Shown in pieces: positions 1 to 64,000 of a stretch of DNA of 64,000 bases. Source of the stretch: Altererythrobacter lutimaris (GTDB lineage: Bacteria; Pseudomonadota; Alphaproteobacteria; Sphingomonadales; Sphingomonadaceae); the NCBI RefSeq assembly GCF_013371495.1, contig NZ_JABWTA010000001.1:1364001-1428000 (forward strand), read 5' to 3'. Made by a program: the position numbers and the translations under genes. The notes below the pieces were generated by a model. That model saw nothing but the letters and a program-made list of their open reading frames with translations. It was not told the DNA's origin and did not search any database. Position 1 is the stretch's first letter. Every line of letters begins with the position of its first letter.

Positions 1-2161
1 CTTCGCGCAGGAAACGCTCGACCATTTGGCTCGCGCGCTCCGCATCGAAGTCCGGGAATTCAGCAGACAGGTCTTCGCCGCGCGCAACAGCCTCAGCAAA
101 CCGGGTAAGCACTTCCAAGCCATCGTCGGCACAGATACGCGCGCGCATGGCCATGAACCGCTCGCGCTGCTCGGCTGATGGGCCTTGTCCGCTAGCACCG
201 GGAGGAGGACCACCTGCTCCAGTTGGACGACCGGGAGGGCCGCCTGCGCCTGGGGGCGGACCACCGCGAGGAGCCGCTGCGCCAAAGCTGCCCCGCGTGG
301 TGAGACCGAAGACCAGTCGCTCGGACCGCGTTTCCTCATAAGTTACAAATCGTTGGTCGAGCGCAACCAGCTGGCCATTGCCATCGCGCGTGACGCGGTC
401 GGGAAAAGCATCTTCAATCGCTTGCGTAAGCGCTGGGAAACCGCTGGTCACATCCTCAGAGGTGTTGCGGACATATTCGACGTTAAGGCGGGTGTTATCC
501 CAGAAAGGCAATTCCCAGTTTGCCCCGAATTTCCAGTCGCGCTGCTGCTCATCACGCAGATTGGCATTCCCGCCGGACGTAAGCGTCACAAGCACCGTCT
601 CGCCATTGATCAGATCAAACACCGGAACGTTCAACGTCTCGATAACGGGGCTGCCAAGTTGCGTCAGGCTGGGTGCGACTTGCGTGAGGATATAGGTGCC
701 GGTCAGCGTTAATCCGCTCGCCGGAACCCATGTAAACCCTGCGCTTGCGTCGGTCAGCGTGCCGAAATCGGAGAGCTCTTCGATCCCGCCGCTGAAGTTC
801 AGCGTAAGTCCGCCAATCGCGCCCCAAGCACCGCCTCGGTCAGCAATGGGGATCGCGACATTGGCGCCCGCTTCAAAGCGCGAGCGATCGAGTTTGGTTT
901 CCTGCAGGGTTCGCGTGTCCGAGCTCTTGATCTGCAGCCAGTCGAACCCCGCATCCAATGTGACGGAGACCTCGCCCGCAGGCAGCAAAATCGGATTGCC
1001 ATTCAATGTGATCTGATTGTCAGAACGCAGCGTGCGATTGGTCGCTCGCTCTACATCCAGTTCGAGACTTTCAGGTAGCACGCCGTCGAGCGCAAGCGTG
1101 CCGAGCAGCGCTGCATCTTCAAGCGTTTGAGTGTCGAATGGCTGATCGATCAGCGTGGTCGTGTCAGTCGCAGTGCCATTGGACGTCGCTGTCATCTGCC
1201 AACCGCCCAAGCGGCGTGAATGGGTAAGGCCGACAGAGAAATTGTCGCTATCGGTGCGCCGTTCGAGCGGTGTGTCAGCGCCGAATGTGCGAAACTGTGT
1301 GTTCCCAATACCGTCGGTCAGCAAAACCGAGTTCAAGCCGGAAAGGCTGCGGCTCTCTGACCGCTCATAAGTCCCGTTAAGCGTAAGCAGACTGCCGTTG
1401 TCGGGATCGGATGTCGTCCAGTTTAGCGTTGCTTCCGCTTGCGTCTGATCCCCCACAAGACTGCGAAAGCGCGCCGGATCAGGGTCGCCGACGACTGTGC
1501 TTTCAGAACCGTCGGTCTGGTCGACATCGCGCTCAGCCTCGGTCAACAATGTGCGATCATTGATTTCAGCGTTGAAATTCAGCCGGTTGCCTTGATCAAA
1601 CTTGAGATAGGTGAACTCGACTTCGCGCGCGGCATAACCGCCATCCGAGGGCCCTTCCCACTCCAGCTCAACTTCGCGACTGTTGTAATTCTCTTTGAGA
1701 ATGATGTTCACGACGCGCCGATCAGGCGGAAAGCCAAAGCGCTGCGCGACTTCCTCGGGCATCACTTCGACTTTGGCGATGGCTTCAGGCGGATAAGAGC
1801 GCAATTCGCGGAAACTAGAAATCCGCAAACCATTGACCAGGATAGCAGGCGGTCCGCCGCCGCCCCGCCCGCGCGACGATCCGGTTTGCGGCGCGATAAC
1901 AGCCAGCAGTTCTGTGATCGAGTTCGCCCCGATGCCTTCAATATCGGCTTCATCCAGCTCCAGCACCGGTGCTTGCTCCACCTGCAATTGCCCTCGCAAC
2001 CGCTCGCCGCGCACGATGATCGCCCCTTCGTCAGGGGCCTCGATAGCCGGCGGCGGCTCGTCTGCAGCTGTTGCAGGCTTATCAGCGGTTTGCGCCTGGA
2101 TTGGCGCCGCGATCAGGCACAGCAGGCACGTGCCAGCCAAAAAGGAAGTGGGGGACTTCAT
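1..2161 (-). CDS. TonB-dependent receptor, 3' end beyond window
   Basis: Outer-membrane TonB-dependent receptor read from an ATG at 2161 and open to the left edge (about 720 residues visible). Residues 1-23 form a signal peptide ending near PIQAQ. A plug domain follows at about 62-157, with an ILVNG stretch and a VNIILKEN end typical of plugs, then many alternating beta-strand segments of the barrel. A Pro/Gly-rich insertion at about residues 624-660 is followed by a charged helical stretch, which is unusual inside a barrel. The substrate cannot be read from sequence. It is divergent from infA. The C-terminal strand is missing because of the window edge, not a frameshift. Confidence 0.9.
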   Translation of the reverse strand, partial: MKSPTSFLAGTCLLCLIAAPIQAQTADKPATAADEPPPAIEAPDEGAIIVRGERLRGQLQVEQAPVLELDEADIEGIGANSITELLAVIAPQTGSSRGRGGGGPPAILVNGLRISSFRELRSYPPEAIAKVEVMPEEVAQRFGFPPDRRVVNIILKENYNSREVELEWEGPSDGGYAAREVEFTYLKFDQGNRLNFNAEINDRTLLTEAERDVDQTDGSESTVVGDPDPARFRSLVGDQTQAEATLNWTTSDPDNGSLLTLNGTYERSESRSLSGLNSVLLTDGIGNTQFRTFGADTPLERRTDSDNFSVGLTHSRRLGGWQMTATSNGTATDTTTLIDQPFDTQTLEDAALLGTLALDGVLPESLELDVERATNRTLRSDNQITLNGNPILLPAGEVSVTLDAGFDWLQIKSSDTRTLQETKLDRSRFEAGANVAIPIADRGGAWGAIGGLTLNFSGGIEELSDFGTLTDASAGFTWVPASGLTLTGTYILTQVAPSLTQLGSPVIETLNVPVFDLINGETVLVTLTSGGNANLRDEQQRDWKFGANWELPFWDNTRLNVEYVRNTSEDVTSGFPALTQAIEDAFPDRVTRDGNGQLVALDQRFVTYEETRSERLVFGLTTRGSFGAAAPRGGPPPGAGGPPGRPTGAGGPPPGASGQGPSAEQRERFMAMRARICADDGLEVLTRFAEAVARGEDLSAEFPDFDAERASQMVERFLRE

Positions 2162-2357
2162 GGGGATCGGCTTTCCAGTAGAGGACGCTTGGTGGCAAGC
2201 TGCTGAATTGTAACATCTTGCATCACCGCGCTTGAACACCACATTACAACGCAAGCACACAGAATTAGCTCCCCAAACGCATGAGGCTTCCCTTTTTTCC
2301 CTCACGCGGCTATTGGGCGCGCCACTAACTCGGTTGAATACGTAGATAAGGAATTAC

Positions 2358-2627
2358 ATGGCCAAAGAAGAACTCCTCGAAATGCGCGGCAAGGTGGTCG
2401 AACTGCTGCCTAACGCGATGTTCCGGGTCGAGCTCGAAAACGGCCATGAGGTCCTCGGGCACACCGCCGGCAAGATGCGCAAGAACCGCATCCGTGTACT
2501 GGTGGGCGATGAAGTGCTGTGCGAACTCACGCCTTATGATTTGACCAAAGCGCGGATCACCTATCGCTTTATGCCGGGCCGTGGCGGCCCTGGGCAAAAT
2601 GCCTCTCAGGGCCCTGGCCCACAATAA
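2358..2627 (+). CDS. infA: Translation initiation factor IF-1
   Basis: Small S1/OB-fold factor that binds the 30S A-site during initiation. The first 72 residues match IF-1 throughout (start [13 protein letters not shown], middle [17 protein letters not shown], end RITYRF). The protein is 89 residues because of a Gly/Pro/Gln-rich tail after RITYRF, whereas IF-1 is usually about 72. An AAGGA-type ribosome site lies about 8 nt before the ATG. It leads a plus-strand cluster with maf, an RNase E/G-like gene and yacG. Confidence 0.97.
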
Positions 2628-2658
2628 TCGGTGGCGCTGAGTGGGCGCTGCTGACCCC

Positions 2659-3222
2659 ATGCAACTTATCCTCGCATCTGCTTCGCCGCGTCGGCGAGAA
2701 CTGATAGCGCGTCTCGGGCTCGAGCCTTCTGGGATTGCGCCTGCTGACATTGACGAAACGCCGCAAAAGGGCGAACTTCCGCGCGATTATGCACAGCGCA
2801 TGGCACGCGAGAAAGCGCTCGCAGTGAATGCGGAAGGCCATGTGCTAGCAGGCGACACGGTTGTTGCCGCGGGACGACGTATTCTGCCCAAAGCCGAGGA
2901 CGAAGCGACCGCACGCCAGTGCTTGGATATACTTTCAGGTCGCCGCCATCGCGTGTTGTCTGCGATTGCATTGAAAGCGCCCGATGGAACCGTGCGAGAG
3001 CGCCTTTCCGATACAATCGTGCGCTTCAAACGGCTCTCGACTGAAGAAATCGCGTCATACCTCGCAAGCGGCGAATGGGAAGGCAAAGCAGGCGGCTATG
3101 CCATTCAGGGCGCAGCGGAGGGGCTGATCCAGCGTATCGATGGGAGCCATTCCGGCGTGGTTGGCCTACCGCTCTATGAAACGCGAGCGCTTTTAAAAGC
3201 GGCAGGGTTCAAAATTGGCTGA
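2659..3222 (+). CDS. maf: Maf-family nucleotide pyrophosphatase
   Basis: Maf/HAM1-like nucleoside triphosphate pyrophosphatase that hydrolyses non-canonical or methylated NTPs. It shows the family start LILASASPRRRELI, the catalytic-region motif LAGDTVV, and the GKAGGYAIQG and SGVVGLPLYE signatures near the C-terminus. I place the start at the ATG at 2659 because the family begins at MxLILASASPRR. An in-frame GTG at 2641 would add six residues and is possible. The stop overlaps the TTG start of the next gene by 8 nt, implying translational coupling. Confidence 0.93.
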   Translation: MQLILASASPRRRELIARLGLEPSGIAPADIDETPQKGELPRDYAQRMAREKALAVNAEGHVLAGDTVVAAGRRILPKAEDEATARQCLDILSGRRHRVLSAIALKAPDGTVRERLSDTIVRFKRLSTEEIASYLASGEWEGKAGGYAIQGAAEGLIQRIDGSHSGVVGLPLYETRALLKAAGFKIG

Positions 3223-4171
3223 GTGGCTGATCGAAGACGGCATTGGCGAACGCCGTGCGCTTCTGGTCGATGGCGAAGACGTTCTGGCAGCGAAGCTCAT
3301 TTGGCCGGGCGAATTGGCTGCAGGCGAGCTGGTCGATGCGCGCCTCACTTCCAAAACATCCGGTGCGCGCCGCGGGCTTGCTGTAACAGGCAAGGGGCAG
3401 GAACTGCTCGTCGATCATCTGCCAGCTGATGTCACGGAAGGCGAGACAATCAAGCTTACCGTCACCCGCGCACCCATTGCAGAGCGTGGCCGCTTCAAGC
3501 ATGCACAAGGGCGGGTCGTTAGAGAGGCAGTTCAAGAGTCTCCGCTATGGCTGGAACAGGCGACTACGGTTCGCGCATTCTCGCCGGATCATTGGGACGA
3601 GATCTGGCATACGGCATCATCAGGCGAAGTGGCCTTCGACGGCGGCTCGCTGTTGTTCAGCGTGACCCCTGCGATGACATTGATCGATGTCGATGGAGAA
3701 GGAAGTCCGCGTGACGTGGCTCTGGCCGCAGTGCCGGCCATCGCTCGCTGGCTTTCGCTATTTGACCTCGGCGGCAATATCGGGATCGATTTTCCGACCA
3801 TCGAAGCGAAAACGGACCGGAAAGCCGTGGACAGCGCGCTGGCTGACGCGCTTGATCACTGGCCGCATGAACGCACGGCAATGAATGGCTTTGGCTTTGT
3901 TCAACTCGTCGCCCGACTCGAGGGGCCCTCATTGCTGCATCGTTTCGCGACTTCTCGCACGGGGATGTGCGCAAGGATGGCACTCCGTCAGGCTGAGCGT
4001 GCCTCAGGAAACGGGAATACTCTGCTTCTGAGAGTGCACCCTGCCCTTAAGGCCAAGCTCAAACCGGATTGGATTGACGAACTTGTCCGGCGCAGCGGTC
4101 GAAAAGTAGAGATTGAGACAGATCCGGGCCTTGCGCTCGAAACACCTCAAGCCCAGATTATCGACCAATGA
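3215..4171 (+). CDS. Short RNase E/G-family protein
   Basis: A 318-residue relative of the catalytic region of RNase E/G. Residues about 30-110 resemble the S1-containing front part. IGIDFPT at about 187-193 corresponds to the Mg-binding IDF motif of RNase E/G, and HERTAMNGFGFVQLVAR corresponds to the following NDRA...GLLEMSR block. The second metal-ligand Asp appears to be Glu here, and no CPxC zinc-link motif follows, so tetramerisation as in RNase E looks unlikely. It starts at TTG 3215 inside maf and overlaps yacG by 4 nt (ATGA). The maf / RNase-like / yacG order is familiar in alphaproteobacteria. Substrate unknown. Confidence 0.8.
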   Translation: MAEWLIEDGIGERRALLVDGEDVLAAKLIWPGELAAGELVDARLTSKTSGARRGLAVTGKGQELLVDHLPADVTEGETIKLTVTRAPIAERGRFKHAQGRVVREAVQESPLWLEQATTVRAFSPDHWDEIWHTASSGEVAFDGGSLLFSVTPAMTLIDVDGEGSPRDVALAAVPAIARWLSLFDLGGNIGIDFPTIEAKTDRKAVDSALADALDHWPHERTAMNGFGFVQLVARLEGPSLLHRFATSRTGMCARMALRQAERASGNGNTLLLRVHPALKAKLKPDWIDELVRRSGRKVEIETDPGLALETPQAQIIDQ

Positions 4172-4389
4172 CCTCACGCAAACTTTGCCCCATCTGCAAG
4201 AAACCTCGCGACCACGCGCTCAAGCAGCGAAGCGGTAGCGCAAAAGAGAATCCGTTCGCTCCATTCTGCTCCAGCCGCTGCAAGGACCGCGATCTCGCGC
4301 GGTGGTTTGGCGATGGCTATGCAGTGCCCGGAAGACCGGCAAGTCCGGAAGAGATCGCTGGCGAAATCGTACGCGAAGAGCACGACTGA
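4168..4389 (+). CDS. yacG: DNA gyrase inhibitor YacG
   Basis: A 73-residue zinc-binding protein with CPICKKP near the N-terminus and CSSRCKDRDLARW in the middle, the C-x2-C / C-x3-C ligand set of YacG. In E. coli the protein binds GyrB and inhibits gyrase. The ATG overlaps the stop of the RNase E/G-like gene by 4 nt, so it is the last gene of this cluster. The acidic C-terminal tail ending REEHD is in line with the family. Confidence 0.92.
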   Translation: MTSRKLCPICKKPRDHALKQRSGSAKENPFAPFCSSRCKDRDLARWFGDGYAVPGRPASPEEIAGEIVREEHD

Positions 4390-4487
4390 GATTCCCGCCA
4401 ATTGGCACTTGCCAAAGCGCGTCTGCCACGCCATAGGGCGGCGCTCCAACCGCGCGCGGCCATATCTGATACCGCGCTCGCATGGAT

Positions 4488-4563
4488 GCCTCGGTAGCTC
4501 AGTTGGTAGAGCATACGACTGAAAATCGTAGTGTCGGTGGTTCGATCCCGCCCCGAGGCACCA
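4488..4563 (+). tRNA. tRNA-Phe (GAA)
   Basis: A full 76-nt cloverleaf including encoded CCA. The 7-bp acceptor stem pairs 4488-4494 with 4553-4559. A D-arm with AGTTGGTA loop, a 5-bp anticodon stem with loop CTGAAAA giving anticodon GAA, and a T-arm with loop TTCGATC are all present. A short T run follows at about 4566. The downstream block to 7.7 kb is A+T-richer than the surroundings. Confidence 0.98.
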
Positions 4564-4679
4564 CCTTTTTCTAACGGTGCTGAGAGTTAGACCCGGCGAA
4601 TGGGCAGGTCTCTGCTAAACCTTGCTGGTTTTCGGCTCCAACTTCGTCAGGCCTGCGTGCTTATGCTCGCCCTGGAGAC

Positions 4680-5321
4680 TTAGGCTTGGAAGTCAGCCGA
4701 CGATCCAAAAACGCCGGCTTCGAATTGATCCCCGGCCCATTGATGGATTTCGTAGTCACGAGCATATCTTTCCGCGATCTGATCCCTTGCGGCAAGGAAA
4801 CTTTCGTCTGTTTCGATAACCGGACTTGCATTTAGTTTCTTTGGGACAACCCCGCCGGCATCATAGCGGACTGCCATGTGCTTGAGCCCTTCTTCTAGAC
4901 GCTCGAATGGAATGAGTGCATCACAGACAAGATTATCATTCTCATCTTCAAATTTGAGATGCTGCGGAATTACTTGAGAAAAGTTACGCGCACACCAGTC
5001 ATCCAAGAATTCTTCAAAGTTCATATTGCCTGTATACAACCTCGGATCAGCGGCAAAATTCTCATGCCTATGGGACTTATACAAACTCCACAGCCAATCG
5101 CGCGGTTCACGGATAACGCCCCAAACAAAGAACTCATCGAAAGGTATTTTCTCAAATAGCCAGGCGAACTTTTGCTTAATCTGGTGAACAGCGTCGTGCT
5201 TCCCCCATTCGGATCGAACGATCCTGATGTCTGCCATATGCTGAAACATGTTCTCGACGCTCGTCGAACCGGTTTTCAACCCAGCAACAAATATGATCTT
5301 TCGCTTGATATCGATTAGCAT
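4680..5321 (-). CDS. Sulfotransferase-family protein
   Basis: A 213-residue cytosolic protein with the PAPS-dependent sulfotransferase signature. The 5'-phosphosulfate loop is AGLKTGSTSVENMF at about residues 13-26, and the 3'-phosphate motif is VIREPRDWLWSLY at about 69-81. It would transfer sulfate from PAPS to an unknown acceptor, perhaps a glycan made with the neighbouring glycosyltransferase. It lies 63 nt downstream of that gene in the same direction. Base composition is lower in GC than the flanks, suggesting transfer. The ribosome site is weak. Confidence 0.8.
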   Translation of the reverse strand: MLIDIKRKIIFVAGLKTGSTSVENMFQHMADIRIVRSEWGKHDAVHQIKQKFAWLFEKIPFDEFFVWGVIREPRDWLWSLYKSHRHENFAADPRLYTGNMNFEEFLDDWCARNFSQVIPQHLKFEDENDNLVCDALIPFERLEEGLKHMAVRYDAGGVVPKKLNASPVIETDESFLAARDQIAERYARDYEIHQWAGDQFEAGVFGSSADFQA

Positions 5322-5384
5322 GGTTGATTCTCTGATATTGAAACACTGCAGAGGACGCCGACATATTGGAAGTCGATTCAGACT

Positions 5385-7727
5385 CTATTTCCTTCCTCCT
5401 TCACGAAAGGCCCCTATCCTGTCGAGATTTCCAATCGTCACCGCCTCAATGAAATCGAGGCGCATTACTGGGTCCGCCGGGAAATAGAGCAAGAAGCCCT
5501 CGACAAAATAGGTGGGTCTGGTCCCATTACGGTTTCTATGCGCATTGAATTCTACTACGTAGCTTGAACCAGCCTCCGAAGGTGAAATTTCCAGCTGAAC
5601 CCATTTCTCCTTACCGCTAGGTAGTTCCCCATCGATCACACGGTCATCAACCACAATGGAATAGTGACAAAGTGCATTCTCATCGCCACGCAGCTTGATC
5701 ATCAGACTCAAGCCCTCGTGAGGCTCATTCAGGCGAAAGCTTAGCTGACCCTGTGCATCCTTAACCCGGCAACCCCTCTCCTCTGGCCAATACCACCCAA
5801 GACCGGATCGATATGTCTCGGCAGAACGCATGCCCGTCCAAACGTGCCTTGACGTATTTCGGGTCAGAGAATGCCAGTGCCCTATGTACGCTTCCGGGGC
5901 GCTTAGCTCATCCTCCGACTTATGAGCGGTTCTGTCCTGCTGCGCTTGAAAAGAACTCAATTGAGAAACAATCTGGTTCGCTAATTCAGACCATGTCCTA
6001 GGGGAATATTCGTCAGCGATACGCTCCTCAAGCTGAGTAAGGTATTCATCGTCAGTGACTAGTCGCTCGGCTTTCGCAAAAAGATCTTCAGCATTGCCAG
6101 ATTCTGCATAGACTGCGAACTCACCGCCGGCTTCAGGAAGTGAGGCTGCATCCGACGCTAGGGGTACCCTGCCGTAACAAAGCGACTCTGTTACAGGCAG
6201 ACCCCATCCTTCATAGACGCTTGGATAAAGTGTGAAGCGGCAATTCTTATAAAGAAGGCCCAGCTCTGCATCTGACAATCCAGAAAGCATAAGAACATTA
6301 TCCTTGAGCGCCATATCCGAATCGAGCTGGTCATAAATCTCGTCGTTCAGCCATCCGCGATTTCCGACACACACGAGCTTGGGCACATTGGAAACACCGA
6401 GCTTGTCGATCAGTTTGGACCAAGCTTCAAACGCAAAGAGATGACCTTTTCTAGACTCGATCGTGGACACGAAAAGGACAAACTTGCCAGGTTCGAGTTG
6501 CCAATCTTCCAGCCTGTTGAGCTGCGCCAGCGTGCTTGCATCTTTTCTAAAGTCGCTATCCAATGGAATGACGGCGATGCTTTCATCCTTAACTTCATGA
6601 CCGAGCAATGAAGCGACCCCTCTAAGATCTTTTGCCGTGTACTCAGAATTGACTAAAAAATAGTCAGCGTGATCGAATACACCTAAAGCCCAGCTGATAA
6701 AGTCTTGTGTCAGTTCACGTGTACAATGCTCCGATGCCATTATTGGGATCATGTCATGAACAAATGGGATGTATTTAATGCCTCGCGTGGCCTTGGCATG
6801 GCGCACGTAAAGGAAGTAGTTTTGCAACCACCAACTCGTTCCCAGATTTACAAGTGTCGCACCGCGCGGAAATGTAAACGGAGGGCTCAGTGTTAATCCC
6901 AATTGCAGGTCAGACAGGAGAGCTTCCCATTTCACTTCGTCCTCTTCCCCACCTGCCACGGCAAGTTCACACAACTGAGTGAACATAGATGTTGGAACAC
7001 TCAGCCATTCATCGCGACCTTGCGTAAAACAGCACAGCATTACAGCTTCACTATTTCCAGTATCTAAGGCAGCTATGATTGTTTCGATCTGAACTCGCTG
7101 AATGCCTGTAGGTAACCTGGCGTTACGCCAGTAGGATACGAGATCGGATATATCGAAGACTACTGTGTCATAGCGAGCTTGGTCAGCGTCCAGGTCGTGC
7201 CGCTGAAGCGACAGCTGCCTACGACTGATCTCTCGCAAACGGCTTAAAAGGGGGGCTTCTAATTCACGTTCCGGAAACTGATGGATCAGCTCACTCAGAG
7301 CTGAGCTGCCTCCATGACGAGCTTGCCGTGACAGCAAGTCGAGCAACTCCTCCTCTTCGCGCGGGGCATCCAGTCCAACGTGGCAAGCCGCCAAGAAGTG
7401 TTCGATTGCTATTTCGAATTTTCCAAGATTCTTAGCCGCATGTGCTGCGTGAACCAGTGTCTCAGTATCTTCCGGATCTAACGCAATTGCTTCCTGATAT
7501 GCCCGCAATGCAAAGGACAAATCATCCTGCTCTTTCAATGCATGGCCAAGCTGCACCCAAATGTGGGCGAGGCTTGCATCTTGCTTCACCGCTTCAGTGT
7601 AATGTACCGCCGCACCCTTCCAATCCCCGGCATCGCGTGCTGAATCTCCCATTCGAATAGAAACCTGGAGAGGAGTCTCTGTGATCCGTTCGGCCGACTC
7701 TGCGGACTGTGTTTTCTTTTTGAACAT
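5385..7727 (-). CDS. TPR-containing GT4-family glycosyltransferase
   Basis: A 780-residue three-part protein. Residues about 20-130 form TPR-like helices (YTEAVKQD, YQEAIALDP). Residues about 190-600 form a GT-B, GT4-type glycosyltransferase with LPTGIQRV, VHDMIPI, LFVSTIESRKGH and the donor-binding YPSVYEGWGLPVTES. The last 150 or so residues are rich in predicted strands (HYSIVVDDRV, WVQLEIS) and may be a carbohydrate-binding or lectin-like domain; I do not recognise its family. No signal peptide. It is followed by the sulfotransferase gene, and both sit in the A+T-richer block beside tRNA-Phe. Confidence 0.85.
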   Translation of the reverse strand: MFKKKTQSAESAERITETPLQVSIRMGDSARDAGDWKGAAVHYTEAVKQDASLAHIWVQLGHALKEQDDLSFALRAYQEAIALDPEDTETLVHAAHAAKNLGKFEIAIEHFLAACHVGLDAPREEEELLDLLSRQARHGGSSALSELIHQFPERELEAPLLSRLREISRRQLSLQRHDLDADQARYDTVVFDISDLVSYWRNARLPTGIQRVQIETIIAALDTGNSEAVMLCCFTQGRDEWLSVPTSMFTQLCELAVAGGEEDEVKWEALLSDLQLGLTLSPPFTFPRGATLVNLGTSWWLQNYFLYVRHAKATRGIKYIPFVHDMIPIMASEHCTRELTQDFISWALGVFDHADYFLVNSEYTAKDLRGVASLLGHEVKDESIAVIPLDSDFRKDASTLAQLNRLEDWQLEPGKFVLFVSTIESRKGHLFAFEAWSKLIDKLGVSNVPKLVCVGNRGWLNDEIYDQLDSDMALKDNVLMLSGLSDAELGLLYKNCRFTLYPSVYEGWGLPVTESLCYGRVPLASDAASLPEAGGEFAVYAESGNAEDLFAKAERLVTDDEYLTQLEERIADEYSPRTWSELANQIVSQLSSFQAQQDRTAHKSEDELSAPEAYIGHWHSLTRNTSRHVWTGMRSAETYRSGLGWYWPEERGCRVKDAQGQLSFRLNEPHEGLSLMIKLRGDENALCHYSIVVDDRVIDGELPSGKEKWVQLEISPSEAGSSYVVEFNAHRNRNGTRPTYFVEGFLLYFPADPVMRLDFIEAVTIGNLDRIGAFREGGRK

Positions 7728-8153
7728 AAGGTTTGAAGCTCTCGATCATTTTCGCGTCCGAGCCAGTCCTTTGCGGACAAACGCTAAGGGCTTGCACATC
7801 GCTACATTTGCACAGCCATAATGCGAAGGCCATAACCTCAAGAAATGGTAATCCGAAGCCTGCGTCTAGCGAAGGCAAGAGGAATTTTTCGCACCTTGGA
7901 TCAGACTTATCAGTAGGCATTTGTCAGTAGGCATTTGGGGACATTCACTAAGCTATACAAACGAAACGCAGAGATAAATCCGCTCCAAACTCTAACACCC
8001 AACACTTTGCTGCCCCATTGGTCTCAGGCCGTGCAGCGATTGCAAGACGAGCGCATTGCGCCTATGGAGAATGCCTCGCCCCGGTAGCAGCGACGCAGAC
8101 CTGCATCGCCTCGCCGGGGCGGCGTGTTTCTATCACTCGGAAAGCCATTGCAC
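7728..8153. other. 426-nt gene-free region
   Basis: I find no convincing gene here; the short open frames lack codon bias and ribosome sites. The left part is A+T-rich and probably holds the promoter of the glycosyltransferase reading left. It contains a perfect tandem 14-mer (7910-7937). The right part, about 8040-8125, is GC-rich with several CGCC/GGCG inverted segments just before purC, possibly a leader hairpin. I found no convincing direct copy of the tRNA-Phe 3' end. Confidence 0.5.
7910..7937. repeat. Perfect 14-bp tandem duplication
   Basis: The unit TCAGTAGGCATTTG occurs twice in immediate succession (7910-7923 and 7924-7937) within the gene-free region between the glycosyltransferase and purC. 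Probably a slippage product. Confidence 0.9.
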
Positions 8154-8954
8154 ATGTCCCGTCGTCGCCAGATTTACGAAGGCAAGGCCAAGATCCTTTA
8201 TGAAGGTCCTGAGCCCGGAACTATCATCCAGTATTTCAAGGATGACGCGACTGCTTTCAACGCGGAGAAAAAGGGCACAATCAACGGCAAGGGCGTGATC
8301 AATAACCGGATCTCCGAAGCGGTGTTCACCCGTCTGGCGCATATCGGCATTCCGACGCACTTCCTCCGCCGCTTGAATATGCGCGAGCAGCTGGTCCGCC
8401 AGTGCGAAATCATTCCGATCGAAGTGGTTGTGCGCAATGTCGCGGCAGGCTCGATCTGCAAGCGTTTGGGCCTGACAGAAGGAGATCCGCTGCCGCACAC
8501 GCTGATCGAGTATTACTACAAGGATGATGCGTTGGGCGATCCGCTAATCGCGGAAGAGCATATCGCGGCGTTCAATTGGGCAAGCCCTGACGAGATGCAG
8601 GACATCGCCAGTATGGCGATCCGCATCAACGACTTCATGTGCGGTATGTTCGCAGGCGCGAACATCCGCCTGGTCGACTTCAAACTGGAATTTGGCCGTA
8701 TTTTCGACGGCGATTTCAGCCGCGTCATTCTGGCCGACGAGATCAGCCCTGATGGCTGCCGTTTGTGGGACATGACTTCAGGCGAGAAACTCGACAAGGA
8801 TCGCTTCCGCCGCGACATGGGCGGCGAAGAAGAAGCCTATCGCGAAGTCGCACGTCGCTTGGGTCTGCTCAACGAGGACACAGGACCTGGCGAAGTGTTC
8901 GACATGTCGAGCCATCGCAGCCGTTTGCGCGGATCGCCCACGCCGAAGAAATAA
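8154..8954 (+). CDS. purC: SAICAR synthetase
   Basis: Phosphoribosylaminoimidazole-succinocarboxamide synthase, which joins aspartate to CAIR in purine synthesis. The 266-residue protein carries the family signatures [14 protein letters not shown] at the start, IPIEVVVRN in the middle and [10 protein letters not shown] plus [12 protein letters not shown] later. I chose the ATG at 8154 (GGAAAG upstream) over an upstream GTG at 8124 because the family begins close to RRxxIYEGKAK. The purine genes purS and purQ follow, separated by a peptidase gene. Confidence 0.96.
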
Positions 8955-9024
8955 GGCGCGGCGCGACCTGAAAAGCCGCGTTCATCGCCTTGTCATCAAA
9001 GCAAATTTAGGCCAGCAAGCACTT

Positions 9025-11916
9025 ATGCGTTTGCTCACATTTTTGGCCGCGAGTGCGGCATTCATCACCCTTCCCGCTTGTACTACAATTGAAACCGCTG
9101 CAGCGCCTGCGCCTGAAGTAGCTGCGGCTCCGGCTGAAGCGCTATCTGACGAACCGGTCTGGGCTTTCGAAGCGAGCGACGTCCCGGTCGATCCTGCCTT
9201 CCGCTTTGGCGTGCTGGACAATGGCATGCGCTATGCCTTGCGCTCCAACGGAACGCCTGAAGGCACTGCGCTCGTGCGGCTGCATATCGACTCAGGCTCG
9301 CTCGATGAAACCGATAGCGAGCAAGGCCTCGCGCACTACTTGGAGCATATGGCTTTTAATGGGTCGACTAATGTCCCTGAAGGCGAAATGATCCGCCTGC
9401 TCGAACGCAAGGGCCTCGCTTTTGGGGCCGACACAAACGCATCGACGGGTTTTGAAGCGACGACTTACAAGCTCGATCTGCCGAAAGCGGAAGAGGACTT
9501 GCTGGAAACCGCTCTCATGCTGATGCGCGAGACCGCAAGCGAGCTCACCATCGCACCTGACGCGGTTGAACGCGAGCGCGGCGTGATCTTGGCTGAGCAG
9601 CGGGACCGCTTCAACTTCTCGTACAAAGAGACCGTCGACAGCTTCCGCTTTATCGGGCCGGACGCACGCTTTGCTGAGCGGCTGCCAATTGGAAAGACAG
9701 AAATCCTCAAAACAGCGACAGCTGATGATCTGCGCGGCTTCTACGAGCGAACCTATGTGCCTGAAAACACGACGCTCATCATTGTAGGAGACTATCCGAT
9801 CGAGCTGCTCGAAGCGCGGGTGCGGCACTGGTTTGCGGACTGGCAAGCAGGCCCTGACCCAGTCGAACCGGAAACCGGGCCGGTGGACATCTCGCGCCGT
9901 GGCGAGACCGATATCAACATTGATCCGGCTTTGTCAGAGCAGCTCAGCATTGCCGCACTGGGCAGCTGGCAGGATCGACCCGATACGATCGCGAACCGCC
10001 AGCAAGCGCTCCTGAGACAAGTCGGATACGGCATCATAAACCGGCGCTTGGCGGCTTTGGCGCGTGGCGGTGATGCACCGTTCCTCAGCGCAGGTTTTTC
10101 AACCTCTAACGTTTTCGAAGACGCACGCATGACGGGGCTCACTATCAATTCTGAAAACGGCGAGTGGGAGAAAGGGCTTGCAGCAGCGGCACAAACCGTC
10201 CGCCAAGCGCTCGAATACGGCTTCAGCGATGCGGAAGTCGCCGAGCAAGTCGCGAACATCCGAACCTCACTTGAAAATGGCGTCAGCGGAGCTGCCACGC
10301 GGAGCAACGCCGCTTTGGTCAACGCGGCCATCAATCTGATCCAACGCGAGCGCATCCCCTCGACGCCGGAAAGCAGCCTCGCACGGTTTGAAGCCTTTGC
10401 CGATCAGATCACAGCCCAATCCGCCTGGGATGCAGTAAAGTCTGATGCGATACCGCTCGACAATCCGCTGATCCGTTTGCGTGGTCGCGAAGCACCCGTA
10501 GGCGGCGAAGAAGCTTTGCGCGCTGCGTGGAGCGCAGCAGCGAGCGCGCCCATCGCGCAGCCTGATTTCGGCGATGAGAAGGCCTTTGCTTACACCGATT
10601 TCGGCAAACCCGGCGTCGTAGTTTCGGACACAATTGACGAGCGCTTCGGCTTCCGGCTCATCCGCTTCGCCAATGGTGTGCGCTTGAACCTCAAGCAGAC
10701 CGATATTCGCAAAGACCGTATTCGATACAATCTCGCGCTTGACGGCGGCAACTTGCTGAACACGCGCGAAGCCCCGCTTACGACGGCCTTGATCGCTACG
10801 CTTCCGGCAGGCGGATTGGGTCAGCATTCTCAAGACGAACTCGCAACCGTGCTTGCCGGTCGCTCTGTAGAGTTGAACCTCAGGAGTGGCGCGGATGCTT
10901 TCACTCTGGCTGGCGGCACGACCCCACGCGATCTCGAGCTGCAAATGCAGCTGCTCGCTGCAGCGATTACCGATCCCGGCTACAGAGAGGAAGGCGAAGA
11001 GCGGTTCCGCCGTTCGATCGCTGATTTCTTCGCGCGCCTTGATGCGACGCCCGGTAGTGCGCTGGGCAACGCTCTGGGCGAGATCCTGTCAGACAATGAC
11101 CCGCGCTTTTCTCTGCAGGATGAAGAGGATTACCGCGCGCTGACTTTCGCAAGGCTGCGCGACGATGTGTCCGACCGTTTCGCCAATGGCGCGATTGAAG
11201 TCGCACTCGTCGGCGATTTTGACGAAGACGCCGCGATCGCTGCTGTAGCATCGACGCTTGGCGCGCTGGAGCCGCGCGAAGCCGACTTCCTGCCGCGCGA
11301 TGAGGCGCGAATACGCAGCTTCACGCAGGATCGCTCCTTGCGCACTTTGACGCATACAGGCGAAGACAATCAGGCGCTTGTCCGGATGACCTGGCCGACG
11401 CGAGATGACAGCGATCTTACAGAAGCGATGCGTCTGGCTGTCCTGGCCCGCGTTGTGCGGATCGCCTTGCAAGAGCAGCTGCGCGAAGATTTAGGCAAAA
11501 GCTATTCGCCAAGTGCAGGTAGCTCTACATCGCGCACATATCGCGATTACGGCACTTTTGCCTTGGCAGCCTCAGTTGACCTCGACGATGTCGAGGAAAC
11601 CCGCGGCGCCATTGACGCGATGCTGAAGGACCTACTCGCTAAACCGATCGATGCCGATCTCCTTGATCGTGCGCGCCAACCGCTGCTCGAGCAGTATGAC
11701 AACGCGCTGAAGTCACTCGGCGGATGGATGTCTCTGGCCGATCGCGCGCAAAGCGAGGCCGACCGGCTGGACCGGTTCAATCAAGCACCGGACATCCTCA
11801 AGGCAATGACACCGGAGGAGCTGTTTGCGACCACGCAAACCTATCTCCAGCCGGAAGACGCGGTCGAGGTGTTGATTGTACCGAAAGCCAAGGCGGAAGC
11901 AGCGGTAAACAAATAA
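9025..11916 (+). CDS. M16-family metallopeptidase lipoprotein
   Basis: A 963-residue zinc peptidase of the insulinase/pitrilysin family. The N-terminus is a lipoprotein signal with lipobox LPAC (Cys at residue 19), so it is probably anchored on the periplasmic side. The inverted zinc motif HYLEH is at residues 104-108, with the third ligand expected near residue 183 in VERERGVILAEQ. A second M16-like half occupies roughly residues 540-950. It lies between purC and purS, about 70 and 122 nt away, so may not be strictly co-transcribed. Substrates are likely periplasmic peptides, which is inference. Confidence 0.93.
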   Translation: MRLLTFLAASAAFITLPACTTIETAAAPAPEVAAAPAEALSDEPVWAFEASDVPVDPAFRFGVLDNGMRYALRSNGTPEGTALVRLHIDSGSLDETDSEQGLAHYLEHMAFNGSTNVPEGEMIRLLERKGLAFGADTNASTGFEATTYKLDLPKAEEDLLETALMLMRETASELTIAPDAVERERGVILAEQRDRFNFSYKETVDSFRFIGPDARFAERLPIGKTEILKTATADDLRGFYERTYVPENTTLIIVGDYPIELLEARVRHWFADWQAGPDPVEPETGPVDISRRGETDINIDPALSEQLSIAALGSWQDRPDTIANRQQALLRQVGYGIINRRLAALARGGDAPFLSAGFSTSNVFEDARMTGLTINSENGEWEKGLAAAAQTVRQALEYGFSDAEVAEQVANIRTSLENGVSGAATRSNAALVNAAINLIQRERIPSTPESSLARFEAFADQITAQSAWDAVKSDAIPLDNPLIRLRGREAPVGGEEALRAAWSAAASAPIAQPDFGDEKAFAYTDFGKPGVVVSDTIDERFGFRLIRFANGVRLNLKQTDIRKDRIRYNLALDGGNLLNTREAPLTTALIATLPAGGLGQHSQDELATVLAGRSVELNLRSGADAFTLAGGTTPRDLELQMQLLAAAITDPGYREEGEERFRRSIADFFARLDATPGSALGNALGEILSDNDPRFSLQDEEDYRALTFARLRDDVSDRFANGAIEVALVGDFDEDAAIAAVASTLGALEPREADFLPRDEARIRSFTQDRSLRTLTHTGEDNQALVRMTWPTRDDSDLTEAMRLAVLARVVRIALQEQLREDLGKSYSPSAGSSTSRTYRDYGTFALAASVDLDDVEETRGAIDAMLKDLLAKPIDADLLDRARQPLLEQYDNALKSLGGWMSLADRAQSEADRLDRFNQAPDILKAMTPEELFATTQTYLQPEDAVEVLIVPKAKAEAAVNK

Positions 11917-12038
11917 CGCACTTGCGCTTGGTAGTGGGCAAGCCAAGCACACGCATTGCGCGACGCGGCACTCTCGCTATAGGCACGCCAGTTAAGCGCT
12001 GATCGCGGCGCAGACGCCTCAACAGGAAAGCCCGGCCC

Positions 12039-12278
12039 ATGAAAGTTCGCATCCTTGTCCGCTTGAAACCCGGAGTGCTCGATCCGCAAGGACGCGCGGT
12101 TCACCACTCGCTGGAAGGGCTCGGATTTGACAGTGTCGAGGACGTCCGAATCGGACGGATGATCGAGCTTGATGTGGCTGATGGCACCAGCGACGAAGCG
12201 CTCGATACGATGTGTCAAAAGCTCCTCGCGAATATGGTGATCGAAGACTACACGATCGAGAAGCTGGAGAACGCGTAA
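12039..12278 (+). CDS. purS: FGAM synthase subunit PurS
   Basis: A 79-residue small subunit of the three-part phosphoribosylformylglycinamidine synthase (PurS/PurQ/PurL), which handles ammonia transfer between PurQ and PurL. It shows the family pattern [17 protein letters not shown] and the C-terminal [10 protein letters not shown]. An AGGAAAG ribosome site precedes the ATG. Its TAA overlaps the purQ ATG by one base, so the two are translationally coupled. PurL is not in the window. Confidence 0.96.
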
Positions 12279-12955
12279 TGGCTTTCACCTGCGCCGTTAT
12301 CACGTTCCCCGGATCCAATTGCGACCGCGACATGGCGGTGGCTCTGGAACAGATCTCCGGCACTGCGCCGCTGCGTATCTGGCATGGCGATGCAGACTTG
12401 CCGGACCGGCTCGACTTCATCGCGCTGCCTGGCGGCTTTTCCTATGGCGATTATCTGCGTTCCGGCGCGATGGCAGCGAACAGTCCGATCATGCGTTCCG
12501 TTGTTGCAGCGGCGAAGCGCGGAGTGCCGGTCCTCGGCGTCTGCAACGGCTTTCAGGTGCTGACGGAGAGCGGACTTTTGCCCGGCGCTTTGATGCGCAA
12601 CGCGGGCCAGACATTCATCTGCCGGACCGTCGCTCTTACGGTTGAAAACAACCAGTCGCTCTTTACGGGCGGATATGACGCAGGCGAAACCATCCATATC
12701 CCGGTCGCGCACCATGACGGCAATTATTTCGCTGATGGAGAAACGCTTGACCGCATCGAAGGCGATGGACGTGTCGCGTTTCGCTATGCCGAAAAAGTGA
12801 ATGGCTCGCGCCGCGATATCGCGGGTATCCTCAATGCAGAAGGCAATGTTCTGGGCATGATGCCGCACCCGGAACGCGCGATTGAGCCAGAGCATGGGAC
12901 CGCCGATGGCAGACGCCTGTTCGAGGGTGCCATCAACGCGCTGGTTTCCGCTTAA
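12278..12955 (+). CDS. purQ: FGAM synthase glutaminase subunit PurQ
   Basis: Class I glutamine amidotransferase that supplies ammonia for FGAM formation. 225 residues from the ATG at 12278, directly coupled to purS. The nucleophile Cys lies in GVCNGFQVL at about residue 86 and the His-Glu pair in MMPHPERA near residue 195. Other family signatures are FPGSNCDRD and [12 protein letters not shown]. The longer open frame back to 12212 overlaps purS and is rejected. Confidence 0.97.
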
Positions 12956-12974
12956 GCCGACGAGCTGACACGTT

Positions 12975-15326
12975 TCAGGCGCGCTTGCGCCGCATTTCTT
13001 GGAATATCTTCAAGGTCTCTTCGCCGGGCATGGGACGCCCGAAGTGGAAGCCCTGGATCTTGTCACAGCCCAGATCGCGTATAATCTTGGCTTCTTGGGC
13101 ATTCTCAACGCCTTCTGCTGTCGTCGTCATGTCGAGGCTCTGCGCCATCGCGACCACTGCGCGCACAATTGCGAGGCTTTCTGCTGCATCTTGGGCCGCA
13201 CCTTGCACGAACAGCCGATCAACCTTGATCGTCGAGAACCGCAGTTTGCGCAGATAGCCTAGCGAGGAATAGCCTGTCCCGAAGTCATCGAGTGCTACGC
13301 TACAGCCCAATGCCATGACTTGCTCGAGCGCGCTGCGAGCGACCGTGGCATCGCGCAAGAAGATGCTTTCCGTCACTTCGATTTCCAGCCGTTCAGGGCG
13401 AAGGCCTGTACTTGCCAGCACTTCCACGACTTCGTCGGCAAAATCGGGCTCAAGCAGCTGTTCTGGCGAAACGTTGACATTGACCTTGATGTGCTCAGGC
13501 CATTCGCGCGCTTGCTTGCAAGCTTCGCGCAGGACCCACCGACCAATAGGCACGATCAGCCTTGTGTCTTCTGCCAATGGGATAAACTTGCCGGGGCTCA
13601 CAAAGCCATGGTCCGAGCTGTTCCAGCGCACAAGCGCTTCGAAGCTAACAATGCTCTCATCCTGAGCGTCAACCACAGGCTGATAGTGAAGCAGCAACTC
13701 TTCTTTGCTGAGCGCGCTGCGCAAGGACAGCTCCAAACGGCGGCGTTCTTCTGCGTAGGCGTGCAGGACGGGCTCAAATGCGAAATGCTCGCCTCCGCCT
13801 TGATCCTTCGCGCGGTACAAGGCCAAATCGGCGTTGCGCATCAGTTCTTCGACTGTGCATCCATCGCGAGGCCCCACAGCAGAGCCGACGCTAGCGCCCA
13901 CATAGAGCGTGTGATTATCGACCACGTATGGTTCGGACAGCCGCTCAATCACGCGATTAGCGAGTTTGGCGACCAATTGCTGATCGCTCACTTCACGCAT
14001 GACGATCGCGAATTCGTCACCGCCCAGACGTCCGCAAAGATGGTTGTCGGTCATGAGAGACTGCAAGCGGTTTGAAACCTGCGCAAGCAGCTTGTCACCC
14101 ACCTGATGGCCTAGAGAATCGTTCACGGATTTGAAGCGGTCCAGATCGACCATCATGAACGCGCAGCGTCCGCGCCAATGTTCGGCATAATGCAGCGCTT
14201 CGCCCAATGCTTCGGTGAGCTGCATCCGGTTGGGCAGGCTGGTGAGCGTGTCATAGCGCGCAAGGTAAGCGATCTTTTCAGAGCTCTTGCGCTGCTCTGT
14301 CACATCGGAGCCGACCCCGCGAAACCCGTTGAACTTGCCGTCTTCATCGAGGATCGGTGTGCCCGAAAGCTCCCACCAGCGCTCTTCCCCGCGGATGGTG
14401 ACATGCACGAAGAGGTTGGAGAAGTGCTCCTTGTTCTTCAGCCGCTCAGCGAGCTCATGCAAGCTTGGCGGGAAGTTTCCGCTCTTCCAGCCTTTGCCTG
14501 CAATCAGCTCAAGCAGCGGGCGGCCCTCGACTTCCTCCTGCTTATGCGCGAGCGCGAAAGCAAAGCGCGGGCTGACCGCGCGCAGACGACGCACAGGGTC
14601 CACCTCCCACAGCCAGTCCGCTTCGTTCTCTTCAAATTCGCGCAGCAGCAAAGAGACGACTTCGCTCTTCTCTGCAACGCCTGCTTCCGCAAGCCGGCCT
14701 TTGAGATAGTTTGAAGCCACTTCAATCGCGCCTAGCAAGGCAAAGGCGACAAAAGTCGTTGCAACGGCGGCCAGTTCCTGCTGGCCGTCCCGCACGAGAC
14801 TGATGACACCGCCAAACCCGGCAATCAGCGTGAACGATGCGGTCGCAAGCGGAGCCGCTGCATTGAACGTGGCAGAGCCCAGCATGATGACGGCAATCAC
14901 CGACCAGCTCACAAGCAGGTCGACGAAGCTGCCATAGGGAGCAAACATGACGAGCGGCACGGCCCAGAGTAATCCGGACAAAACCCCTGTCAGCGTCTGC
15001 CGGTTGAACTCACGTTGGGTAACCCCGCGCCGATCCACATCGATCAGTGTCTCTTCGAACTGGACCCCGCGAACATGGACCATCGCAAGCGCAGCGTACC
15101 AAACGCCGAGCCACCCGATCCACACATCGCCATAATAGGTTTGCAGGACAATGATGGCGAACAGAAGATGCGCCACCATTCGGTAGCGCGAGATTTGCGG
15201 TAGGGCTGAATATTGCAAGCCGCGCAGGCGCGCCCAATGCACTTCGTCGCGACGGTCCAGACCAAGGACATCGGCGAAGGTAAGCCTAGTAACGGGCTGA
15301 AGCTCAGAAGAGTCGTGTTCGCTCAC
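12975..15326 (-). CDS. Membrane GGDEF-EAL protein with PAS domain
   Basis: A 783-residue bifunctional c-di-GMP enzyme candidate. Several hydrophobic segments at about 45-210 anchor it. A PAS-like domain at about 225-345 (LWEVDP, FRGVGSDVTEQ) follows. A diguanylate cyclase domain has an intact GGDEF motif (LGGDEFAIVMRE), and a phosphodiesterase domain has FEALVRW and DDFGTGYSSLGYL, so both active sites look intact. It is convergent with purQ. A perfect TTAA-N7-TTAA box lies 49-63 nt upstream of the start, suggesting CtrA control. Confidence 0.93.
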   Translation of the reverse strand: MSEHDSSELQPVTRLTFADVLGLDRRDEVHWARLRGLQYSALPQISRYRMVAHLLFAIIVLQTYYGDVWIGWLGVWYAALAMVHVRGVQFEETLIDVDRRGVTQREFNRQTLTGVLSGLLWAVPLVMFAPYGSFVDLLVSWSVIAVIMLGSATFNAAAPLATASFTLIAGFGGVISLVRDGQQELAAVATTFVAFALLGAIEVASNYLKGRLAEAGVAEKSEVVSLLLREFEENEADWLWEVDPVRRLRAVSPRFAFALAHKQEEVEGRPLLELIAGKGWKSGNFPPSLHELAERLKNKEHFSNLFVHVTIRGEERWWELSGTPILDEDGKFNGFRGVGSDVTEQRKSSEKIAYLARYDTLTSLPNRMQLTEALGEALHYAEHWRGRCAFMMVDLDRFKSVNDSLGHQVGDKLLAQVSNRLQSLMTDNHLCGRLGGDEFAIVMREVSDQQLVAKLANRVIERLSEPYVVDNHTLYVGASVGSAVGPRDGCTVEELMRNADLALYRAKDQGGGEHFAFEPVLHAYAEERRRLELSLRSALSKEELLLHYQPVVDAQDESIVSFEALVRWNSSDHGFVSPGKFIPLAEDTRLIVPIGRWVLREACKQAREWPEHIKVNVNVSPEQLLEPDFADEVVEVLASTGLRPERLEIEVTESIFLRDATVARSALEQVMALGCSVALDDFGTGYSSLGYLRKLRFSTIKVDRLFVQGAAQDAAESLAIVRAVVAMAQSLDMTTTAEGVENAQEAKIIRDLGCDKIQGFHFGRPMPGEETLKIFQEMRRKRA

Positions 15327-15374
15327 TCAATCTCGAGTAAGCACGAAAGGTTATCGCACGCGATTCAACGAGGG

Positions 15375-15389
15375 TTAAATCCGAGTTAA
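15375..15389 (-). promoter_or_regulatory. CtrA-type box upstream of GGDEF-EAL gene
   Basis: TTAA at 15375-15378, seven bases, TTAA at 15386-15389: an exact match to the classic CtrA consensus TTAA-N7-TTAA. It lies 49-63 nt upstream of the ATG at 15326 and just touches the stop codon of the GFA-family gene. Function is inferred from the motif only. Confidence 0.5.
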
Positions 15390-15787
15390 AGCGCTGATTT
15401 AAAGCCAGTCTTGCTGGCTGACTTTTCCCAGTTGCGGCCATCGAATTGTGTGACCGTCGCGTCAGGCTTCGGGCCATCATCAAGGCAACGGAAATGCACG
15501 CTCCAGCAATCCGGATGAGAGCGGGGCTGATAGAAGCTCTTCACGCCGCAATGCTTGCAGAACAGATGCTGGGCTTCCTTGCTGCCGAAGCGATAGTTTG
15601 TGAGAGCATCTTCGCCAGCGAGCAAGGTGAAGTCGCCATGCGGGACGAATAGATGCAAATAGCCCGATGCGCTGCAGATCGAGCAATTGCAGTCGAGCAT
15701 CTCAACCGATTGCGGCACGTCAGCTTCGAACCGGACCGCTCCGCAGTGACATCCTCCAGTGACCTTCAGTGTCGCTGCGTCGCTCAT
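15386..15787 (-). CDS. GFA/CENP-V domain protein
   Basis: A 133-residue zinc protein of the glutathione-dependent formaldehyde-activating (GFA, Mss4-like) family. Ligand motifs in order are GGCHCGAVRFE, CNCSICS and LFCKHCGVKSFY. Family members are often annotated as formaldehyde-glutathione condensing enzymes but most have no proven activity. The ATG overlaps the glmS stop (ATGA), so it is translated from the glmS message. Confidence 0.9.
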   Translation of the reverse strand: MSDAATLKVTGGCHCGAVRFEADVPQSVEMLDCNCSICSASGYLHLFVPHGDFTLLAGEDALTNYRFGSKEAQHLFCKHCGVKSFYQPRSHPDCWSVHFRCLDDGPKPDATVTQFDGRNWEKSASKTGFKSAL

Positions 15788-17607
15788 TCGACTGTGACCG
15801 ACTTTGCCAGATTGCGCGGCTGATCGACGTCTGTGCCCTTCACAACTGCCACGTGATAGGCCAGCAATTGTACCGGCACCGCATAGACCAGTGGTGCGAT
15901 CAGCGGATGAACCTCGGGCATCTCGATAGTCGCCATGCAGTCTTCGCCCGCTTCAGCGAGGCCCGCCGCATCAGAAATCAGGACGATCTTGCCGCCGCGC
16001 GCGCGGACCTCTTCCATATTGGACACTGTCTTCTCAAACAAAGGGCCGGAAGGCGCGATCACAACGACAGGTACATCGTCATCGATCAACGCGATGGGGC
16101 CATGCTTCATCTCGCCCGCCGCATAGCCTTCGGCATGGATGTAGCTGATTTCCTTGAGCTTCAGCGCCCCTTCCAGGGCGAGCGGATAATCCTGCCCGCG
16201 CCCGAGATAAAGCACATCGCGCGCAGGCGAGATCAGATGCGCCATGCTCGCAATGTCATCGTCGTGGTCGAGTGCTCGGTTCAATGCCGCAGGCGCTTCC
16301 AGCAAGTGCTCGACCACTTCCTGCTCGGCCGCACGATCCATCAGGCCTTTCTTGACTGCCATATGAGCAGCGAGAGCCGCCAGCACTGCCAGCTGGCAAG
16401 TGAAAGCCTTTGTTGAGGCAACGCCGATCTCCGGCCCGGCATGGGTGGGCAAAAGCAAGTCCGCTTCGCGTGCCATGGTGCTCGTCGGCACATTGACGAT
16501 CACACCGATCGTCTGCCCGTTTTCCTTGCAATGGCGCAGCGCGGCGAGTGTATCGGCGGTCTCGCCGCTCTGACTGATGAACAGCGCCAGTCCGCCTTCT
16601 TCGAGCACTGGTTCACGATAGCGAAACTCGGAAGCCACATCGATGTCGACGGGCACGCGCGCGAATTGCTCGAACCAGTATTTCGCCACCATTCCGGCGT
16701 AGTAAGACGTACCGCAAGCGACGATGGTCACACGCTTCACACTGGAGATATCGAAGTCGAACTGCGGCAAGGCCACCGAGTTGTCGGACTGCCGCAAGTA
16801 AGAGCCTAGCGTCTGCGCGACGACCGTCGGTTGCTCGAAGATCTCTTTCTGCATGAAGTGGCGATAATTGCCTTTCTCCATTGCAGCGGCGGACGCACCC
16901 GAGGCCCTGACTTCTCGAACAGCGGGATTGTTCTCGACATCGAAGATCTCAGCGCTGTCGCGTGTGATGGCGACCCAATCGCCTTCTTCGAGATATGCGA
17001 TCTGCTGCGTCAGCGGCGCAAGTGCGAGTGCGTCTGAGCCGAGGAACATCTCGCCCTCGCCATAGCCAACGACCAATGGTGAGCCTTGCCTTGCGCCAAT
17101 CAGCAGCTCGGGATGATTGCGGAAAGTGATCGCAACAGCGAAAGCTCCGCGCAGACGAGGTAGCACAGTCTTGACTGCATCTTGCGGGCTTGCGCCGTTT
17201 TCAACCTCTCGCGAGATCAGATGTACGATGACTTCGCTATCGGTTTCGCTGGCAAATGTGCGGCCTTCGCTCCGCAGCTCTTCGCGCAACTCCTTGAAGT
17301 TTTCGACGATCCCATTGTGGACGACTGCCACCTGATCGGTCGCATGGGGATGCGCATTCTCAGCCGTAGGCGCGCCGTGCGTGGCCCAGCGTGTGTGCGC
17401 GATGCCGACAGTGCCAGGCACGGGCTCGCTCGCCAGCGTTTCCACCAGATGGCTGAGCTTGCCGGGCGCTCGGCGCCGGATCATCTCGCCATTATGCAGT
17501 GTGCAGACGCCCGCACTGTCATAGCCGCGATATTCCATGCGCTTGAGGCCTTCGACCAAGCGGTCTGCAACAGGCTCGCCGCTCACAATGCCGATAATGC
17601 CGCACAT
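15784..17607 (-). CDS. glmS: Glutamine-fructose-6-phosphate aminotransferase
   Basis: Makes glucosamine-6-phosphate, the first step to UDP-GlcNAc for peptidoglycan and LPS. 607 residues starting MCGIIGIV, where the Cys after Met is the glutaminase nucleophile. The glutaminase domain covers about 1-220, followed by two sugar-isomerase (SIS) domains at about 285-590 and the C-terminal end AKSVTVE. I chose the ATG at 17607 rather than six codons upstream because Cys must be residue 2; GGGGGA lies before it. No glmS ribozyme is evident upstream. Confidence 0.98.
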   Translation of the reverse strand: MCGIIGIVSGEPVADRLVEGLKRMEYRGYDSAGVCTLHNGEMIRRRAPGKLSHLVETLASEPVPGTVGIAHTRWATHGAPTAENAHPHATDQVAVVHNGIVENFKELREELRSEGRTFASETDSEVIVHLISREVENGASPQDAVKTVLPRLRGAFAVAITFRNHPELLIGARQGSPLVVGYGEGEMFLGSDALALAPLTQQIAYLEEGDWVAITRDSAEIFDVENNPAVREVRASGASAAAMEKGNYRHFMQKEIFEQPTVVAQTLGSYLRQSDNSVALPQFDFDISSVKRVTIVACGTSYYAGMVAKYWFEQFARVPVDIDVASEFRYREPVLEEGGLALFISQSGETADTLAALRHCKENGQTIGVIVNVPTSTMAREADLLLPTHAGPEIGVASTKAFTCQLAVLAALAAHMAVKKGLMDRAAEQEVVEHLLEAPAALNRALDHDDDIASMAHLISPARDVLYLGRGQDYPLALEGALKLKEISYIHAEGYAAGEMKHGPIALIDDDVPVVVIAPSGPLFEKTVSNMEEVRARGGKIVLISDAAGLAEAGEDCMATIEMPEVHPLIAPLVYAVPVQLLAYHVAVVKGTDVDQPRNLAKSVTVE

Positions 17608-17702
17608 GGTCTGGTCCCCCAACACTATTCAAGAAAGGCCAATGACGCAGCTTCGCTGAACCCGCGATTGACCCCTACCTCATCTACGAGCCTCTAGCGG
17701 TT

Positions 17703-18617
17703 TCAGCGGTCCTGTGAAACGTCCTTTGTCATGCTGCCTCTGTCTTTTGACGCGCCCCACAAATAAAGCCCCGCGCCTATGATGATGGCCGCACCCAGCA
17801 GCGTCAGCGCGTCGGGCACATCACCGAACCATAGCCAGCCGATAAGCGTTGCAACCAGCATCTGGATATAGGTGCAAGGCGCAACTTGTGATGCGCCGGC
17901 GCGCGTTGTGCCGAGATAGACCATCCAATGCGCGCCCGTTGCAGTGCATGCGACAATCGCGCAGCGCAAAACCACATCCCAGCTCGGCGGCCCGAAATCG
18001 AGCATTTCAACACCCGAGAATTTGGCCATCACTGCAAGCGCAGTCAGTACGGTTGCCGCGACGCCCGCCATGTAGAACTGCATGGCGAGCGGGCTACCCC
18101 GCCCTGCCGCTTTTCGGTTGAGCACGATCATGAGACCGAAGAAGAATGCAGAAACCAATGGAAACATTGCCGGCAGACCCAGCTCCAGCAAATTCGGGCG
18201 CAGAATGACCACAACGCCGATCATCGCCATGCCGGAAGCAATCCACACTGGCGCGCGAACCCTCTCGCCCAGGATCGGTCCGCTGAGCAAGGCCGTGAAG
18301 ACAGGGGCAAGGAAAGCGATGGCCATCGTTTCAGCCAAAGGCATGATGTAAACCGCTGAAAAGAAGCATACCGAAGCAACTGAGACGCATACGCCTCTGC
18401 CAATTTGCAGCCATGGCTGTGCAGGTTTCAGCGCAGCGATTCCTTCAGTCTGCGAAAGGAATATCGCCAATCCGATCGCCCCAATGACGAAACGCAAAGC
18501 CGCAACGGGCAAAGCAGGCCATACTCCTGCCATGCTTTTGATCACACCATCGCCCACTGAAAGCAGCGCAAAGCCGGCCAGCGCCAGCAGCAATCCACTG
18601 CGTTCCGTATCTTGCAT
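17703..18617 (-). CDS. EamA/DMT-family transporter
   Basis: About 304 residues with ten hydrophobic segments in two EamA repeats, an inner-membrane drug/metabolite transporter of unknown substrate. The first repeat begins ERSGLLLALAGFALLSVGDG and the segment MPLAETMAIAFLAPVFTALLSG is characteristic. The ATG at 18617 with GAGGA about 11 nt upstream is preferred to the start at 18674. It lies 95 nt downstream of glmS in the same direction. Confidence 0.88.
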   Translation of the reverse strand: MQDTERSGLLLALAGFALLSVGDGVIKSMAGVWPALPVAALRFVIGAIGLAIFLSQTEGIAALKPAQPWLQIGRGVCVSVASVCFFSAVYIMPLAETMAIAFLAPVFTALLSGPILGERVRAPVWIASGMAMIGVVVILRPNLLELGLPAMFPLVSAFFFGLMIVLNRKAAGRGSPLAMQFYMAGVAATVLTALAVMAKFSGVEMLDFGPPSWDVVLRCAIVACTATGAHWMVYLGTTRAGASQVAPCTYIQMLVATLIGWLWFGDVPDALTLLGAAIIIGAGLYLWGASKDRGSMTKDVSQDR

Positions 18618-18776
18618 GTTGGTTAGTGTCCTCAAGCGAATAGGCCGTCGCAGCCGCGCTAGGGCAGTTCGCACACTTTGGAAAGCGCCGATCTTTTCTC
18701 CGTAAAACCAGAGAGAATTGACTGTTCGTTAACCAACTTTGGCCATGGGTATTCGCAAGATCACTCGGGGGCCTAA

Positions 18777-20015
18777 ATGGATCTTCAACAACGCGACTTT
18801 TCTGCCTTTGTCGGATCGGATGGCGAGCGCCCCGATGTGACGATTGTCATGCCTGTGCTCAATGAAGTCGACAGTCTTCCGCATTGCATCGGCAACGCGC
18901 TGGAAGCGCTGGCACGTATGCGTTCAGAACTCGACTTGTCTGGCGAGATCGTGATCGCCGACAACGGTTCAACTGACGGCAGTCAGGCATTGGCAACAGA
19001 GCTCGGCGCACGCGTGGTTCCGGTTGAGCGTCGCGGATACGGCGCGGCATTGATCGGCGGCTGCGAAGCGGCTTTCGGACGCTACATCGTGATGGGCGAC
19101 TGCGATGGCAGCTACAATTTCACTGAAGGCGTTGCGATGGTCGCAAAGCTGGAAGAAGGCTATGACGTGTGTATGGGCAACCGCTTCAAAGGCGGCATTG
19201 CTCCGGGCGCTATGCCTTGGAAAAACAAGCATATCGGCAATCCGGGCCTGACCGGCGTTTTGAACCTCTTCTTCCGCAGCGGCATTGGCGATGCGCATTG
19301 CGGTCTGCGCGCGATCCGCAAGGAAGCGTTCACCGAATTGAACCTCAGCGGCTCCGGTATGGAATTCGCGAGCGAGATGGTCATCAAGGCCGCACTCACC
19401 AAGCAGCGCATGGCTGAAGTGCCGGCAACGCTCAGCCCCGACCTGCGGGACCGCCCGCCGCATCTGCGCCCCTTGCGTGATGGCTGGCGGCACTTGCGTT
19501 ATCTCTTCATGCTGAGCCCGACCTGGGTGTTTGGTGTGCCTGCTACGATGGCGCTGGCAGCGGCGACGGTCATCTTCGCTATCGGTCTGATGCATGCGCT
19601 TGGCATCCTGCCAGGACCAAGCTTCTTCGGCACGAGCTGGAGCATCGTTGCAGGTTTCCTTGCGACTTGCGGCCATCTGGGCTTGATCATGGCTGTGGCA
19701 ACACACTTCCACGGAGTGCGCAGCGGCTATCGACTGATGCGGCCAGTCTTCAAACGAAACGAGAAGCTGATGACGCTCGAGTTTGCTCTGCTAACCGGCC
19801 TCGGTCTGTGTGCTGTTGGCGCGGTTGGCATGGCTGCGGTTGCTTACAGCTGGGGCCAGGCAGGCTTTATCGCGCTTGATAATCCGCTTCCACTCATCCT
19901 TTCTGCAACAATCGGTGCAATCGGCTTGCAAACGATCCTCGGCGGCTTTCTTCTCGCCATCATTGGCGGCAATGACAACCGTTTGACCCCGCGCGGTGAA
20001 GAGAAGACCCGTTGA
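18777..20015 (+). CDS. GT2 polyprenyl-phosphate glycosyltransferase-like protein
   Basis: 412 residues. The GT-A domain at about 15-235 has VTIVMPVLNEVDSLP, ADNGSTDGS and the metal-binding region MGDCDGSYNF. Four hydrophobic segments follow at about 255-400. This layout matches dolichyl/undecaprenyl-phosphate sugar transferases, which load a sugar onto a lipid carrier at the inner membrane. It starts an operon with a second GT2 (4-nt overlap), a methyltransferase and a GtrA-like protein. A TTGA-N7-TTAACC sequence at 18718-18734 is a weak CtrA-like candidate. Confidence 0.88.
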   Translation: MDLQQRDFSAFVGSDGERPDVTIVMPVLNEVDSLPHCIGNALEALARMRSELDLSGEIVIADNGSTDGSQALATELGARVVPVERRGYGAALIGGCEAAFGRYIVMGDCDGSYNFTEGVAMVAKLEEGYDVCMGNRFKGGIAPGAMPWKNKHIGNPGLTGVLNLFFRSGIGDAHCGLRAIRKEAFTELNLSGSGMEFASEMVIKAALTKQRMAEVPATLSPDLRDRPPHLRPLRDGWRHLRYLFMLSPTWVFGVPATMALAAATVIFAIGLMHALGILPGPSFFGTSWSIVAGFLATCGHLGLIMAVATHFHGVRSGYRLMRPVFKRNEKLMTLEFALLTGLGLCAVGAVGMAAVAYSWGQAGFIALDNPLPLILSATIGAIGLQTILGGFLLAIIGGNDNRLTPRGEEKTR

Positions 20016-20953
20016 ACACGAAAACATCTCGCCCATGGCTGTCCATCGTGATGCCCGTGCACCAGCCCAATCAATGGCTGGATGATGCGCTTGCGAGTAT
20101 AGAAGACGATGGCCGCGATGGCGGGATCGAAGTCATAATCCGCGATTCAACGCCAGAGTTTCCGGCAGGCGCCGTGTTCGTTCGCCAGCACCGCGACCGC
20201 TTGAACATTGACTATGCGCATATGCCGCATATCGCTAGCTGGACACGTAAGACGAATATGGGTGTCGAGGAATCGCGCGGTCACCATGTCTGCACGCTGC
20301 ACCAGGATGATCTTTGGCTTCCGGAGCGGGTTGCGACCACCCGTGATATGATTGCAAGCGCGCAGGACGCAGCGCTCTATCTCACGCCTGCGCGGCTGAT
20401 CGACAATGCGTCGCGTGATCTGGGCGGATGGCGTCCACCCTTCAAGCAAGGACAAGTTCCGCAGGCTGCGTTCCGCGATATGCTGCTGGTGCAAAACTCG
20501 ATTGCCATGCCCGCGCCTGTGTTCAAGCGCGATGCATATCTTGCGGCAGGCGGCCTTGATGAGAGCCTTTGGTACACGCCCGATTGGGAATTGTGGCTGA
20601 AACTCGGCGATCAAGGCCCGGTGGTGTTCGATCCACGCCCAACCAGCGCCTTTCGTATCCATGGCGGCGCGCAGACCATGACCCGCAGCCGTAGCGAATT
20701 TGCCGAACAGCTCGGCATAGTGCTGGACCGACATCTGGTAGAAGACGGCCCAACCGCTCGTATCAGCCGGGCCTCGGTTGCTATCAACACAGCGCTCGCA
20801 GAAGCAGCAGCCGGCGACAGTAAGGCCAAGTGGCGCGCGCTTGGCAATTTCGCCAAGCTCGGCCCCGTGGATGCAGTGCGATATCTCAAATATTCGCGGC
20901 TGGTCGAGCGACTGTGGCCGCGGCTGCGTTTGCGCTTTGCAGGAGGACTGTGA
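20012..20953 (+). CDS. GT2-family glycosyltransferase
   Basis: 313 residues with the GT-A start WLSIVMPVHQPNQWL, a DXD-type metal site in LHQDDLWLPERV, and the acceptor-side motif TPDWELWLKLGD. No membrane segments. It probably adds a sugar to an envelope glycan; donor and acceptor are unknown. The likely start is TTG at 20012, overlapping the upstream stop by 4 nt. Translation begins close to the conserved strand, so a later start is unlikely. Confidence 0.85.
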   Translation: MNTKTSRPWLSIVMPVHQPNQWLDDALASIEDDGRDGGIEVIIRDSTPEFPAGAVFVRQHRDRLNIDYAHMPHIASWTRKTNMGVEESRGHHVCTLHQDDLWLPERVATTRDMIASAQDAALYLTPARLIDNASRDLGGWRPPFKQGQVPQAAFRDMLLVQNSIAMPAPVFKRDAYLAAGGLDESLWYTPDWELWLKLGDQGPVVFDPRPTSAFRIHGGAQTMTRSRSEFAEQLGIVLDRHLVEDGPTARISRASVAINTALAEAAAGDSKAKWRALGNFAKLGPVDAVRYLKYSRLVERLWPRLRLRFAGGL

Positions 20954-20955
20954 CG

Positions 20956-21588
20956 ATGGCAGTGGGTGCGTTCGTCCGAAAGTGTTTTGGGCCCTATGAG
21001 CCGCAGATTTCCGAAGCTTGGCGATCCATGTTCGTCAATCTCGATGACTGGACGGCACAGGTCCAGACGCTATGCCCTTCCCCGCGCCGGATCCTCGAGG
21101 TCGGATGCGGCGAAGGCGCAATGACAGAGCGTCTCGCTGCTGCTTTCCCGAATGCTCAGATCGACGCAATTGACATCACACCGCGTCTTGGACGGCTGTT
21201 CAACGGCGATGGCGCTCGCGTCAATTTCCACGAGGAATATGTCGAAGATCGCTTGGCGAAAAACCCCGAGCCGTATGATTTGATCCTTCTCGTAGATGTG
21301 CTTCACCATGTGCCAGAGAACGCGCAAGGCTCACTCCTTGCTTCAATCCGCGAACTCCTCGCGCCGGGCGGTGTTTTCGCGATGAAGGATTGGGAGCGCA
21401 ATTACACGCCGATCTATTGGTTTTGCTATTTTGCGGACCGGTTCCTTACTGGCGACCGCATTCGCTACAAAACGCCTGACGAAGCGAAAGAGCAGCTTTC
21501 AGAGATCTTCGGAAAAGGTCAGGTGAATCGCGGGATGCATGTGAAACCGTGGCGAACCAACTATTCGCTGATTGCGACGCGGGCCTGA
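20956..21588 (+). CDS. Class I SAM-dependent methyltransferase
   Basis: 210 residues with SAM-binding motif I ILEVGCGEGAM and post-motifs DAIDITP and LILLVDVLHHVPE. The start is the ATG at 20956, because a perfect AGGAGG at 20941-20946 sits 9 nt before it; the longer open frame from 20830 lies inside the upstream gene. Within a glycosyltransferase operon it may methylate a sugar or lipid-linked glycan, which is inference. Confidence 0.88.
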   Translation: MAVGAFVRKCFGPYEPQISEAWRSMFVNLDDWTAQVQTLCPSPRRILEVGCGEGAMTERLAAAFPNAQIDAIDITPRLGRLFNGDGARVNFHEEYVEDRLAKNPEPYDLILLVDVLHHVPENAQGSLLASIRELLAPGGVFAMKDWERNYTPIYWFCYFADRFLTGDRIRYKTPDEAKEQLSEIFGKGQVNRGMHVKPWRTNYSLIATRA

Positions 21589-21594
21589 CCTGCG

Positions 21595-21975
21595 ATGAAA
21601 GCCATCGCAAACCGCCAATCACTTCGCTATCTCGCGATCGCAGCGCTGTCAGCGATCAGCTACAACGCGATCATCATAGCGCTCGACTATGCCGGGATCA
21701 GTTATCTGATTGGAGTGGTCGTGGCGACCGCGGTCGTGATTACCGGAGCCTATCTCGCTCATGCGACTGTGACTTTCTCTCAGCCGCTGAGCTTGACAGC
21801 CTATATGCGGTTTGTCTCTGCTCAGATCGCGGGTTTCTTTCTGTCAGTGATAATCCTGGCAGCCATGATTGACGGCCTGCAATGGCCAGTCATCGTCGCA
21901 ACACCCGTCGCCACCGTATTGCTGTTCGCGTACAACTTCATTTCAGCACGGTGGGCAATCCTCACCAAGCGCTGA
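21595..21975 (+). CDS. GtrA-family membrane protein
   Basis: 126 residues with four hydrophobic segments (about 11-30, 37-57, 75-95, 99-116), the size and layout of GtrA proteins, proposed flippases for bactoprenol-linked sugars. It follows the methyltransferase by 6 nt and ends the plus-strand glycan operon that starts with a polyprenyl-phosphate GT2. The combination resembles a GtrA/GtrB pair. Confidence 0.85.
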   Translation: MKAIANRQSLRYLAIAALSAISYNAIIIALDYAGISYLIGVVVATAVVITGAYLAHATVTFSQPLSLTAYMRFVSAQIAGFFLSVIILAAMIDGLQWPVIVATPVATVLLFAYNFISARWAILTKR

Positions 21976-21986
21976 AGCGAAAGGCC

Positions 21987-22766
21987 TTACGCTGCTGGCT
22001 TTTCCCAAGTCGCGATGAAGGTCGCAAATGGCAGTCTGCCTGGAAGACGATGATATAGGCGCTCAAGTCCAAGCGCCGGGCCTGCGATCCATTTCTTCGC
22101 ACCGCCTGACATACGCAGCACCCAATTTTGCAGAAGCAGGAAGTAGGCTGGACCGCCGATATAGCGCAAATCAACGGGTTTCAGCCCGTGCGCGTGGTCA
22201 TTCACCAGCTTCTGGTGCGACAGCGCGTGTTCATTATCCGCATCGAAATGGCTGGTGTCGAGCCTATACCAGAGTTTGCGAAGCGGCTCGAGCATGAAGT
22301 CGGCATTGGGCTCAGCCATGATCAGGCGCCCCCCCGGGTTCAGCAGCTTGGCGATGTTCTCGAACGCAACGTCCAAATCAGCGACCAAATGATGAATACC
22401 GCCCATAACCAGCAACGCGTCATAGCTCTGCTCGACTTCGAGAGGCACCGTCAGGTCCCAGACATAGCACGGACGATTGTGAAGCTTTGTGAAATCGTCA
22501 GCCGCAGATTGCGAAATATCGCAGCCTGAAATCTCAAGACCGGGCTTGTGATCGCGCATCCATCCAGCCGCGCTGCCGATCCCGCTGGCGAGCTCCATCA
22601 GGCTCTTGGCATCGCCCAGCATTTCCAGGATGGGGCGGTAAATGAACTCTTCCTTGTACCCTTCCGCGAATTCGTCCGTGGTTGCTTCGGCATACTTTTC
22701 GTGGATGGCCTCAAACAGCTGTTTCTGGCTTTCAAGCGCGATGCCTGAAGATGTCCCCTCGGCCAT
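21987..22766 (-). CDS. SAM-dependent methyltransferase
   Basis: 259 residues. LMELASGIGSAAGWM is the SAM motif, ISGCDISQSAADDF the acidic second strand, and LLVMGGIHHLVADL with LLNPGGRLIMAEPN complete the class I fold. It resembles methyltransferases in O-antigen and capsule loci. GGGGAG lies about 9 nt before the ATG. It is convergent with the GtrA-like gene (11 nt gap) and downstream of a GT-C-like membrane protein. Confidence 0.87.
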   Translation of the reverse strand: MAEGTSSGIALESQKQLFEAIHEKYAEATTDEFAEGYKEEFIYRPILEMLGDAKSLMELASGIGSAAGWMRDHKPGLEISGCDISQSAADDFTKLHNRPCYVWDLTVPLEVEQSYDALLVMGGIHHLVADLDVAFENIAKLLNPGGRLIMAEPNADFMLEPLRKLWYRLDTSHFDADNEHALSHQKLVNDHAHGLKPVDLRYIGGPAYFLLLQNWVLRMSGGAKKWIAGPALGLERLYHRLPGRLPFATFIATWEKPAA

Positions 22767-22843
22767 TGCCGCAAACTCCCCGTAATTCGCTCCGAAATGA
22801 GCAGCTCGGGTGTAGCGGCGGCATGGTAAACAAATTCATAAAA

Positions 22844-24559
22844 CTACTGGGTAATCGAGGTCTCCAACCCGTCATCGCTTCCAGTCTCAAATATGGAGCA
22901 CGGCGGGTCAGGCATGGCATCAGCCTCTTCACGTGGCACATCGTGCAACCCTGCCAGCGCAATTTCCGTTGAGTCGATCAGCGAAACCGTTCCGTTCGCG
23001 CAAATTTCCATAAACTTTTCCCGCGTGAGGAAACGCCGCGAAATGACTATCGGCTGGTTCGTAAGGTCAGCATGATTGCGCACCTGATCCACCACGCTGC
23101 TATGCCGCAAATCGTCGATCATGACGTAATCGGTATCGCGCGCCTCGACGATCTGCGTCAGCTTGACATAAGGCTCAGTGAAGCTGCGAGCGGACCACAG
23201 ATTGGCAGGCAACGCAATCAGCGCAGTCGTTGCAATAAGCAAGACCGCCGCACCATCGGCCCATTTCTTGTCCGCATTCACAAGCTCGCGATAGCCGAAT
23301 GCAGCAAGCAGACAAAAGCTCCCCAGCAGACCATGCACATAGCGATAGCCCCAGCCGTGGCCCTGATAAGGCAGCAGGATGGTCATGGCGACTAACGTCA
23401 GAACAATCCCGCCAAGCAGCGCCAGAGCAATTGGATCGCGGCGCTTGATCGCGGGGCCCGCCGCTATCACAAACGGCAGAATGAACAACGCATTCCAGCC
23501 GATGCCTCTGACCAGATTAAACGTCATGTACTGGATCGTAAGGGGATCGAATTGCGTGATCAGCGGCAGGATGCGTTCAGTCAGGAAAGTTGAAATACCA
23601 CCCTCTTTGCCTGGCTCAGGAACGACGCCAGCCCAATCCATCACAATTCCGGGCCAGCTCATCCAGAGCGCGACGCCAGCAAGGTAGACCAATCCATAGG
23701 CCCCGACATGCAGCCACTTCTTCTGCATGAGCAGCCACAGCACAAAGGGACCGGCAAACAGCGGATGAAACACAAACTGATGCAGACCCATGGCGAGAAC
23801 ACCGACCAGCATTGCCAGAGCGTGGCTCCACCAGCGATCTTTCAGAAAGAGCGCGAGCCACAGCAGATTTAAGGCGAGATGGCCTGTCATCGCATAGGTC
23901 GTCATGCCGTTCGCGAGGATTTGCGCGGACAAGAGATAGCCCAGCAGCACCAGCCATTGAGCAGAGGCATTGTCTGCGAAGACCCGTCTTGCAATCCACC
24001 AGAGGCTGACAAAGCCAATTGCAGCCAATAGTGGGTTCATCAGAGCCGGGTCAGCAATCTTGCCAAAGAACCCGCGCATGGCAGAATTGACCGGCAAATA
24101 GCCAGACACCAACAGTACATTGCCGGGCGTGTCTTGCAGGAAGGCAGGGACGAGCGCTCTTGCAAACCCTGTCCACTCTTCGGGAAGACGCTCGGCCACC
24201 TTGCCGTCCGCATATATTGCCGCGTCGAACACCGCCATGTGCTCGTCACGCGTCAACGGATAGTCAAACATCCACCAATGCGTGCCCGCCCAGAGCGCAA
24301 GACATAGTGCAATCGCAACCGGAACCACGAATTTTGCACCTGGAATGGACTCTGGAAGTGCGATCTGCGGCGTCCACCGTGTACTCGCAACCCAGGCCAC
24401 AACACACAGCAGCACCACATACGCGTCATGCGTAACAAAGTAATAGCGCGAGAGCGTCGCGTGCGGCTGTAAGGCCAAGAAAACGAGCGCGATCATCAGA
24501 TAGATCGCAGGCTTTTGCATAACCGATTTGGGAATCACGGATTTGGAAATCGAACCCAT
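22844..24559 (-). CDS. GT-C-type membrane glycosyltransferase-like protein
   Basis: 571 residues with about ten to twelve hydrophobic segments and a C-terminal soluble region (about 450-571). An acidic pair, LTRDEHMAVFD, sits in the first large extracytoplasmic loop at about residues 90-105, where GT39/GT83 (PMT/ArnT) enzymes carry catalytic Asp/Glu. It would transfer a sugar from a polyprenyl phosphate outside the membrane. No close family recognised. Several ATG starts at the N-terminus are possible. Confidence 0.72.
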   Translation of the reverse strand: MGSISKSVIPKSVMQKPAIYLMIALVFLALQPHATLSRYYFVTHDAYVVLLCVVAWVASTRWTPQIALPESIPGAKFVVPVAIALCLALWAGTHWWMFDYPLTRDEHMAVFDAAIYADGKVAERLPEEWTGFARALVPAFLQDTPGNVLLVSGYLPVNSAMRGFFGKIADPALMNPLLAAIGFVSLWWIARRVFADNASAQWLVLLGYLLSAQILANGMTTYAMTGHLALNLLWLALFLKDRWWSHALAMLVGVLAMGLHQFVFHPLFAGPFVLWLLMQKKWLHVGAYGLVYLAGVALWMSWPGIVMDWAGVVPEPGKEGGISTFLTERILPLITQFDPLTIQYMTFNLVRGIGWNALFILPFVIAAGPAIKRRDPIALALLGGIVLTLVAMTILLPYQGHGWGYRYVHGLLGSFCLLAAFGYRELVNADKKWADGAAVLLIATTALIALPANLWSARSFTEPYVKLTQIVEARDTDYVMIDDLRHSSVVDQVRNHADLTNQPIVISRRFLTREKFMEICANGTVSLIDSTEIALAGLHDVPREEADAMPDPPCSIFETGSDDGLETSITQ

Positions 24560-24764
24560 CAGTGAAACCGGCCCCTCATATCATGGGCGCTTCGCCCGCA
24601 TTGTGTTGGGTTCCAATAGAGCGAACCCGTCAAAACTTGCTTACTTTGGCTAACCGCTTTCCACAGCGCTGGCACGGGAGCGGCGTAAAGATGTGCAAAA
24701 AAGGGCGCAGCAAGCTGGCATGGTAACGCTTCTTCGACCTCTGCTGGGCTAGAGGATATCGGCG

Positions 24765-26249
24765 ATGAGCACGCTAAGCCAACAGATCAATGACAGATTT
24801 GCCGCGAGTGAACGCGCGCTGGCAAACCGCGCCTTGTGGTTCATGCTGGCTGGCGCATTGCTGGCATTTCAAGCGTTTCTCATCTGGAGCCACAAGCCTT
24901 GGGCAGACGAGCTCCAGGCGCTCATGATCGCGCTCGAGGCATCTGACCAGGCGACACTGCTCGCTTGGCTGCGATATGAAGGCCATCCGCCGCTGTGGTA
25001 CTGGCTGCTGAGTGCGCTTGGCGCAGTATGCGAACCGCATCTTATCCTGCCGTTGGCCGCAACTTTGTGTGCGGGGATCGCGCAAGGGGCAATACTGTTC
25101 GGCTCGCCATTTTCGCGGATTGAGCGGCTGCTGATCGCCTCCAGCCAGTATGTGCTGTTTGAATTCCTGACGATCTCGCGTGGCACTTCGCTCGGCGTGG
25201 CGCTTGTAACGCTGGTCCTGCTCGGCTGGCGCAGCAAATGGTTCTGGCTGCTGCTCGCGCTGCTGCCGCTGGTCGACTTCCTGTTCGGAGTGATCTCCGG
25301 CGTGTTCCTTGTGCTTAAATGGCGAGAGAAAGACCTGTGGTGGCCCGGCGTTGGCCTATGGCTCGCAGGATCGGCTGTCGCCGCTTGGACGGTCCTGCCG
25401 CCGGCTGACATGGTCAATGCTATCGATGCGATGCAGCGTCTGCACGGTATAGACTTGTTGCTGCACAATGCGCGCGGCTGGTTCCTCAAAGTCGGCAGCA
25501 TCCCGCTGCCCTTCCCCGGCGGTATGTTCCCCGAATGGAAAGCGCCTGTCGTTCCTATCGCGGGATATGCCTGGATCTTGTTCCTTGCTTTGTGTTGGTA
25601 TGCCACGAAAGGCCGTCCGTGGCACGCGCTGATGATGTTCGGCTTCCTCGGGTTTACGCTGCTCTTCAATCTCGCAGTCTATTCGATCGGGCTGCGGCAC
25701 ATGTTGCTGGCTGCTCTATTGCTGATTGCCCTTGTGTGGCTAGCGCGGCGCGAGAGCGACCCGCCAAGCGCTGCTTTCCGCGTATGGATCGCGGTCGCAG
25801 CAATATGCGGCTTCGCGAGCTCGCTAATCAGTACGGAACGCGGTTTCAGCAATGGCGAAGAGGTGTTAGCAGCGATTGAAGAACGGGGGCTTGCAGGCAA
25901 GCACTGGATCGCTTTGCCCGAATGGCGCGTGCCCGCGATCTCTGGCCGGTCAGACATTGTCTTCACGCGTCCGGAAGCAAATTGTCGTTTCCGCTTTGTC
26001 CGTTGGGATCACAAAAGTAACGCCTTGCAAGGCCAGGACGAATTCACAGCCATGCTCCGGCAAACAGTGGACGAGCACGGCCGCAGCTATCTTGCCAGCG
26101 ATATCAATCTGCTTGGTTTCGATGCCGGTTTGGTTGAGAAGCTGGAAACCATACCTGCTGGTTATGATGGTATCACGTTCCACCTCTACGTGATCGGACC
26201 ACAAGCACCTGAGAAAGCTGTTGATTTGCCTTTCTGCTACGAAGCTTAA
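24765..26249 (+). CDS. GT-C-type membrane glycosyltransferase-like protein
   Basis: 494 residues, polytopic, with an acidic KPWADELQALM motif after the first hydrophobic segment and HPPLWYWLLSALG next, the pattern of GT39/GT83-like and DUF-type GT-C proteins. Residues about 370-494 are soluble and probably extracytoplasmic. It is divergent from the other GT-C-like gene with a 205-nt intergenic region between them. Function as a polyprenyl-phosphate-sugar-dependent transferase is inferred. Confidence 0.72.
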   Translation: MSTLSQQINDRFAASERALANRALWFMLAGALLAFQAFLIWSHKPWADELQALMIALEASDQATLLAWLRYEGHPPLWYWLLSALGAVCEPHLILPLAATLCAGIAQGAILFGSPFSRIERLLIASSQYVLFEFLTISRGTSLGVALVTLVLLGWRSKWFWLLLALLPLVDFLFGVISGVFLVLKWREKDLWWPGVGLWLAGSAVAAWTVLPPADMVNAIDAMQRLHGIDLLLHNARGWFLKVGSIPLPFPGGMFPEWKAPVVPIAGYAWILFLALCWYATKGRPWHALMMFGFLGFTLLFNLAVYSIGLRHMLLAALLLIALVWLARRESDPPSAAFRVWIAVAAICGFASSLISTERGFSNGEEVLAAIEERGLAGKHWIALPEWRVPAISGRSDIVFTRPEANCRFRFVRWDHKSNALQGQDEFTAMLRQTVDEHGRSYLASDINLLGFDAGLVEKLETIPAGYDGITFHLYVIGPQAPEKAVDLPFCYEA

Positions 26250-26384
26250 CGCGAATGCACGAAACTGCCCGGACCTTAGGAAAAAAATAAACTTTCCGAT
26301 TTATTCACCACAATTCGAGAGGCGATCTTCGCGTACTGCGGAGCGAGCCATGCAATCGTAGTGAAAGAATTCTGGGGGCGATCA

Positions 26385-27923
26385 ATGAGCGCATTCGGCA
26401 AAAAGACTGGACCTTCTGGCTTCAAGCCCGGAGCGCGTCCGTCTTTCGGTGTGGCAAAGCCCATGAAGGGCGGAGATCGCGGTTCTCCCAATGGTGAAGA
26501 TGAAGAAGGCGGAGAGCAGTTTCCGCCACTGCCTGATGGTGCTGCGGAAGCACCGGCAAAAAGCGCATCACAAGGTCGCGGAAACGCCACCGATGACGCG
26601 ATGAGCCGTCTGGCCGAGCGTATGAACTCGGTCGACAGCGGCGAATCCGAAGTTGGCGGCTTTGAAGCCAGCGTTCACAAGATCAAGGAACAGGTTCTTC
26701 CGCGTCTGCTCGAGCGCGTCGACCCAGAGGCGGCAGCGACGCTCACCAAAGAAGAACTGTCCGAAGAATTCCGCCCGATCATCATGGAAGTGCTGGCCGA
26801 GCTGAAGGTCACACTGAACCGCCGCGAGCAGTTTGCACTTGAAAAAGTCCTGATCGACGAGCTGCTGGGCTTCGGCCCCTTGGAAGAGCTCCTCAATGAC
26901 CCGGATATCTCCGATATCATGGTCAACGGTCCGCAGCAGACCTACATCGAGAAAAAGGGCCGTCTTGTTATCGCGCCGATCCAGTTCCGCGATGAACAAC
27001 ACCTTTTCCAGATCGCGCAGCGCATCGTGAACCAGGTCGGCCGCCGCGTCGACCAGACCACACCGCTTGCCGACGCCCGCTTGAAAGACGGCTCACGTGT
27101 GAACGTGATCGTACCGCCGCTCTCGCTAAAAGGCACTGCGATTTCCATTCGTAAGTTCTCCGAGAAACCGATCACCTTGGACATGCTCAAGGAATTCGGC
27201 TCGATGAGCGAGAAAATGTGTACCGCATTGAAGATCGCGGGCGCATGCCGGATGAACATCGTTATCTCAGGCGGTACGGGTTCAGGTAAAACCACCATGC
27301 TCAACGCTCTGTCGAAAATGATCGACCCGGGCGAGCGCGTGCTAACCATCGAGGACGCCGCGGAACTTCGCTTGCAACAGCCGCACTGGCTGCCGCTTGA
27401 AACGCGTCCGCCAAACCTTGAAGGCCAAGGCGCGATTACCATCGGCGACTTGGTCAAGAACGCTCTGCGTATGCGTCCTGACCGGATCATCCTGGGTGAG
27501 ATTCGTGGCGCGGAATGTTTTGACCTTCTCGCCGCTATGAACACGGGCCATGATGGCTCCATGTGTACGCTTCACGCCAACTCACCGCGTGAGTGTCTCG
27601 GCCGTATGGAAAACATGATCCTGATGGGTGACATCAAGATCCCTAAGGAAGCCATTTCACGCCAGATCGCAGAGTCAGTTGACCTGATCGTTCAGGTTAA
27701 GCGTTTGCGCGATGGTTCGCGTCGCACCACCAACATCACTGAAGTGATCGGGATGGAAGGCGATGTGATCGTGACGCAGGAGCTGTTCAAGTTCGAGTAT
27801 CTGGACGAAAGCGAAGACGGCAAGATCCTCGGCGAATTTCGCAGTCAGGGCCTGCGCCCTTACACACTGGAGAAAGCCCGCCAGTTCGGCTTCGACCAGG
27901 CGTATCTGGAAGCGTGTCTGTAG
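26385..27923 (+). CDS. cpaF: CpaF/TadA-type secretion ATPase
   Basis: 512-residue hexameric ATPase that drives Tad pilus assembly or type IV-like secretion. An N-terminal Gly/Pro/acidic low-complexity stretch (about 1-70) precedes the CpaF core. Walker A GGTGSGKTT is at about 297-305, the Walker B region is MRPDRIILGEIRG, and the His box MCTLHANSP follows. I chose the ATG at 26385 with GGGGG upstream over the GTG at 26361. No other pilus gene (cpaB, C, E, tadB, C) is adjacent, and a structured repeat begins directly after its stop codon. Confidence 0.93.
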   Translation: MSAFGKKTGPSGFKPGARPSFGVAKPMKGGDRGSPNGEDEEGGEQFPPLPDGAAEAPAKSASQGRGNATDDAMSRLAERMNSVDSGESEVGGFEASVHKIKEQVLPRLLERVDPEAAATLTKEELSEEFRPIIMEVLAELKVTLNRREQFALEKVLIDELLGFGPLEELLNDPDISDIMVNGPQQTYIEKKGRLVIAPIQFRDEQHLFQIAQRIVNQVGRRVDQTTPLADARLKDGSRVNVIVPPLSLKGTAISIRKFSEKPITLDMLKEFGSMSEKMCTALKIAGACRMNIVISGGTGSGKTTMLNALSKMIDPGERVLTIEDAAELRLQQPHWLPLETRPPNLEGQGAITIGDLVKNALRMRPDRIILGEIRGAECFDLLAAMNTGHDGSMCTLHANSPRECLGRMENMILMGDIKIPKEAISRQIAESVDLIVQVKRLRDGSRRTTNITEVIGMEGDVIVTQELFKFEYLDESEDGKILGEFRSQGLRPYTLEKARQFGFDQAYLEACL

Positions 27924-27926
27924 TTT

Positions 27927-28030
27927 GCTTTTCGCTCCGACACCCGTCGGAGCGTCCTCGCTAGATGCGCAGCAGGCTGCACCCGCTGCAGGCGGCCGGT
28001 CGGCCTTGCGGTTCGCTGAGCGCGGACCGT
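27927..28030 (+). repeat. Structured 3'-UTR element, copy A
   Basis: About 104 nt starting 4 nt after the cpaF stop. Hairpins in order: 27933-27954 (perfect 9-bp stem, loop ACCC), 27967-27982 (imperfect), 27994-28005 (GGCC/GGCC, loop GGTC), 28009-28029 (8-bp stem with one wobble). It aligns along its whole length with 52264-52366 on the minus strand, about 80% identical over the first 80 columns by hand, with compensatory changes in stems. No U tract follows, so it is not a typical intrinsic terminator. Confidence 0.75.
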
Positions 28031-28046
28031 GCTCCACGATTTCTCA

Positions 28047-28283
28047 TCAACTCACCAAGACCTTCGGCAGGCTCATCACCAACAATCCGCCACCGATAAT
28101 CATCGCGCCGACAAAGATGCCGAGCCACGGGACCCAGCCCACGCGCTTAATATCCTCGCGCTTTAAGCGGCGACGCTCCATTGTCCCGGCAATCGCGCCG
28201 ACAAGCACGAATGCGCAGCCGACAAGCGCCATAAGCTCGGCATCGCTCGCAAAGCGCAAATGTTGAAGCACACTATCCATCAC
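28047..28283 (-). CDS. Small two-TM membrane protein, unknown
   Basis: 78 residues with two hydrophobic segments (about 19-34 and 52-72) separated by a basic loop ERRRLKREDIKRVGW, so a hairpin membrane protein with a cytoplasmic basic loop is likely. I do not recognise the family. Codon use and the convergent placement against cpaF support a real gene. It starts at one of two consecutive ATGs and is divergent from the next transporter gene with only about 40 nt between. Confidence 0.65.
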   Translation of the reverse strand: MMDSVLQHLRFASDAELMALVGCAFVLVGAIAGTMERRRLKREDIKRVGWVPWLGIFVGAMIIGGGLLVMSLPKVLVS

Positions 28284-28322
28284 GCGGCATATGGGCGCTG
28301 TTGAAGCTTGCGCAAAGTCCCC

Positions 28323-29252
28323 ATGCGCCTACACGCGGCAGCTATGGACGGTTCTGTCGCCAACCCTCAGCCTTTCAAGGCAATTGCTATCCGGATAGCG
28401 GCGGCATTTGCGATATCGACGATGGCCATGCTGATCAAAGTCGCCGGCGAGCGCGGTGTGCATTTGGCTGAGCTCCTATTCTGGCGTCAGGCCATCGCGA
28501 GCGTGCTGGTCGCTGGCTTCCTTATCGCTGCTGGCCGCATCGCAACTGTCAAAACCAAACGCTTTAGCGCCCATTTTCGCCGGGCTTTTGTAGGCCTTGT
28601 CAGCATGTGCTTTCTCTACGGCACAGTCCTCATCCTGCCATTGGCAGAAGCGACAGCGATAAACTTTACCGCACCGTTTTTTGCTGTGATGCTGTCCGTT
28701 ATCCTGTTCAAAGAGCAGGTCGGCAAATATCGTTGGGGTGCAGTTTTCTTCGGCTTTATGGGTGTGCTTGTGATCACGCAGCCCGGTGGCAATGCGATCA
28801 ATCCCATGGGCGTTGCAACAGGGTTGATCGGCGCATTCTTCGTCGCGCTGATTTCCTATCAAGTGCAGGACCTGAACAAGACGGAAAGCCCGTGGAGCAT
28901 CGTGTTCTGGTTCGGTGTTTTGTCCGCGCCGATGGCGGCGTTCGCCTTGCCATTCTTTGCATCACACCATGATCCCACGACGTGGATGATCATCATCGCG
29001 ATGGCCGTGTCAGGCGGAATTGCGCAATTGCTGCTGACGGCAAGCCTGCGATTTGGTTCTGCTGCAACGATCATCATCATCGACTATACTTCACTCCTAT
29101 GGGCGGTCGGATATGGCTGGGGTGTTTTCGACAAGGCGCCAACGAGCGGCCTTTGGCTTGGGGCACCGCTGATCCTCGGAGCAGGTCTTCTCATCGCGCG
29201 GCGCGAAGCGTTGCTGGCACGCGATAAACGGCGATCCGCGGCGCAAGCCTAG
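28323..29252 (+). CDS. EamA/DMT-family transporter
   Basis: About 309 residues with ten hydrophobic segments in two EamA repeats. The segment ILPLAEATAINFTAPFFAVML closely resembles the equivalent segment of the EamA protein at 17703-18617, so they are paralogues. Substrate unknown. The ATG at 28323 is preferred to a TTG at 28308; a third option is 28344. The C-terminus ends with a basic tail. Confidence 0.87.
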   Translation: MRLHAAAMDGSVANPQPFKAIAIRIAAAFAISTMAMLIKVAGERGVHLAELLFWRQAIASVLVAGFLIAAGRIATVKTKRFSAHFRRAFVGLVSMCFLYGTVLILPLAEATAINFTAPFFAVMLSVILFKEQVGKYRWGAVFFGFMGVLVITQPGGNAINPMGVATGLIGAFFVALISYQVQDLNKTESPWSIVFWFGVLSAPMAAFALPFFASHHDPTTWMIIIAMAVSGGIAQLLLTASLRFGSAATIIIIDYTSLLWAVGYGWGVFDKAPTSGLWLGAPLILGAGLLIARREALLARDKRRSAAQA

Positions 29253-29318
29253 GTTCATTGCCTGCGTGACAAGAGGCACCAGCTTGGTGTATTCTCGCGC
29301 TCAAACAAGGAGAAAACA

Positions 29319-29447
29319 ATGCTTCGCAAGACTATGATTGTTGCTGCGCTCGCAGCGATGACACTCACGACAGCCGCCTGCAACACTGTTCGCGGTGTGG
29401 GCGACGATCTCAAGTCCGCTGCAGACGCGGTTGACGACGAAACATGA
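29319..29447 (+). CDS. Entericidin-like small lipoprotein
   Basis: 42 residues: a hydrophobic signal with lipobox TTAAC (Cys at residue 21), then NTVRGVGDDLKSAADAV and a short acidic end, the pattern of the entericidin A/B (EcnA/B) family. A strong AAGGAG lies 6 nt before the ATG. A hairpin terminator follows at 29490-29515. In enterobacteria entericidins form an antidote/toxin pair under stress; here a single gene is seen, so function is open. Confidence 0.85.
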   Translation: MLRKTMIVAALAAMTLTTAACNTVRGVGDDLKSAADAVDDET

Positions 29448-29489
29448 GCTGACGGGGTTTTCTCCCCTCGCTGTTTCGAGAATTATCAG

Positions 29490-29520
29490 ACGCTCGCCAA
29501 GCAATTGGCGGGCGTTTGTG
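29490..29520 (+). terminator. Hairpin terminator after entericidin-like gene
   Basis: An 11-bp stem (ACGCTCGCCAA with TTGGCGGGCGT, one G-T wobble) around loop GCAA at 29490-29515, followed by TTTGTG. It sits between convergent genes and could act for both strands. Confidence 0.75.
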
Positions 29521-29530
29521 ATTCTGCTCT

Positions 29531-30136
29531 CTAGTTCTTGCGATAAACCAGCGTGAGATTGTTGGCCGGCATTTCGTGCCGCGCGGTTCGCTTAAAGTCG
29601 TGCTGAGCTGCGAGCGCGTCCACCGCATTGATCTGCCTGATGCCCCACTCCGGATCGCGCGCCTTCAAGCTCTCATCAAAAGCGAGATTGGATGGCGCTG
29701 GCTCGACTCCGTCTTCGTAATAAGGGCCATAGAGGATAAGCGGCGCGCCGGTCGCAAGCAGTCTTCCCGCGCCTTGAAACAGGCCCTCGGTCACTGACCA
29801 AGGCGCGATGTGGACCATGTTCGCACAGAATATTGCATCGGCTGAGCGGACTTCCCAGTTCTCCGGTTTCGCCGCGTCGATCACAGTGGGCCATTTGAGA
29901 TTGGCCCCGCCCTGCTCGCTTTGCCAAGCGATGATCGAGGCGAGCGCTTCTTCCTGAAAATCGCTGGGCTGCCAGATCAGGTGCGGCAAGCGCTCTGCGA
30001 AATAGACCGCATGCTCACCTGACCCGCTCGCGACTTCGAGCACTGTCCCTGTTGACGGCAATTCCTTCGCAAGAACATCCGCGATTACCTCGCGATTGCG
30101 CAAGGTCGCGGGCGCGTGGCGTTTCGCGTCGTTCAT
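29531..30136 (-). CDS. DUF938 SAM-dependent methyltransferase-like protein
   Basis: 201 residues beginning with the DUF938 signature KRHAPATLRNREVIADVL. VLEVASGSGEHAVYFAERLP is the SAM-binding motif, and FCANMVHIAPW and LILYGPYYEDG are further family signatures. The substrate is unknown. It lies about 18 nt downstream of the acyl-CoA ligase in the same direction. Confidence 0.9.
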   Translation of the reverse strand: MNDAKRHAPATLRNREVIADVLAKELPSTGTVLEVASGSGEHAVYFAERLPHLIWQPSDFQEEALASIIAWQSEQGGANLKWPTVIDAAKPENWEVRSADAIFCANMVHIAPWSVTEGLFQGAGRLLATGAPLILYGPYYEDGVEPAPSNLAFDESLKARDPEWGIRQINAVDALAAQHDFKRTARHEMPANNLTLVYRKN

Positions 30137-30154
30137 CGGTTCCGCTGCCAGGCT

Positions 30155-31711
30155 CTAGCTGACTTGTCGCTCCTGCCCCGCCCAATAGGGCTCGCGCAGA
30201 GTCCGGCGCAGGATCTTGCCAGAGGGATTGCGCGGCATTTCAGGAATGAAATCAATGCTTTTTGGGGCCTTGAAAGCGGCAACACGCTCACGCGCATAAT
30301 CGATCACATCCTGCTCAGCGCATTCGCAATCGGGCTTCAAGACGACACAAGCTTTCACTTCCTCGCCCCACTTCTCGCTCGGGATACCAATCACAGCGAC
30401 TTCCGCGATGGCCGGATGACCGTAGATCGCGCTTTCGACCTCTGCCGGATAGACGTTCTCCCCGCCAGAGATGATCATGTCCTTGATGCGGTCCTGAATG
30501 TAGATGTAGCCGTCTTCATCCATGTAAGCCGCATCGCCGGTATGGACCCAGCCATCCTCGTCCAGCGTGCTCGCGGTCGCTTCGGGAAGCTTCCAATAAC
30601 CCGCCATGTTGGACGGCGACTTGATGGCAATTTCGCCGATTGTACCGCGTGGCACTTCATTGCCGTCCGGATCGACGATCTGGATTTCGACCCCGGGGCA
30701 GGCCTTGCCGCAAGACCGCATACGCTGATTGCCTTCAAGGTCGTGGTCTTCCGGCGGCAGCATGGTCACAGTGCCGGCTGTCTCGGTCATGCCGTAAACC
30801 TGCAGGAAGCCTGTACCCGGCATGGTGCGGACCGCCTCTTTCAAGAGCTCGAGCGGCATCGGCGCTGCGCCGTAGAGCAGATACCGCAAATTCGAGAAAT
30901 CCGTCGTTGCAGCGCGCGGATGCTGCACCACCATCTGCACCGCTGCTGGCACGATGAACATATGCGTCACCCCGTTCTCGATCCCGTCAATGACCTGATC
31001 AGGGATGAACTCGCTTAGGATCAGAGCGCGAATGCCGGAAGAGACTGAGATCACTACGAGACCCGTGCCGCCAATATGCGCGCATGGCATGCAAGCGAGA
31101 ATGCAGTCGTCAGCCTCGTAATTGTACCATGGCTGCTTTGCGGCAATGCCCGGACGGCGCAGGCCTAGCAGATTGCCATTAGTGAGCACCGCGCCTTTGG
31201 GATTGCCGGTCGTGCCTGAGGTATAAAGCTGAAGCGCCGGCGTATGTTTGTCCGCAGGCTCGTACTCAGCTTCATCCATCTGAGCGATCATCGCGCGCGC
31301 TTCATGTTCGTCGAGCACTACCGCGCCATTGCCCATGTCAGCCACGATCGCTTTCGCGGCATCGGCAAAACCTTCGCCTGCAATCACCAGCTTCGCTTCG
31401 GTATCGCCCAAGATGTATGCAATCTCTGGCGGAGCAAGCCGCCATCCGACTGGCGCAGCCACCGCACCGGAACGCGCCGCCGCCATCAGCATGACGAAGA
31501 ACAGGTCTGAATTCTTGCCGAGCCAGGCAACGCGGTCGCCCTTCCCGATGCCTTTAGACTGGAACAACGCGATGGTCTTGCGCGTCATCGCGTCCAGCTC
31601 GCCAAAGGTCGTTACACGCCCTTCATGCTCCAGCGCAGCCTGATCGGGTCGCTCCTTCGCCCAAAGGTTGAGGATATCATCGAAGGTCTCGAAACTGTGA
31701 TGCGCGGTCAT
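30155..31711 (-). CDS. AMP-dependent acyl-CoA ligase
   Basis: About 518 residues of the ANL superfamily, activating a carboxylic acid as acyl-AMP and then acyl-CoA. The P-loop-like motif LYTSGTTGNPKGA, the QVYGMTETAGT block, the core YWKLPEAT...DGWVHTGD and the terminal catalytic Lys region NPSGKILRRTL are all present. Chain-length preference cannot be told. I prefer the ATG at 31711 (GGAG just upstream) over 31729. It heads a unit with the DUF938 gene. Confidence 0.92.
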   Translation of the reverse strand: MTAHHSFETFDDILNLWAKERPDQAALEHEGRVTTFGELDAMTRKTIALFQSKGIGKGDRVAWLGKNSDLFFVMLMAAARSGAVAAPVGWRLAPPEIAYILGDTEAKLVIAGEGFADAAKAIVADMGNGAVVLDEHEARAMIAQMDEAEYEPADKHTPALQLYTSGTTGNPKGAVLTNGNLLGLRRPGIAAKQPWYNYEADDCILACMPCAHIGGTGLVVISVSSGIRALILSEFIPDQVIDGIENGVTHMFIVPAAVQMVVQHPRAATTDFSNLRYLLYGAAPMPLELLKEAVRTMPGTGFLQVYGMTETAGTVTMLPPEDHDLEGNQRMRSCGKACPGVEIQIVDPDGNEVPRGTIGEIAIKSPSNMAGYWKLPEATASTLDEDGWVHTGDAAYMDEDGYIYIQDRIKDMIISGGENVYPAEVESAIYGHPAIAEVAVIGIPSEKWGEEVKACVVLKPDCECAEQDVIDYARERVAAFKAPKSIDFIPEMPRNPSGKILRRTLREPYWAGQERQVS

Positions 31712-31785
31712 GGCCTCTCCACTGGTCATGTTTTGATTTGCAACCAGTTTGCCAATTTTGGCCGCGAAGGCGAGTCTTTTCGCGC

Positions 31786-32238
31786 TTAGGTAAAGCGCCC
31801 TTGTTCGCGAGCGCGTTTCTCGCGCACCAGCAGCCAGATCAACAGCCCGAGCGGTCCTGCCATCAGCGTCGCCAGCAGCACCGGCACCTGGATGATCCGG
31901 CCAAAACCTTTCGCATCGGCATCGCGCGCAATCCAGATACCAACAAACAGGTCGAATGCGAGATAATGCACCCAGCCGATCGTGATGCCAGCGTCACTAG
32001 AGAAAAGCGTGCGCACGCCTTCGATAGAACTGAAATCGCCCCCGGACACGCCGCCACCCGGGTCCAGCGTCCCGCTCATCAAGCCGATCAGGCCCACGGC
32101 ATAGGTAAGGCACAGCAAGCCCACGCCTGCATAGAGTATCGCGGCGAGCAGCGCAGGCCAGCGCGGCAGGAATGCGAGCGCCACCCAGCAAATGAGCGCG
32201 TATATATTGGCGATGGAAAAGACTGTGTCCCAGCTCAT
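31786..32238 (-). CDS. ABA4-like (DUF4281) membrane protein
   Basis: 150 residues with four hydrophobic segments and the family pattern around WVHYLAFDLFVGIWIARD and MAGPLGLLIWLLVRE. Plant ABA4 is needed for neoxanthin formation, and bacterial homologues occur in carotenoid-making sphingomonads. Function here is unproven but a carotenoid-related role is reasonable. No other carotenoid gene is nearby. Confidence 0.82.
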   Translation of the reverse strand: MSWDTVFSIANIYALICWVALAFLPRWPALLAAILYAGVGLLCLTYAVGLIGLMSGTLDPGGGVSGGDFSSIEGVRTLFSSDAGITIGWVHYLAFDLFVGIWIARDADAKGFGRIIQVPVLLATLMAGPLGLLIWLLVREKRAREQGRFT

Positions 32239-32310
32239 GCGAGGCCCCTTATTCCGTGTTTTCAGACCATGCGATAGCGCGTGGTTCCGCCATGCGCCAG
32301 AGACGCGGCT

Positions 32311-33009
32311 CTAAACCGTCTCAGCCCGCTTCATCCAGTCGCGCGCCGCGCGCTGGATCGCATCGTGATCATGCGTGAAGCGACCGGCGGCTTTGCGGGT
32401 CGCAAGACCGAGCGCCGCATGCGCGACAGTCTTTGCCGGAATGGAGCGGTATTTGCGTAAGCCCCCGCTCATAAATGGATCGATCAAAGGGCTCGCAATC
32501 TTGGCGAGACCTTCACCGAACCGCAGATCATCAACCCGCCTACCCTTAAGCAGTCCAGGCCGCAAAATATCGAGCCGCTTGAATTTCAGCTGCGTCAGAT
32601 CGCGCTCGACCTCGCCTTTGACGCGCAGGTAGAAATTCTTTGTCCCTACTGTGGCGCCGACAGAGCTGATCGAGACCATGCGTTCAATTCCGGCTTCGCG
32701 AGCAGCTTTGGCTGTGTTCACAACCAGGTGCTGATCGACTGCACGGAACGCCTCCTCATCGCGCCCCGCACGCTTCCACGTCGTGCCGAGCGCGTTGATC
32801 AAGCAGTCAGGCTGCAGCTGGGCCAGAACTTCGCCCCAGCTTTCAGGATCAGCGATAAAGCATTCCATCCGCGCATCTTGCGGCAGCTCGAATTCGCGCC
32901 GCGCAATCGCAATGACGCGCACATCGGGGCGATACCGCACTTCTTCCAGAATGCGCGTCCCGATCAGCCCGGTTGAGCCCAGCACAGCGATGCGAATGGG
33001 ATCAGACAT
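32311..33009 (-). CDS. NAD(P)-binding, HTATIP2-like oxidoreductase
   Basis: 232 residues with an atypical-SDR Rossmann start IRIAVLGSTGLIGTRIL, a middle LINALGTTWKRAG, and a YLRVKGEVERDL segment placing Tyr and Lys near the expected active site. This resembles HTATIP2/YbjT-like NAD(P)H-binding proteins. Substrate unknown. Its start overlaps the end of the dGTPase-like gene by 8 nt, so the two are likely co-translated. Confidence 0.83.
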   Translation of the reverse strand: MSDPIRIAVLGSTGLIGTRILEEVRYRPDVRVIAIARREFELPQDARMECFIADPESWGEVLAQLQPDCLINALGTTWKRAGRDEEAFRAVDQHLVVNTAKAAREAGIERMVSISSVGATVGTKNFYLRVKGEVERDLTQLKFKRLDILRPGLLKGRRVDDLRFGEGLAKIASPLIDPFMSGGLRKYRSIPAKTVAHAALGLATRKAAGRFTHDHDAIQRAARDWMKRAETV

Positions 33010-34162
33010 TAGTCAATCCCTGCGGCGCTTTGCCTTCAATCGACGTATAGGCTTCTGTCGCGAACCGGTCGCTCATCCCGGCGATGAAATCCGCGATGGT
33101 GCGGGCACGCTGGGGTTGCTCCGCAGGCAATTGAGCCTGCCAATCCAGCGGCATAAGTCCTGCATCCTGCGAGTAAGCCTCAAACAGGCGCGCCACCACT
33201 TCGCGCGCATTTGTCGCAGCTGAAACCTGATCCTTGTGGTAATAGAGCCGTTCGTACATGAAGGCTTTCAACCCGCGTTCCTCCTCTGCAAAGGCAGGAG
33301 AGAACCCCGCCAATTGCCGCTCAGCCTGCCTTACGTCTTCAACGCTTTCCAAACCAGCAACCTGTTCGCGCGTGTGCGTGATGACATCATTGACCATCAG
33401 GCCGATCTGTTCACGCACAAGCTCGCGCAATTGTCGGTCGCGTGGGGCATGTGGAAAGCGTTTTTCGACCGCCCGCCACTGATCTGCGAGGAATTCCAGC
33501 GAAAGCAGGTCATCAAGGTCGAGAAATCCTGCGCGAAGGCCGTCATCAATATCATGATTGTCGTATGCAATGTCATCGGCAACAGCTGCGACTTGCGCTT
33601 CAAGCGACGGCCAATGCGCAAGCTCAAGCGGGAAGTCGGCATCAAGCTCTGCCAAAGCCCAATTGGGCGACGAAACCGGGCCGTTATGCTTTGCAAGTCC
33701 TTCCAGCAGGTCCCAAGTGAGGTTTAGCCCGTCATGCTCCGGGTACGGGCTTTCCAGCCGCATGACCGTCCGCAGAGCATGCGCATTGTGGCAAAATCCG
33801 CCAAAGGGCTCCATCGCTTCGGTAAGCGCGTCTTCGCCTGCATGGCCGAACGGCGGATGACCCAGATCATGCGCTAGGCACAGCGCTTCTGTCAGATCCT
33901 CGTTTAGACCCAGCGCGCGCGCAATCACCCGACCGATTTGAGCCACTTCAAGGCTATGCGTCATGCGCGTGCGATAATGATCGCCTTCCGGCGCGATGAA
34001 TACCTGCGTCTTGGAGCGCAGCCTGCGAAAACTCATTGAATGGATGATGCGGTCACGGTCACGCTGAAACTCGCTACGGGGCCCGCGCGCAGGCCCAGAA
34101 CCGCTCGCAAACTCGCGGCCACGTGTTGCTTCAGGATCGGCAGCAAAAGGCGCAGAGCTCAT
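33002..34162 (-). CDS. dGTP triphosphohydrolase-like HD protein
   Basis: About 386 residues of the deoxyguanosinetriphosphatase-like family. The front signature SEFQRDRDRIIHSMSFRRL is followed by HD-domain metal motifs TRMTHSLEVAQIGR and LAHDLGHPPFGHAGE, and AVADDIAYDNHDIDDG carries a further Asp. It hydrolyses dNTPs to nucleosides and triphosphate. I prefer the ATG at 34162 (MSSAPFAADPE) over 34210, although neither has a strong ribosome site. Confidence 0.93.
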   Translation of the reverse strand: MSSAPFAADPEATRGREFASGSGPARGPRSEFQRDRDRIIHSMSFRRLRSKTQVFIAPEGDHYRTRMTHSLEVAQIGRVIARALGLNEDLTEALCLAHDLGHPPFGHAGEDALTEAMEPFGGFCHNAHALRTVMRLESPYPEHDGLNLTWDLLEGLAKHNGPVSSPNWALAELDADFPLELAHWPSLEAQVAAVADDIAYDNHDIDDGLRAGFLDLDDLLSLEFLADQWRAVEKRFPHAPRDRQLRELVREQIGLMVNDVITHTREQVAGLESVEDVRQAERQLAGFSPAFAEEERGLKAFMYERLYYHKDQVSAATNAREVVARLFEAYSQDAGLMPLDWQAQLPAEQPQRARTIADFIAGMSDRFATEAYTSIEGKAPQGLTNV

Positions 34163-34483
34163 CACGCGGGAGCGATTACGAGAGCTATGCCTGCTTGCCA
34201 ACGGGAACAATGGCCGAACATGGGATTCGCAAGCGAAATTTTTGGAAGCCAGATAAGGAACGGCCGCCCGATCGTGTTCGATTCAGGCGGCCTGCACAGG
34301 CCATCGATTGGCAACCCGAAGGCTCGGTGCAGCGGGAGAACAGGTTTGCCGAAGCAACGTTCTCACGCTTAACCCGCCTTATATCAAAGTTTCTGACTGT
34401 TGAAACTACCTAATTGTAGAAAAGCGACATTTATTCCGCAGGTCTTTGCGCAAGATGCACAAAACATGTTTTTGTACAATAAC
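34163..34483. other. 321-nt region without a clear gene, with one inverted repeat
   Basis: Lies between the dGTPase-like start and the racemase-like stop. I see no credible coding frame. It holds an inverted repeat at 34262-34292: GGCCGCC and GGCGGCC arms around an inner ATCG/CGAT pair with loop TGTT. The part from about 34375 on is A+T-rich. Confidence 0.5.
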
Positions 34484-35176
34484 TTAGCCGAGAATCCACT
34501 CCGCTGCAGCCTGGCAGTGAATACGAGTGGAATCGAATACGGGCAGCACATTGGCGTCGACATCGACGATCAACTCCAGCTCTGTCGATGCAAGCACAAT
34601 AGCGCCTGCGCCTTCCTGTGCTTTCTTCGTGATAATTGTCTTCAATTCGCGCTCCGCGTCGCGGGACACTTTACCGACCATCAGCTCTTCATATATAATC
34701 TTGTCGAGGATTTCGACATTAGCCATGTCAGGGGGCAGCAAATCCACACCGCATGCGACCAGATGCTTGCGATAGAAGCTCTCTGTCATCACGTTGCGCG
34801 TACCGATGAGCGCCGCGCTCTTGCAGTTGGCCGTTTTCATCGCTTGCCCGACATGCTCTGCAATATGAAGGACGGGAATGGTGATCTGGCCGGCGACGTG
34901 GTCGTAAACCTTGTGCATGGAGTTCGCGCAGATGACGAGGCCTTCAGCGCCGGCATCCTCGAGCCGCTTAGCGCTGTCCGACAGGACTTCTTCCGCGTGT
35001 TTCCAGTCGCCTTCCTGACGCAGACCGTAAAGCTGGCTGAAGTCCAGGCTTTCAATCAGCATCGGCGCGCTGGCCATGTCTTTAGACGCGCGTTTTTGCA
35101 CGGTCCGGTTGATCCGGTCGTAATACATGCCGGTTGAGACCCAGCTCATTCCGCCAATCAGGCCGAGTTTGCGCAA
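34484..35176 (-). CDS. Asp/Glu racemase-family protein with altered active site
   Basis: 230 residues beginning KLGLIGGMSWVSTGMYYDRI, typical of the aspartate/glutamate racemase family. The first catalytic Cys is present in VICANSMHKV. At the second site, where the family usually has GCTE, this protein reads VLASTELEL, so Cys is replaced by Ser. A two-base racemase mechanism may thus be impaired, or the enzyme may be stereospecific for another reaction. Monocistronic by spacing. Confidence 0.85.
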   Translation of the reverse strand: MRKLGLIGGMSWVSTGMYYDRINRTVQKRASKDMASAPMLIESLDFSQLYGLRQEGDWKHAEEVLSDSAKRLEDAGAEGLVICANSMHKVYDHVAGQITIPVLHIAEHVGQAMKTANCKSAALIGTRNVMTESFYRKHLVACGVDLLPPDMANVEILDKIIYEELMVGKVSRDAERELKTIITKKAQEGAGAIVLASTELELIVDVDANVLPVFDSTRIHCQAAAEWILG

Positions 35177-35248
35177 ATAAGAATCCAGTTTGTGATTTTA
35201 CTTTGCGCTCCGTTTAGCCGGATGCACAGCCATGCGTCTATAGCGCGC

Positions 35249-36232
35249 TCAAAGTGAAGAGGTTTCGCTGCCTTCGATACTTAATGGCGCGCTTACCAGC
35301 CATTCTTGCACATCTCCGACTGTTTGGTCCGCTGCCTCTTCCTGCGGCAGATGGCCGATGCCGGGGTAAGAGATGAGCTGCGCATTGGGCAGTGTATCCG
35401 CATACCACTCGCCAGCCGACAGCGGGATGAGCGTATCTTCCTCGCCCCAGAGGATCAGCGTGGGGGCGGTAATCTGTCCGACGTCGCTTTCATCAAAACT
35501 GCTCCAGCCAATAGAGAAACGCTCGATCGTAGCCGCGCGATTTCCGGGGTAGCGCAGCATCTCCCAATAGCGGTCGATCATGGCCTCGGTCACGATGTTC
35601 TGATTGCTGACGGACTGCCTCAGCGAACGTTCGATCAGACTGCGCGGTGTGATTTGCTTCGCGATCTGGCGCACGCCCGGCATCGCGGCGATGGAAAAGC
35701 CGGTATTGCCGCTGCTTTCTTCTCGCCGCACGGGCGCGCCGCCTGCGTCGACGAGAATCATGCCCGCGAGACGCTCAGGATGCGCGATCGCAAAGCCGAC
35801 CGAATGCGAGCCGCCCATGGAATTGCCGCCAATGACAAAGCGCTCCAACTTTAGAGTATCAGCAAAAGCAAGAATGTCTGCGATGAAGCCATCGCGAGTA
35901 TAGTCTGAGTCGCCCGCTTTACCTGTCAGGCCATGTCCGGCCTGGTCAAACCGGATGACGCGGTAATCATCGCGCAAGGCCTCTGCCCAGGGCTGCCAAG
36001 TGGAAAGGTCTGCGTTGGAGCCGTGAAGAAGCAGAATAGGAAGCGCATCGCGCGGCCCCTCGTCGCGGTAATGGACTTCAGTCCCATCAGGCAGGGTGAC
36101 GAATTGCGAAGGCTCACTGGCATATTTGGCGCGCATTTCAGCAGGATCTGTGTCGGGTGTCCGGAAGATCACGAAGCATATCGCGAGTATCCCTGCGATC
36201 ACGCCAGTGATCTTGAGTAATCTGCGCATCAT
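35249..36232 (-). CDS. Membrane-anchored alpha/beta hydrolase
   Basis: 327 residues. A single hydrophobic anchor (about 4-24) is followed by an alpha/beta-hydrolase fold: oxyanion LLHGSNADLSTW, nucleophile elbow GNSMGGSHS, acid in LWGEEDTLIP, and His in GIGHLPQEE, so the triad is complete. Probably periplasmic, with the substrate unknown. It starts at one of two consecutive ATGs, 22 nt downstream of the next minus-strand gene. Confidence 0.9.
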   Translation of the reverse strand: MMRRLLKITGVIAGILAICFVIFRTPDTDPAEMRAKYASEPSQFVTLPDGTEVHYRDEGPRDALPILLLHGSNADLSTWQPWAEALRDDYRVIRFDQAGHGLTGKAGDSDYTRDGFIADILAFADTLKLERFVIGGNSMGGSHSVGFAIAHPERLAGMILVDAGGAPVRREESSGNTGFSIAAMPGVRQIAKQITPRSLIERSLRQSVSNQNIVTEAMIDRYWEMLRYPGNRAATIERFSIGWSSFDESDVGQITAPTLILWGEEDTLIPLSAGEWYADTLPNAQLISYPGIGHLPQEEAADQTVGDVQEWLVSAPLSIEGSETSSL

Positions 36233-36268
36233 CTACCGTCCATCTAGCGTGTATCTACCGTCTATCTA
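36231..36268. repeat. Short imperfect direct repeat
   Basis: ATCTACCGTCCATCTA at 36231-36246 recurs at 36253-36268 with one change. It spans the junction between two minus-strand genes and supplies the last codons and stop of the upstream one. Confidence 0.8.
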
Positions 36269-36605
36269 ATGCAGTCTCTATCACGCAGATTCCGGCAGTT
36301 CCCACTGTAACTTCAATGGCTTCGCGGTCATCGACACGCCGAATGCGGTCCAGAGCCTCTTGCGTTGAAAGCGGGATCGAGGACTCCCCGTCCTGCGGTG
36401 CAGCGCGCTCAAGCTTGCGTAACTGATTGATTGACAAGCGCTCTACCATGCGCGGCGCCATGCAATCAGCCATGTTTTCAGACAGGCCATTGTCCATCAG
36501 GACCGTTTTGACCCTCTCTTCCGTCACATCCTCCAGCCCGCCAAACCAGATCCACGCGCCAACCCCCAACGCTACGACCAGCAGAAGAATGACAAGCTTT
36601 TTCAA
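36255..36605 (-). CDS. Hypothetical exported or anchored protein
   Basis: 116 residues with one N-terminal hydrophobic segment (about 3-22) and a soluble part containing two Cys (DCMAP and GICVIE), which could form a disulfide in the periplasm. I do not recognise the family. It lies 30 nt downstream of pntB in the same direction and just upstream of the alpha/beta hydrolase. Good codon bias supports a real gene. Confidence 0.72.
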   Translation of the reverse strand: MKKLVILLLVVALGVGAWIWFGGLEDVTEERVKTVLMDNGLSENMADCMAPRMVERLSINQLRKLERAAPQDGESSIPLSTQEALDRIRRVDDREAIEVTVGTAGICVIETALDRR

Positions 36606-36635
36606 GGTATTGACCTCAGGTTCTAGTCGAGCGCC

Positions 36636-38084
36636 CTAATCAAGAGCTTTGTTGATTTCCTCGACCATTTTCTTCGCATCCGACAAGAGCATCATCGTCT
36701 GGTCCATGTAGAAGACGTCGTTATCGACCCCGGCATAACCAACGCCGCCCATCGAGCGCTTGATGAAGAACACCTGCTTGGCCTTGTCGACATCGAACAC
36801 GGGCATGCCGAAAATCGGCGAAGATTTGTCGGTTTTCGCCGCCGGGTTCACGACGTCATTCGCACCGATGATGAACGCAACATCGGCCTGTGCGAACTCG
36901 GAGTTTATGTCCTCAAGTTCAAACACTTCGTCATATGGCACGTTGGCTTCAGCGAGCAGCACATTCATGTGGCCAGGCATACGCCCCGCTACCGGGTGGA
37001 TCGCATATTTAACGTCCACGCCTTTCTCTTTGAGCAAGTCTGCCATCTCGCGCAGCACGTGCTGAGCCTGCGCCACCGCCATACCGTAACCCGGGATGAT
37101 AATGACCTTCTCGGCCTGCTCGAGCATAAAGGCCGCATCATCTGCGCTACCTTGCTTGTAGGGGCGAGCCTCGCGCGCTTCGCCGCCGCCTGCGCTATCG
37201 TCCGCGCCGAAGCCGCCCGCAATGACGGAAATGAAGCTGCGGTTCATCGCGCGGCACATGATGTAGCTGAGGATTGCGCCTGACGAGCCGACCAGTGCGC
37301 CGGTGATGATCATCGCCGTGTTTCCGAGAGTGAAACCCATCGCTGCGGCGGCCCAGCCGGAATAGCTGTTCAACATCGAAACGACGACCGGCATATCTGC
37401 GCCGCCGATAGGAATGATGAGCAGGAAGCCAATAATGAACGCGAGCACCGTCACTGCGATGATCAGCGGCATGGTTTCTGCCGGACCGCTTGCGATGGCA
37501 AACATGCCTGTAAGGACAATAATCGCCACGAGCGTGCCGAGGTTGATAACGTGGCGCAGCGGTAGCAGAATTGGCGAGCCACTCATCTTGCCCGACAGTT
37601 TAAGGAACGCGATGACAGAGCCTGAGAAGGTGATCGCACCAATGGCGATGCCGAGACCCATCTCGATCTTGCTGACTGCCGAAATGGTGCCTTCACCCAC
37701 AAGCAGCCCGAACGCACCAGGGTTCAGATAGGCTGCCCAGCCCACCAGAACTGCTGCCATGCCAACCAGCGAGTGAAAGCCGGCGACAAGCTCCGGCATT
37801 TGTGTCATCGCAATGCGGCGTGCGATTGTGAGCCCGATGACCCCGCCTACAAACATCGCCAAACCAATCTCGACGATGTTTGCTATGTCATGTGTTACCA
37901 GCGTCGTTACGACCGCAATCAGCATACCGATCATGCCATTGCGATTGCCCGCGCGCGATGTGGCAGGACTAGACAAGCCCCGCAGCGCGAGGATGAAAAA
38001 GACGCCTGAGACGAGATACGCAAGCGCTACCCATGCAGGTGTACCGCTGGCATCCGCGCCAGCTGCCAGGAGATCGAAGCTCAT
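36636..38084 (-). CDS. pntB: NAD(P) transhydrogenase subunit beta
   Basis: 482 residues: about nine hydrophobic segments (1-270), then the soluble NADP-binding domain with IIPGYGMAVAQAQH, HPVAGRMPGHMNVLLAEA, FIIGANDVVNPAA and MPVFDVDKA, and the end RSMGGVGYAGVDN. It couples hydride transfer from NADH to NADP to proton import. The ATG at 38084 overlaps the pntA2 stop by one base. Confidence 0.97.
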   Translation of the reverse strand: MSFDLLAAGADASGTPAWVALAYLVSGVFFILALRGLSSPATSRAGNRNGMIGMLIAVVTTLVTHDIANIVEIGLAMFVGGVIGLTIARRIAMTQMPELVAGFHSLVGMAAVLVGWAAYLNPGAFGLLVGEGTISAVSKIEMGLGIAIGAITFSGSVIAFLKLSGKMSGSPILLPLRHVINLGTLVAIIVLTGMFAIASGPAETMPLIIAVTVLAFIIGFLLIIPIGGADMPVVVSMLNSYSGWAAAAMGFTLGNTAMIITGALVGSSGAILSYIMCRAMNRSFISVIAGGFGADDSAGGGEAREARPYKQGSADDAAFMLEQAEKVIIIPGYGMAVAQAQHVLREMADLLKEKGVDVKYAIHPVAGRMPGHMNVLLAEANVPYDEVFELEDINSEFAQADVAFIIGANDVVNPAAKTDKSSPIFGMPVFDVDKAKQVFFIKRSMGGVGYAGVDNDVFYMDQTMMLLSDAKKMVEEINKALD

Positions 38085-38368
38085 CACTTCTTCTCCTTCT
38101 TCTTGTACATCGCGAGCATGCGCTCTGTGACGGCAAAGCCGCCAAATATGTTCACGCTAGCCAAGACAACGCCAATCAGGCCAAGCCACTTGGCCACCAC
38201 ACTCCCCGCCTCAGCCGACGCAATCAAAGCGCCGACGATAATCACGGAGGAAATCGCGTTCGTTACCGCCATCAACGGTGTGTGCAGTGCGGGCGTCACC
38301 GACCACACCACGTAGTAGCCTACGAAGCACGCCAGCACGAAGATCGAGAGGATTGAAATAAAGTCCAT
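38084..38368 (-). CDS. pntAB: NAD(P) transhydrogenase alpha-2 membrane subunit
   Basis: 94 residues with three hydrophobic segments, the separate membrane part of the alpha subunit found in alphaproteobacteria (split PntAA/PntAB). HTPLMAVTNAISSVIIVGAL is the family core. It ends in a basic KKKEKK tail. Both junctions with neighbours overlap by one base, indicating a tightly coupled operon. Confidence 0.96.
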   Translation of the reverse strand: MDFISILSIFVLACFVGYYVVWSVTPALHTPLMAVTNAISSVIIVGALIASAEAGSVVAKWLGLIGVVLASVNIFGGFAVTERMLAMYKKKEKK

Positions 38369-39495
38369 CAGTTCGCTCCCGTCAGGCGTTCATTCACGAC
38401 CTTGCCGCCCTGCGTCAGCCGCACCGCGTCTCCGATTTCTTCGTCGAGCACAGGTTTGCCTGCTTCCTTGTCCCAAAAGGCACTGAGGAAATTGAACAGG
38501 TTGCGAGAGAACAGCGCTGAAGCATCTGCAGCCAGATGGCTTGCGGTGTTTGAAAAGCCGATGATCTTGACGCCATGGCTGACTGCGGTCTCGTCAGGCT
38601 TGGAGCCTTCGACATTGCCGCCTTGTGCAACTGCCAAGTCAAATATCACACTGCCAGGCTTCATCGTCGCGATCTGAGCGTCAGAGATAAGCCGCGGTGC
38701 CGCGCGCCCCGGGATCAGCGCGGTAGTGATGACGATATCCTGCTTGGCGATATGTTCGGAAACCAGCTCAGCTTGAGCCTTCTGGTATTCCTCGCTCATC
38801 TCAGTCGCGTAGCCGCCTGAACCTTCGCCTTCGATGCCTTCGACGCTTTCGACAAAAATCGGCTTGGCACCAAGCGAAGCAATCTGTTCCTTGGTGGCAG
38901 AACGAACGTCCGTGGCTGAGACCTGAGCGCCCAGACGTTTCGCGGTTGCAATCGCTTGAAGTCCTGCAACTCCTACGCCCATCACAAAGACCCGCGCGGC
39001 TTGAACTGTGCCTGCTGCGGTCATCATCATCGGGAATGCGCGGCCATACTCGTCAGCTGCGGAAATCACCGCTTTGTACCCAGCGAGGTTCGACTGGCTT
39101 GAGAGCACGTCCATGGATTGCGCGCGTGTGATGCGCGGCATGAATTCCATGGAAAGCGCTTCGAGACCGGCTTTTGCGTAAGATTCAATGAGCTCGCGAT
39201 TACAGAACGGATCGAACAGTGCCGCAACCCAAGCACCGCTGTTTGCGCCTGCAAGGCTTCCCGCATCCGGCGCTTGAACACCCAAAACGATGTCAGCGCC
39301 TTTCAGCACGGCATCGCGAGCAGCGACAGCTGCGCCTGCCTCTGTGTAAGCCGATTCGCTGATCGAAGCGGTTGCCCCAGCTTCAGACTCAACGGCAACT
39401 TCAGCGCCCAGGCCAATGAATTTCTTGACAGTTTCAGGCGTCGCGGCGACCCGCGTCTCTCCTGAGGCGTGCTCCTTAAGGACCGCGATCCGCAA
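38368..39495 (-). CDS. pntAA: NAD(P) transhydrogenase alpha-1 subunit
   Basis: About 375 residues, the NAD-binding soluble subunit, related to alanine dehydrogenase. The start RIAVLKEHASGETRVAATPE, the RAQSMDVLSSQSNLAGYKAV block, GVGVAGLQAIATAKRLGA for NAD binding and PGRAAPRLI are present. I prefer the TTG at 39495, since the family begins MRIGVPKE; the longer frame from TTG 39519 runs into the upstream small gene. Confidence 0.95.
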   Translation of the reverse strand: MRIAVLKEHASGETRVAATPETVKKFIGLGAEVAVESEAGATASISESAYTEAGAAVAARDAVLKGADIVLGVQAPDAGSLAGANSGAWVAALFDPFCNRELIESYAKAGLEALSMEFMPRITRAQSMDVLSSQSNLAGYKAVISAADEYGRAFPMMMTAAGTVQAARVFVMGVGVAGLQAIATAKRLGAQVSATDVRSATKEQIASLGAKPIFVESVEGIEGEGSGGYATEMSEEYQKAQAELVSEHIAKQDIVITTALIPGRAAPRLISDAQIATMKPGSVIFDLAVAQGGNVEGSKPDETAVSHGVKIIGFSNTASHLAADASALFSRNLFNFLSAFWDKEAGKPVLDEEIGDAVRLTQGGKVVNERLTGAN

Positions 39496-39508
39496 AACCC
39501 GGCGCGCC

Positions 39509-39631
39509 TTATTCGGCAATCAGCGTGAGCACGAATAGCGTAACGATCGCAATGATCGGCACGCTCCACTTCAGCAGGCTGATGAAGCCGCCATAGGTCT
39601 TGTTTGCCGATTTCATGTCATGCGAAGCCAT
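39509..39631 (-). CDS. aa3-type cytochrome c oxidase subunit IV-like peptide
   Basis: 40 residues, MASHDMKSANKTYGGF followed by one membrane helix (SLLKWSVPIIAIVTLFVL) and a short end LTLIAE. This matches the small bacterial COX-IV (aa3_IV) family, which binds the edge of aa3 oxidase. The stop lies 13 nt before the preferred pntAA start, so it heads the pnt operon. No other oxidase gene is nearby. It is too short for ordinary gene-length cut-offs. Confidence 0.85.
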   Translation of the reverse strand: MASHDMKSANKTYGGFISLLKWSVPIIAIVTLFVLTLIAE

Positions 39632-39817
39632 CTGAGCCTATCCCCGTATTGTCTCGTGTTAACGGTAATGTTCGGCTGCGCTCTATCGTTCCTGATTGCC
39701 GCTGCCAAGTCCTCAACAAAATGCGACGAAATGAGTGCGACATGCCAACAGCCTTAATCGGGTCTTTACTCCTTCTCACTAATTTGACCGCTCGTATCGC
39801 ATTGGGACGGTTAGAGC

Positions 39818-41239
39818 ATGTCAGAGAGCGACCAGCGCTTGATTCTGTTGATTGATGATGAGCCGGCGCAGTGCCGGTTAATCTCTGCGCTTGTCGCGCG
39901 TGAGGGTTGGCGCACTGTAACCGCGGCTGATCCGGACAGCGCAATCGCAATGCTGGGCACACAGGACGGGATGGAGCTGGAAGCGATCATCCTTGACCAG
40001 TGGGTGCCCGGCGATGATGCCTGCGATCTGATTGCAGAGCTCAAATCGCGCCGCCCTGCCCTGCCCATCCTCATGCTCACCACGTCCGCATCCCCCGCTC
40101 TTGCTGTTGAAGCGATGCGTGCAGGGGCAACCGACTATCTCATCAAGCCGATCGCGCCTGATCGCTTACTCGAAGCTCTGCGGGCCGCAACCGAAGCCGC
40201 CAGCCCGCAGGACGAGCTGATGCCGCTAAGCGAGAAGATGGGCGCAGCGCTCGACTTCGATGCAATGATCGGCACTGCACCGACTTTCCGCACAGCGCTT
40301 GCACAAGCAGCAAAGGCTGCGCGTGGCCATGCCAATGTCGTCATCGAAGGCGAAGGCGGGACCGGCAAGGAAATGCTGATGCGCGCCATGCATGGCGCAA
40401 GTCCTCGCACGAAGCTTGCGCTACGCACGATCAATATCGGCGGGATTCCAGCGAGCAATCTGCCCTCTGTCCTGTTCGGCCACGAGCCAAACGCTTTCCC
40501 GGGCGCGTTCGACCGCCAGATCGGCGCGTTGCAGCAGGCCGATGGTGGGACGCTGATGCTCGATGAAATCGACCGTCTGGACGACAGCTTGCAGGAAAAG
40601 CTGGAAGAGGTCCTTTCTGAAGGCATCGTACGCCCGCTTGGCGCAACGCACGGCTTCCGCGTCGATATCCGGATCTTCTCTGCCAGCAACTTCCCGCTGC
40701 GCGAGCTCGTCAAAGCGGGCCAATTCCGCGAGAGGCTGTTCGAGCTGCTGGCACCAACACTCATCACTCTGCCGCCTTTGCGCGAGCGGGCCGGCGATAT
40801 TCCTGCCCTCACCCGCCATTTCCTTGGCCGGATCGGTGAGCAGCCAGGCCTGCGTCACATGTCGATTGCCGACAGCGCGCTGACGCTGCTGCAAGCCTAT
40901 GATTGGCCGGGCAACGTACGCCAGCTGCAAGCGGTACTGTTCCGCGCTGCTGTGTTCTGCGATGATGAATCGCTGACGTCTGCGAGCTTCCCGCAATTGT
41001 CGGAGCTGCTCGGCGAGCCGCGTGCACGCGCATCTTCTCCGCATCAGGAAGGCGTCGGTGTGATGCTCTACACCGATGACGGCAATTTGCGCCCACTGGA
41101 AGAGATCGAAGCCGATGTGATCCGCCTGGCGATAGGCCATTATCGCGGCCGGATGACCGAAGTCGCGCGCCGTCTCGGCATTGGTCGCTCGACGCTTTAC
41201 CGCAAGCTTGCTGACCTGGGCATCGACAACGCTGCTTGA
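39818..41239 (+). CDS. NtrC-family response regulator with altered GAFTGA motif
   Basis: 473 residues. Receiver domain about 8-125 with DDEP, phospho-Asp in IILDQWVPGDD, Thr in MLTTSA and Lys in LIKPI. AAA+ domain about 145-365 with Walker A GEGGTGKE (about 178-185) and Walker B GGTLMLDEID. The sigma-54 contact loop reads NAFPGA at about 225-230 rather than GAFTGA. A Fis-type helix-turn-helix ends the protein (MTEVARRLGIGRSTLYRKL). It may therefore not use sigma-54. No partner kinase adjacent. Confidence 0.9.
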   Translation: MSESDQRLILLIDDEPAQCRLISALVAREGWRTVTAADPDSAIAMLGTQDGMELEAIILDQWVPGDDACDLIAELKSRRPALPILMLTTSASPALAVEAMRAGATDYLIKPIAPDRLLEALRAATEAASPQDELMPLSEKMGAALDFDAMIGTAPTFRTALAQAAKAARGHANVVIEGEGGTGKEMLMRAMHGASPRTKLALRTINIGGIPASNLPSVLFGHEPNAFPGAFDRQIGALQQADGGTLMLDEIDRLDDSLQEKLEEVLSEGIVRPLGATHGFRVDIRIFSASNFPLRELVKAGQFRERLFELLAPTLITLPPLRERAGDIPALTRHFLGRIGEQPGLRHMSIADSALTLLQAYDWPGNVRQLQAVLFRAAVFCDDESLTSASFPQLSELLGEPRARASSPHQEGVGVMLYTDDGNLRPLEEIEADVIRLAIGHYRGRMTEVARRLGIGRSTLYRKLADLGIDNAA

Positions 41240-41270
41240 TTGACGCAGCCCGTCCGCCTAGCGCAGGCGC

Positions 41271-42029
41271 ATGACGGGATCTCAAGACTTTAAAGGTCGA
41301 AGCGCGCTGGTCACCGGCGCGGCTTCCGGTATCGGTAAAGCGTGCGCAGAAGCGCTCGCTGCGCGCGGCGCGGCCACGCTTACCTTGATCGATGTGGACG
41401 AAGCTGGCCTTGAAGCGCTGGATTTGCCTTGCGAGGTGAACCGCGTCGTTGGAAGCGTGGGCGATCCCGCGCTTTGGCAAGAGCTGGAGCCGCAGCTTGG
41501 CAAGCTCGATCATGCTGTCGTCAATGCGGGCATTGGCTCCGGCGGAGCGATCCCGGACCTCGACTTTGCCGAGTGGCGCCGCGTCATGGACGTCAATCTC
41601 GATGGCGCCTTCCTGACGCTCGGCACCGCCATGCGCGCGATGGGGAGCAATGGCGGCAGCGCAGTTGTCGTCTCTTCCACCACCGGCGTGAAAGCGATTG
41701 GAGGCATCGGACCTTATGGCGTTTCCAAAGCCGCGGTGGCGCATATGGCGCGGATTGCCGCGCTTGACGGGGTCGCGAACGGTATTCGAGTGAACGCCAT
41801 TGCGCCGGGCGGCGTCGACACTGCGATCTGGGAAAGCTCGGAGGACTTCAAAGCGCTGGTCGCTGCAGAAGGGCGCGAGGCAGCGATCAAGAAGCTCGCG
41901 AGCACGACGCCTAATGGCCGCTTTGCGAGCTCGGCAGAGATGGCCGACACGATCCTCTATCTGCTGTCCGATGCCGCTTCCAACATCACCGGCCACGTGC
42001 TGGTAAGCGATGGTGGGTTCACGCTCTAG
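41271..42029 (+). CDS. Short-chain dehydrogenase/reductase
   Basis: 252 residues of the classical SDR family: cofactor motif TGAASGIGKA, structural NAGIG, catalytic Ser in VVSSTTGV and YGVSK (Tyr/Lys), and the C-terminal GHVLVSDGGFTL. An Asp after the second strand (LIDVDE) suggests NAD rather than NADP. Substrate unknown. It lies 31 nt downstream of the response regulator in the same direction. Confidence 0.93.
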   Translation: MTGSQDFKGRSALVTGAASGIGKACAEALAARGAATLTLIDVDEAGLEALDLPCEVNRVVGSVGDPALWQELEPQLGKLDHAVVNAGIGSGGAIPDLDFAEWRRVMDVNLDGAFLTLGTAMRAMGSNGGSAVVVSSTTGVKAIGGIGPYGVSKAAVAHMARIAALDGVANGIRVNAIAPGGVDTAIWESSEDFKALVAAEGREAAIKKLASTTPNGRFASSAEMADTILYLLSDAASNITGHVLVSDGGFTL

Positions 42030-42055
42030 CAGCGTGCCAATCCCGCAAGCCAGTT

Positions 42056-43171
42056 TCAAACCGGAGGCAATTCCGCAAAGTCCGTAAGCGCTGCGTCGCG
42101 TAATCCTCGCCATACATTGCGCGCTTGAACGGTCTGCGCCACGTCATGCACGCGCAGCATCTGTACGCCTGCATTCATCCCCGCGACCGCCAAAGCGAGC
42201 GAACCGCCTAATCGCTGCTCAACCGGGGCCTCATTCGACAATGCACCAATCATCCGCTTGCGGCTCGCGCCAAGCAGGATTGGCTGCCCGAGCGCGTGGA
42301 ACAGCGGCAGCGCATTGATGAGCGCGAGATTGTCCGCCAACGATTTGCCAAAGCCGATGCCGGGATCAAGCACGATCTTTGACCGGGAAATGCCGGAAGA
42401 CACGGCCGCATCGCGCCGTTCCTTGAGCCCATCGAACACGTCGAACACGACGCTGGTGTAATTGCCGTCAGCATGGAGATCATCGCCGTCGCCGGGTGCA
42501 TGCATAAGGATCACAGGACAGCCTGCTCGCGCTGCAAGCTCGGCCGTTCGCGGATCGTGCCGCATGGCAGAGACATCGTTGATCGCATGCGCGCCTGCGT
42601 CCAGCGCCGCCTCGAGAACGCCAGCACGCCGGCTGTCGATGCTGATCGCTGCGCCCATGGCAGAGCAATATTCAACCGCAGGCAGGACCCGCTCCTTCTC
42701 ATCGCCTTCCCAGGTTGCCGCAGCGCCCGGCCGCGTGCTTTCGCCGCCAATGTCGATCAGGGCGGCACCTGATTCGATCATCGCGGAAGCATGCTCGCGC
42801 CCCGCTTCAACATCATCGAGGAACTGCCCGCCGTCCGAGAAGCTGTCAGGCGTCACATTGAGGATACCCACGATCTGCGGCTGATCGAGCCGGACAGTAC
42901 GCTCCCCCAACTGCATGGGTGGGTGAACCAGGCCGAGATTGGTCCACTGGTCCTGCGCTTCCTCGCGAACCGTGTCAGGCAGACTAGCAATCACGCCGTC
43001 AATGGTGCCCGAGGTCGCCAGCGTTCGTGAGACAGTCTCGCCACCTTTGCGGACGATCACCGCAAATTCACGCGCATAGACCATTCCGCCGGCTAGCCGC
43101 AGTGCGTCACCATCGGCGGATTGCGGTCCGGGCACGGTCGTCAGAGGGCGGATGTAGACGCTCTCGCTCAT
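42056..43171 (-). CDS. folP: Dihydropteroate synthase with N-terminal extension
   Basis: Condenses p-aminobenzoate with the pterin pyrophosphate in folate synthesis. The catalytic core begins near residue 95 with QIVGILNVTPDSFSDGG and includes IDIGGESTRPGA, ISIDSRRAGV, AINDVSA, VLDPGIGFGKS and LGASRKRMIG, all in place. The total of 371 residues exceeds the usual 270-290 because of an N-terminal domain of about 95 residues that I do not recognise. Convergent with the SDR gene. Confidence 0.94.
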   Translation of the reverse strand: MSESVYIRPLTTVPGPQSADGDALRLAGGMVYAREFAVIVRKGGETVSRTLATSGTIDGVIASLPDTVREEAQDQWTNLGLVHPPMQLGERTVRLDQPQIVGILNVTPDSFSDGGQFLDDVEAGREHASAMIESGAALIDIGGESTRPGAAATWEGDEKERVLPAVEYCSAMGAAISIDSRRAGVLEAALDAGAHAINDVSAMRHDPRTAELAARAGCPVILMHAPGDGDDLHADGNYTSVVFDVFDGLKERRDAAVSSGISRSKIVLDPGIGFGKSLADNLALINALPLFHALGQPILLGASRKRMIGALSNEAPVEQRLGGSLALAVAGMNAGVQMLRVHDVAQTVQARNVWRGLRDAALTDFAELPPV

Positions 43172-43334
43172 CGCAAGGCGCTTTCACCAAAGGCATGTTG
43201 GATACGCATGTTACACAGTCCTGAGAAAGAAAACTTCACGGGGTATGCGTTCGGCGATTGGCGGATGGATTGGAAGGGCAAAAGGCGCAACATTCCCCGA
43301 GTTTAGTCAGCCTGCGCGCTGTAGGACAGGCCAC

Positions 43335-43365
43335 AAAAAGGGGCTGCACCAGCGGCACAGCCCCT
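43335..43365 (-). terminator. Intrinsic terminator of the beta-barrel gene
   Basis: Read on the minus strand: AGGGGCTG and CAGCCCCT arms (43358-43365 and 43339-43346) around an 11-nt loop, followed by a run of T (AAAAA on the plus strand at 43335-43339). It lies 31 nt after the stop of the outer-membrane protein gene. Confidence 0.9.
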
Positions 43366-43395
43366 CTTCTTGTGTCTTCTCAAGAGGAGTGCTGA

Positions 43396-44178
43396 TTAAC
43401 CGCCGAAGCGAAAGCGTATTCCTGCTGAAAGAATGGATTGCTGCGATTCAACGCCCAGGGTCGCTGGCAGCAAGTTCAATGGCACCTCGGCGTCCTCGAA
43501 CGTGTCACGATAAGTGTATTGCGCGAACAGATCGACGCTTTCGGTCACGGCAAAGCCCGCACCTGCCATCAATTGATAGGAGAATGCGCCGTCATCATCG
43601 TCCGCCACATCAACGCCCGATGGCGCGAACTCAGCATCGACCCATTGATAGCCAACGCCTGCCCCGACATAGGGCTTGAACGCACTGCCGGTCTGGATGT
43701 CGTAGAACACGTTACCAAACAGTCCGAAATTCTTCACTGAGCCCTGCCCATCGGCAATCACTGCACCAACCGTCGGATTGGCTGCATCCGGCGCCGCGCG
43801 GGTCAGAACCGCGACATCAAGCGCGTCAATATCGGTTCCGCCAACGGTCAGTTCGCTATGGCTGTCGACATCGTATTTCGTGAAGGAACCTTCGAGTTCG
43901 GTGCGAAGGCCGTTCTCGAATGCGTAGCCGATCTGGCCAGAGATCGAGTAACCGTCATCGAACTCGGTTTCCCAGCCGAGCTCAGTGCCCGCAGGGATCT
44001 CGGGCCAGTCATCGGTGGCCGGAACAGTCGTGTCGAATTCGCCGGAATTGTCGGATTCGCCGGGAAGAACCAATCCGCCGCTGACCCCGATATAGGGTCC
44101 GCTTTCCTTGTCCTGTGCATGAGCTGCGACAGGCAGAGCGAGAGCAATAATACTTCCTGAAATCAATAGCTTTTTCAT
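43396..44178 (-). CDS. Outer-membrane beta-barrel protein
   Basis: About 260 residues. A signal peptide ends at AAHAQ (about residue 22), followed by an eight-strand-like barrel with GPYIGVSGGLVLPG, ISGQIGYAFENGLRTELEG and FKPYVGAGVGYQW, ending in the aromatic strand GIRFRFGG. It resembles opacity/OmpA-like porins with acidic outer loops (DVADDDDGAF). The ATG at 44178 follows AGGAAAG. A terminator follows, and an inverted repeat lies upstream. Confidence 0.88.
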   Translation of the reverse strand: MKKLLISGSIIALALPVAAHAQDKESGPYIGVSGGLVLPGESDNSGEFDTTVPATDDWPEIPAGTELGWETEFDDGYSISGQIGYAFENGLRTELEGSFTKYDVDSHSELTVGGTDIDALDVAVLTRAAPDAANPTVGAVIADGQGSVKNFGLFGNVFYDIQTGSAFKPYVGAGVGYQWVDAEFAPSGVDVADDDDGAFSYQLMAGAGFAVTESVDLFAQYTYRDTFEDAEVPLNLLPATLGVESQQSILSAGIRFRFGG

Positions 44179-44196
44179 TGTCTTTCCTATTGTCAT

Positions 44197-44221
44197 CGTC
44201 GGCTGGGGGAATGTGCCGACG
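44197..44221 (-). promoter_or_regulatory. Inverted repeat upstream of the beta-barrel gene
   Basis: Perfect 7-bp arms CGTCGGC and GCCGACG around an 11-nt spacer, ending 19 nt before the start at 44178. It could be an operator or a leader hairpin. Confidence 0.45.
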
Positions 44222-44287
44222 TGACAACTGAAAGGCTTTGAAAGCTGTTGTTTTCCTGAACATCGCAGCTCTCGCGGCGAGCCGTGT

Positions 44288-45445
<1,158 letters not shown>

Positions 45446-45454
45446 TTATCCACA
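45446..45454. promoter_or_regulatory. Perfect DnaA box upstream of ccrM
   Basis: TTATCCACA, an exact high-affinity DnaA box, located 21-30 nt before the ccrM ATG, between the start codon and the GANTC/CtrA sites. Confidence 0.55.
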
Positions 45455-45506
45455 GGGTGAGTCCTATGGAGTCCCGCGTCAAGAACAGAATTATCGGCGA
45501 TTATGG

Positions 45507-45521
45507 TTAATGCGGCGTTAG
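45507..45521 (-). promoter_or_regulatory. CtrA-type box upstream of ccrM
   Basis: On the minus strand CTAA, seven bases, then TTAACCAT: one mismatch to TTAA-N7-TTAA and a full match to the TTAACCAT half-site. It lies about 83-97 nt upstream of the ccrM ATG. In Caulobacter, CtrA drives ccrM late in the cycle. Confidence 0.6.
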
Positions 45522-45557
45522 TTATGACGGAACAAAAGGAGTCCCGCACAAGATATT

Positions 45558-45582
45558 GAGTCTGCGTGTGTTTCGCAGACTC
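45558..45582. repeat. Inverted repeat with a GANTC site in each arm
   Basis: Perfect 9-bp arms GAGTCTGCG (45558-45566) and CGCAGACTC (45574-45582) with a 7-nt spacer. It lies downstream of the antiporter stop and upstream of the CtrA box. No U tract follows on the minus strand. Confidence 0.75.
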
Positions 45583-45646
45583 GAGATGATGGGGTGTGAC
45601 CTCGAGGACTCACCTGCTCGCAATGTCGATGATTTGTAGACGCGCC

Positions 45647-46573
45647 TTAGCTGACAAACACGAAAGCGGTGTTCGCCGCGAATACGCCGGCCAGCAGGAA
45701 ACCTGCAAACCGGCCGATATATTTCGCGGTTGCAAGTACGAGCAGCAATACCAGTGCGGACAAGGCAAGCAGTGCGAACTCGAAACCGAGTAGATCCGCT
45801 GGAACGGCAACAGGTGCAACCACCATGGTGACGCCGCCAATCAGCAGGATGTTGTAGATGTTGGAGCCGAGCACATTGCCGAGCGCCAGGCCAGCTTTGC
45901 CGCGCAAGGCGGCCGCGATGGATGCTGCCAGCTCTGGCAAGGATGTTCCGATTGCCACGATGGTGAGCCCGATCACTGTCTCGCTCACGCCGAAAATGCG
46001 CGCAAGATCGATCGCGCCGCTCACTAATGCCGTACCGCCAGCCACCAGCAAGCCAAGGCCGCCAAGGAAGGCTATGACTGCCAAATACGGCTTAAGGTCC
46101 GCCTCTTCTTCGTGATCATCTTCATCATCCGGCCGAGGGTGATTGTAGCGCCAATAGATATAGGCCGCGAGACCCGCCAAAAGCGCAACGCCGATCCAGA
46201 TCGAGCCGGTCTGCGCATAGGTGATTGCCCAAAGCAGCAAAGTCACGCCAAGGGCGACCACGGCATCCCTCTTACCCGTTCCTTTCAATGCAATCGGTGT
46301 GACCAGCGCCGTCACACCGAGGATCAGCAGCGTGTTCGCCAGGTTCGAACCGACAATATTGCCCCAGGCCAGCTCCGGCGAACCGGCAAGCGCTGCCTGA
46401 ACACTCGCGACCATTTCCGGCATGCTGGTCGCAAAGCCGACGATGACGAGACCCGTGACGAGATTGGAAATGCCCAAGCGATGCGCAATCGCGACCGAGC
46501 CGCGCACGAGAAACTCGCCGCCCACCGCAAGGCCAACAAGGCCAAGGACGCTCAGGATGATGGCTTCGATCAT
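45647..46573 (-). CDS. Calcium/sodium antiporter, YrbG type
   Basis: 308 residues with ten hydrophobic segments and the two inverted alpha repeats of the CaCA superfamily: VGFATSMPEMVAS with GNIVGSNLANTLLILG, then IAIGTSLPELAAS with GNVLGSNIYNILLIGG. An acidic/His cytoplasmic loop (DDEDDHEEE) separates the halves and could sense cations. It exchanges Ca2+ for Na+ or H+ across the inner membrane. It sits between rnhB and ccrM, which are often close together in alphaproteobacteria. Confidence 0.93.
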   Translation of the reverse strand: MIEAIILSVLGLVGLAVGGEFLVRGSVAIAHRLGISNLVTGLVIVGFATSMPEMVASVQAALAGSPELAWGNIVGSNLANTLLILGVTALVTPIALKGTGKRDAVVALGVTLLLWAITYAQTGSIWIGVALLAGLAAYIYWRYNHPRPDDEDDHEEEADLKPYLAVIAFLGGLGLLVAGGTALVSGAIDLARIFGVSETVIGLTIVAIGTSLPELAASIAAALRGKAGLALGNVLGSNIYNILLIGGVTMVVAPVAVPADLLGFEFALLALSALVLLLVLATAKYIGRFAGFLLAGVFAANTAFVFVS

Positions 46574-46598
46574 TATTTGTGACAGTTCCTAAAGCGGC

Positions 46599-47264
46599 TT
46601 AGAGCAGGCTAGCCTGCGCAACCGGGGCAAAGCTCTGGCGGTGGTACGAACACGGTCCATGGATGCGCAACGCTTCCATATGCTCTGCCGTTCCATAACC
46701 CTTGTTTCTTTCCCACCCGTAATGGGGATGTTCGCTCGCCGCTTCAAGCATCATGCGGTCGCGCCATTCCTTAGCTATGATGGAAGCTGCTGAGATCGCT
46801 GGCTCTTTTCCATCACCTCCTACAATAGCGCGCGCTGGCCATTGCCAACCCTTCGCACGGCCGTGTGGTGTCATATTTCCGTCAATCAGGATCTCTTGTG
46901 GCGATCCGTCAATCACAGAGAGCAATTGCTCCATCGCACGGGTCATCGCGGTCATGGTCGCGACAAGAATGTTGAGCGTATCAATCTCGCCTGCTTCAAC
47001 CACGCCCACGCCCCAAGCGCAGCTTGCTCGCACCTCTTCGTCGAGCGCCGCGCGCCGTTTGGCAGAGAGTTTCTTGGAATCGTCCAATCCTTGCGGGTAT
47101 GAGCTTCCCAGAATCACTGCGGCTGCCACAACCGGTCCAGCCAAGGGGCCACGTCCCGCCTCGTCGATGCCTGCAATCAGCGGCTGAGCGAGACCGGAAT
47201 GGGCACTAAAGCCGTTCAGAGGAGTTTCGAGAACCATGACCATTCCATTCAATCGAACCGCCAT
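46599..47264 (-). CDS. rnhB: Ribonuclease HII
   Basis: Removes RNA from RNA/DNA hybrids and misincorporated ribonucleotides. The protein shows IAGIDEAGRGPLAGPVVAA (catalytic Asp-Glu), DDSKKLSAKRR, ILIDGNM and the end region YGWERNKGYGTAEHM. The start is uncertain: ATGs at 47264 (GGGGA upstream), 47243 and 47237 are possible. Even the shortest shares bases with the divergent sugar dehydrogenase start at 47236, so the 5' ends overlap. Confidence 0.95.
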   Translation of the reverse strand: MAVRLNGMVMVLETPLNGFSAHSGLAQPLIAGIDEAGRGPLAGPVVAAAVILGSSYPQGLDDSKKLSAKRRAALDEEVRASCAWGVGVVEAGEIDTLNILVATMTAMTRAMEQLLSVIDGSPQEILIDGNMTPHGRAKGWQWPARAIVGGDGKEPAISAASIIAKEWRDRMMLEAASEHPHYGWERNKGYGTAEHMEALRIHGPCSYHRQSFAPVAQASLL

Positions 47265-48393
47265 CCTATTCCCCGCTGCACTGGTGGCTGCAAGCTGCAG
47301 TGCGCAATCAAATGGGGAAACGCAAACCGCCTCTTCCGGTCATTCCGTTGCGATCGAAGAGTTCGCGGAGTTCAACGAGCCATGGGCGGCGGCCTTTATT
47401 CCTGCCACGCGCATGCTCGCTGTCACAGAGAAAGCCGGCACGATCAAAGTGATCGATACAGGTGCCGGCACGATCATGCCGGTCTCAGGCGCGCCGGAAG
47501 TGGATTATGGCGGCCAAGGCGGCCTCGGCGATATCGCGTTTCTCGAAAGCGAAGCGGCGCTGACGCTGGATGCTCCGCGTACGATCTACCTGACTTGGGC
47601 AGAGGCAGGCGATGGCAATACGCGCGGTGCAGTGATGGGCAAAGGCCAATTCCTGTGCAGTGCGGAGGCGTGCGCGATCAGCGAACTCGAAGTCGTCTGG
47701 CGGCAGACGCCCAAGACCTCGCGACGTGGTCACTACTCGCACCGCATCGCGATTGCGCCTGACGAGAGCTATCTGTTCCTTGCGAGCGGCGACCGGCAGG
47801 AACTGGAGCCTGCACAAGACAATTCCAACAATCTCGGCACAGTCGTTCGCTTGAACCTTGATGGGTCAACCGCCGAAGGAAATCCGTTTGCTGCTGATGG
47901 CGGCGTGACATCTGAGATCTGGTCCTACGGCCACCGCAACATCCTCGGCATGGACTGGGATGCGGACGGACGTCTCTGGGACGTCGAACATGGCCCGGCG
48001 GGCGGTGACGAGCTTAACCTTGTGGCGGAAGGCGCCAATTATGGTTGGCCGACACGTTCCTACGGCAATCACTACAGCGGCAAGCCCATTCCGGATCACA
48101 GCGAGGACGATGGCTTTACCAAGCCTGCCATCACCTGGACCCCTGTTATCGCGCCGGGCGACATGGTGTTCTACGATGGCGACATGTTTACCGAGTGGAA
48201 GGGTCAGGCGCTGATCGCAGGACTGCAATCACTTGGTGTGGTCCGGGTAGCAATCGATGGCGAAACGGCAAGCGAAGCAGAACGGATCGATCTCGATGAA
48301 CGTGCCCGCGCGATTGATATTGGACCTGACGGCGCTGTGTGGGTTCTCACCGATGGTGAAGAAGGCAAGCTCATCAAGCTGACCGCTGAGTGA
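47236..48393 (+). CDS. PQQ-dependent sugar dehydrogenase-like lipoprotein
   Basis: 385 residues. Lipoprotein signal with lipobox VAASC at about residue 21, then a six-bladed propeller of the glucose/sorbosone dehydrogenase (GSDH) family: GGQGGLGDIAF, the His-containing RRGHYSHRIAI, SYGHRNILGMDWD, EHGPAGGDELNLV and ANYGWPTRSYG. These match PQQ- and calcium-binding regions of soluble aldose sugar dehydrogenases, probably periplasmic. AGAGGAG lies 11 nt before the ATG. Its start overlaps rnhB on the other strand. Confidence 0.92.
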   Translation: MTIPFNRTAILFPAALVAASCSAQSNGETQTASSGHSVAIEEFAEFNEPWAAAFIPATRMLAVTEKAGTIKVIDTGAGTIMPVSGAPEVDYGGQGGLGDIAFLESEAALTLDAPRTIYLTWAEAGDGNTRGAVMGKGQFLCSAEACAISELEVVWRQTPKTSRRGHYSHRIAIAPDESYLFLASGDRQELEPAQDNSNNLGTVVRLNLDGSTAEGNPFAADGGVTSEIWSYGHRNILGMDWDADGRLWDVEHGPAGGDELNLVAEGANYGWPTRSYGNHYSGKPIPDHSEDDGFTKPAITWTPVIAPGDMVFYDGDMFTEWKGQALIAGLQSLGVVRVAIDGETASEAERIDLDERARAIDIGPDGAVWVLTDGEEGKLIKLTAE

Positions 48394-48460
48394 GTAACTC
48401 GCGCTCACAGCGAGTTTGAGTATCGACATCAGCGAATGCGCACACTAAGCGCGCGGCGCT

Positions 48461-48985
48461 ATGGCGACGCTAATCCCTCTTGCGCAGGTGGAACCCGACC
48501 TGATCGAGCAAGTGCTTGACCGCGCTTTCGGGCCGGATCGGCATGCGCGCACCGCCTATCGCATCCGTACAGGTATGGATTGGCTGCCTGCACTCAGCTT
48601 TGCTGCTCTTGACGATGACGACATGCTGGTGGGCACTATCCAAATATGGCCGGTTGCTCTCACCGATACCGACGGACGCGCGCATCCCTTGCTTATGGTT
48701 GGACCGGTCGCAGTCCTGCCCGAGCATCAAAGCGAAGGTTATGGCAAAGCCCTGATGCTCGCGAGCTTGCAGGCCATCACTGATACGTCCGGCGGCGCGC
48801 TGGCCTTACCGCAAGTCCTGATCGGCGATGTTGAATATTACGGCATGTGGGGCTTCACGGCTAAGCATACCGCAGGCTGGCATTGTCCCGGCCCCAATGA
48901 TCCCGCGCGCTTGCTGGTGCGTTGTGACAACCCCGCCGTTTTGCCCGCCGATGGCATGCTGGGGCCGTGGGAAGGCATGGGTTGA
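48461..48985 (+). CDS. GNAT-family N-acetyltransferase
   Basis: 174 residues with acetyl-CoA-binding features: VGPVAVLPEHQSEGYGKALMLASL is motif A (here Q-S-E-G-Y-G-K), followed by LIGDVEYYGMWGF, a signature of YhbS-like GNAT proteins. Substrate unknown. It precedes the DUF1285 gene closely (about 35 nt) and may share its transcript. Confidence 0.9.
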   Translation: MATLIPLAQVEPDLIEQVLDRAFGPDRHARTAYRIRTGMDWLPALSFAALDDDDMLVGTIQIWPVALTDTDGRAHPLLMVGPVAVLPEHQSEGYGKALMLASLQAITDTSGGALALPQVLIGDVEYYGMWGFTAKHTAGWHCPGPNDPARLLVRCDNPAVLPADGMLGPWEGMG

Positions 48986-49020
48986 GGCCAATCCCGTCTT
49001 CTGCCATTTCAATCGAACCA

Positions 49021-49575
49021 ATGCCGTACGAACCCCCTCCCCATCTCGCTGAATTGACCCTCTCGCAAATCGCTGAGCAGGTTGCGCAACGCAAACTCCC
49101 ACCGGTTGAAGGCTGGGCGCCGCAGAAACTTGGTGACAGCCGCATGCGGATTGCAGCCGACGGGCAATGGTATCACGATGGCTCGCCGATCACGCGCGAT
49201 GCCATGATGCGCGCCTTCTCGGGATTGCTGATCCGCGATGGCGATGGGCAGCATTTCCTCATCAGTCCATTCGAAAAGCTCAGCATCGAGGTCGAAGATG
49301 CGGCCTTTGTCGCCACCGATGTTGTCCGGCGCGAAGGAGGCTTGGCCTTCAGGCTTAATACGGACGAATTTATCATCGCTGGTCCGGACCACGCTTTGCG
49401 CGCTGCTGGCGATCCGGAAACGCCCGCCATCTATTTGTATGTCCGGCGCGGCTGCGAAGCGCGGTTGAACCGCTCGACGTGGCAGCAGCTTGCCGACATT
49501 GCACTTGAAGAGAGCGAGGACATGTCGGTCGAAAGCGCAGGCAAGACTTTCAGCCTGATCCCCGAAGCCGCGTGA
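49021..49575 (+). CDS. DUF1285 domain protein
   Basis: 184 residues with the DUF1285 pattern: WYHDGSPITRDAMMRAFSGLLIRDGDGQHFLISPFEK, then IEVEDAAFVATDV and YLYVRRGCEARLNR. Function unknown; the family is widespread in proteobacteria beside NUDIX and CCA-adding genes, as here. The start at 49021 is chosen because upstream codons overlap the GNAT gene and match no family. Its stop overlaps the GTG start of the NUDIX gene by 4 nt. Confidence 0.9.
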   Translation: MPYEPPPHLAELTLSQIAEQVAQRKLPPVEGWAPQKLGDSRMRIAADGQWYHDGSPITRDAMMRAFSGLLIRDGDGQHFLISPFEKLSIEVEDAAFVATDVVRREGGLAFRLNTDEFIIAGPDHALRAAGDPETPAIYLYVRRGCEARLNRSTWQQLADIALEESEDMSVESAGKTFSLIPEAA

Positions 49576-50192
49576 CAGCCTCCGCTCTCGTTGAGCGCCT
49601 GACCGCGCTGCTGAAGCAAGGGCATCAGCGCGAAGTGGCCGATCTGATGAGCGATGCGCGCTTTGCCGACTCAAGTCGTACCGCTGAAGCCGCTGTCCTC
49701 ATTGCGATTACTGATCGCGAACAGCCCGGTGTTCTCCTGACGCAACGCCCCAACAACATGCGCGACCATCCCGGCCAGGTTGCCTTTCCCGGTGGCAAGA
49801 TCGATCCGGGCGAAGATGCCATCGCGGCCGCGCTGCGTGAGGCGCATGAAGAAATCGCGCTCGATCCTGCACAGGTCGAGGTGATCGGAACAACGGACCG
49901 CTATCAGACCGGCACAGGGTTTGATGTGACCCCGGTGATCGCTGTGGTTGCGCCTGAAGTGACTGAAACCCTGATCCCAAGTCCGAGCGAGGTCGAAGCA
50001 TGGTTCGAAGCGCCGCTCGATATGCTGCTTAACCGCGGAAACTTCGAAGAGCATGAGGTCTTCTGGCGCGGCGCGATGCGCCATTACCTCGAAATGGACT
50101 ATGAGGGATATCGCATCTGGGGCGTAACCGCCGCTATCATCGCCAATCTTTCCCGGCGCATTGATGCAAACGAGTTATTCGCGCGCGATTGA
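49572..50192 (+). CDS. NUDIX CoA pyrophosphatase-like protein
   Basis: 206 residues. The extended NUDIX signature of the NudL/CoA diphosphatase group is visible: LLTQRPNNMRDHPGQVAFPGGKIDPGED then AALREAHEEIALDP, with the Nudix box GX5EX7REUXEEXGU largely intact. It likely cleaves CoA or similar dinucleotides. The GTG start overlaps the DUF1285 stop (GTGA) and its own stop overlaps the TTG of the next gene, so three genes are coupled. Confidence 0.93.
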   Translation: MTASALVERLTALLKQGHQREVADLMSDARFADSSRTAEAAVLIAITDREQPGVLLTQRPNNMRDHPGQVAFPGGKIDPGEDAIAAALREAHEEIALDPAQVEVIGTTDRYQTGTGFDVTPVIAVVAPEVTETLIPSPSEVEAWFEAPLDMLLNRGNFEEHEVFWRGAMRHYLEMDYEGYRIWGVTAAIIANLSRRIDANELFARD

Positions 50193-51418
50193 CCAAGGCG
50201 CTGGACAAAGCGATGAGAGGCCGCATGGGGCAGTTACCGCAAGCAGACTGGACGAAGCGCGAAGGGCTGAAACAGCTCACCGCTGCGCTTGGGCCAGACA
50301 ATCTGCGCTGGGTTGGCGGCGCGGTTCGCGACACTCTGCTGGGCGTACCTGTCAAGGATATCGACGGCGCAACGCCTCTGCTTCCTGACGAGGTCATGAC
50401 GCGCTGTAAAGAAGCGGGCATCCGTATCGTCCCGACCGGTTTGGAACACGGCACGCTCACTGCCGTGCTGTCAGAAGGCCCCGTCGAGATCACGACCTTG
50501 CGGCGCGATGTTTCCACTGATGGCCGCCGCGCGACGGTCACATTCGCGACAGAGTGGCAGGAGGACGCCAGCCGCCGCGACTTCACGATCAACGCTCTCT
50601 ATACGCATCCGGAAACACTTGAAGTGTCTGACTATTTCGGTGGGCTGGAGGACCTTGAAGCCCGCACAGTGCGCTTTATTGGAGATGCGCGCGAACGTAT
50701 TCGCGAAGACCATTTGCGGATCCTGCGCTATTATCGTTTTCAAGCGCGTTTTGGCGCGGAGCTCGACGAAGAAGCAGAAGAGGCCTGCACGGAGCTTGCT
50801 GGCACACTCAAAGGCCTCAGCCGAGAACGTATCGCAATGGAACTGCTCAATCTGCTCGGGCTTCCTGATCCCACTGCGACCATCGCCCGCATGCGCGAAC
50901 GCGGTGTCCTCCCCGTCATTCTGCCGGAAGCGCAGGCGTGTCATATTCGCGCGCTGGAGAGCCTGATCGAAGCCGAGCAGCGTAACAATGTCGAACCATC
51001 CTCGATCCGCAGACTTGCGGCATTGCTGCCGCCCTCGCCTGAGGTCGCTGTCGGCGTTGCAGCGCGGCTACGTTTGTCTCGGGCGCAACGCGGACAGCTC
51101 AGTAGCGCCGCATCGCGCGTAGCTGAAGATGCGCGAAACCCCAGATTGCTTGCCTACAGCGAAGGCATGCAAAGTGCTGAAGATCGCTTGTTGCTTGCGG
51201 GCGCCGACCTTGCTCCGCTTGCCAACTGGACCCCGCCCCAATTCCCGCTGCGCGGTGGTCAGATCGTCGCGCGCGGCGTCAAAGCGGGTCCGCAGGTCGC
51301 TCAGATCATGCAGACGATTGAACGCAAATGGGCAGAAGAGGGCTTCCCCAATAAAGCCCGTATCGAAGAACTGCTAAGCTCAGAGCTGGCAAATCTGAAA
51401 CCGGATCCTTCAGCCTAG
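50189..51418 (+). CDS. cca: CCA tRNA nucleotidyltransferase
   Basis: 409 residues of the class II poly(A) polymerase/CCA-adding family. The nucleotidyltransferase signature GGAVRDTLLG is followed by KDIDGATPLLP (DxD), RRDVSTDGRRATVTF, SRRDFTINALY and DYFGGLEDLEARTVRFIGD with RIREDHLRILRYYRF. It restores or adds CCA at tRNA 3' ends. The start is TTG 50189 by overlap (TTGA), with an ATG at 50213 as alternative. Confidence 0.93.
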   Translation: MTKALDKAMRGRMGQLPQADWTKREGLKQLTAALGPDNLRWVGGAVRDTLLGVPVKDIDGATPLLPDEVMTRCKEAGIRIVPTGLEHGTLTAVLSEGPVEITTLRRDVSTDGRRATVTFATEWQEDASRRDFTINALYTHPETLEVSDYFGGLEDLEARTVRFIGDARERIREDHLRILRYYRFQARFGAELDEEAEEACTELAGTLKGLSRERIAMELLNLLGLPDPTATIARMRERGVLPVILPEAQACHIRALESLIEAEQRNNVEPSSIRRLAALLPPSPEVAVGVAARLRLSRAQRGQLSSAASRVAEDARNPRLLAYSEGMQSAEDRLLLAGADLAPLANWTPPQFPLRGGQIVARGVKAGPQVAQIMQTIERKWAEEGFPNKARIEELLSSELANLKPDPSA

Positions 51419-51615
51419 CTTCAGGCTGGGACACCTATCCGGAACCTCGCTTGCGTTAGCTCGTTCGAGTTTTTATGCACGCGCCCGCGCTGTACTTGGC
51501 GCGTCATGGATGCGAACTCTGATTGTTCGCCCGCAACATTTCCGAGGCCTTCCTGTGCGCCTGACCCCTCCGTTCCGGGTGCCGTAGCCTCACGCATATG
51601 ACTGGAGAGACATAA

Positions 51616-52194
51616 ATGAAATTCGCGAAAGCCGCTTTGTTTGCAACCGCCCTTGCTGCCACGCCGATCGCTGCAAATGCCGCAGAGGTCAACGCCGGTG
51701 CGACCGTTTACGGACCTGAAGGCAATGAAGTGGGCACGATTGCAAGTGTTGCTGACGGACAGGCTGTGCTGGACACCGGCAAGCACCAGGTTCCACTGGG
51801 CGTAGAGTCATTCGGTCAGAATGAAACCGGCCTGACGATCACTGTGACAAAAACACAGCTCAACACGATGATGGACGAGCAAATCGCTGCAGCCAATGCC
51901 CGCCGCGATGCAGCTCTGGTTGAAGGTGCAACTGTGATGAGTGCTGACGGCATGCCAGCCGGCACGGTCTACACCGTCGATGACGCTGACACAGCGATCG
52001 TCCAGAGCGATGCGGGCATCATCACTCTGCCACGCGATGCTTTTGCGCTCGATGCGAACGGCAATCTGATGGCGCTCTATTCTGCCGAGCAGATCGCCGC
52101 AAACATGGTGGAAGTGCCGGAAGGCGCTGAAATCCTGACGCCAGCTCAAGCTGAAGCTAAGCGGGCCGAAATGGAAGCAGACACCGCTTCTTGA
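51616..52194 (+). CDS. Exported protein with two PRC-barrel-like repeats
   Basis: 192 residues with a signal peptide ending AANA-A (about residue 22). The mature part contains two similar stretches: GATVYGPEGNEVGTIASVAD at about 27-46 followed by QVPLGVESFG, and GATVMSADGMPAGTVYTVDD at about 104-123 followed by ITLPRDAFAL. This resembles a duplicated PRC-barrel-like unit in the periplasm. Function unknown. GGAGAG precedes the ATG and a strong terminator follows. Confidence 0.8.
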   Translation: MKFAKAALFATALAATPIAANAAEVNAGATVYGPEGNEVGTIASVADGQAVLDTGKHQVPLGVESFGQNETGLTITVTKTQLNTMMDEQIAAANARRDAALVEGATVMSADGMPAGTVYTVDDADTAIVQSDAGIITLPRDAFALDANGNLMALYSAEQIAANMVEVPEGAEILTPAQAEAKRAEMEADTAS

Positions 52195-52217
52195 TCGTGG
52201 ATCTTGAACGATTGAAG

Positions 52218-52252
52218 AGGGCCGCCAAGCATCACGCTTCGCGGCCCTTTTT
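52218..52252 (+). terminator. Intrinsic terminator after the PRC-barrel-like gene
   Basis: AGGGCCGC (52218-52225) pairs with GCGGCCCT (52241-52248), with an inner AAGC/GCTT pair and loop ATCAC, followed by TTTTT. It lies about 24 nt after the stop codon. Confidence 0.93.
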
Positions 52253-52263
52253 GTATCTGAAAG

Positions 52264-52366
52264 ACGGTCGCGATAGCGACCCAGAGGACGACCGTCCGCC
52301 CGCAACGGGTGCTGCTTTGGCAGCACGTCTAGTGAGGACGCTCCCACGGATGTGGGAGCGAAAAGC
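52264..52366 (-). repeat. Structured 3'-UTR element, copy B
   Basis: About 103 nt on the minus strand, beginning in the parC stop codon. In plus-strand coordinates hairpins lie at 52339-52360 (9-bp stem, 4-nt loop), 52309-52326 (7 bp), 52286-52297 (GGAC/GTCC) and 52266-52281 (6 bp, loop GATA). It aligns with copy A at 27927-28030, including shared unpaired segments GCGTCCTC and CTAGA. Stem pairs that differ between copies change on both arms. No U tract follows. Confidence 0.75.
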
Positions 52367-54669
52367 TAAAAAGTATTATCCTTGGGGAAGCCCTGTGGCG
52401 GTAACCGCCCTGCCCCGCCGCGCGCGACCTTCCACTGCCAGATTTCATTCTCCGTCCGTGTGCGGTCGCCCTTGCCACCCATCTGCCAGCTAAGGCCTTC
52501 CTCCAAAGTGAAAGTCTTCGCATCGCTGAGCCCGCCATCGCGGTAGCGCTGCAAGGTCACACCTTGTCCGCGCCCGAGTACAGGCACCTCTTCCAGATTG
52601 AAGACGACAAGCTTGCGATTGTCACCGACGCAGGCAACGTGATCGTGTTCAGCCGCAATCTCGCGCATCACTTGCAGCTTCGCGTCATTCTTCAGATTTA
52701 CGACTTGCTTGCCTTTCTTTGTTTCCGCGAGCAGCTCTTTCGTCTCCGCGACAAAGCCCTTTCCGATGGTTGAAGCCAGCAAAAGCCGCCCGCCATCCTG
52801 ATGCACGATCATGCCTGCGATGCGCGTTTCCGCCTCCAGATCGATCATCGACTGGATGGGCTCACCAAAGCCGCGCGCACCCGGCAATTTGTCACAGCCG
52901 AGCGTGTAGAAACGACCATTCTCGGCCGCGATCAAAATCTTGTCGGTGGTCTGGCAATGACTTGCAAAGGCAGCGCCGTCGCCTTCCTTATATTTGAAAT
53001 CACCGCAGCCATCTTCGCCCAAGTCGACATGGCCTTTCGCTGCGCGGATCCAACCTTTCTTGGAGAGAACGACAGTGACCGGCTCTTTCTCGATCATCGC
53101 ATCCATGGAGAACTCGACCGCAGGGGCGGCTTCCTCGATCCGCGTACGACGCGCGCCGAGATCGGTGTCCTCGGCATAATCCTTGCGCAGCGCCTTCAAG
53201 TCGCGCTTCAATCGCGTGCGCTGGCGCGCAGGACTGTCGAGCAGTTTCTGCAGCTCGTCCTGTTCTTCGAGCAGCGCGGTCTTCTCGTCGCGCAGCTGCA
53301 TTTCTTCAAGCTTGCGCAGGGACCGCAGCCGCATGTTGAGGATTGCCTCGGTCTGCCGGTCAGTGAGATTGAATTCCTTCATCATCACTGGCTTGGGCTC
53401 GTCCTCGGTACGGATGATCTCGATCACCCGGTCGAGATTGAGGAAGGCGATGATGTAGCCTTCGACCAGCTCCAGCCGCTTGGCGATCTGATCGAGCCGG
53501 TACTGTGTGCGCCGCTGCAGGATCTCGATCTGGCTTGCGACCCAGTTTTGGAGCAGCTCTTTCAGCCCCATCACCATCGGTGTGCGCGAGGCATCGAGCA
53601 CGTTGAGGTTCAAGCCGAAGCGCGTTTCCATGTCCGTCAGCTTGAAGATCGATTCCTTCAAGAGCTCCGGATCGACATTGCGGCTGCGCGGAACAAGCAC
53701 AATGCGGATCTGCTCGTCACTTTCATCGCGGACATCGTCCAGGATCGGCAGTTTTTTGTCCGCAATCGCCTGCGCGATTTGCTCGATGAGCTTGCCCTTC
53801 TGAACCTGATAGGGAATCTCTGAGATAACGAGCTGCCACTGCCCGCCGCCCAGCCGCTCTATTCCGGCTTCCTGATCGTCCTTCTTGTCCGCTTCGGGTG
53901 CATGAAAAACACCGCGCACACGGAAACTTCCGCGCCCGGTTGCATAGGCTTCAGCGATGCTTTCCTTGCTGTCGACTACATGACCGCCGGTCGCGAAGTC
54001 CGGCCCTTGGAACAGCTCCATCAGCCGCTCATGCTCGACATGCGGATTGTCGATCAGCTCGAGCGTCGCATCGATCACTTCAGCAACATTGTGCGAGGGG
54101 ATATTGGTCGCCATGCCAACCGCAATCCCGCTTGCCCCATTCGCCAGCAGGTTCGGAAACAGGCCCGGCATCAGCTCCGGCTCATGTTCCTCGCCATTAT
54201 AGGTCGGAATGAAGTCGACCGTGCCAGCATCCAGCCCTTCCATCAGCTGCATTGCAGTCTTGGTCAGGCGCGCCTCTGTGTAGCGATAGGCGGCGGCGTT
54301 ATCGCCGTCGATATTGCCGAAATTGCCTTGGCCCTCGACCAGCGGGTACCGCAGCGAGAAATCCTGCGCGAGCCGCACCATCGCATCATAAGCGGCGGTA
54401 TCGCCATGCGGGTGGTATTTACCGATCACTTCGCCGACGACGCGCGCGCTCTTCTTGAAAGTGCTGTCAGGCGCCAGCTTTAGCTGCCGCATGGTCCACA
54501 GCAAGCGGCGGTGGACCGGCTTCAAGCCATCGCGCAGATCGGGCAGCGAACGCGCGGTGATGGTCGAGAGCGCATAGACCAGATAGCGTTCTTCCAGCGC
54601 GGAATCGAACGGTGCATCGACGATCTGGTCGAAAGGATCTTCAGCAGGCAAATCGGTTACTTCTGACAT
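52366..54669 (-). CDS. parC: DNA topoisomerase IV subunit A
   Basis: 767 residues. The breakage-reunion domain shows [27 protein letters not shown], the [21 protein letters not shown] block and the catalytic Tyr in [16 protein letters not shown]-type [18 protein letters not shown] follows, then a coiled-coil region and a C-terminal beta-propeller-like domain with degenerate repeats. Decatenates daughter chromosomes with ParE (not in window). A structured repeat begins at its stop codon. Confidence 0.96.
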
Positions 54670-54729
54670 TCATTTCGCTTAGCAAGGGCGCACCGCCTTA
54701 GGGAGTGCTGCGCGCAAGAAAAGCGTGCC

Positions 54730-55533
54730 TTAGTCCGCTTTTTCCGCAGCCTTGCGAAGCGCGCTCACTTCGGCGCGCAATCCGCGCAACTCGTGAAGGA
54801 TTTCCTCGCGCTCGTCATGCGCTTCTTCATCGGTCGCTTCAGACATCGCATTAACGATCACACCGATGAACAGGTTCAAGACGATAAAGCTGGTGAGCAA
54901 GATGAACGGCACGAAGAACGCCCAGGCATAGGGGTAGACCTCCATGACGGGCCGCACGATGCCCATCGACCAGCTTTCCAGCGTCATGATCTGGAACAGC
55001 GAATAGAGCGAGGCGCCAAGGCTGCCGAACCAGTCCGGAAACGCGCCGCCGAACAGCTTCGTTGCCATGACCGCGCTGATGTAGAACAGCAGCACCAGCA
55101 TCACGATGACGGTCCCGATGCTGGGAATGGCGCTGAACAGGCCGACTATGACCTTGCGCATGCTCGGGACGACGGAAATCAACCGGAGCGCGCGCAGGAT
55201 ACGCAAGGCGCGCAGGACAGAGAATTGCTGGCTCGCCGGAACCAGTGCCGCGGTGACGATCACCAGATCGAAGACATTCCAGCCATTCCGGAAGAAGTTG
55301 AGGCGATAAGCGAACAGCTTCAGGGTCAACTCGACCACGAAGATCGCAATCGCAAGGCGATCAAGCGACGTGATGATGCCGCCCCAGCGCGCCATGATCG
55401 CTGGCGAGGTCTCTAACCCCAGCCCGATCGCATTGATCACGATCACAGCAGTGATCGCATGCTCGAAACGCTTGGCTTCAACGAAATCGCGCACGCGCTC
55501 GCGCAGGCTTGAGGGGAATGCAGTCTCAGTCAT
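54730..55533 (-). CDS. BacNav-type voltage-gated sodium channel
   Basis: About 267 residues with six membrane segments. S4 carries Arg at every third position (SVLRALRILRALRLIS), a pore helix is followed by the selectivity filter TLESWSM, and S6 contains FIVLNLFIGVIVNAMSE. The C-terminus EEREEILHELRGLRAEVSALRK-like stretch is a four-helix coiled coil expected in tetramers. The filter matches known bacterial Nav channels, indicating Na+ selectivity. Start uncertain: ATG 55533 or 55545; the frame continues to 55677. Confidence 0.9.
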   Translation of the reverse strand: MTETAFPSSLRERVRDFVEAKRFEHAITAVIVINAIGLGLETSPAIMARWGGIITSLDRLAIAIFVVELTLKLFAYRLNFFRNGWNVFDLVIVTAALVPASQQFSVLRALRILRALRLISVVPSMRKVIVGLFSAIPSIGTVIVMLVLLFYISAVMATKLFGGAFPDWFGSLGASLYSLFQIMTLESWSMGIVRPVMEVYPYAWAFFVPFILLTSFIVLNLFIGVIVNAMSEATDEEAHDEREEILHELRGLRAEVSALRKAAEKAD

Positions 55534-55745
55534 TGCAGCGGGCATATAGAGATTTGCTGCGAGGAAAACAGAGGGACGTTGAAGGTCTGATTTCGATCGA
55601 CAGACTCGGCGATGTGACAGCAGCCTTCGCTTCCTCAAACCCAGCGCGACTTGCATTGTGGCGAAAATGTGGCACAATCAGGGCAGAATAAAGGCGCGTA
55701 CGCCCCTTTGTCCCCTGTGCGCGTCTCACGAAAGAGGAGATGGAG

Positions 55746-56657
55746 ATGCGTAAGCCTCTGATTTTACTGAGCAGCACTGCCCTTGCGCTGGCCGCCTGCA
55801 GCGAAGGCAACAATGAGGCAGTGTACGAGAATGTAGCTGTCGATATGGCGGAGCCGGAGGCGGAAGCTGCACTCGCAACTGCTGAAACTGCTGGGCGCTC
55901 TGGTGCAGATGCGGCTTCTGGCGAACAGATCGAGCCGAGCTCTGCCACCGCCGCTCCTCAGATCGCTTACCGCTATGCACTTGGCTTCCGGCTGCCTGCC
56001 GCAGCAATCAAGCCGCTGCAGACAAAGCACGCCGACATGTGCGAAGCGCGCGGGCCGAGCGTGTGCCGGATCATCTCTATGCAGCAAGCCGATCAGGACG
56101 GCGAATATGCCTATGGCAGCTTGCAGATCGCAGTCGCGGCAAAGTCCGCACGCGCTTTCAGCAAGGAGCTGGAAACAAGCTCTGACGGGGCTGATGCGAC
56201 GCTGATATCGTCATCGATCCAGGGCGAGGACCTGTCGAAACAGATCGTTGATACGGAAGCGCGGCTTCGTGCGCGCACTCTGCTGCGCGACCGGCTGATG
56301 GAAGTCCTACGCACCCGGAAGGGCACTGTCGCGGAACTGGTCGAAGCGGAGCGCGGCGTCGCTCAGGTCAATCAGGAGATCGACCAGGCGCGCAGCTGGC
56401 TCAACGAAATGCGCGGCCGCGTTGCATTTAGCCAGATGTCGATCAGCTACGAATCGGGCGCTCGAGTGCCTGGCGGCTTTAGCGACCCGATCCGCAATGC
56501 CTGGGGATCGCTAGGCGGCATTCTCGGCTCGATGATCGCATTCCTCATGATCGCGACCACCGTGATACTGCCACTAGGCCTGATTGCGTGGCTGGCGTTC
56601 AAGCTGTGGAAGCGTGTTCGCAAAGAGTCTCAGGCCAAGCCTTCCAGCGAGGCTTGA
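55746..56657 (+). CDS. DUF4349 lipoprotein
   Basis: About 303 residues. Lipoprotein signal with lipobox LALAAC, an Ala/Glu-rich linker, then the DUF4349 domain (about 70-260) containing a long helix pair around RLRARTLLRDRLMEVLRTR and VEAERGVAQVNQEIDQAR, and a C-terminal membrane segment (about 268-290) with a basic end. Function unknown. The ATG at 55746 (GGAG upstream) is preferred to 55740, six bases earlier. Divergent from the sodium channel. Confidence 0.85.
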   Translation: MRKPLILLSSTALALAACSEGNNEAVYENVAVDMAEPEAEAALATAETAGRSGADAASGEQIEPSSATAAPQIAYRYALGFRLPAAAIKPLQTKHADMCEARGPSVCRIISMQQADQDGEYAYGSLQIAVAAKSARAFSKELETSSDGADATLISSSIQGEDLSKQIVDTEARLRARTLLRDRLMEVLRTRKGTVAELVEAERGVAQVNQEIDQARSWLNEMRGRVAFSQMSISYESGARVPGGFSDPIRNAWGSLGGILGSMIAFLMIATTVILPLGLIAWLAFKLWKRVRKESQAKPSSEA

Positions 56658-56663
56658 CCTACC

Positions 56664-56999
56664 TCACATCCGGCGGGCGTCGTGCGCGTCCGCCGGAACC
56701 GTGACGGCTAGCCCGTCAAGCTCCACGCTGAGCTCGATCTGACAGGAAAGGCGGCTGGTGCGGCGCACGTCGGCAGCAAAGTCGAGCATGTCTTCTTCTT
56801 CCTCGCTCGCCTCAGCCAGCTTGTCGAACCATTCCGCGTCGACAACGACATGGCAGGTCGAACACGCCATCTGGCCTTCGCACGTCCCCTCCAGAGGTAA
56901 GCCTGCCGCCTGCCCCACGCGCAGGAGGTTGTCGCCAGGCTCGGCCTCCGCGCTGACTGCATTGCCCTGAGGGTCAGTGAAATGGACCGTAATGCTCAA
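56664..56999 (-). CDS. fdx: 2Fe-2S ferredoxin, adrenodoxin type
   Basis: 111 residues with ligands in the order C-x5-C-x2-C (CEGQMACSTC) and a later Cys in SRLSCQIEL, the ISC/adrenodoxin-type cluster. FeS assembly or hydroxylase electron transfer is likely. It starts at TTG 56999, overlapping the stop of a cysteine desulfurase by 4 nt. The open frame continues far upstream but that part overlaps the desulfurase and matches nothing. Confidence 0.93.
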   Translation of the reverse strand: MSITVHFTDPQGNAVSAEAEPGDNLLRVGQAAGLPLEGTCEGQMACSTCHVVVDAEWFDKLAEASEEEEDMLDFAADVRRTSRLSCQIELSVELDGLAVTVPADAHDARRM

Positions 57000-58069
57000 A
57001 TGCCTTGCTCCTTTGCAGCAGCAATGAGCTTGCGCGCCGCGAGTTCCAGATCCTCCAGCGTAGTGTAGCGCCCGAAGCCCAAACGGATCGAGCTTTTCGC
57101 CTGTGCATCGCTGAGGCCGATCGCTTTCAGCACATGGCTTGGGCGGCCCGAGCCTGACGCGCAGGCGGAGCCAGCGCTGAACATCACGTCGCGCACGTCC
57201 GACATGAGCCGCGCGACGTCGATGCCATCTTTGCGCAGGTTGAGATTGCCGCGATAGCGCGCATCCGCGCTGCCATTCAATTCCCAGTCGTCGAACATAT
57301 TGCGCGCACGATGCCACAGCGCTTCCACATGCTCCGCGTCCTCAGCCATGCGCTCCTTGGCGAGTTCAGCAGCGGCGCCAAACCCTGCGATAAGCGCGGG
57401 CGAAAGCGTGCCAGACCGCAAGCCCTCTTGCGATCCGCCGGTCTGCTGCTCGGTAAGTTCGACGCCGTCGCGTACCCACAAGGCACCCACGCCCTTGGGC
57501 CCGTGAAACTTGTGTGCGCTGACCGCGATCATGTCTGCCGAAGTGACTTCCATCTTGCCATAGGCCTGCACCGCATCGACGAGGAACAAAGCATTGTTTT
57601 CTTTTGCTTTGCGGTGCCAGTCGATGGTCGGCTGGATGGCCCCGATCTCGTTGTTGACCTGCATCACCGCGATGAGGCGCACGTCAGCGGGCACATCCTG
57701 CTTCGTGGTGCACTGCCCTTCTTTGGAAACGTTAAGCACATGCGCCTTGCCCGCGGCTTGCGCAGTGTCGCCCACGGCAGAGTGCTCGATTGCGGAATAG
57801 GATACTGTGCCGTCACTGCCAGAGCCGCGGATGGCGAGGTTCAGCGCTTCAGTCGCGCCGCCTGTAAAGATCACCTTCCCGCCCGGAGGGAATAGTGCCG
57901 CGACCTTGTCTCGAGCGGCCTCGATCGCGGCGGCTGCCATCCGCCCCATCCGGTGCGAGCTGTGCGGGTTGCCAAAGCCCTTGCCATCGGGTCCGTCGAG
58001 CCAGCGCAGCATCGCATCGCGCGCTTCAGGAGCGAGCGGGGTTGTAGCCTGGTAATCGAGGTAGATCAT
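56996..58069 (-). CDS. Cysteine desulfurase, NifS/IscS type
   Basis: 357 residues, PLP enzyme that releases sulfur from cysteine for FeS cluster or thio-modification. The N-terminus IYLDYQATTPLAPEARDAM, PLP Lys in SAHKFHGPKG, and catalytic Cys in SAGSACASGSGRPSHVL are present. The start at 58069 overlaps the stop of the upstream desulfurase (ATGA). It is followed by the ferredoxin. Together they form an ISC-like cassette without scaffold or chaperones in view. Confidence 0.94.
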   Translation of the reverse strand: MIYLDYQATTPLAPEARDAMLRWLDGPDGKGFGNPHSSHRMGRMAAAAIEAARDKVAALFPPGGKVIFTGGATEALNLAIRGSGSDGTVSYSAIEHSAVGDTAQAAGKAHVLNVSKEGQCTTKQDVPADVRLIAVMQVNNEIGAIQPTIDWHRKAKENNALFLVDAVQAYGKMEVTSADMIAVSAHKFHGPKGVGALWVRDGVELTEQQTGGSQEGLRSGTLSPALIAGFGAAAELAKERMAEDAEHVEALWHRARNMFDDWELNGSADARYRGNLNLRKDGIDVARLMSDVRDVMFSAGSACASGSGRPSHVLKAIGLSDAQAKSSIRLGFGRYTTLEDLELAARKLIAAAKEQGI

Positions 58070-59139
58070 GAAAGGGAAGCCCATGCGGTGGCGAATTGTT
58101 CCAACTCGTCGGGCGTTGTGCTCCAGCCGATACTGACGCGGATTGTTCGCGCCGCGACCTCATCCGACACGCCAAACGCATCAAGCACTCGGCTCTTCTT
58201 GAGCGTGCCGGATGAGCACGCACTGCCCGCCGACACCGCAAAACCCATGGCGTCAAGCCGAATCAATAAAGCCTGAGCTGACATAGTGGGATGGGTGAGC
58301 GCGACGATGTAAGGGTTGTAGCTTCCGCTAAATCTATTGAAGCCGGACTCCGCTATGCCAAGGTAGAAATTCTCTCTATCCTGCTCGCTAGTATTCCATG
58401 TCTCTAGCCCACCAGCCTCGAGGGCCGCTGCCATACCCAATGCGCCGGGCAGGTTTTCAGTCCCATGACGATATCCGCGCTCATGCCCGCCCATAGGCTC
58501 CAGCATTGCATAGTCACGCACGAGCAGAGCGCCGATTCCGATTGGACCGCCAAACTTATGCGCCGAAATCACGATCATATCTGCATCAGGAAGAGCGAGC
58601 TTTCCCGCAGATTGTGAGCAGTCCGAAAGCCAAAGGCTTTGAGTCTCGCCGAATGCCTCGCCAATTGGATTATCGCGGTCAGGCATATTCATGATCGTTT
58701 TCCCGGTCTCAGAATTGACCGATTGGAGTGCCGCAATCACTCGGCCAGGTTGCTCAAGCAACTTGACCAATTTGTCCTCTTCAAAGCCACCAAACTCGTT
58801 TACGGAAAGCACCTCCGCATCAGGTGCAGCCCTGAACACGGCATCATGCTCCACCGCGCTGACAATCCGGCGATCCACCTTCGCCCGATTAAGCGCGATC
58901 CACAGTGCCTCACTCGCACCGCTCGTAAAGATAACTTCGTAGTTCTTATCTTTTTGGCCCAGCCCGAGCGCACGTTTGATCCGCTCGCGCCCATCCTCCA
59001 GCGCTGCCTTGGCCTTGCGACCTTCGGCATGCGGGCTCGAAGGGTTCGCCCAGATGCGAAAGCCCTCTTCCATCGCGGCGCGCGCTTCCGGACGCAGCGG
59101 CGATGTTGCGGCATGATCGAGGTAAATCCGTTCTGTCAA
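58066..59139 (-). CDS. Cysteine desulfurase paralogue
   Basis: 357 residues, similar to the next gene: IYLDHAATSPLRPEARAAM, PLP Lys in SAHKFGGPIG, and catalytic Cys in SAGSACSSGTLKKSRVL. Both catalytic residues are retained. The start is TTG 59139 (AAGGC upstream). A GAATGATTC palindrome lies 12-27 nt upstream, suggesting iron-dependent control. Codon use looks slightly more A-rich than the downstream desulfurase gene. The pair probably arose by duplication. Confidence 0.93.
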   Translation of the reverse strand: MTERIYLDHAATSPLRPEARAAMEEGFRIWANPSSPHAEGRKAKAALEDGRERIKRALGLGQKDKNYEVIFTSGASEALWIALNRAKVDRRIVSAVEHDAVFRAAPDAEVLSVNEFGGFEEDKLVKLLEQPGRVIAALQSVNSETGKTIMNMPDRDNPIGEAFGETQSLWLSDCSQSAGKLALPDADMIVISAHKFGGPIGIGALLVRDYAMLEPMGGHERGYRHGTENLPGALGMAAALEAGGLETWNTSEQDRENFYLGIAESGFNRFSGSYNPYIVALTHPTMSAQALLIRLDAMGFAVSAGSACSSGTLKKSRVLDAFGVSDEVAARTIRVSIGWSTTPDELEQFATAWASLS

Positions 59140-59150
59140 AGCAGCCTTAT

Positions 59151-59166
59151 TGCGAATGATTCTTAA
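59151..59166. promoter_or_regulatory. GAATGATTC palindrome upstream of desulfurase operon
   Basis: TGCGAATGATTCTTAA contains the 9-bp palindrome GAAT-G-ATTC, similar to Fur or Irr/iron-control elements. It lies in the divergent region between the desulfurases and the alpha/beta hydrolase. A second palindrome, CTCTATAGAG, is near 59190. Confidence 0.35.
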
Positions 59167-59258
59167 AAAATTGCAGAATGTTACTAGCCACTCTATAGAG
59201 CACTCGATAGCTCGTACCAGCCGGTACTTAGCTTAACTCATTTCACAAGGTTCCAGCG

Positions 59259-59915
59259 ATGCCATCCGTCATCTTTCCCGGCCCAGAAGGCCGTCTTGAA
59301 GGTCGTTTCTCTCCGCCGCCGCGCCCGCGCGCGCCTGTCGCGATGATCCTGCATCCGCACCCTGAAGGCGGCGGCACGATGAATGACCGGATTGTGCAGC
59401 GCATGTACAAGACGTTTGCGGATCGCGGCTTTGCGACGCTGCGCTTCAACTTTCGCGGTGTGGGCCGCAGCCAGGGCAGCTTTGACAATGGCATTGGCGA
59501 GTTGTCGGATGCAGCGTCGGCGCTAGACTGGGTCCAGTCGATCCACCCTGAGGCGCAAACGACCTGGGTCGCTGGCTACAGCTTTGGCGCGCTCATCGGT
59601 ATGCAATTGCTGATGCGGCGTCCGGAAGTGCGCGGCTTTATCTCTGTCGCGCCGCCCGCCAACATGTACGACTTCAGCTTCCTTGCGCCTTGCCCTGCCA
59701 GTGGCATCTTCATCCAGGGTGCGAATGACACTGTGGTCCAGCCGAGCGCTGTGCAGAAGCTGGTCGACAAGCTTCGCACGCAAAAGCACATCACGATCCA
59801 CCACGAAGAGATACCTCGCGCCAACCATTTCTTCGAAAATGAAATCGAAGATCTGATGGGTTCAGTCGACAATTATCTCAATTTCCGTCTGGATCCGGAT
59901 TGCCCGATCAAGTGA
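59259..59915 (+). CDS. Alpha/beta hydrolase
   Basis: 218 residues of the small alpha/beta-hydrolase group with MILHPHPEGGGTMNDRIV, the RFNFRGVGRSQG segment, nucleophile elbow AGYSFGALIG, Asp in QGANDTVVQP and His in ARANHFF-like IPRANHFFEN. Homologues often flank FeS-assembly genes, matching the divergent desulfurase operon. Substrate unknown. A strong terminator follows. Confidence 0.9.
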   Translation: MPSVIFPGPEGRLEGRFSPPPRPRAPVAMILHPHPEGGGTMNDRIVQRMYKTFADRGFATLRFNFRGVGRSQGSFDNGIGELSDAASALDWVQSIHPEAQTTWVAGYSFGALIGMQLLMRRPEVRGFISVAPPANMYDFSFLAPCPASGIFIQGANDTVVQPSAVQKLVDKLRTQKHITIHHEEIPRANHFFENEIEDLMGSVDNYLNFRLDPDCPIK

Positions 59916-59956
59916 GGCATTCGCGCTGAAAGTTAGCCTTCAGCGGCTCACTTTTT
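59911..59956 (+). terminator. Intrinsic terminator of the alpha/beta hydrolase gene
   Basis: Outer arms AGTGAG (59911-59916) and CTCACT (59947-59952), inner arms CGCTGAA and TTCAGCG with loop AGTTAGCC, then TTTTT. It starts in the stop codon. Confidence 0.9.
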
Positions 59957-60134
59957 GTCCATCGCAGGCCTTTGAAAACAGCGCGTTTCGCGGTGCAATT
60001 GCGCCTGCGGAAAATGTCGTAATTTTACAATCGCCCAGTGATGTTGTAACATTGCAAATATGGAGTCGCAGTAAAAAGCAATAATTTGGTGGCTCCTTAA
60101 AACCTATTGGAGAGTTGCCTTAAGGAGTAATCAT

Positions 60135-60809
60135 ATGGCTTACGCAGACGCACAGACCGTGCAGCAGAAGTCAGCAGGCATTGCAGGCGCAGCAATTGCG
60201 CATGTCGCGATTGGCGGACTGATTGTGGTCGGCCTGACAGTCACCGGAACCATGCCTGACATCATCGATGATGGCCCCATCGATGTGTTTGACGTGAAGG
60301 ACCCAATCCCGCCTGTGCCACCTGACACGCCGCCTGAGCCGAAGCCGGATACGCCGCCGGTACAGAATGATCCCTTCGTGCCGGACCCGATCATCCCGAT
60401 CAGCAACAACAAACCATTTGAGCTGACTATTCCTGATCTTCCGCCACCGCGGCCAATTGAATTCGTTATCCCGCGGCCGACCCCCGACCCCACTCCCGGT
60501 CTCGGCGCAATCCAGCCCGTCGCCGCGGTCCCGCGCAATGATCCAGGGCGTTGGATTACCGACAGCGACTATAAGAGCCGCTGGATCCGTGAAGGCATGA
60601 CCGGAAGCGCGACCTTCAAGCTCGACATAAGCGCGAGCGGAACGGTCGAGAATTGTTCCATCACGCGATCCAGCGGGCATGCAGCGCTGGACCAGGCAAC
60701 TTGTTCGCTGATAGAACGGCGCGCACGGTTCAATCCCGCCAAGGCCAGCGACGGCTCACCTACAAGCGGCGTTTATTCCAGCTCGATCCGCTGGCGAATT
60801 CCTGACTAG
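60135..60809 (+). CDS. TonB-family energy transducer
   Basis: 224 residues. One N-terminal membrane segment (about 16-40), a Pro-rich periplasmic linker (about 50-125, with PIPPVPPDTPPEPKP-type repeats), and a C-terminal TonB domain with GSATFKLDISASGTVENCSI and ALDQATCSLIERRARFNPA. It couples proton motive force to outer-membrane receptors such as that at 1-2161. A strong TAAGGAG lies 7 nt before the ATG. ExbB/D are not in the window. Confidence 0.92.
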   Translation: MAYADAQTVQQKSAGIAGAAIAHVAIGGLIVVGLTVTGTMPDIIDDGPIDVFDVKDPIPPVPPDTPPEPKPDTPPVQNDPFVPDPIIPISNNKPFELTIPDLPPPRPIEFVIPRPTPDPTPGLGAIQPVAAVPRNDPGRWITDSDYKSRWIREGMTGSATFKLDISASGTVENCSITRSSGHAALDQATCSLIERRARFNPAKASDGSPTSGVYSSSIRWRIPD

Positions 60810-60833
60810 GGCTGCTTACCCCCTGCCCTAGTC
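60804..60833. terminator. Bidirectional hairpin holding two stop codons
   Basis: Perfect 9-bp arms GACTAGGGC (60804-60812) and GCCCTAGTC (60825-60833) with a 12-nt loop. The TAG stop of the TonB gene and the TAG stop of the convergent small gene both lie in the arms. Confidence 0.7.
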
Positions 60834-61028
60834 TTCTGCGATCTTGTCGACGGGCGCTTCCCCATCGCTCGTCGGCACGGTCCAGATGGCAACATTGCCA
60901 ATCGCAATTACTGCTAGCAGCACCATCAGCAGAGGTTGCTTCATTTGGCCGGTGCGGCGCCAATAGACAAACGCACCGGCGATCAGCGCGCCAGCTGCCA
61001 GCATCACTATGGAGAGAACCACATTCAT
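60828..61028 (-). CDS. Small two-TM membrane protein, unknown
   Basis: 66 residues with two hydrophobic segments (about 4-23 and 32-50), a short basic loop YWRRTGQMKQ and an acidic C-terminus. No family recognised. It converges on the TonB gene with 18 nt between the coding ends. Codon use is consistent with the neighbours. Confidence 0.65.
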   Translation of the reverse strand: MNVVLSIVMLAAGALIAGAFVYWRRTGQMKQPLLMVLLAVIAIGNVAIWTVPTSDGEAPVDKIAED

Positions 61029-61154
61029 GGTGCTGCCCTATCTCATTGACGTCCCGCGTAGGCAAGAGCGTGACGCCATTGATCTCCTTCCGCTTGCATT
61101 GTTCTAGAATCCTGTAAGACTGTGGCCCGATCAATCGCAAGAGAGGGACATACA

Positions 61155-61520
61155 ATGGGAATTTTCAGTTCAATCAAGAACGCTATCTTTGGTGATGACG
61201 ACACGGAAGAAACGGTCATCGCTCCAGCTGACAAGCCCGCAGCAGCGCCCGCTAGCCCGCCGCCTACAACCGTTGTCAATGTAGAAGACCGGCTCGACGC
61301 GATGGACGGCGCAGACAAGCTCAATTGGCGCACGTCGATTGTCGATCTGATGAAATTGATCGGCGTCGATTCCAGCTATGGCAATCGCAAGGAGCTTGCG
61401 CAGGAGCTTGGCCGGACAGACTATTCCGGTTCAGCCGAAGACAATATCTGGCTCCACAAAGTGACCATGCAGCATCTGGCGCTGAATGGCGGGAAAGTGC
61501 CTGACCAGTTCATGGACTGA
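61155..61520 (+). CDS. DUF3597 domain protein
   Basis: 121 residues. MGIFSSIKNAIFGDDDTEE at the start and the DUF3597 domain (about 50-121) containing VEDRLDAMDG, LNWRTSIVDLMKLIGVDSSY and RKELAQELG. Function unknown; the family resembles LysM-associated small proteins. The ATG at 61155 has GAGAGGGA upstream and matches the family start. Confidence 0.9.
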   Translation: MGIFSSIKNAIFGDDDTEETVIAPADKPAAAPASPPPTTVVNVEDRLDAMDGADKLNWRTSIVDLMKLIGVDSSYGNRKELAQELGRTDYSGSAEDNIWLHKVTMQHLALNGGKVPDQFMD

Positions 61521-61587
61521 GGACAACTGATCGCTGATCGGTCTGCGGCCTGTTGACACAGTGGGGCTGCGGATTAGACGCACAGAA

Positions 61588-63453
61588 ATGTCGGATTTAT
61601 ACAAATCAATCACACGCCGCCAATCCCTTAAAGCCATCGGCGCAGGGGTTGGCGGCGTTTCCATGTTCGCTCTCCTGCCGGGATGTTCGGATCTGCTTGG
61701 CAACAGTGCTGGCTCCGCAGGCGCAGATGAGCTGCTCGGCCGCATCGCGTGGAATCTGCTTGAACTCAATCCGGCGAGCGCAACGAGCACCGGCGTTGAT
61801 ACTGGCGACAAGGCCTATCTGCGCGGCGAACTTGGTGGTTCGTCGCCAGAGGCAATCGCGACCCTCACTGCAACGCTGCGTGAAGATCGCGACGCTGCGC
61901 GAAGTCTCTCCCATGACGGGCTGAGCGCTGACCAGATCACCAGCCTTGAGGTAGTAGACAGCGCATACACCACTGCACTGGAAGGCTTGGCTCTTCCCTA
62001 TGGCGACGTCGCTGTCGGCGGATGGCGCAACACACCCTATGTCGTTGCACAAAATGTCGGCGCTTATATCGACTTCCCGCGCTTCTTTGATGCGACACAG
62101 CCGGTGAAGACCGAGGAAGATGTGGAGGCCTATCTGTCGCGTCTCGGCCAGGTCGAGACCGTGCTCGATGGCGAGCTGGAGCGAATGAAGGAAGCACGCG
62201 CAAAAGGCTTGGTCCTGCCGGACTTTCTCCTCGACGCCACCATCGCGCAAATGGAAAGCGCGCTCACGAATGCGCTTGAAAGCGACACCTATTCCGCTCC
62301 GCTTGCCCGCGGTATTGTCGAAAATCTCGGCGAAGAAGCGTTGGATGAACGCGCGGACGAGGCTGCCAGGATCTCGCAGGACAGCATCGCCCCTGCCCTT
62401 GCCCGCCAGCTTGAAGAGCTGAAAAGCCAGCGCGCTGATGCGAAATCCGATCCCGGCATCTGGGCGCAACCGCAAGGCGAGGAGTGGTACAATTGGGTGC
62501 TGAAAGCAACCACCACCACCAGCCTCTCGCCCGATGAAATCCACGAGATCGGCCTTACTGAACTTGACGAGCTGCACGCGCAGATGGACCCGATTCTGCA
62601 AGAGATCGGCTATACGCAAGGGTCGGTCGGCGAGCGCATGCAAGCCTTAGGCAAAGACCCGCGCTATCAGTTTGCGGAAGGCGATCCGGGCCGCGAAGAG
62701 ATTATGGATTTCATCTGGGAGCAGATCAACTGGGTCAAAGGCGAGATGCCGCGCGCATTCAACACGCTGGTCGACCCGCCGCTCGAAGTGCGCCGTATCC
62801 CGCCAGCTGAGGAACCGGGCGCACCAGGTGCCTATGGCGGAGCGCCTAGCAAGGACGGCTCCATCCCCGGTCGCTTCTGGATCAATCTGCGCACGACCGA
62901 CCTGCACCGGCGCTATGACATTCCCGACCTCACCTTCCACGAAGCCATTCCCGGCCATGTGTGGGAAGGCGAATACTCCAACCGTTTGCCGCTGATCCGC
63001 ACGCTGCTCGGCTTTGGCTCGTTCAGCGAAGGCTGGGCTCTCTATGCGCAGCAATTGGCAGACGAGCTTGGCGCATATGACGACTTCAAGGTTGGCCGTC
63101 TCGGCTATCTGCAGAGCCTCGCCTTCCGTGCGTGCCGCCTGGTGGTCGACACCGGCCTCCACCACAAACGCTGGAGCCGCGAGCAAGCGCGCCAGTTCTT
63201 TGTCGAGCGCAACGGCTCCAATATCGAGGATGTACGCGGTGAAGTGGACCGCTATTGCAGCTGGGTCGGACAAGCTTGCAGCTACAAGATCGGGCATAGC
63301 GAAATCGTGCGGCAACGTGGCCGAGCCGAGACCGAACTGGCCGAAGCTTACGACTTCAAGGCATTCAACGACGCGGTTATCCTCGGCGGCAATGTCCCGC
63401 TCGATGTGCTCGCCAAGAATGTCGATCGATACATCGCGGGGGCGCAAGCCTGA
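61588..63453 (+). CDS. DUF885 Tat-exported lipoprotein
   Basis: About 621 residues. The N-terminus has a twin-arginine motif TRRQSLK followed by a hydrophobic stretch and lipobox LPGC, so a Tat-exported lipoprotein is likely. The DUF885 domain includes FHEAIPGHVWEGEY, the family's metal-site-like HExxxGH motif, and FGSFSEGWALYAQQLADELG. Members are suggested to be metallo-carboxypeptidases. The ATG at 61588 is preferred to GTG 61561 because the Tat signal then starts about 10 residues in. Confidence 0.92.
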   Translation: MSDLYKSITRRQSLKAIGAGVGGVSMFALLPGCSDLLGNSAGSAGADELLGRIAWNLLELNPASATSTGVDTGDKAYLRGELGGSSPEAIATLTATLREDRDAARSLSHDGLSADQITSLEVVDSAYTTALEGLALPYGDVAVGGWRNTPYVVAQNVGAYIDFPRFFDATQPVKTEEDVEAYLSRLGQVETVLDGELERMKEARAKGLVLPDFLLDATIAQMESALTNALESDTYSAPLARGIVENLGEEALDERADEAARISQDSIAPALARQLEELKSQRADAKSDPGIWAQPQGEEWYNWVLKATTTTSLSPDEIHEIGLTELDELHAQMDPILQEIGYTQGSVGERMQALGKDPRYQFAEGDPGREEIMDFIWEQINWVKGEMPRAFNTLVDPPLEVRRIPPAEEPGAPGAYGGAPSKDGSIPGRFWINLRTTDLHRRYDIPDLTFHEAIPGHVWEGEYSNRLPLIRTLLGFGSFSEGWALYAQQLADELGAYDDFKVGRLGYLQSLAFRACRLVVDTGLHHKRWSREQARQFFVERNGSNIEDVRGEVDRYCSWVGQACSYKIGHSEIVRQRGRAETELAEAYDFKAFNDAVILGGNVPLDVLAKNVDRYIAGAQA

Positions 63454-63577
63454 TTGCTCCATATCGGTACCAAGCTGCTGAGATGACGAGAATTTACTAG
63501 TCATCGCCCGCTACAACCGTATTCTCCTAAAGGAATGCAGGTGTTCAGGCCTGCGAAGGGGCAAACGGGGGTTTCCA

Positions 63578-64000
63578 ATGCTGGGTCGCATTTTCACGGT
63601 ATTTGTGGGGGCGCTTGCGCTCGTTTTAAGCGCATCGCCATTGCATGCCCGGTGGTATGAAGCCCCTAGTGAGCATTTCGTACTTTATGCCGACACACGC
63701 GGAGAGGATCTGCGCGAATTTGGCGAGATGCTCGAACGCTTCCATGCCGCGATGGAGCTGGAAACCGGATGGAAGCTACCCACCCCCAGCCCTTCAAACC
63801 GCCTCACCGTGTACATGGTCGGCAGCTACGATGACCTGCGCATGCTGCATTCCGGCTCGCGAAACTCGCGAGTGGGTGGCTTCTACATTCCGCGCGCAGA
63901 AGGCTCTGTCGCCTTCGTTCCGAACATCCGGATTTCGAATGAGGGCACTGATTTTGCTCAGACCGTTCTTCTACACGAATATGCGCATCACTTCCTGATC
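63578..64000 (+). CDS. Exported HExxH protein, 3' end beyond window
   Basis: 141 residues visible from the ATG at 63578, open to the right edge. A signal peptide ends near SPLHA (about residue 24). The mature start WYEAPSEHFVLYADT and a strand-rich region follow, and LLHEYAHHFLI at the edge contains a zinc-peptidase HExxH (HEYAH). It resembles the peptidase-MA-like proteins of sphingomonads, which often carry TPR repeats later. The rest cannot be judged. Confidence 0.75.
   Translation, partial: MLGRIFTVFVGALALVLSASPLHARWYEAPSEHFVLYADTRGEDLREFGEMLERFHAAMELETGWKLPTPSPSNRLTVYMVGSYDDLRMLHSGSRNSRVGGFYIPRAEGSVAFVPNIRISNEGTDFAQTVLLHEYAHHFLI

Follow-up and report, generated by a model that had tools for sequence, protein, structure and literature searches.

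The DNA analysed here (the window) is a stretch of 64,000 nucleotides on contig NZ_JABWTA010000001.1 of Altererythrobacter lutimaris. It carries two copies of an element of about 100 nt, termed copy A and copy B, which are located on opposite strands behind the stop codons of two protein-coding genes. The stop codon of the cpaF-like gene (TAG) occupies positions 27921-27923, and the stem of the first hairpin of copy A (H1, CGCTCCGAC/GTCGGAGCG) begins 9 nt on. The parC stop codon (TAG) is found at 52368-52366 on the minus strand, and the H1 stem of copy B (CGCTCCCAC/GTGGGAGCG) begins 5 nt on. By eye, each copy apparently lies between convergent genes. The positions of the elements, their host genes and their parts are listed in Table 1.

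Table 1. Copies A and B of the element in the window, with their host genes and identified parts.
Feature	Position	Strand	Basis
Copy A, whole element	27928..28029	+	model R1 match, 89.1 bits
Copy B, whole element	52265..52365	-	model R1 match, 94.4 bits
cpaF-like ATPase gene, T2SSE domain, host of copy A (start codon provisional)	26361..27923	+	ORF; Pfam PF00437, E 4e-60
parC, host of copy B (start codon provisional)	52366..54669	-	gene call; Pfam PF00521, E 4.2e-140
T-rich leader of copy A, TTTGCTTTT, between cpaF stop and H1	27924..27932	+	sequence
Copy A H1: 9-bp stem, loop ACCC	27933..27954	+	sequence
Copy A conserved linker TCCTCGCTAGA	27955..27965	+	sequence
Copy A H2: 6-bp stem including one C-A mismatch	27967..27982	+	sequence, alignment
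Copy A H3: 4-bp stem GGCC/GGCC, loop GGTC	27994..28005	+	sequence, alignment
Copy A H4: terminal stem	28009..28029	+	sequence, alignment
Copy B H1, loop ATCC	52339..52360	-	sequence
Copy B linker TCCTCACTAGA	52328..52338	-	sequence
Terminator-like hairpin GGGCCGC/GCGGCCC, weak T tail, downstream of copy B	52219..52247	-	by eye; consensus scan without it

The original prediction described a string of hairpins right after the cpaF stop codon, and its likeness over about 100 nt to a minus-strand segment after parC. Both are borne out, since blastn against the whole own genome aligns copy A with copy B at 79% identity over query positions 5-111 (E 1.9e-16), and an inverted-repeat search places the two at the top of 12 inverted pairs in the window, with arms of 50 nt that are 84% complementary. 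The stem differences between the copies are paired as had been stated: pair 7 of H1 changes from G-C in copy A to C-G in copy B, an A-T pair in H2 becomes T-A, and the H3 stem changes from GGCC/GGCC to GGAC/GTCC, with the joining segment TCCTC(G/A)CTAGA kept. The fold z-scores are -2.68 for copy A and -4.47 for copy B. In the lowest-energy fold of copy A, H1 is retained and H2-H4 are not formed as separate hairpins.

The two copies belong to a large family. In a blastn search with copy A, matches were found in 35 of the 37 genomes of the genus (own included) and in none of 24 genomes from other families of the order. Then, 23 copies were aligned, a five-helix structure was written by hand and the covariance model R1 was built from them. 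The next-best R1 match in the window scores 9.2 bits, to be compared with the scores of copies A and B in Table 1, which are partly by construction because both are in the training set. At a cut-off of E 0.01, R1 finds at least 17, 29, 31, 26, 43, 30, 22 and 56 matches in eight genomes of the genus (G000, G003, G009, G012, G021, G022, G026 and G031, respectively), where the counts are lower bounds, as 150 of the 2,211-7,667 first-look candidates were scored per genome. A chance resemblance of copies A and B is therefore rejected by the genome-wide blastn E value, the R1 copies in the eight genomes and the R1 scores in the window.

At 1e-4, with 20 candidates scored in each genome, R1 matches occur in 72 of 199 genomes and 37 of 91 genera of the family, many of them being single weak matches. 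In the order, 33 of 147 genomes match (the 147 include family members), 31 of which are of the same family; the two beyond it carry a single match apiece, at about 2e-5. When named genome records were scanned with a pattern, at least 119 stretches were obtained. Of these, 80 loci were listed, mostly from Erythrobacter, Qipengyuania, Aurantiacibacter, Alteraurantiacibacter, Porphyrobacter and unclassified Sphingomonadaceae or Alphaproteobacteria; one small contig among them is labelled Gammaproteobacteria and is perhaps misbinned. Copies A and B thus belong to a multicopy chromosomal interspersed repeat that is found in Sphingomonadaceae, by record names mostly in Erythrobacter and its relatives, and the searches of the own genome and, with a covariance model, of Sphingomonadales have borne out the dispersed family at gene ends that had been proposed from the window. 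A plasmid- or phage-borne element is not supported by the one copy compared with both collections (L334), which has no match in plasmid or phage records.

The unit of about 100 bp consists, in order, of a leader (TTTGTTTT), H1, the linker TCCTCGCTAGA or a subtype of it, H2, CCCGCTGCGGGC, H3, TTG and H4. H1 has 9 bp and a loop of ATCC or CTCC, and H3 has 4 bp and a loop of GGTC. Over 206 copies, TTTGTTTT is the consensus of the T-rich leader ahead of H1, the H1 loop is ATCC or CTCC in 175, and the linker is identical to TCCTCGCTAGA in 144 of the 206 H1-anchored copies. The first H1 pair is CG in 164 of the 206 and the second is GC in 179, as counted with an exact 9+4+9 frame before TCCTC and at least six Watson-Crick pairs, decayed copies being excluded. 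The loops and linkers are thus conserved parts set among variable stems. RNAalifold offers an alternative helix of the linker CTCGC with GCGGG, the columns of which are nearly invariant, so that they speak neither for nor against it. Neither the alignment of the copies nor the tallies of leaders and linkers show a conserved GTAG tag.

Could the unit be a dedicated structured RNA, such as a riboswitch, ribozyme or sRNA, or a protein-binding RNA, with a single conserved function? The conservation of the loops and linkers, set against the variability of the stems, would suit such an RNA. However, ten upstream proteins tested with Pfam are of unrelated families without a common function, namely T2SSE (cpaF), topoisomerase IV A (parC), a LytTR regulator, HIT, TrkA-N, ribosomal L1, SecD/SecF, NusG, AICARFT/IMPCHase and a HerA-type helicase. 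In Rfam, only a tRNA lies above the gathering threshold in the whole window, and no family was found for the element; the minus strand of copy A has weak sub-threshold Twister-sister and rmf scores, which do not recur in 12 other loci, where the sole match is a sub-threshold PreQ1-III. A known RNA family is accordingly not supported. The copy number and turnover of the units, moreover, fit repeats, and we regard a dedicated RNA as very improbable.

The pairing was assessed in two alignments. In the alignment A2, two-sided changes occur in 17 of 28 pairs and 91.6% of the cells pair; the covariation score is 0.456, whereas shuffles score 0.133 (sd 0.014) and slid partners do not exceed 0.113. 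The test favours the structure, however, as this was drawn from the same sequences. The second alignment (A4) is of nine orthologous copies from one junction, between the gene of a LytTR response regulator (assigned by Pfam from one genome's copy) and a gene that we take to be nadC from its N-terminal sequence. It comprises R1-type copies, with L297, L314, L300 and the R2 types left out. Here 98.4% of the cells pair, the score is 0.395 compared with 0.115, and 34 cells have two-sided changes, one has a one-sided change and four are unpaired; whole H1 arms differ among the orthologous copies. Since paired changes exceed the controls in A2 and in the nine orthologs, the pairing of the helices is real.

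The level at which the pairing is kept is another matter. Selection on a sense RNA predicts more G-U than A-C pairs. Among distinct stems, selected with the same frame and pairing requirement as the H1 pair counts above, the G-U and A-C cells number 25 and 41 in H1 (149 stems), 1 and 6 in H3 (42 stems) and 12 and 22 in H4 (140 stems), or 38 and 69 when pooled. For comparison, 24 tRNAs in the loci have 32 G-U and no A-C cells, a control built on ARAGORN brackets, in which the program itself may disfavour mismatches. Since copies that are related do not count as independent, and since a single A-C variant occurs repeatedly, we claim only that G-U is not in excess. Therefore, selection as sense RNA is not favoured, and of the RNA-structured repeat originally predicted, the hairpin architecture and the paired changes beyond shuffled and slid controls are supported, but selection as RNA is not.

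These counts bring in a rival explanation, in which the unit is a purely selfish DNA-hairpin repeat: the structure would matter as single-stranded DNA or as a palindrome, the arms would stay perfect through template switching or through gene conversion among copies, and the position at stop codons would reflect the insertion site or tolerance. Such a repeat would be in keeping with A-C being at least as common as G-U in all three helices, and with the whole-arm exchange of H1 and the scarcity of one-sided changes and unpaired cells among the nine orthologs. According to the available text of PMC8794818, template switching in DNA is a source of multibase compensatory changes.

The position of the units beside stop codons bears on this explanation in the other direction. 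Among the 117 R1 hits in the 80 loci, only the head end lies beside a stop codon in 46, only the tail end in 14, both in 8 and neither in 49. For the 74 hits listed of 116 matches in G000, G021 and G031, the corresponding numbers are 29, 6, 12 and 27. The two sets together comprise 191 hits, all distinct, with 75 head only, 20 tail only, 20 both and 76 neither. Sense docking thus prevails by about four to one, yet it is not strict, in part because the home-made gene caller is imperfect and misses genes (75% and 78% of bases called coding). A same-strand stop codon within 30 nt upstream was found for 54 of 117 hits in the 80 loci and the 5' end of an opposite-strand gene for 3, and the same comparison gives 41 and 2 for the 74 listed hits of the three genomes; it should be noted that this comparison overstates the orientation bias and that the head/tail control is fairer. 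For 82 (51%) of the 160 hits placed in a called gap, a same-strand stop codon is no more than 15 nt away, compared with 17% for a random place and strand in the same gaps; 123 of the 160 follow a same-strand gene, at a median distance of 7 nt. Neither the head-first excess nor this short distance would be expected from tolerance alone.

Many units are also paired. Within 1500 nt, neighbouring units in the 80 loci stand tail-to-tail in 30 cases, head-to-head in two and head-to-tail in four. The gaps of the tail-to-tail pairs range from 25 to 94 nt, and 19 of them fall at 30-38 nt; among the 150 matches listed for the eight genomes, another five such pairs have gaps of 33, 33, 34, 34 and 62 nt. 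By eye, the partner is often a lower-scoring unit of another subtype (the TCCTCGGTGC or CCTCAAGCGCCGG type). Opposed units at a regular spacing, as in BIMEs, are therefore seen in the tail-to-tail pairs. An IHF site in the spacer is ruled out as an exact consensus (0 of 21 pair spacers), and no common sequence is obvious across the 21. After the LytTR gene of G026 (L298), an R1 and an R2 unit follow each other head-to-tail within about 200 nt.

Both the position and the pairs raise the question of termination without a U tract, which had been offered as a possible role; paired units would then terminate bidirectionally. Apart from the location at gene ends and the tail-to-tail pairs with their narrow gap, the neighbouring genes would be consistent with it: where both neighbours were called, the gene downstream of a copy that follows a same-strand gene is convergent in 50 cases in the 80 loci and 29 in the three genomes, and co-directional in 23 and 21, a higher share of convergent neighbours than among the called genes of the 80 loci in general (166 convergent, 279 co-directional). 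However, these co-directional cases themselves speak against a strict terminator, as do the LytTR-nadC junctions, where nadC starts shortly past the unit in several genomes. Besides, the T run is upstream of the hairpins, not downstream, and of 79 copies, 4 have a separate intrinsic-terminator-like hairpin downstream and 4 have one upstream. Because of the co-directional placements and the terminator-like hairpins downstream of 4 of 79 copies, termination is doubtful as a sole role, and a strict terminator is disfavoured; we consider it improbable. A scan found no terminator-like site within copy A or B, and two minus-strand sites of this kind at 28119-28141, outside copy A. In L112, L119, L145 and L155 (4 of 79 copies), a terminator-like hairpin ends just ahead of the T-rich leader, and the unit may also insert after the T runs of terminators.

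How stable are the units at a given gene end? At the LytTR-nadC junction, for which 30 loci from 59 matching genomes were compared, with classes assigned partly by eye, a unit lies in sense at 18 of the 30 (8 R1, 8 R2 and, by eye, 2 variants, L300 and L314) and is reversed at 2 (L299 and L302, by eye). L304, L308 and L323 have apparent remnants, L316 and L324 have the stop and start codons overlapping as TGATG, and L303, L306, L309, L313 and L318 have other sequence, partly other repeats. The reversal in L299 and L302 shows that the unit is not tied to one orientation. No target-site duplication, as would be expected of a MITE with its terminal inverted repeats, is apparent at this junction. 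In L309 and L312, other palindromic repeats occur within 200 nt after the stop codon upstream of nadC, and one of them is like a CGTC REP.

At the cpaF 3' ends (30 loci from 58 matching genomes), the H3-core pattern is present in sense in 14 of 30, and in a 15th by eye; a reverse-strand pattern match, probably due to chance, occurs in 3 of the 30, and the R1 type is present in the own genome only among the 30. In L148, one of the named loci, a cpaF-like tail is followed by an R1 unit whose H1 arms differ considerably. By eye, the cpaF coding tail recurs after the element, which is of other subtypes there, in L269, L274, L278 and L283, in tandem in L274, which resembles a target duplication. 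In cpaF loci with another subtype (L271, L276, L278 and others in L259-L288), the last 6-8 coding bases reappear as their reverse complement directly past the stop codon, which is thereby enclosed in a hairpin. The arm of this stop-enclosing hairpin tracks synonymous codon changes between species within the first 30 nt after the stop codon, and the hairpin is absent from most of 23 copies of that subtype elsewhere.

Comparison of orthologous junctions therefore supports insertion at gene ends, as had been suggested, by the presence of the unit at some and its absence at others; units are gained, lost, inverted and swapped there, with exchange of modules. In addition, similarity is higher within genomes than between them (0.675 vs. 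0.639 for the full unit, permutation p 0.001, 71/74 copies), and by eye the H2 dialects differ among G000, G021 and G031. Gain, loss, inversion and genome dialects are as expected of a dispersing REP/BIME-like repeat. The dialects and the reversed units would suit the purely selfish DNA-hairpin repeat as well, which, weighed against the head-first docking close to stop codons, we regard as a substantial but less likely explanation.

The enzyme that would move the units was sought as the RAYT-type transposase family Y1_Tnp (PF01797), for which no match was found in any of the eight element-rich genomes; six matches are present in G002, a genome without a DNA match to copy A. A RAYT-mobilised REP is thus unsupported for these genomes, and because no mobilising enzyme was found in the search for PF01797, we infer the mobility of the units from their distribution. 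One might go further and suppose a mobile 3'-UTR cassette, whose spread is aimed at stop sites, mostly head first and without a REP-type transposase, which gives a hairpin tail to unrelated mRNAs and keeps its stems near-perfect by DNA-level copying between arms or copies. We put this forward as a speculation that is rather unlikely to hold.

On balance, the reading that we prefer, with modest confidence, is that of a repeat docked at stop codons, transcribed as 3' UTR and probably acting on mRNA ends. A unit typically sits next to a stop codon, in most cases in sense and with its head 0-15 nt past it, and it often faces another unit between convergent genes; transcription would be expected to make it the opening part of the 3' UTR. 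By analogy with the REPs of E. coli, the hairpin chain would most likely block 3'-to-5' exonucleases and, standing at the leading edge of the terminating ribosome, alter the stability or output of the upstream gene. A role in mRNA stability is, on the same analogy, possible. E. coli REPs within 15 nt of a stop codon are reported to stall ribosomes, according to the available part of PMC12306157.

The family adds an abundant modular repeat to a group for which single-hairpin REPs alone were met in the parts of the literature at hand. It also poses a puzzle: the units lie a few bases from stop codons, mostly in one orientation, and turn over rapidly, yet the usual REP transposase family was not found. 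More generally, compensatory change in the hairpins of bacterial intergenic regions, even where it is strong, is no proof of RNA selection, and the count of G-U versus A-C is a simple test for it.

No description of the repeat family was recognised in the open-licence literature, and the comparisons that follow are with the accessible portions of the papers cited. Like the units described here, the REPs and BIMEs of the GTAG class, which are linked to RAYTs, are multicopy extragenic palindromes, often paired and many of them near stop codons, and effects on mRNA stability, termination and ribosome stalling have been reported for them (PMC12306157; PMC5082802). In contrast, the present unit is a chain of four hairpins of about 100 bp, it has no conserved GTAG and no Y1_Tnp match in its element-rich genomes, and its pairs are predominantly tail-to-tail. 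The CGTC REPs of Alphaproteobacteria, including sphingomonads, resemble H1 in their stems of 8-9 bp and, in one family, a 4-nt loop, and no dedicated transposase is known for them (PMC3733652). However, their description is of a single stem that starts with A-T pairs and mostly carries an unpaired CCA tail, with dimers that are mostly head-to-head (PMC3733652), whereas H1 opens with C-G and G-C and is one of four hairpins; the two are set apart by description, not by consensus letters.

The BOX elements of Streptococcus are likewise modular interspersed repeats with a predicted RNA structure, and 36 of their copies reach into the extreme 3' end of a gene, whose stop codon they encode (PMC3049150). 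They have another host and other modules, and the unit described here follows the stop codon, the likeness drawn here being one of description. The mobile/repeat sequence candidates (MRSC) from surveys of intergenic RNAs are covarying structured repeats with dozens of copies per genome, too, but they were flagged especially for inconsistent gene orientation (PMC11109978), whereas the present repeat is sense-biased. Finally, RepRanger, which is hairpin-based, predicts 3,055 REPs in Erythrobacter cryptus; a four-hairpin unit is not among the features described for them in the accessible text (PMC12306157), and single hairpins of the present family may be among these predictions.
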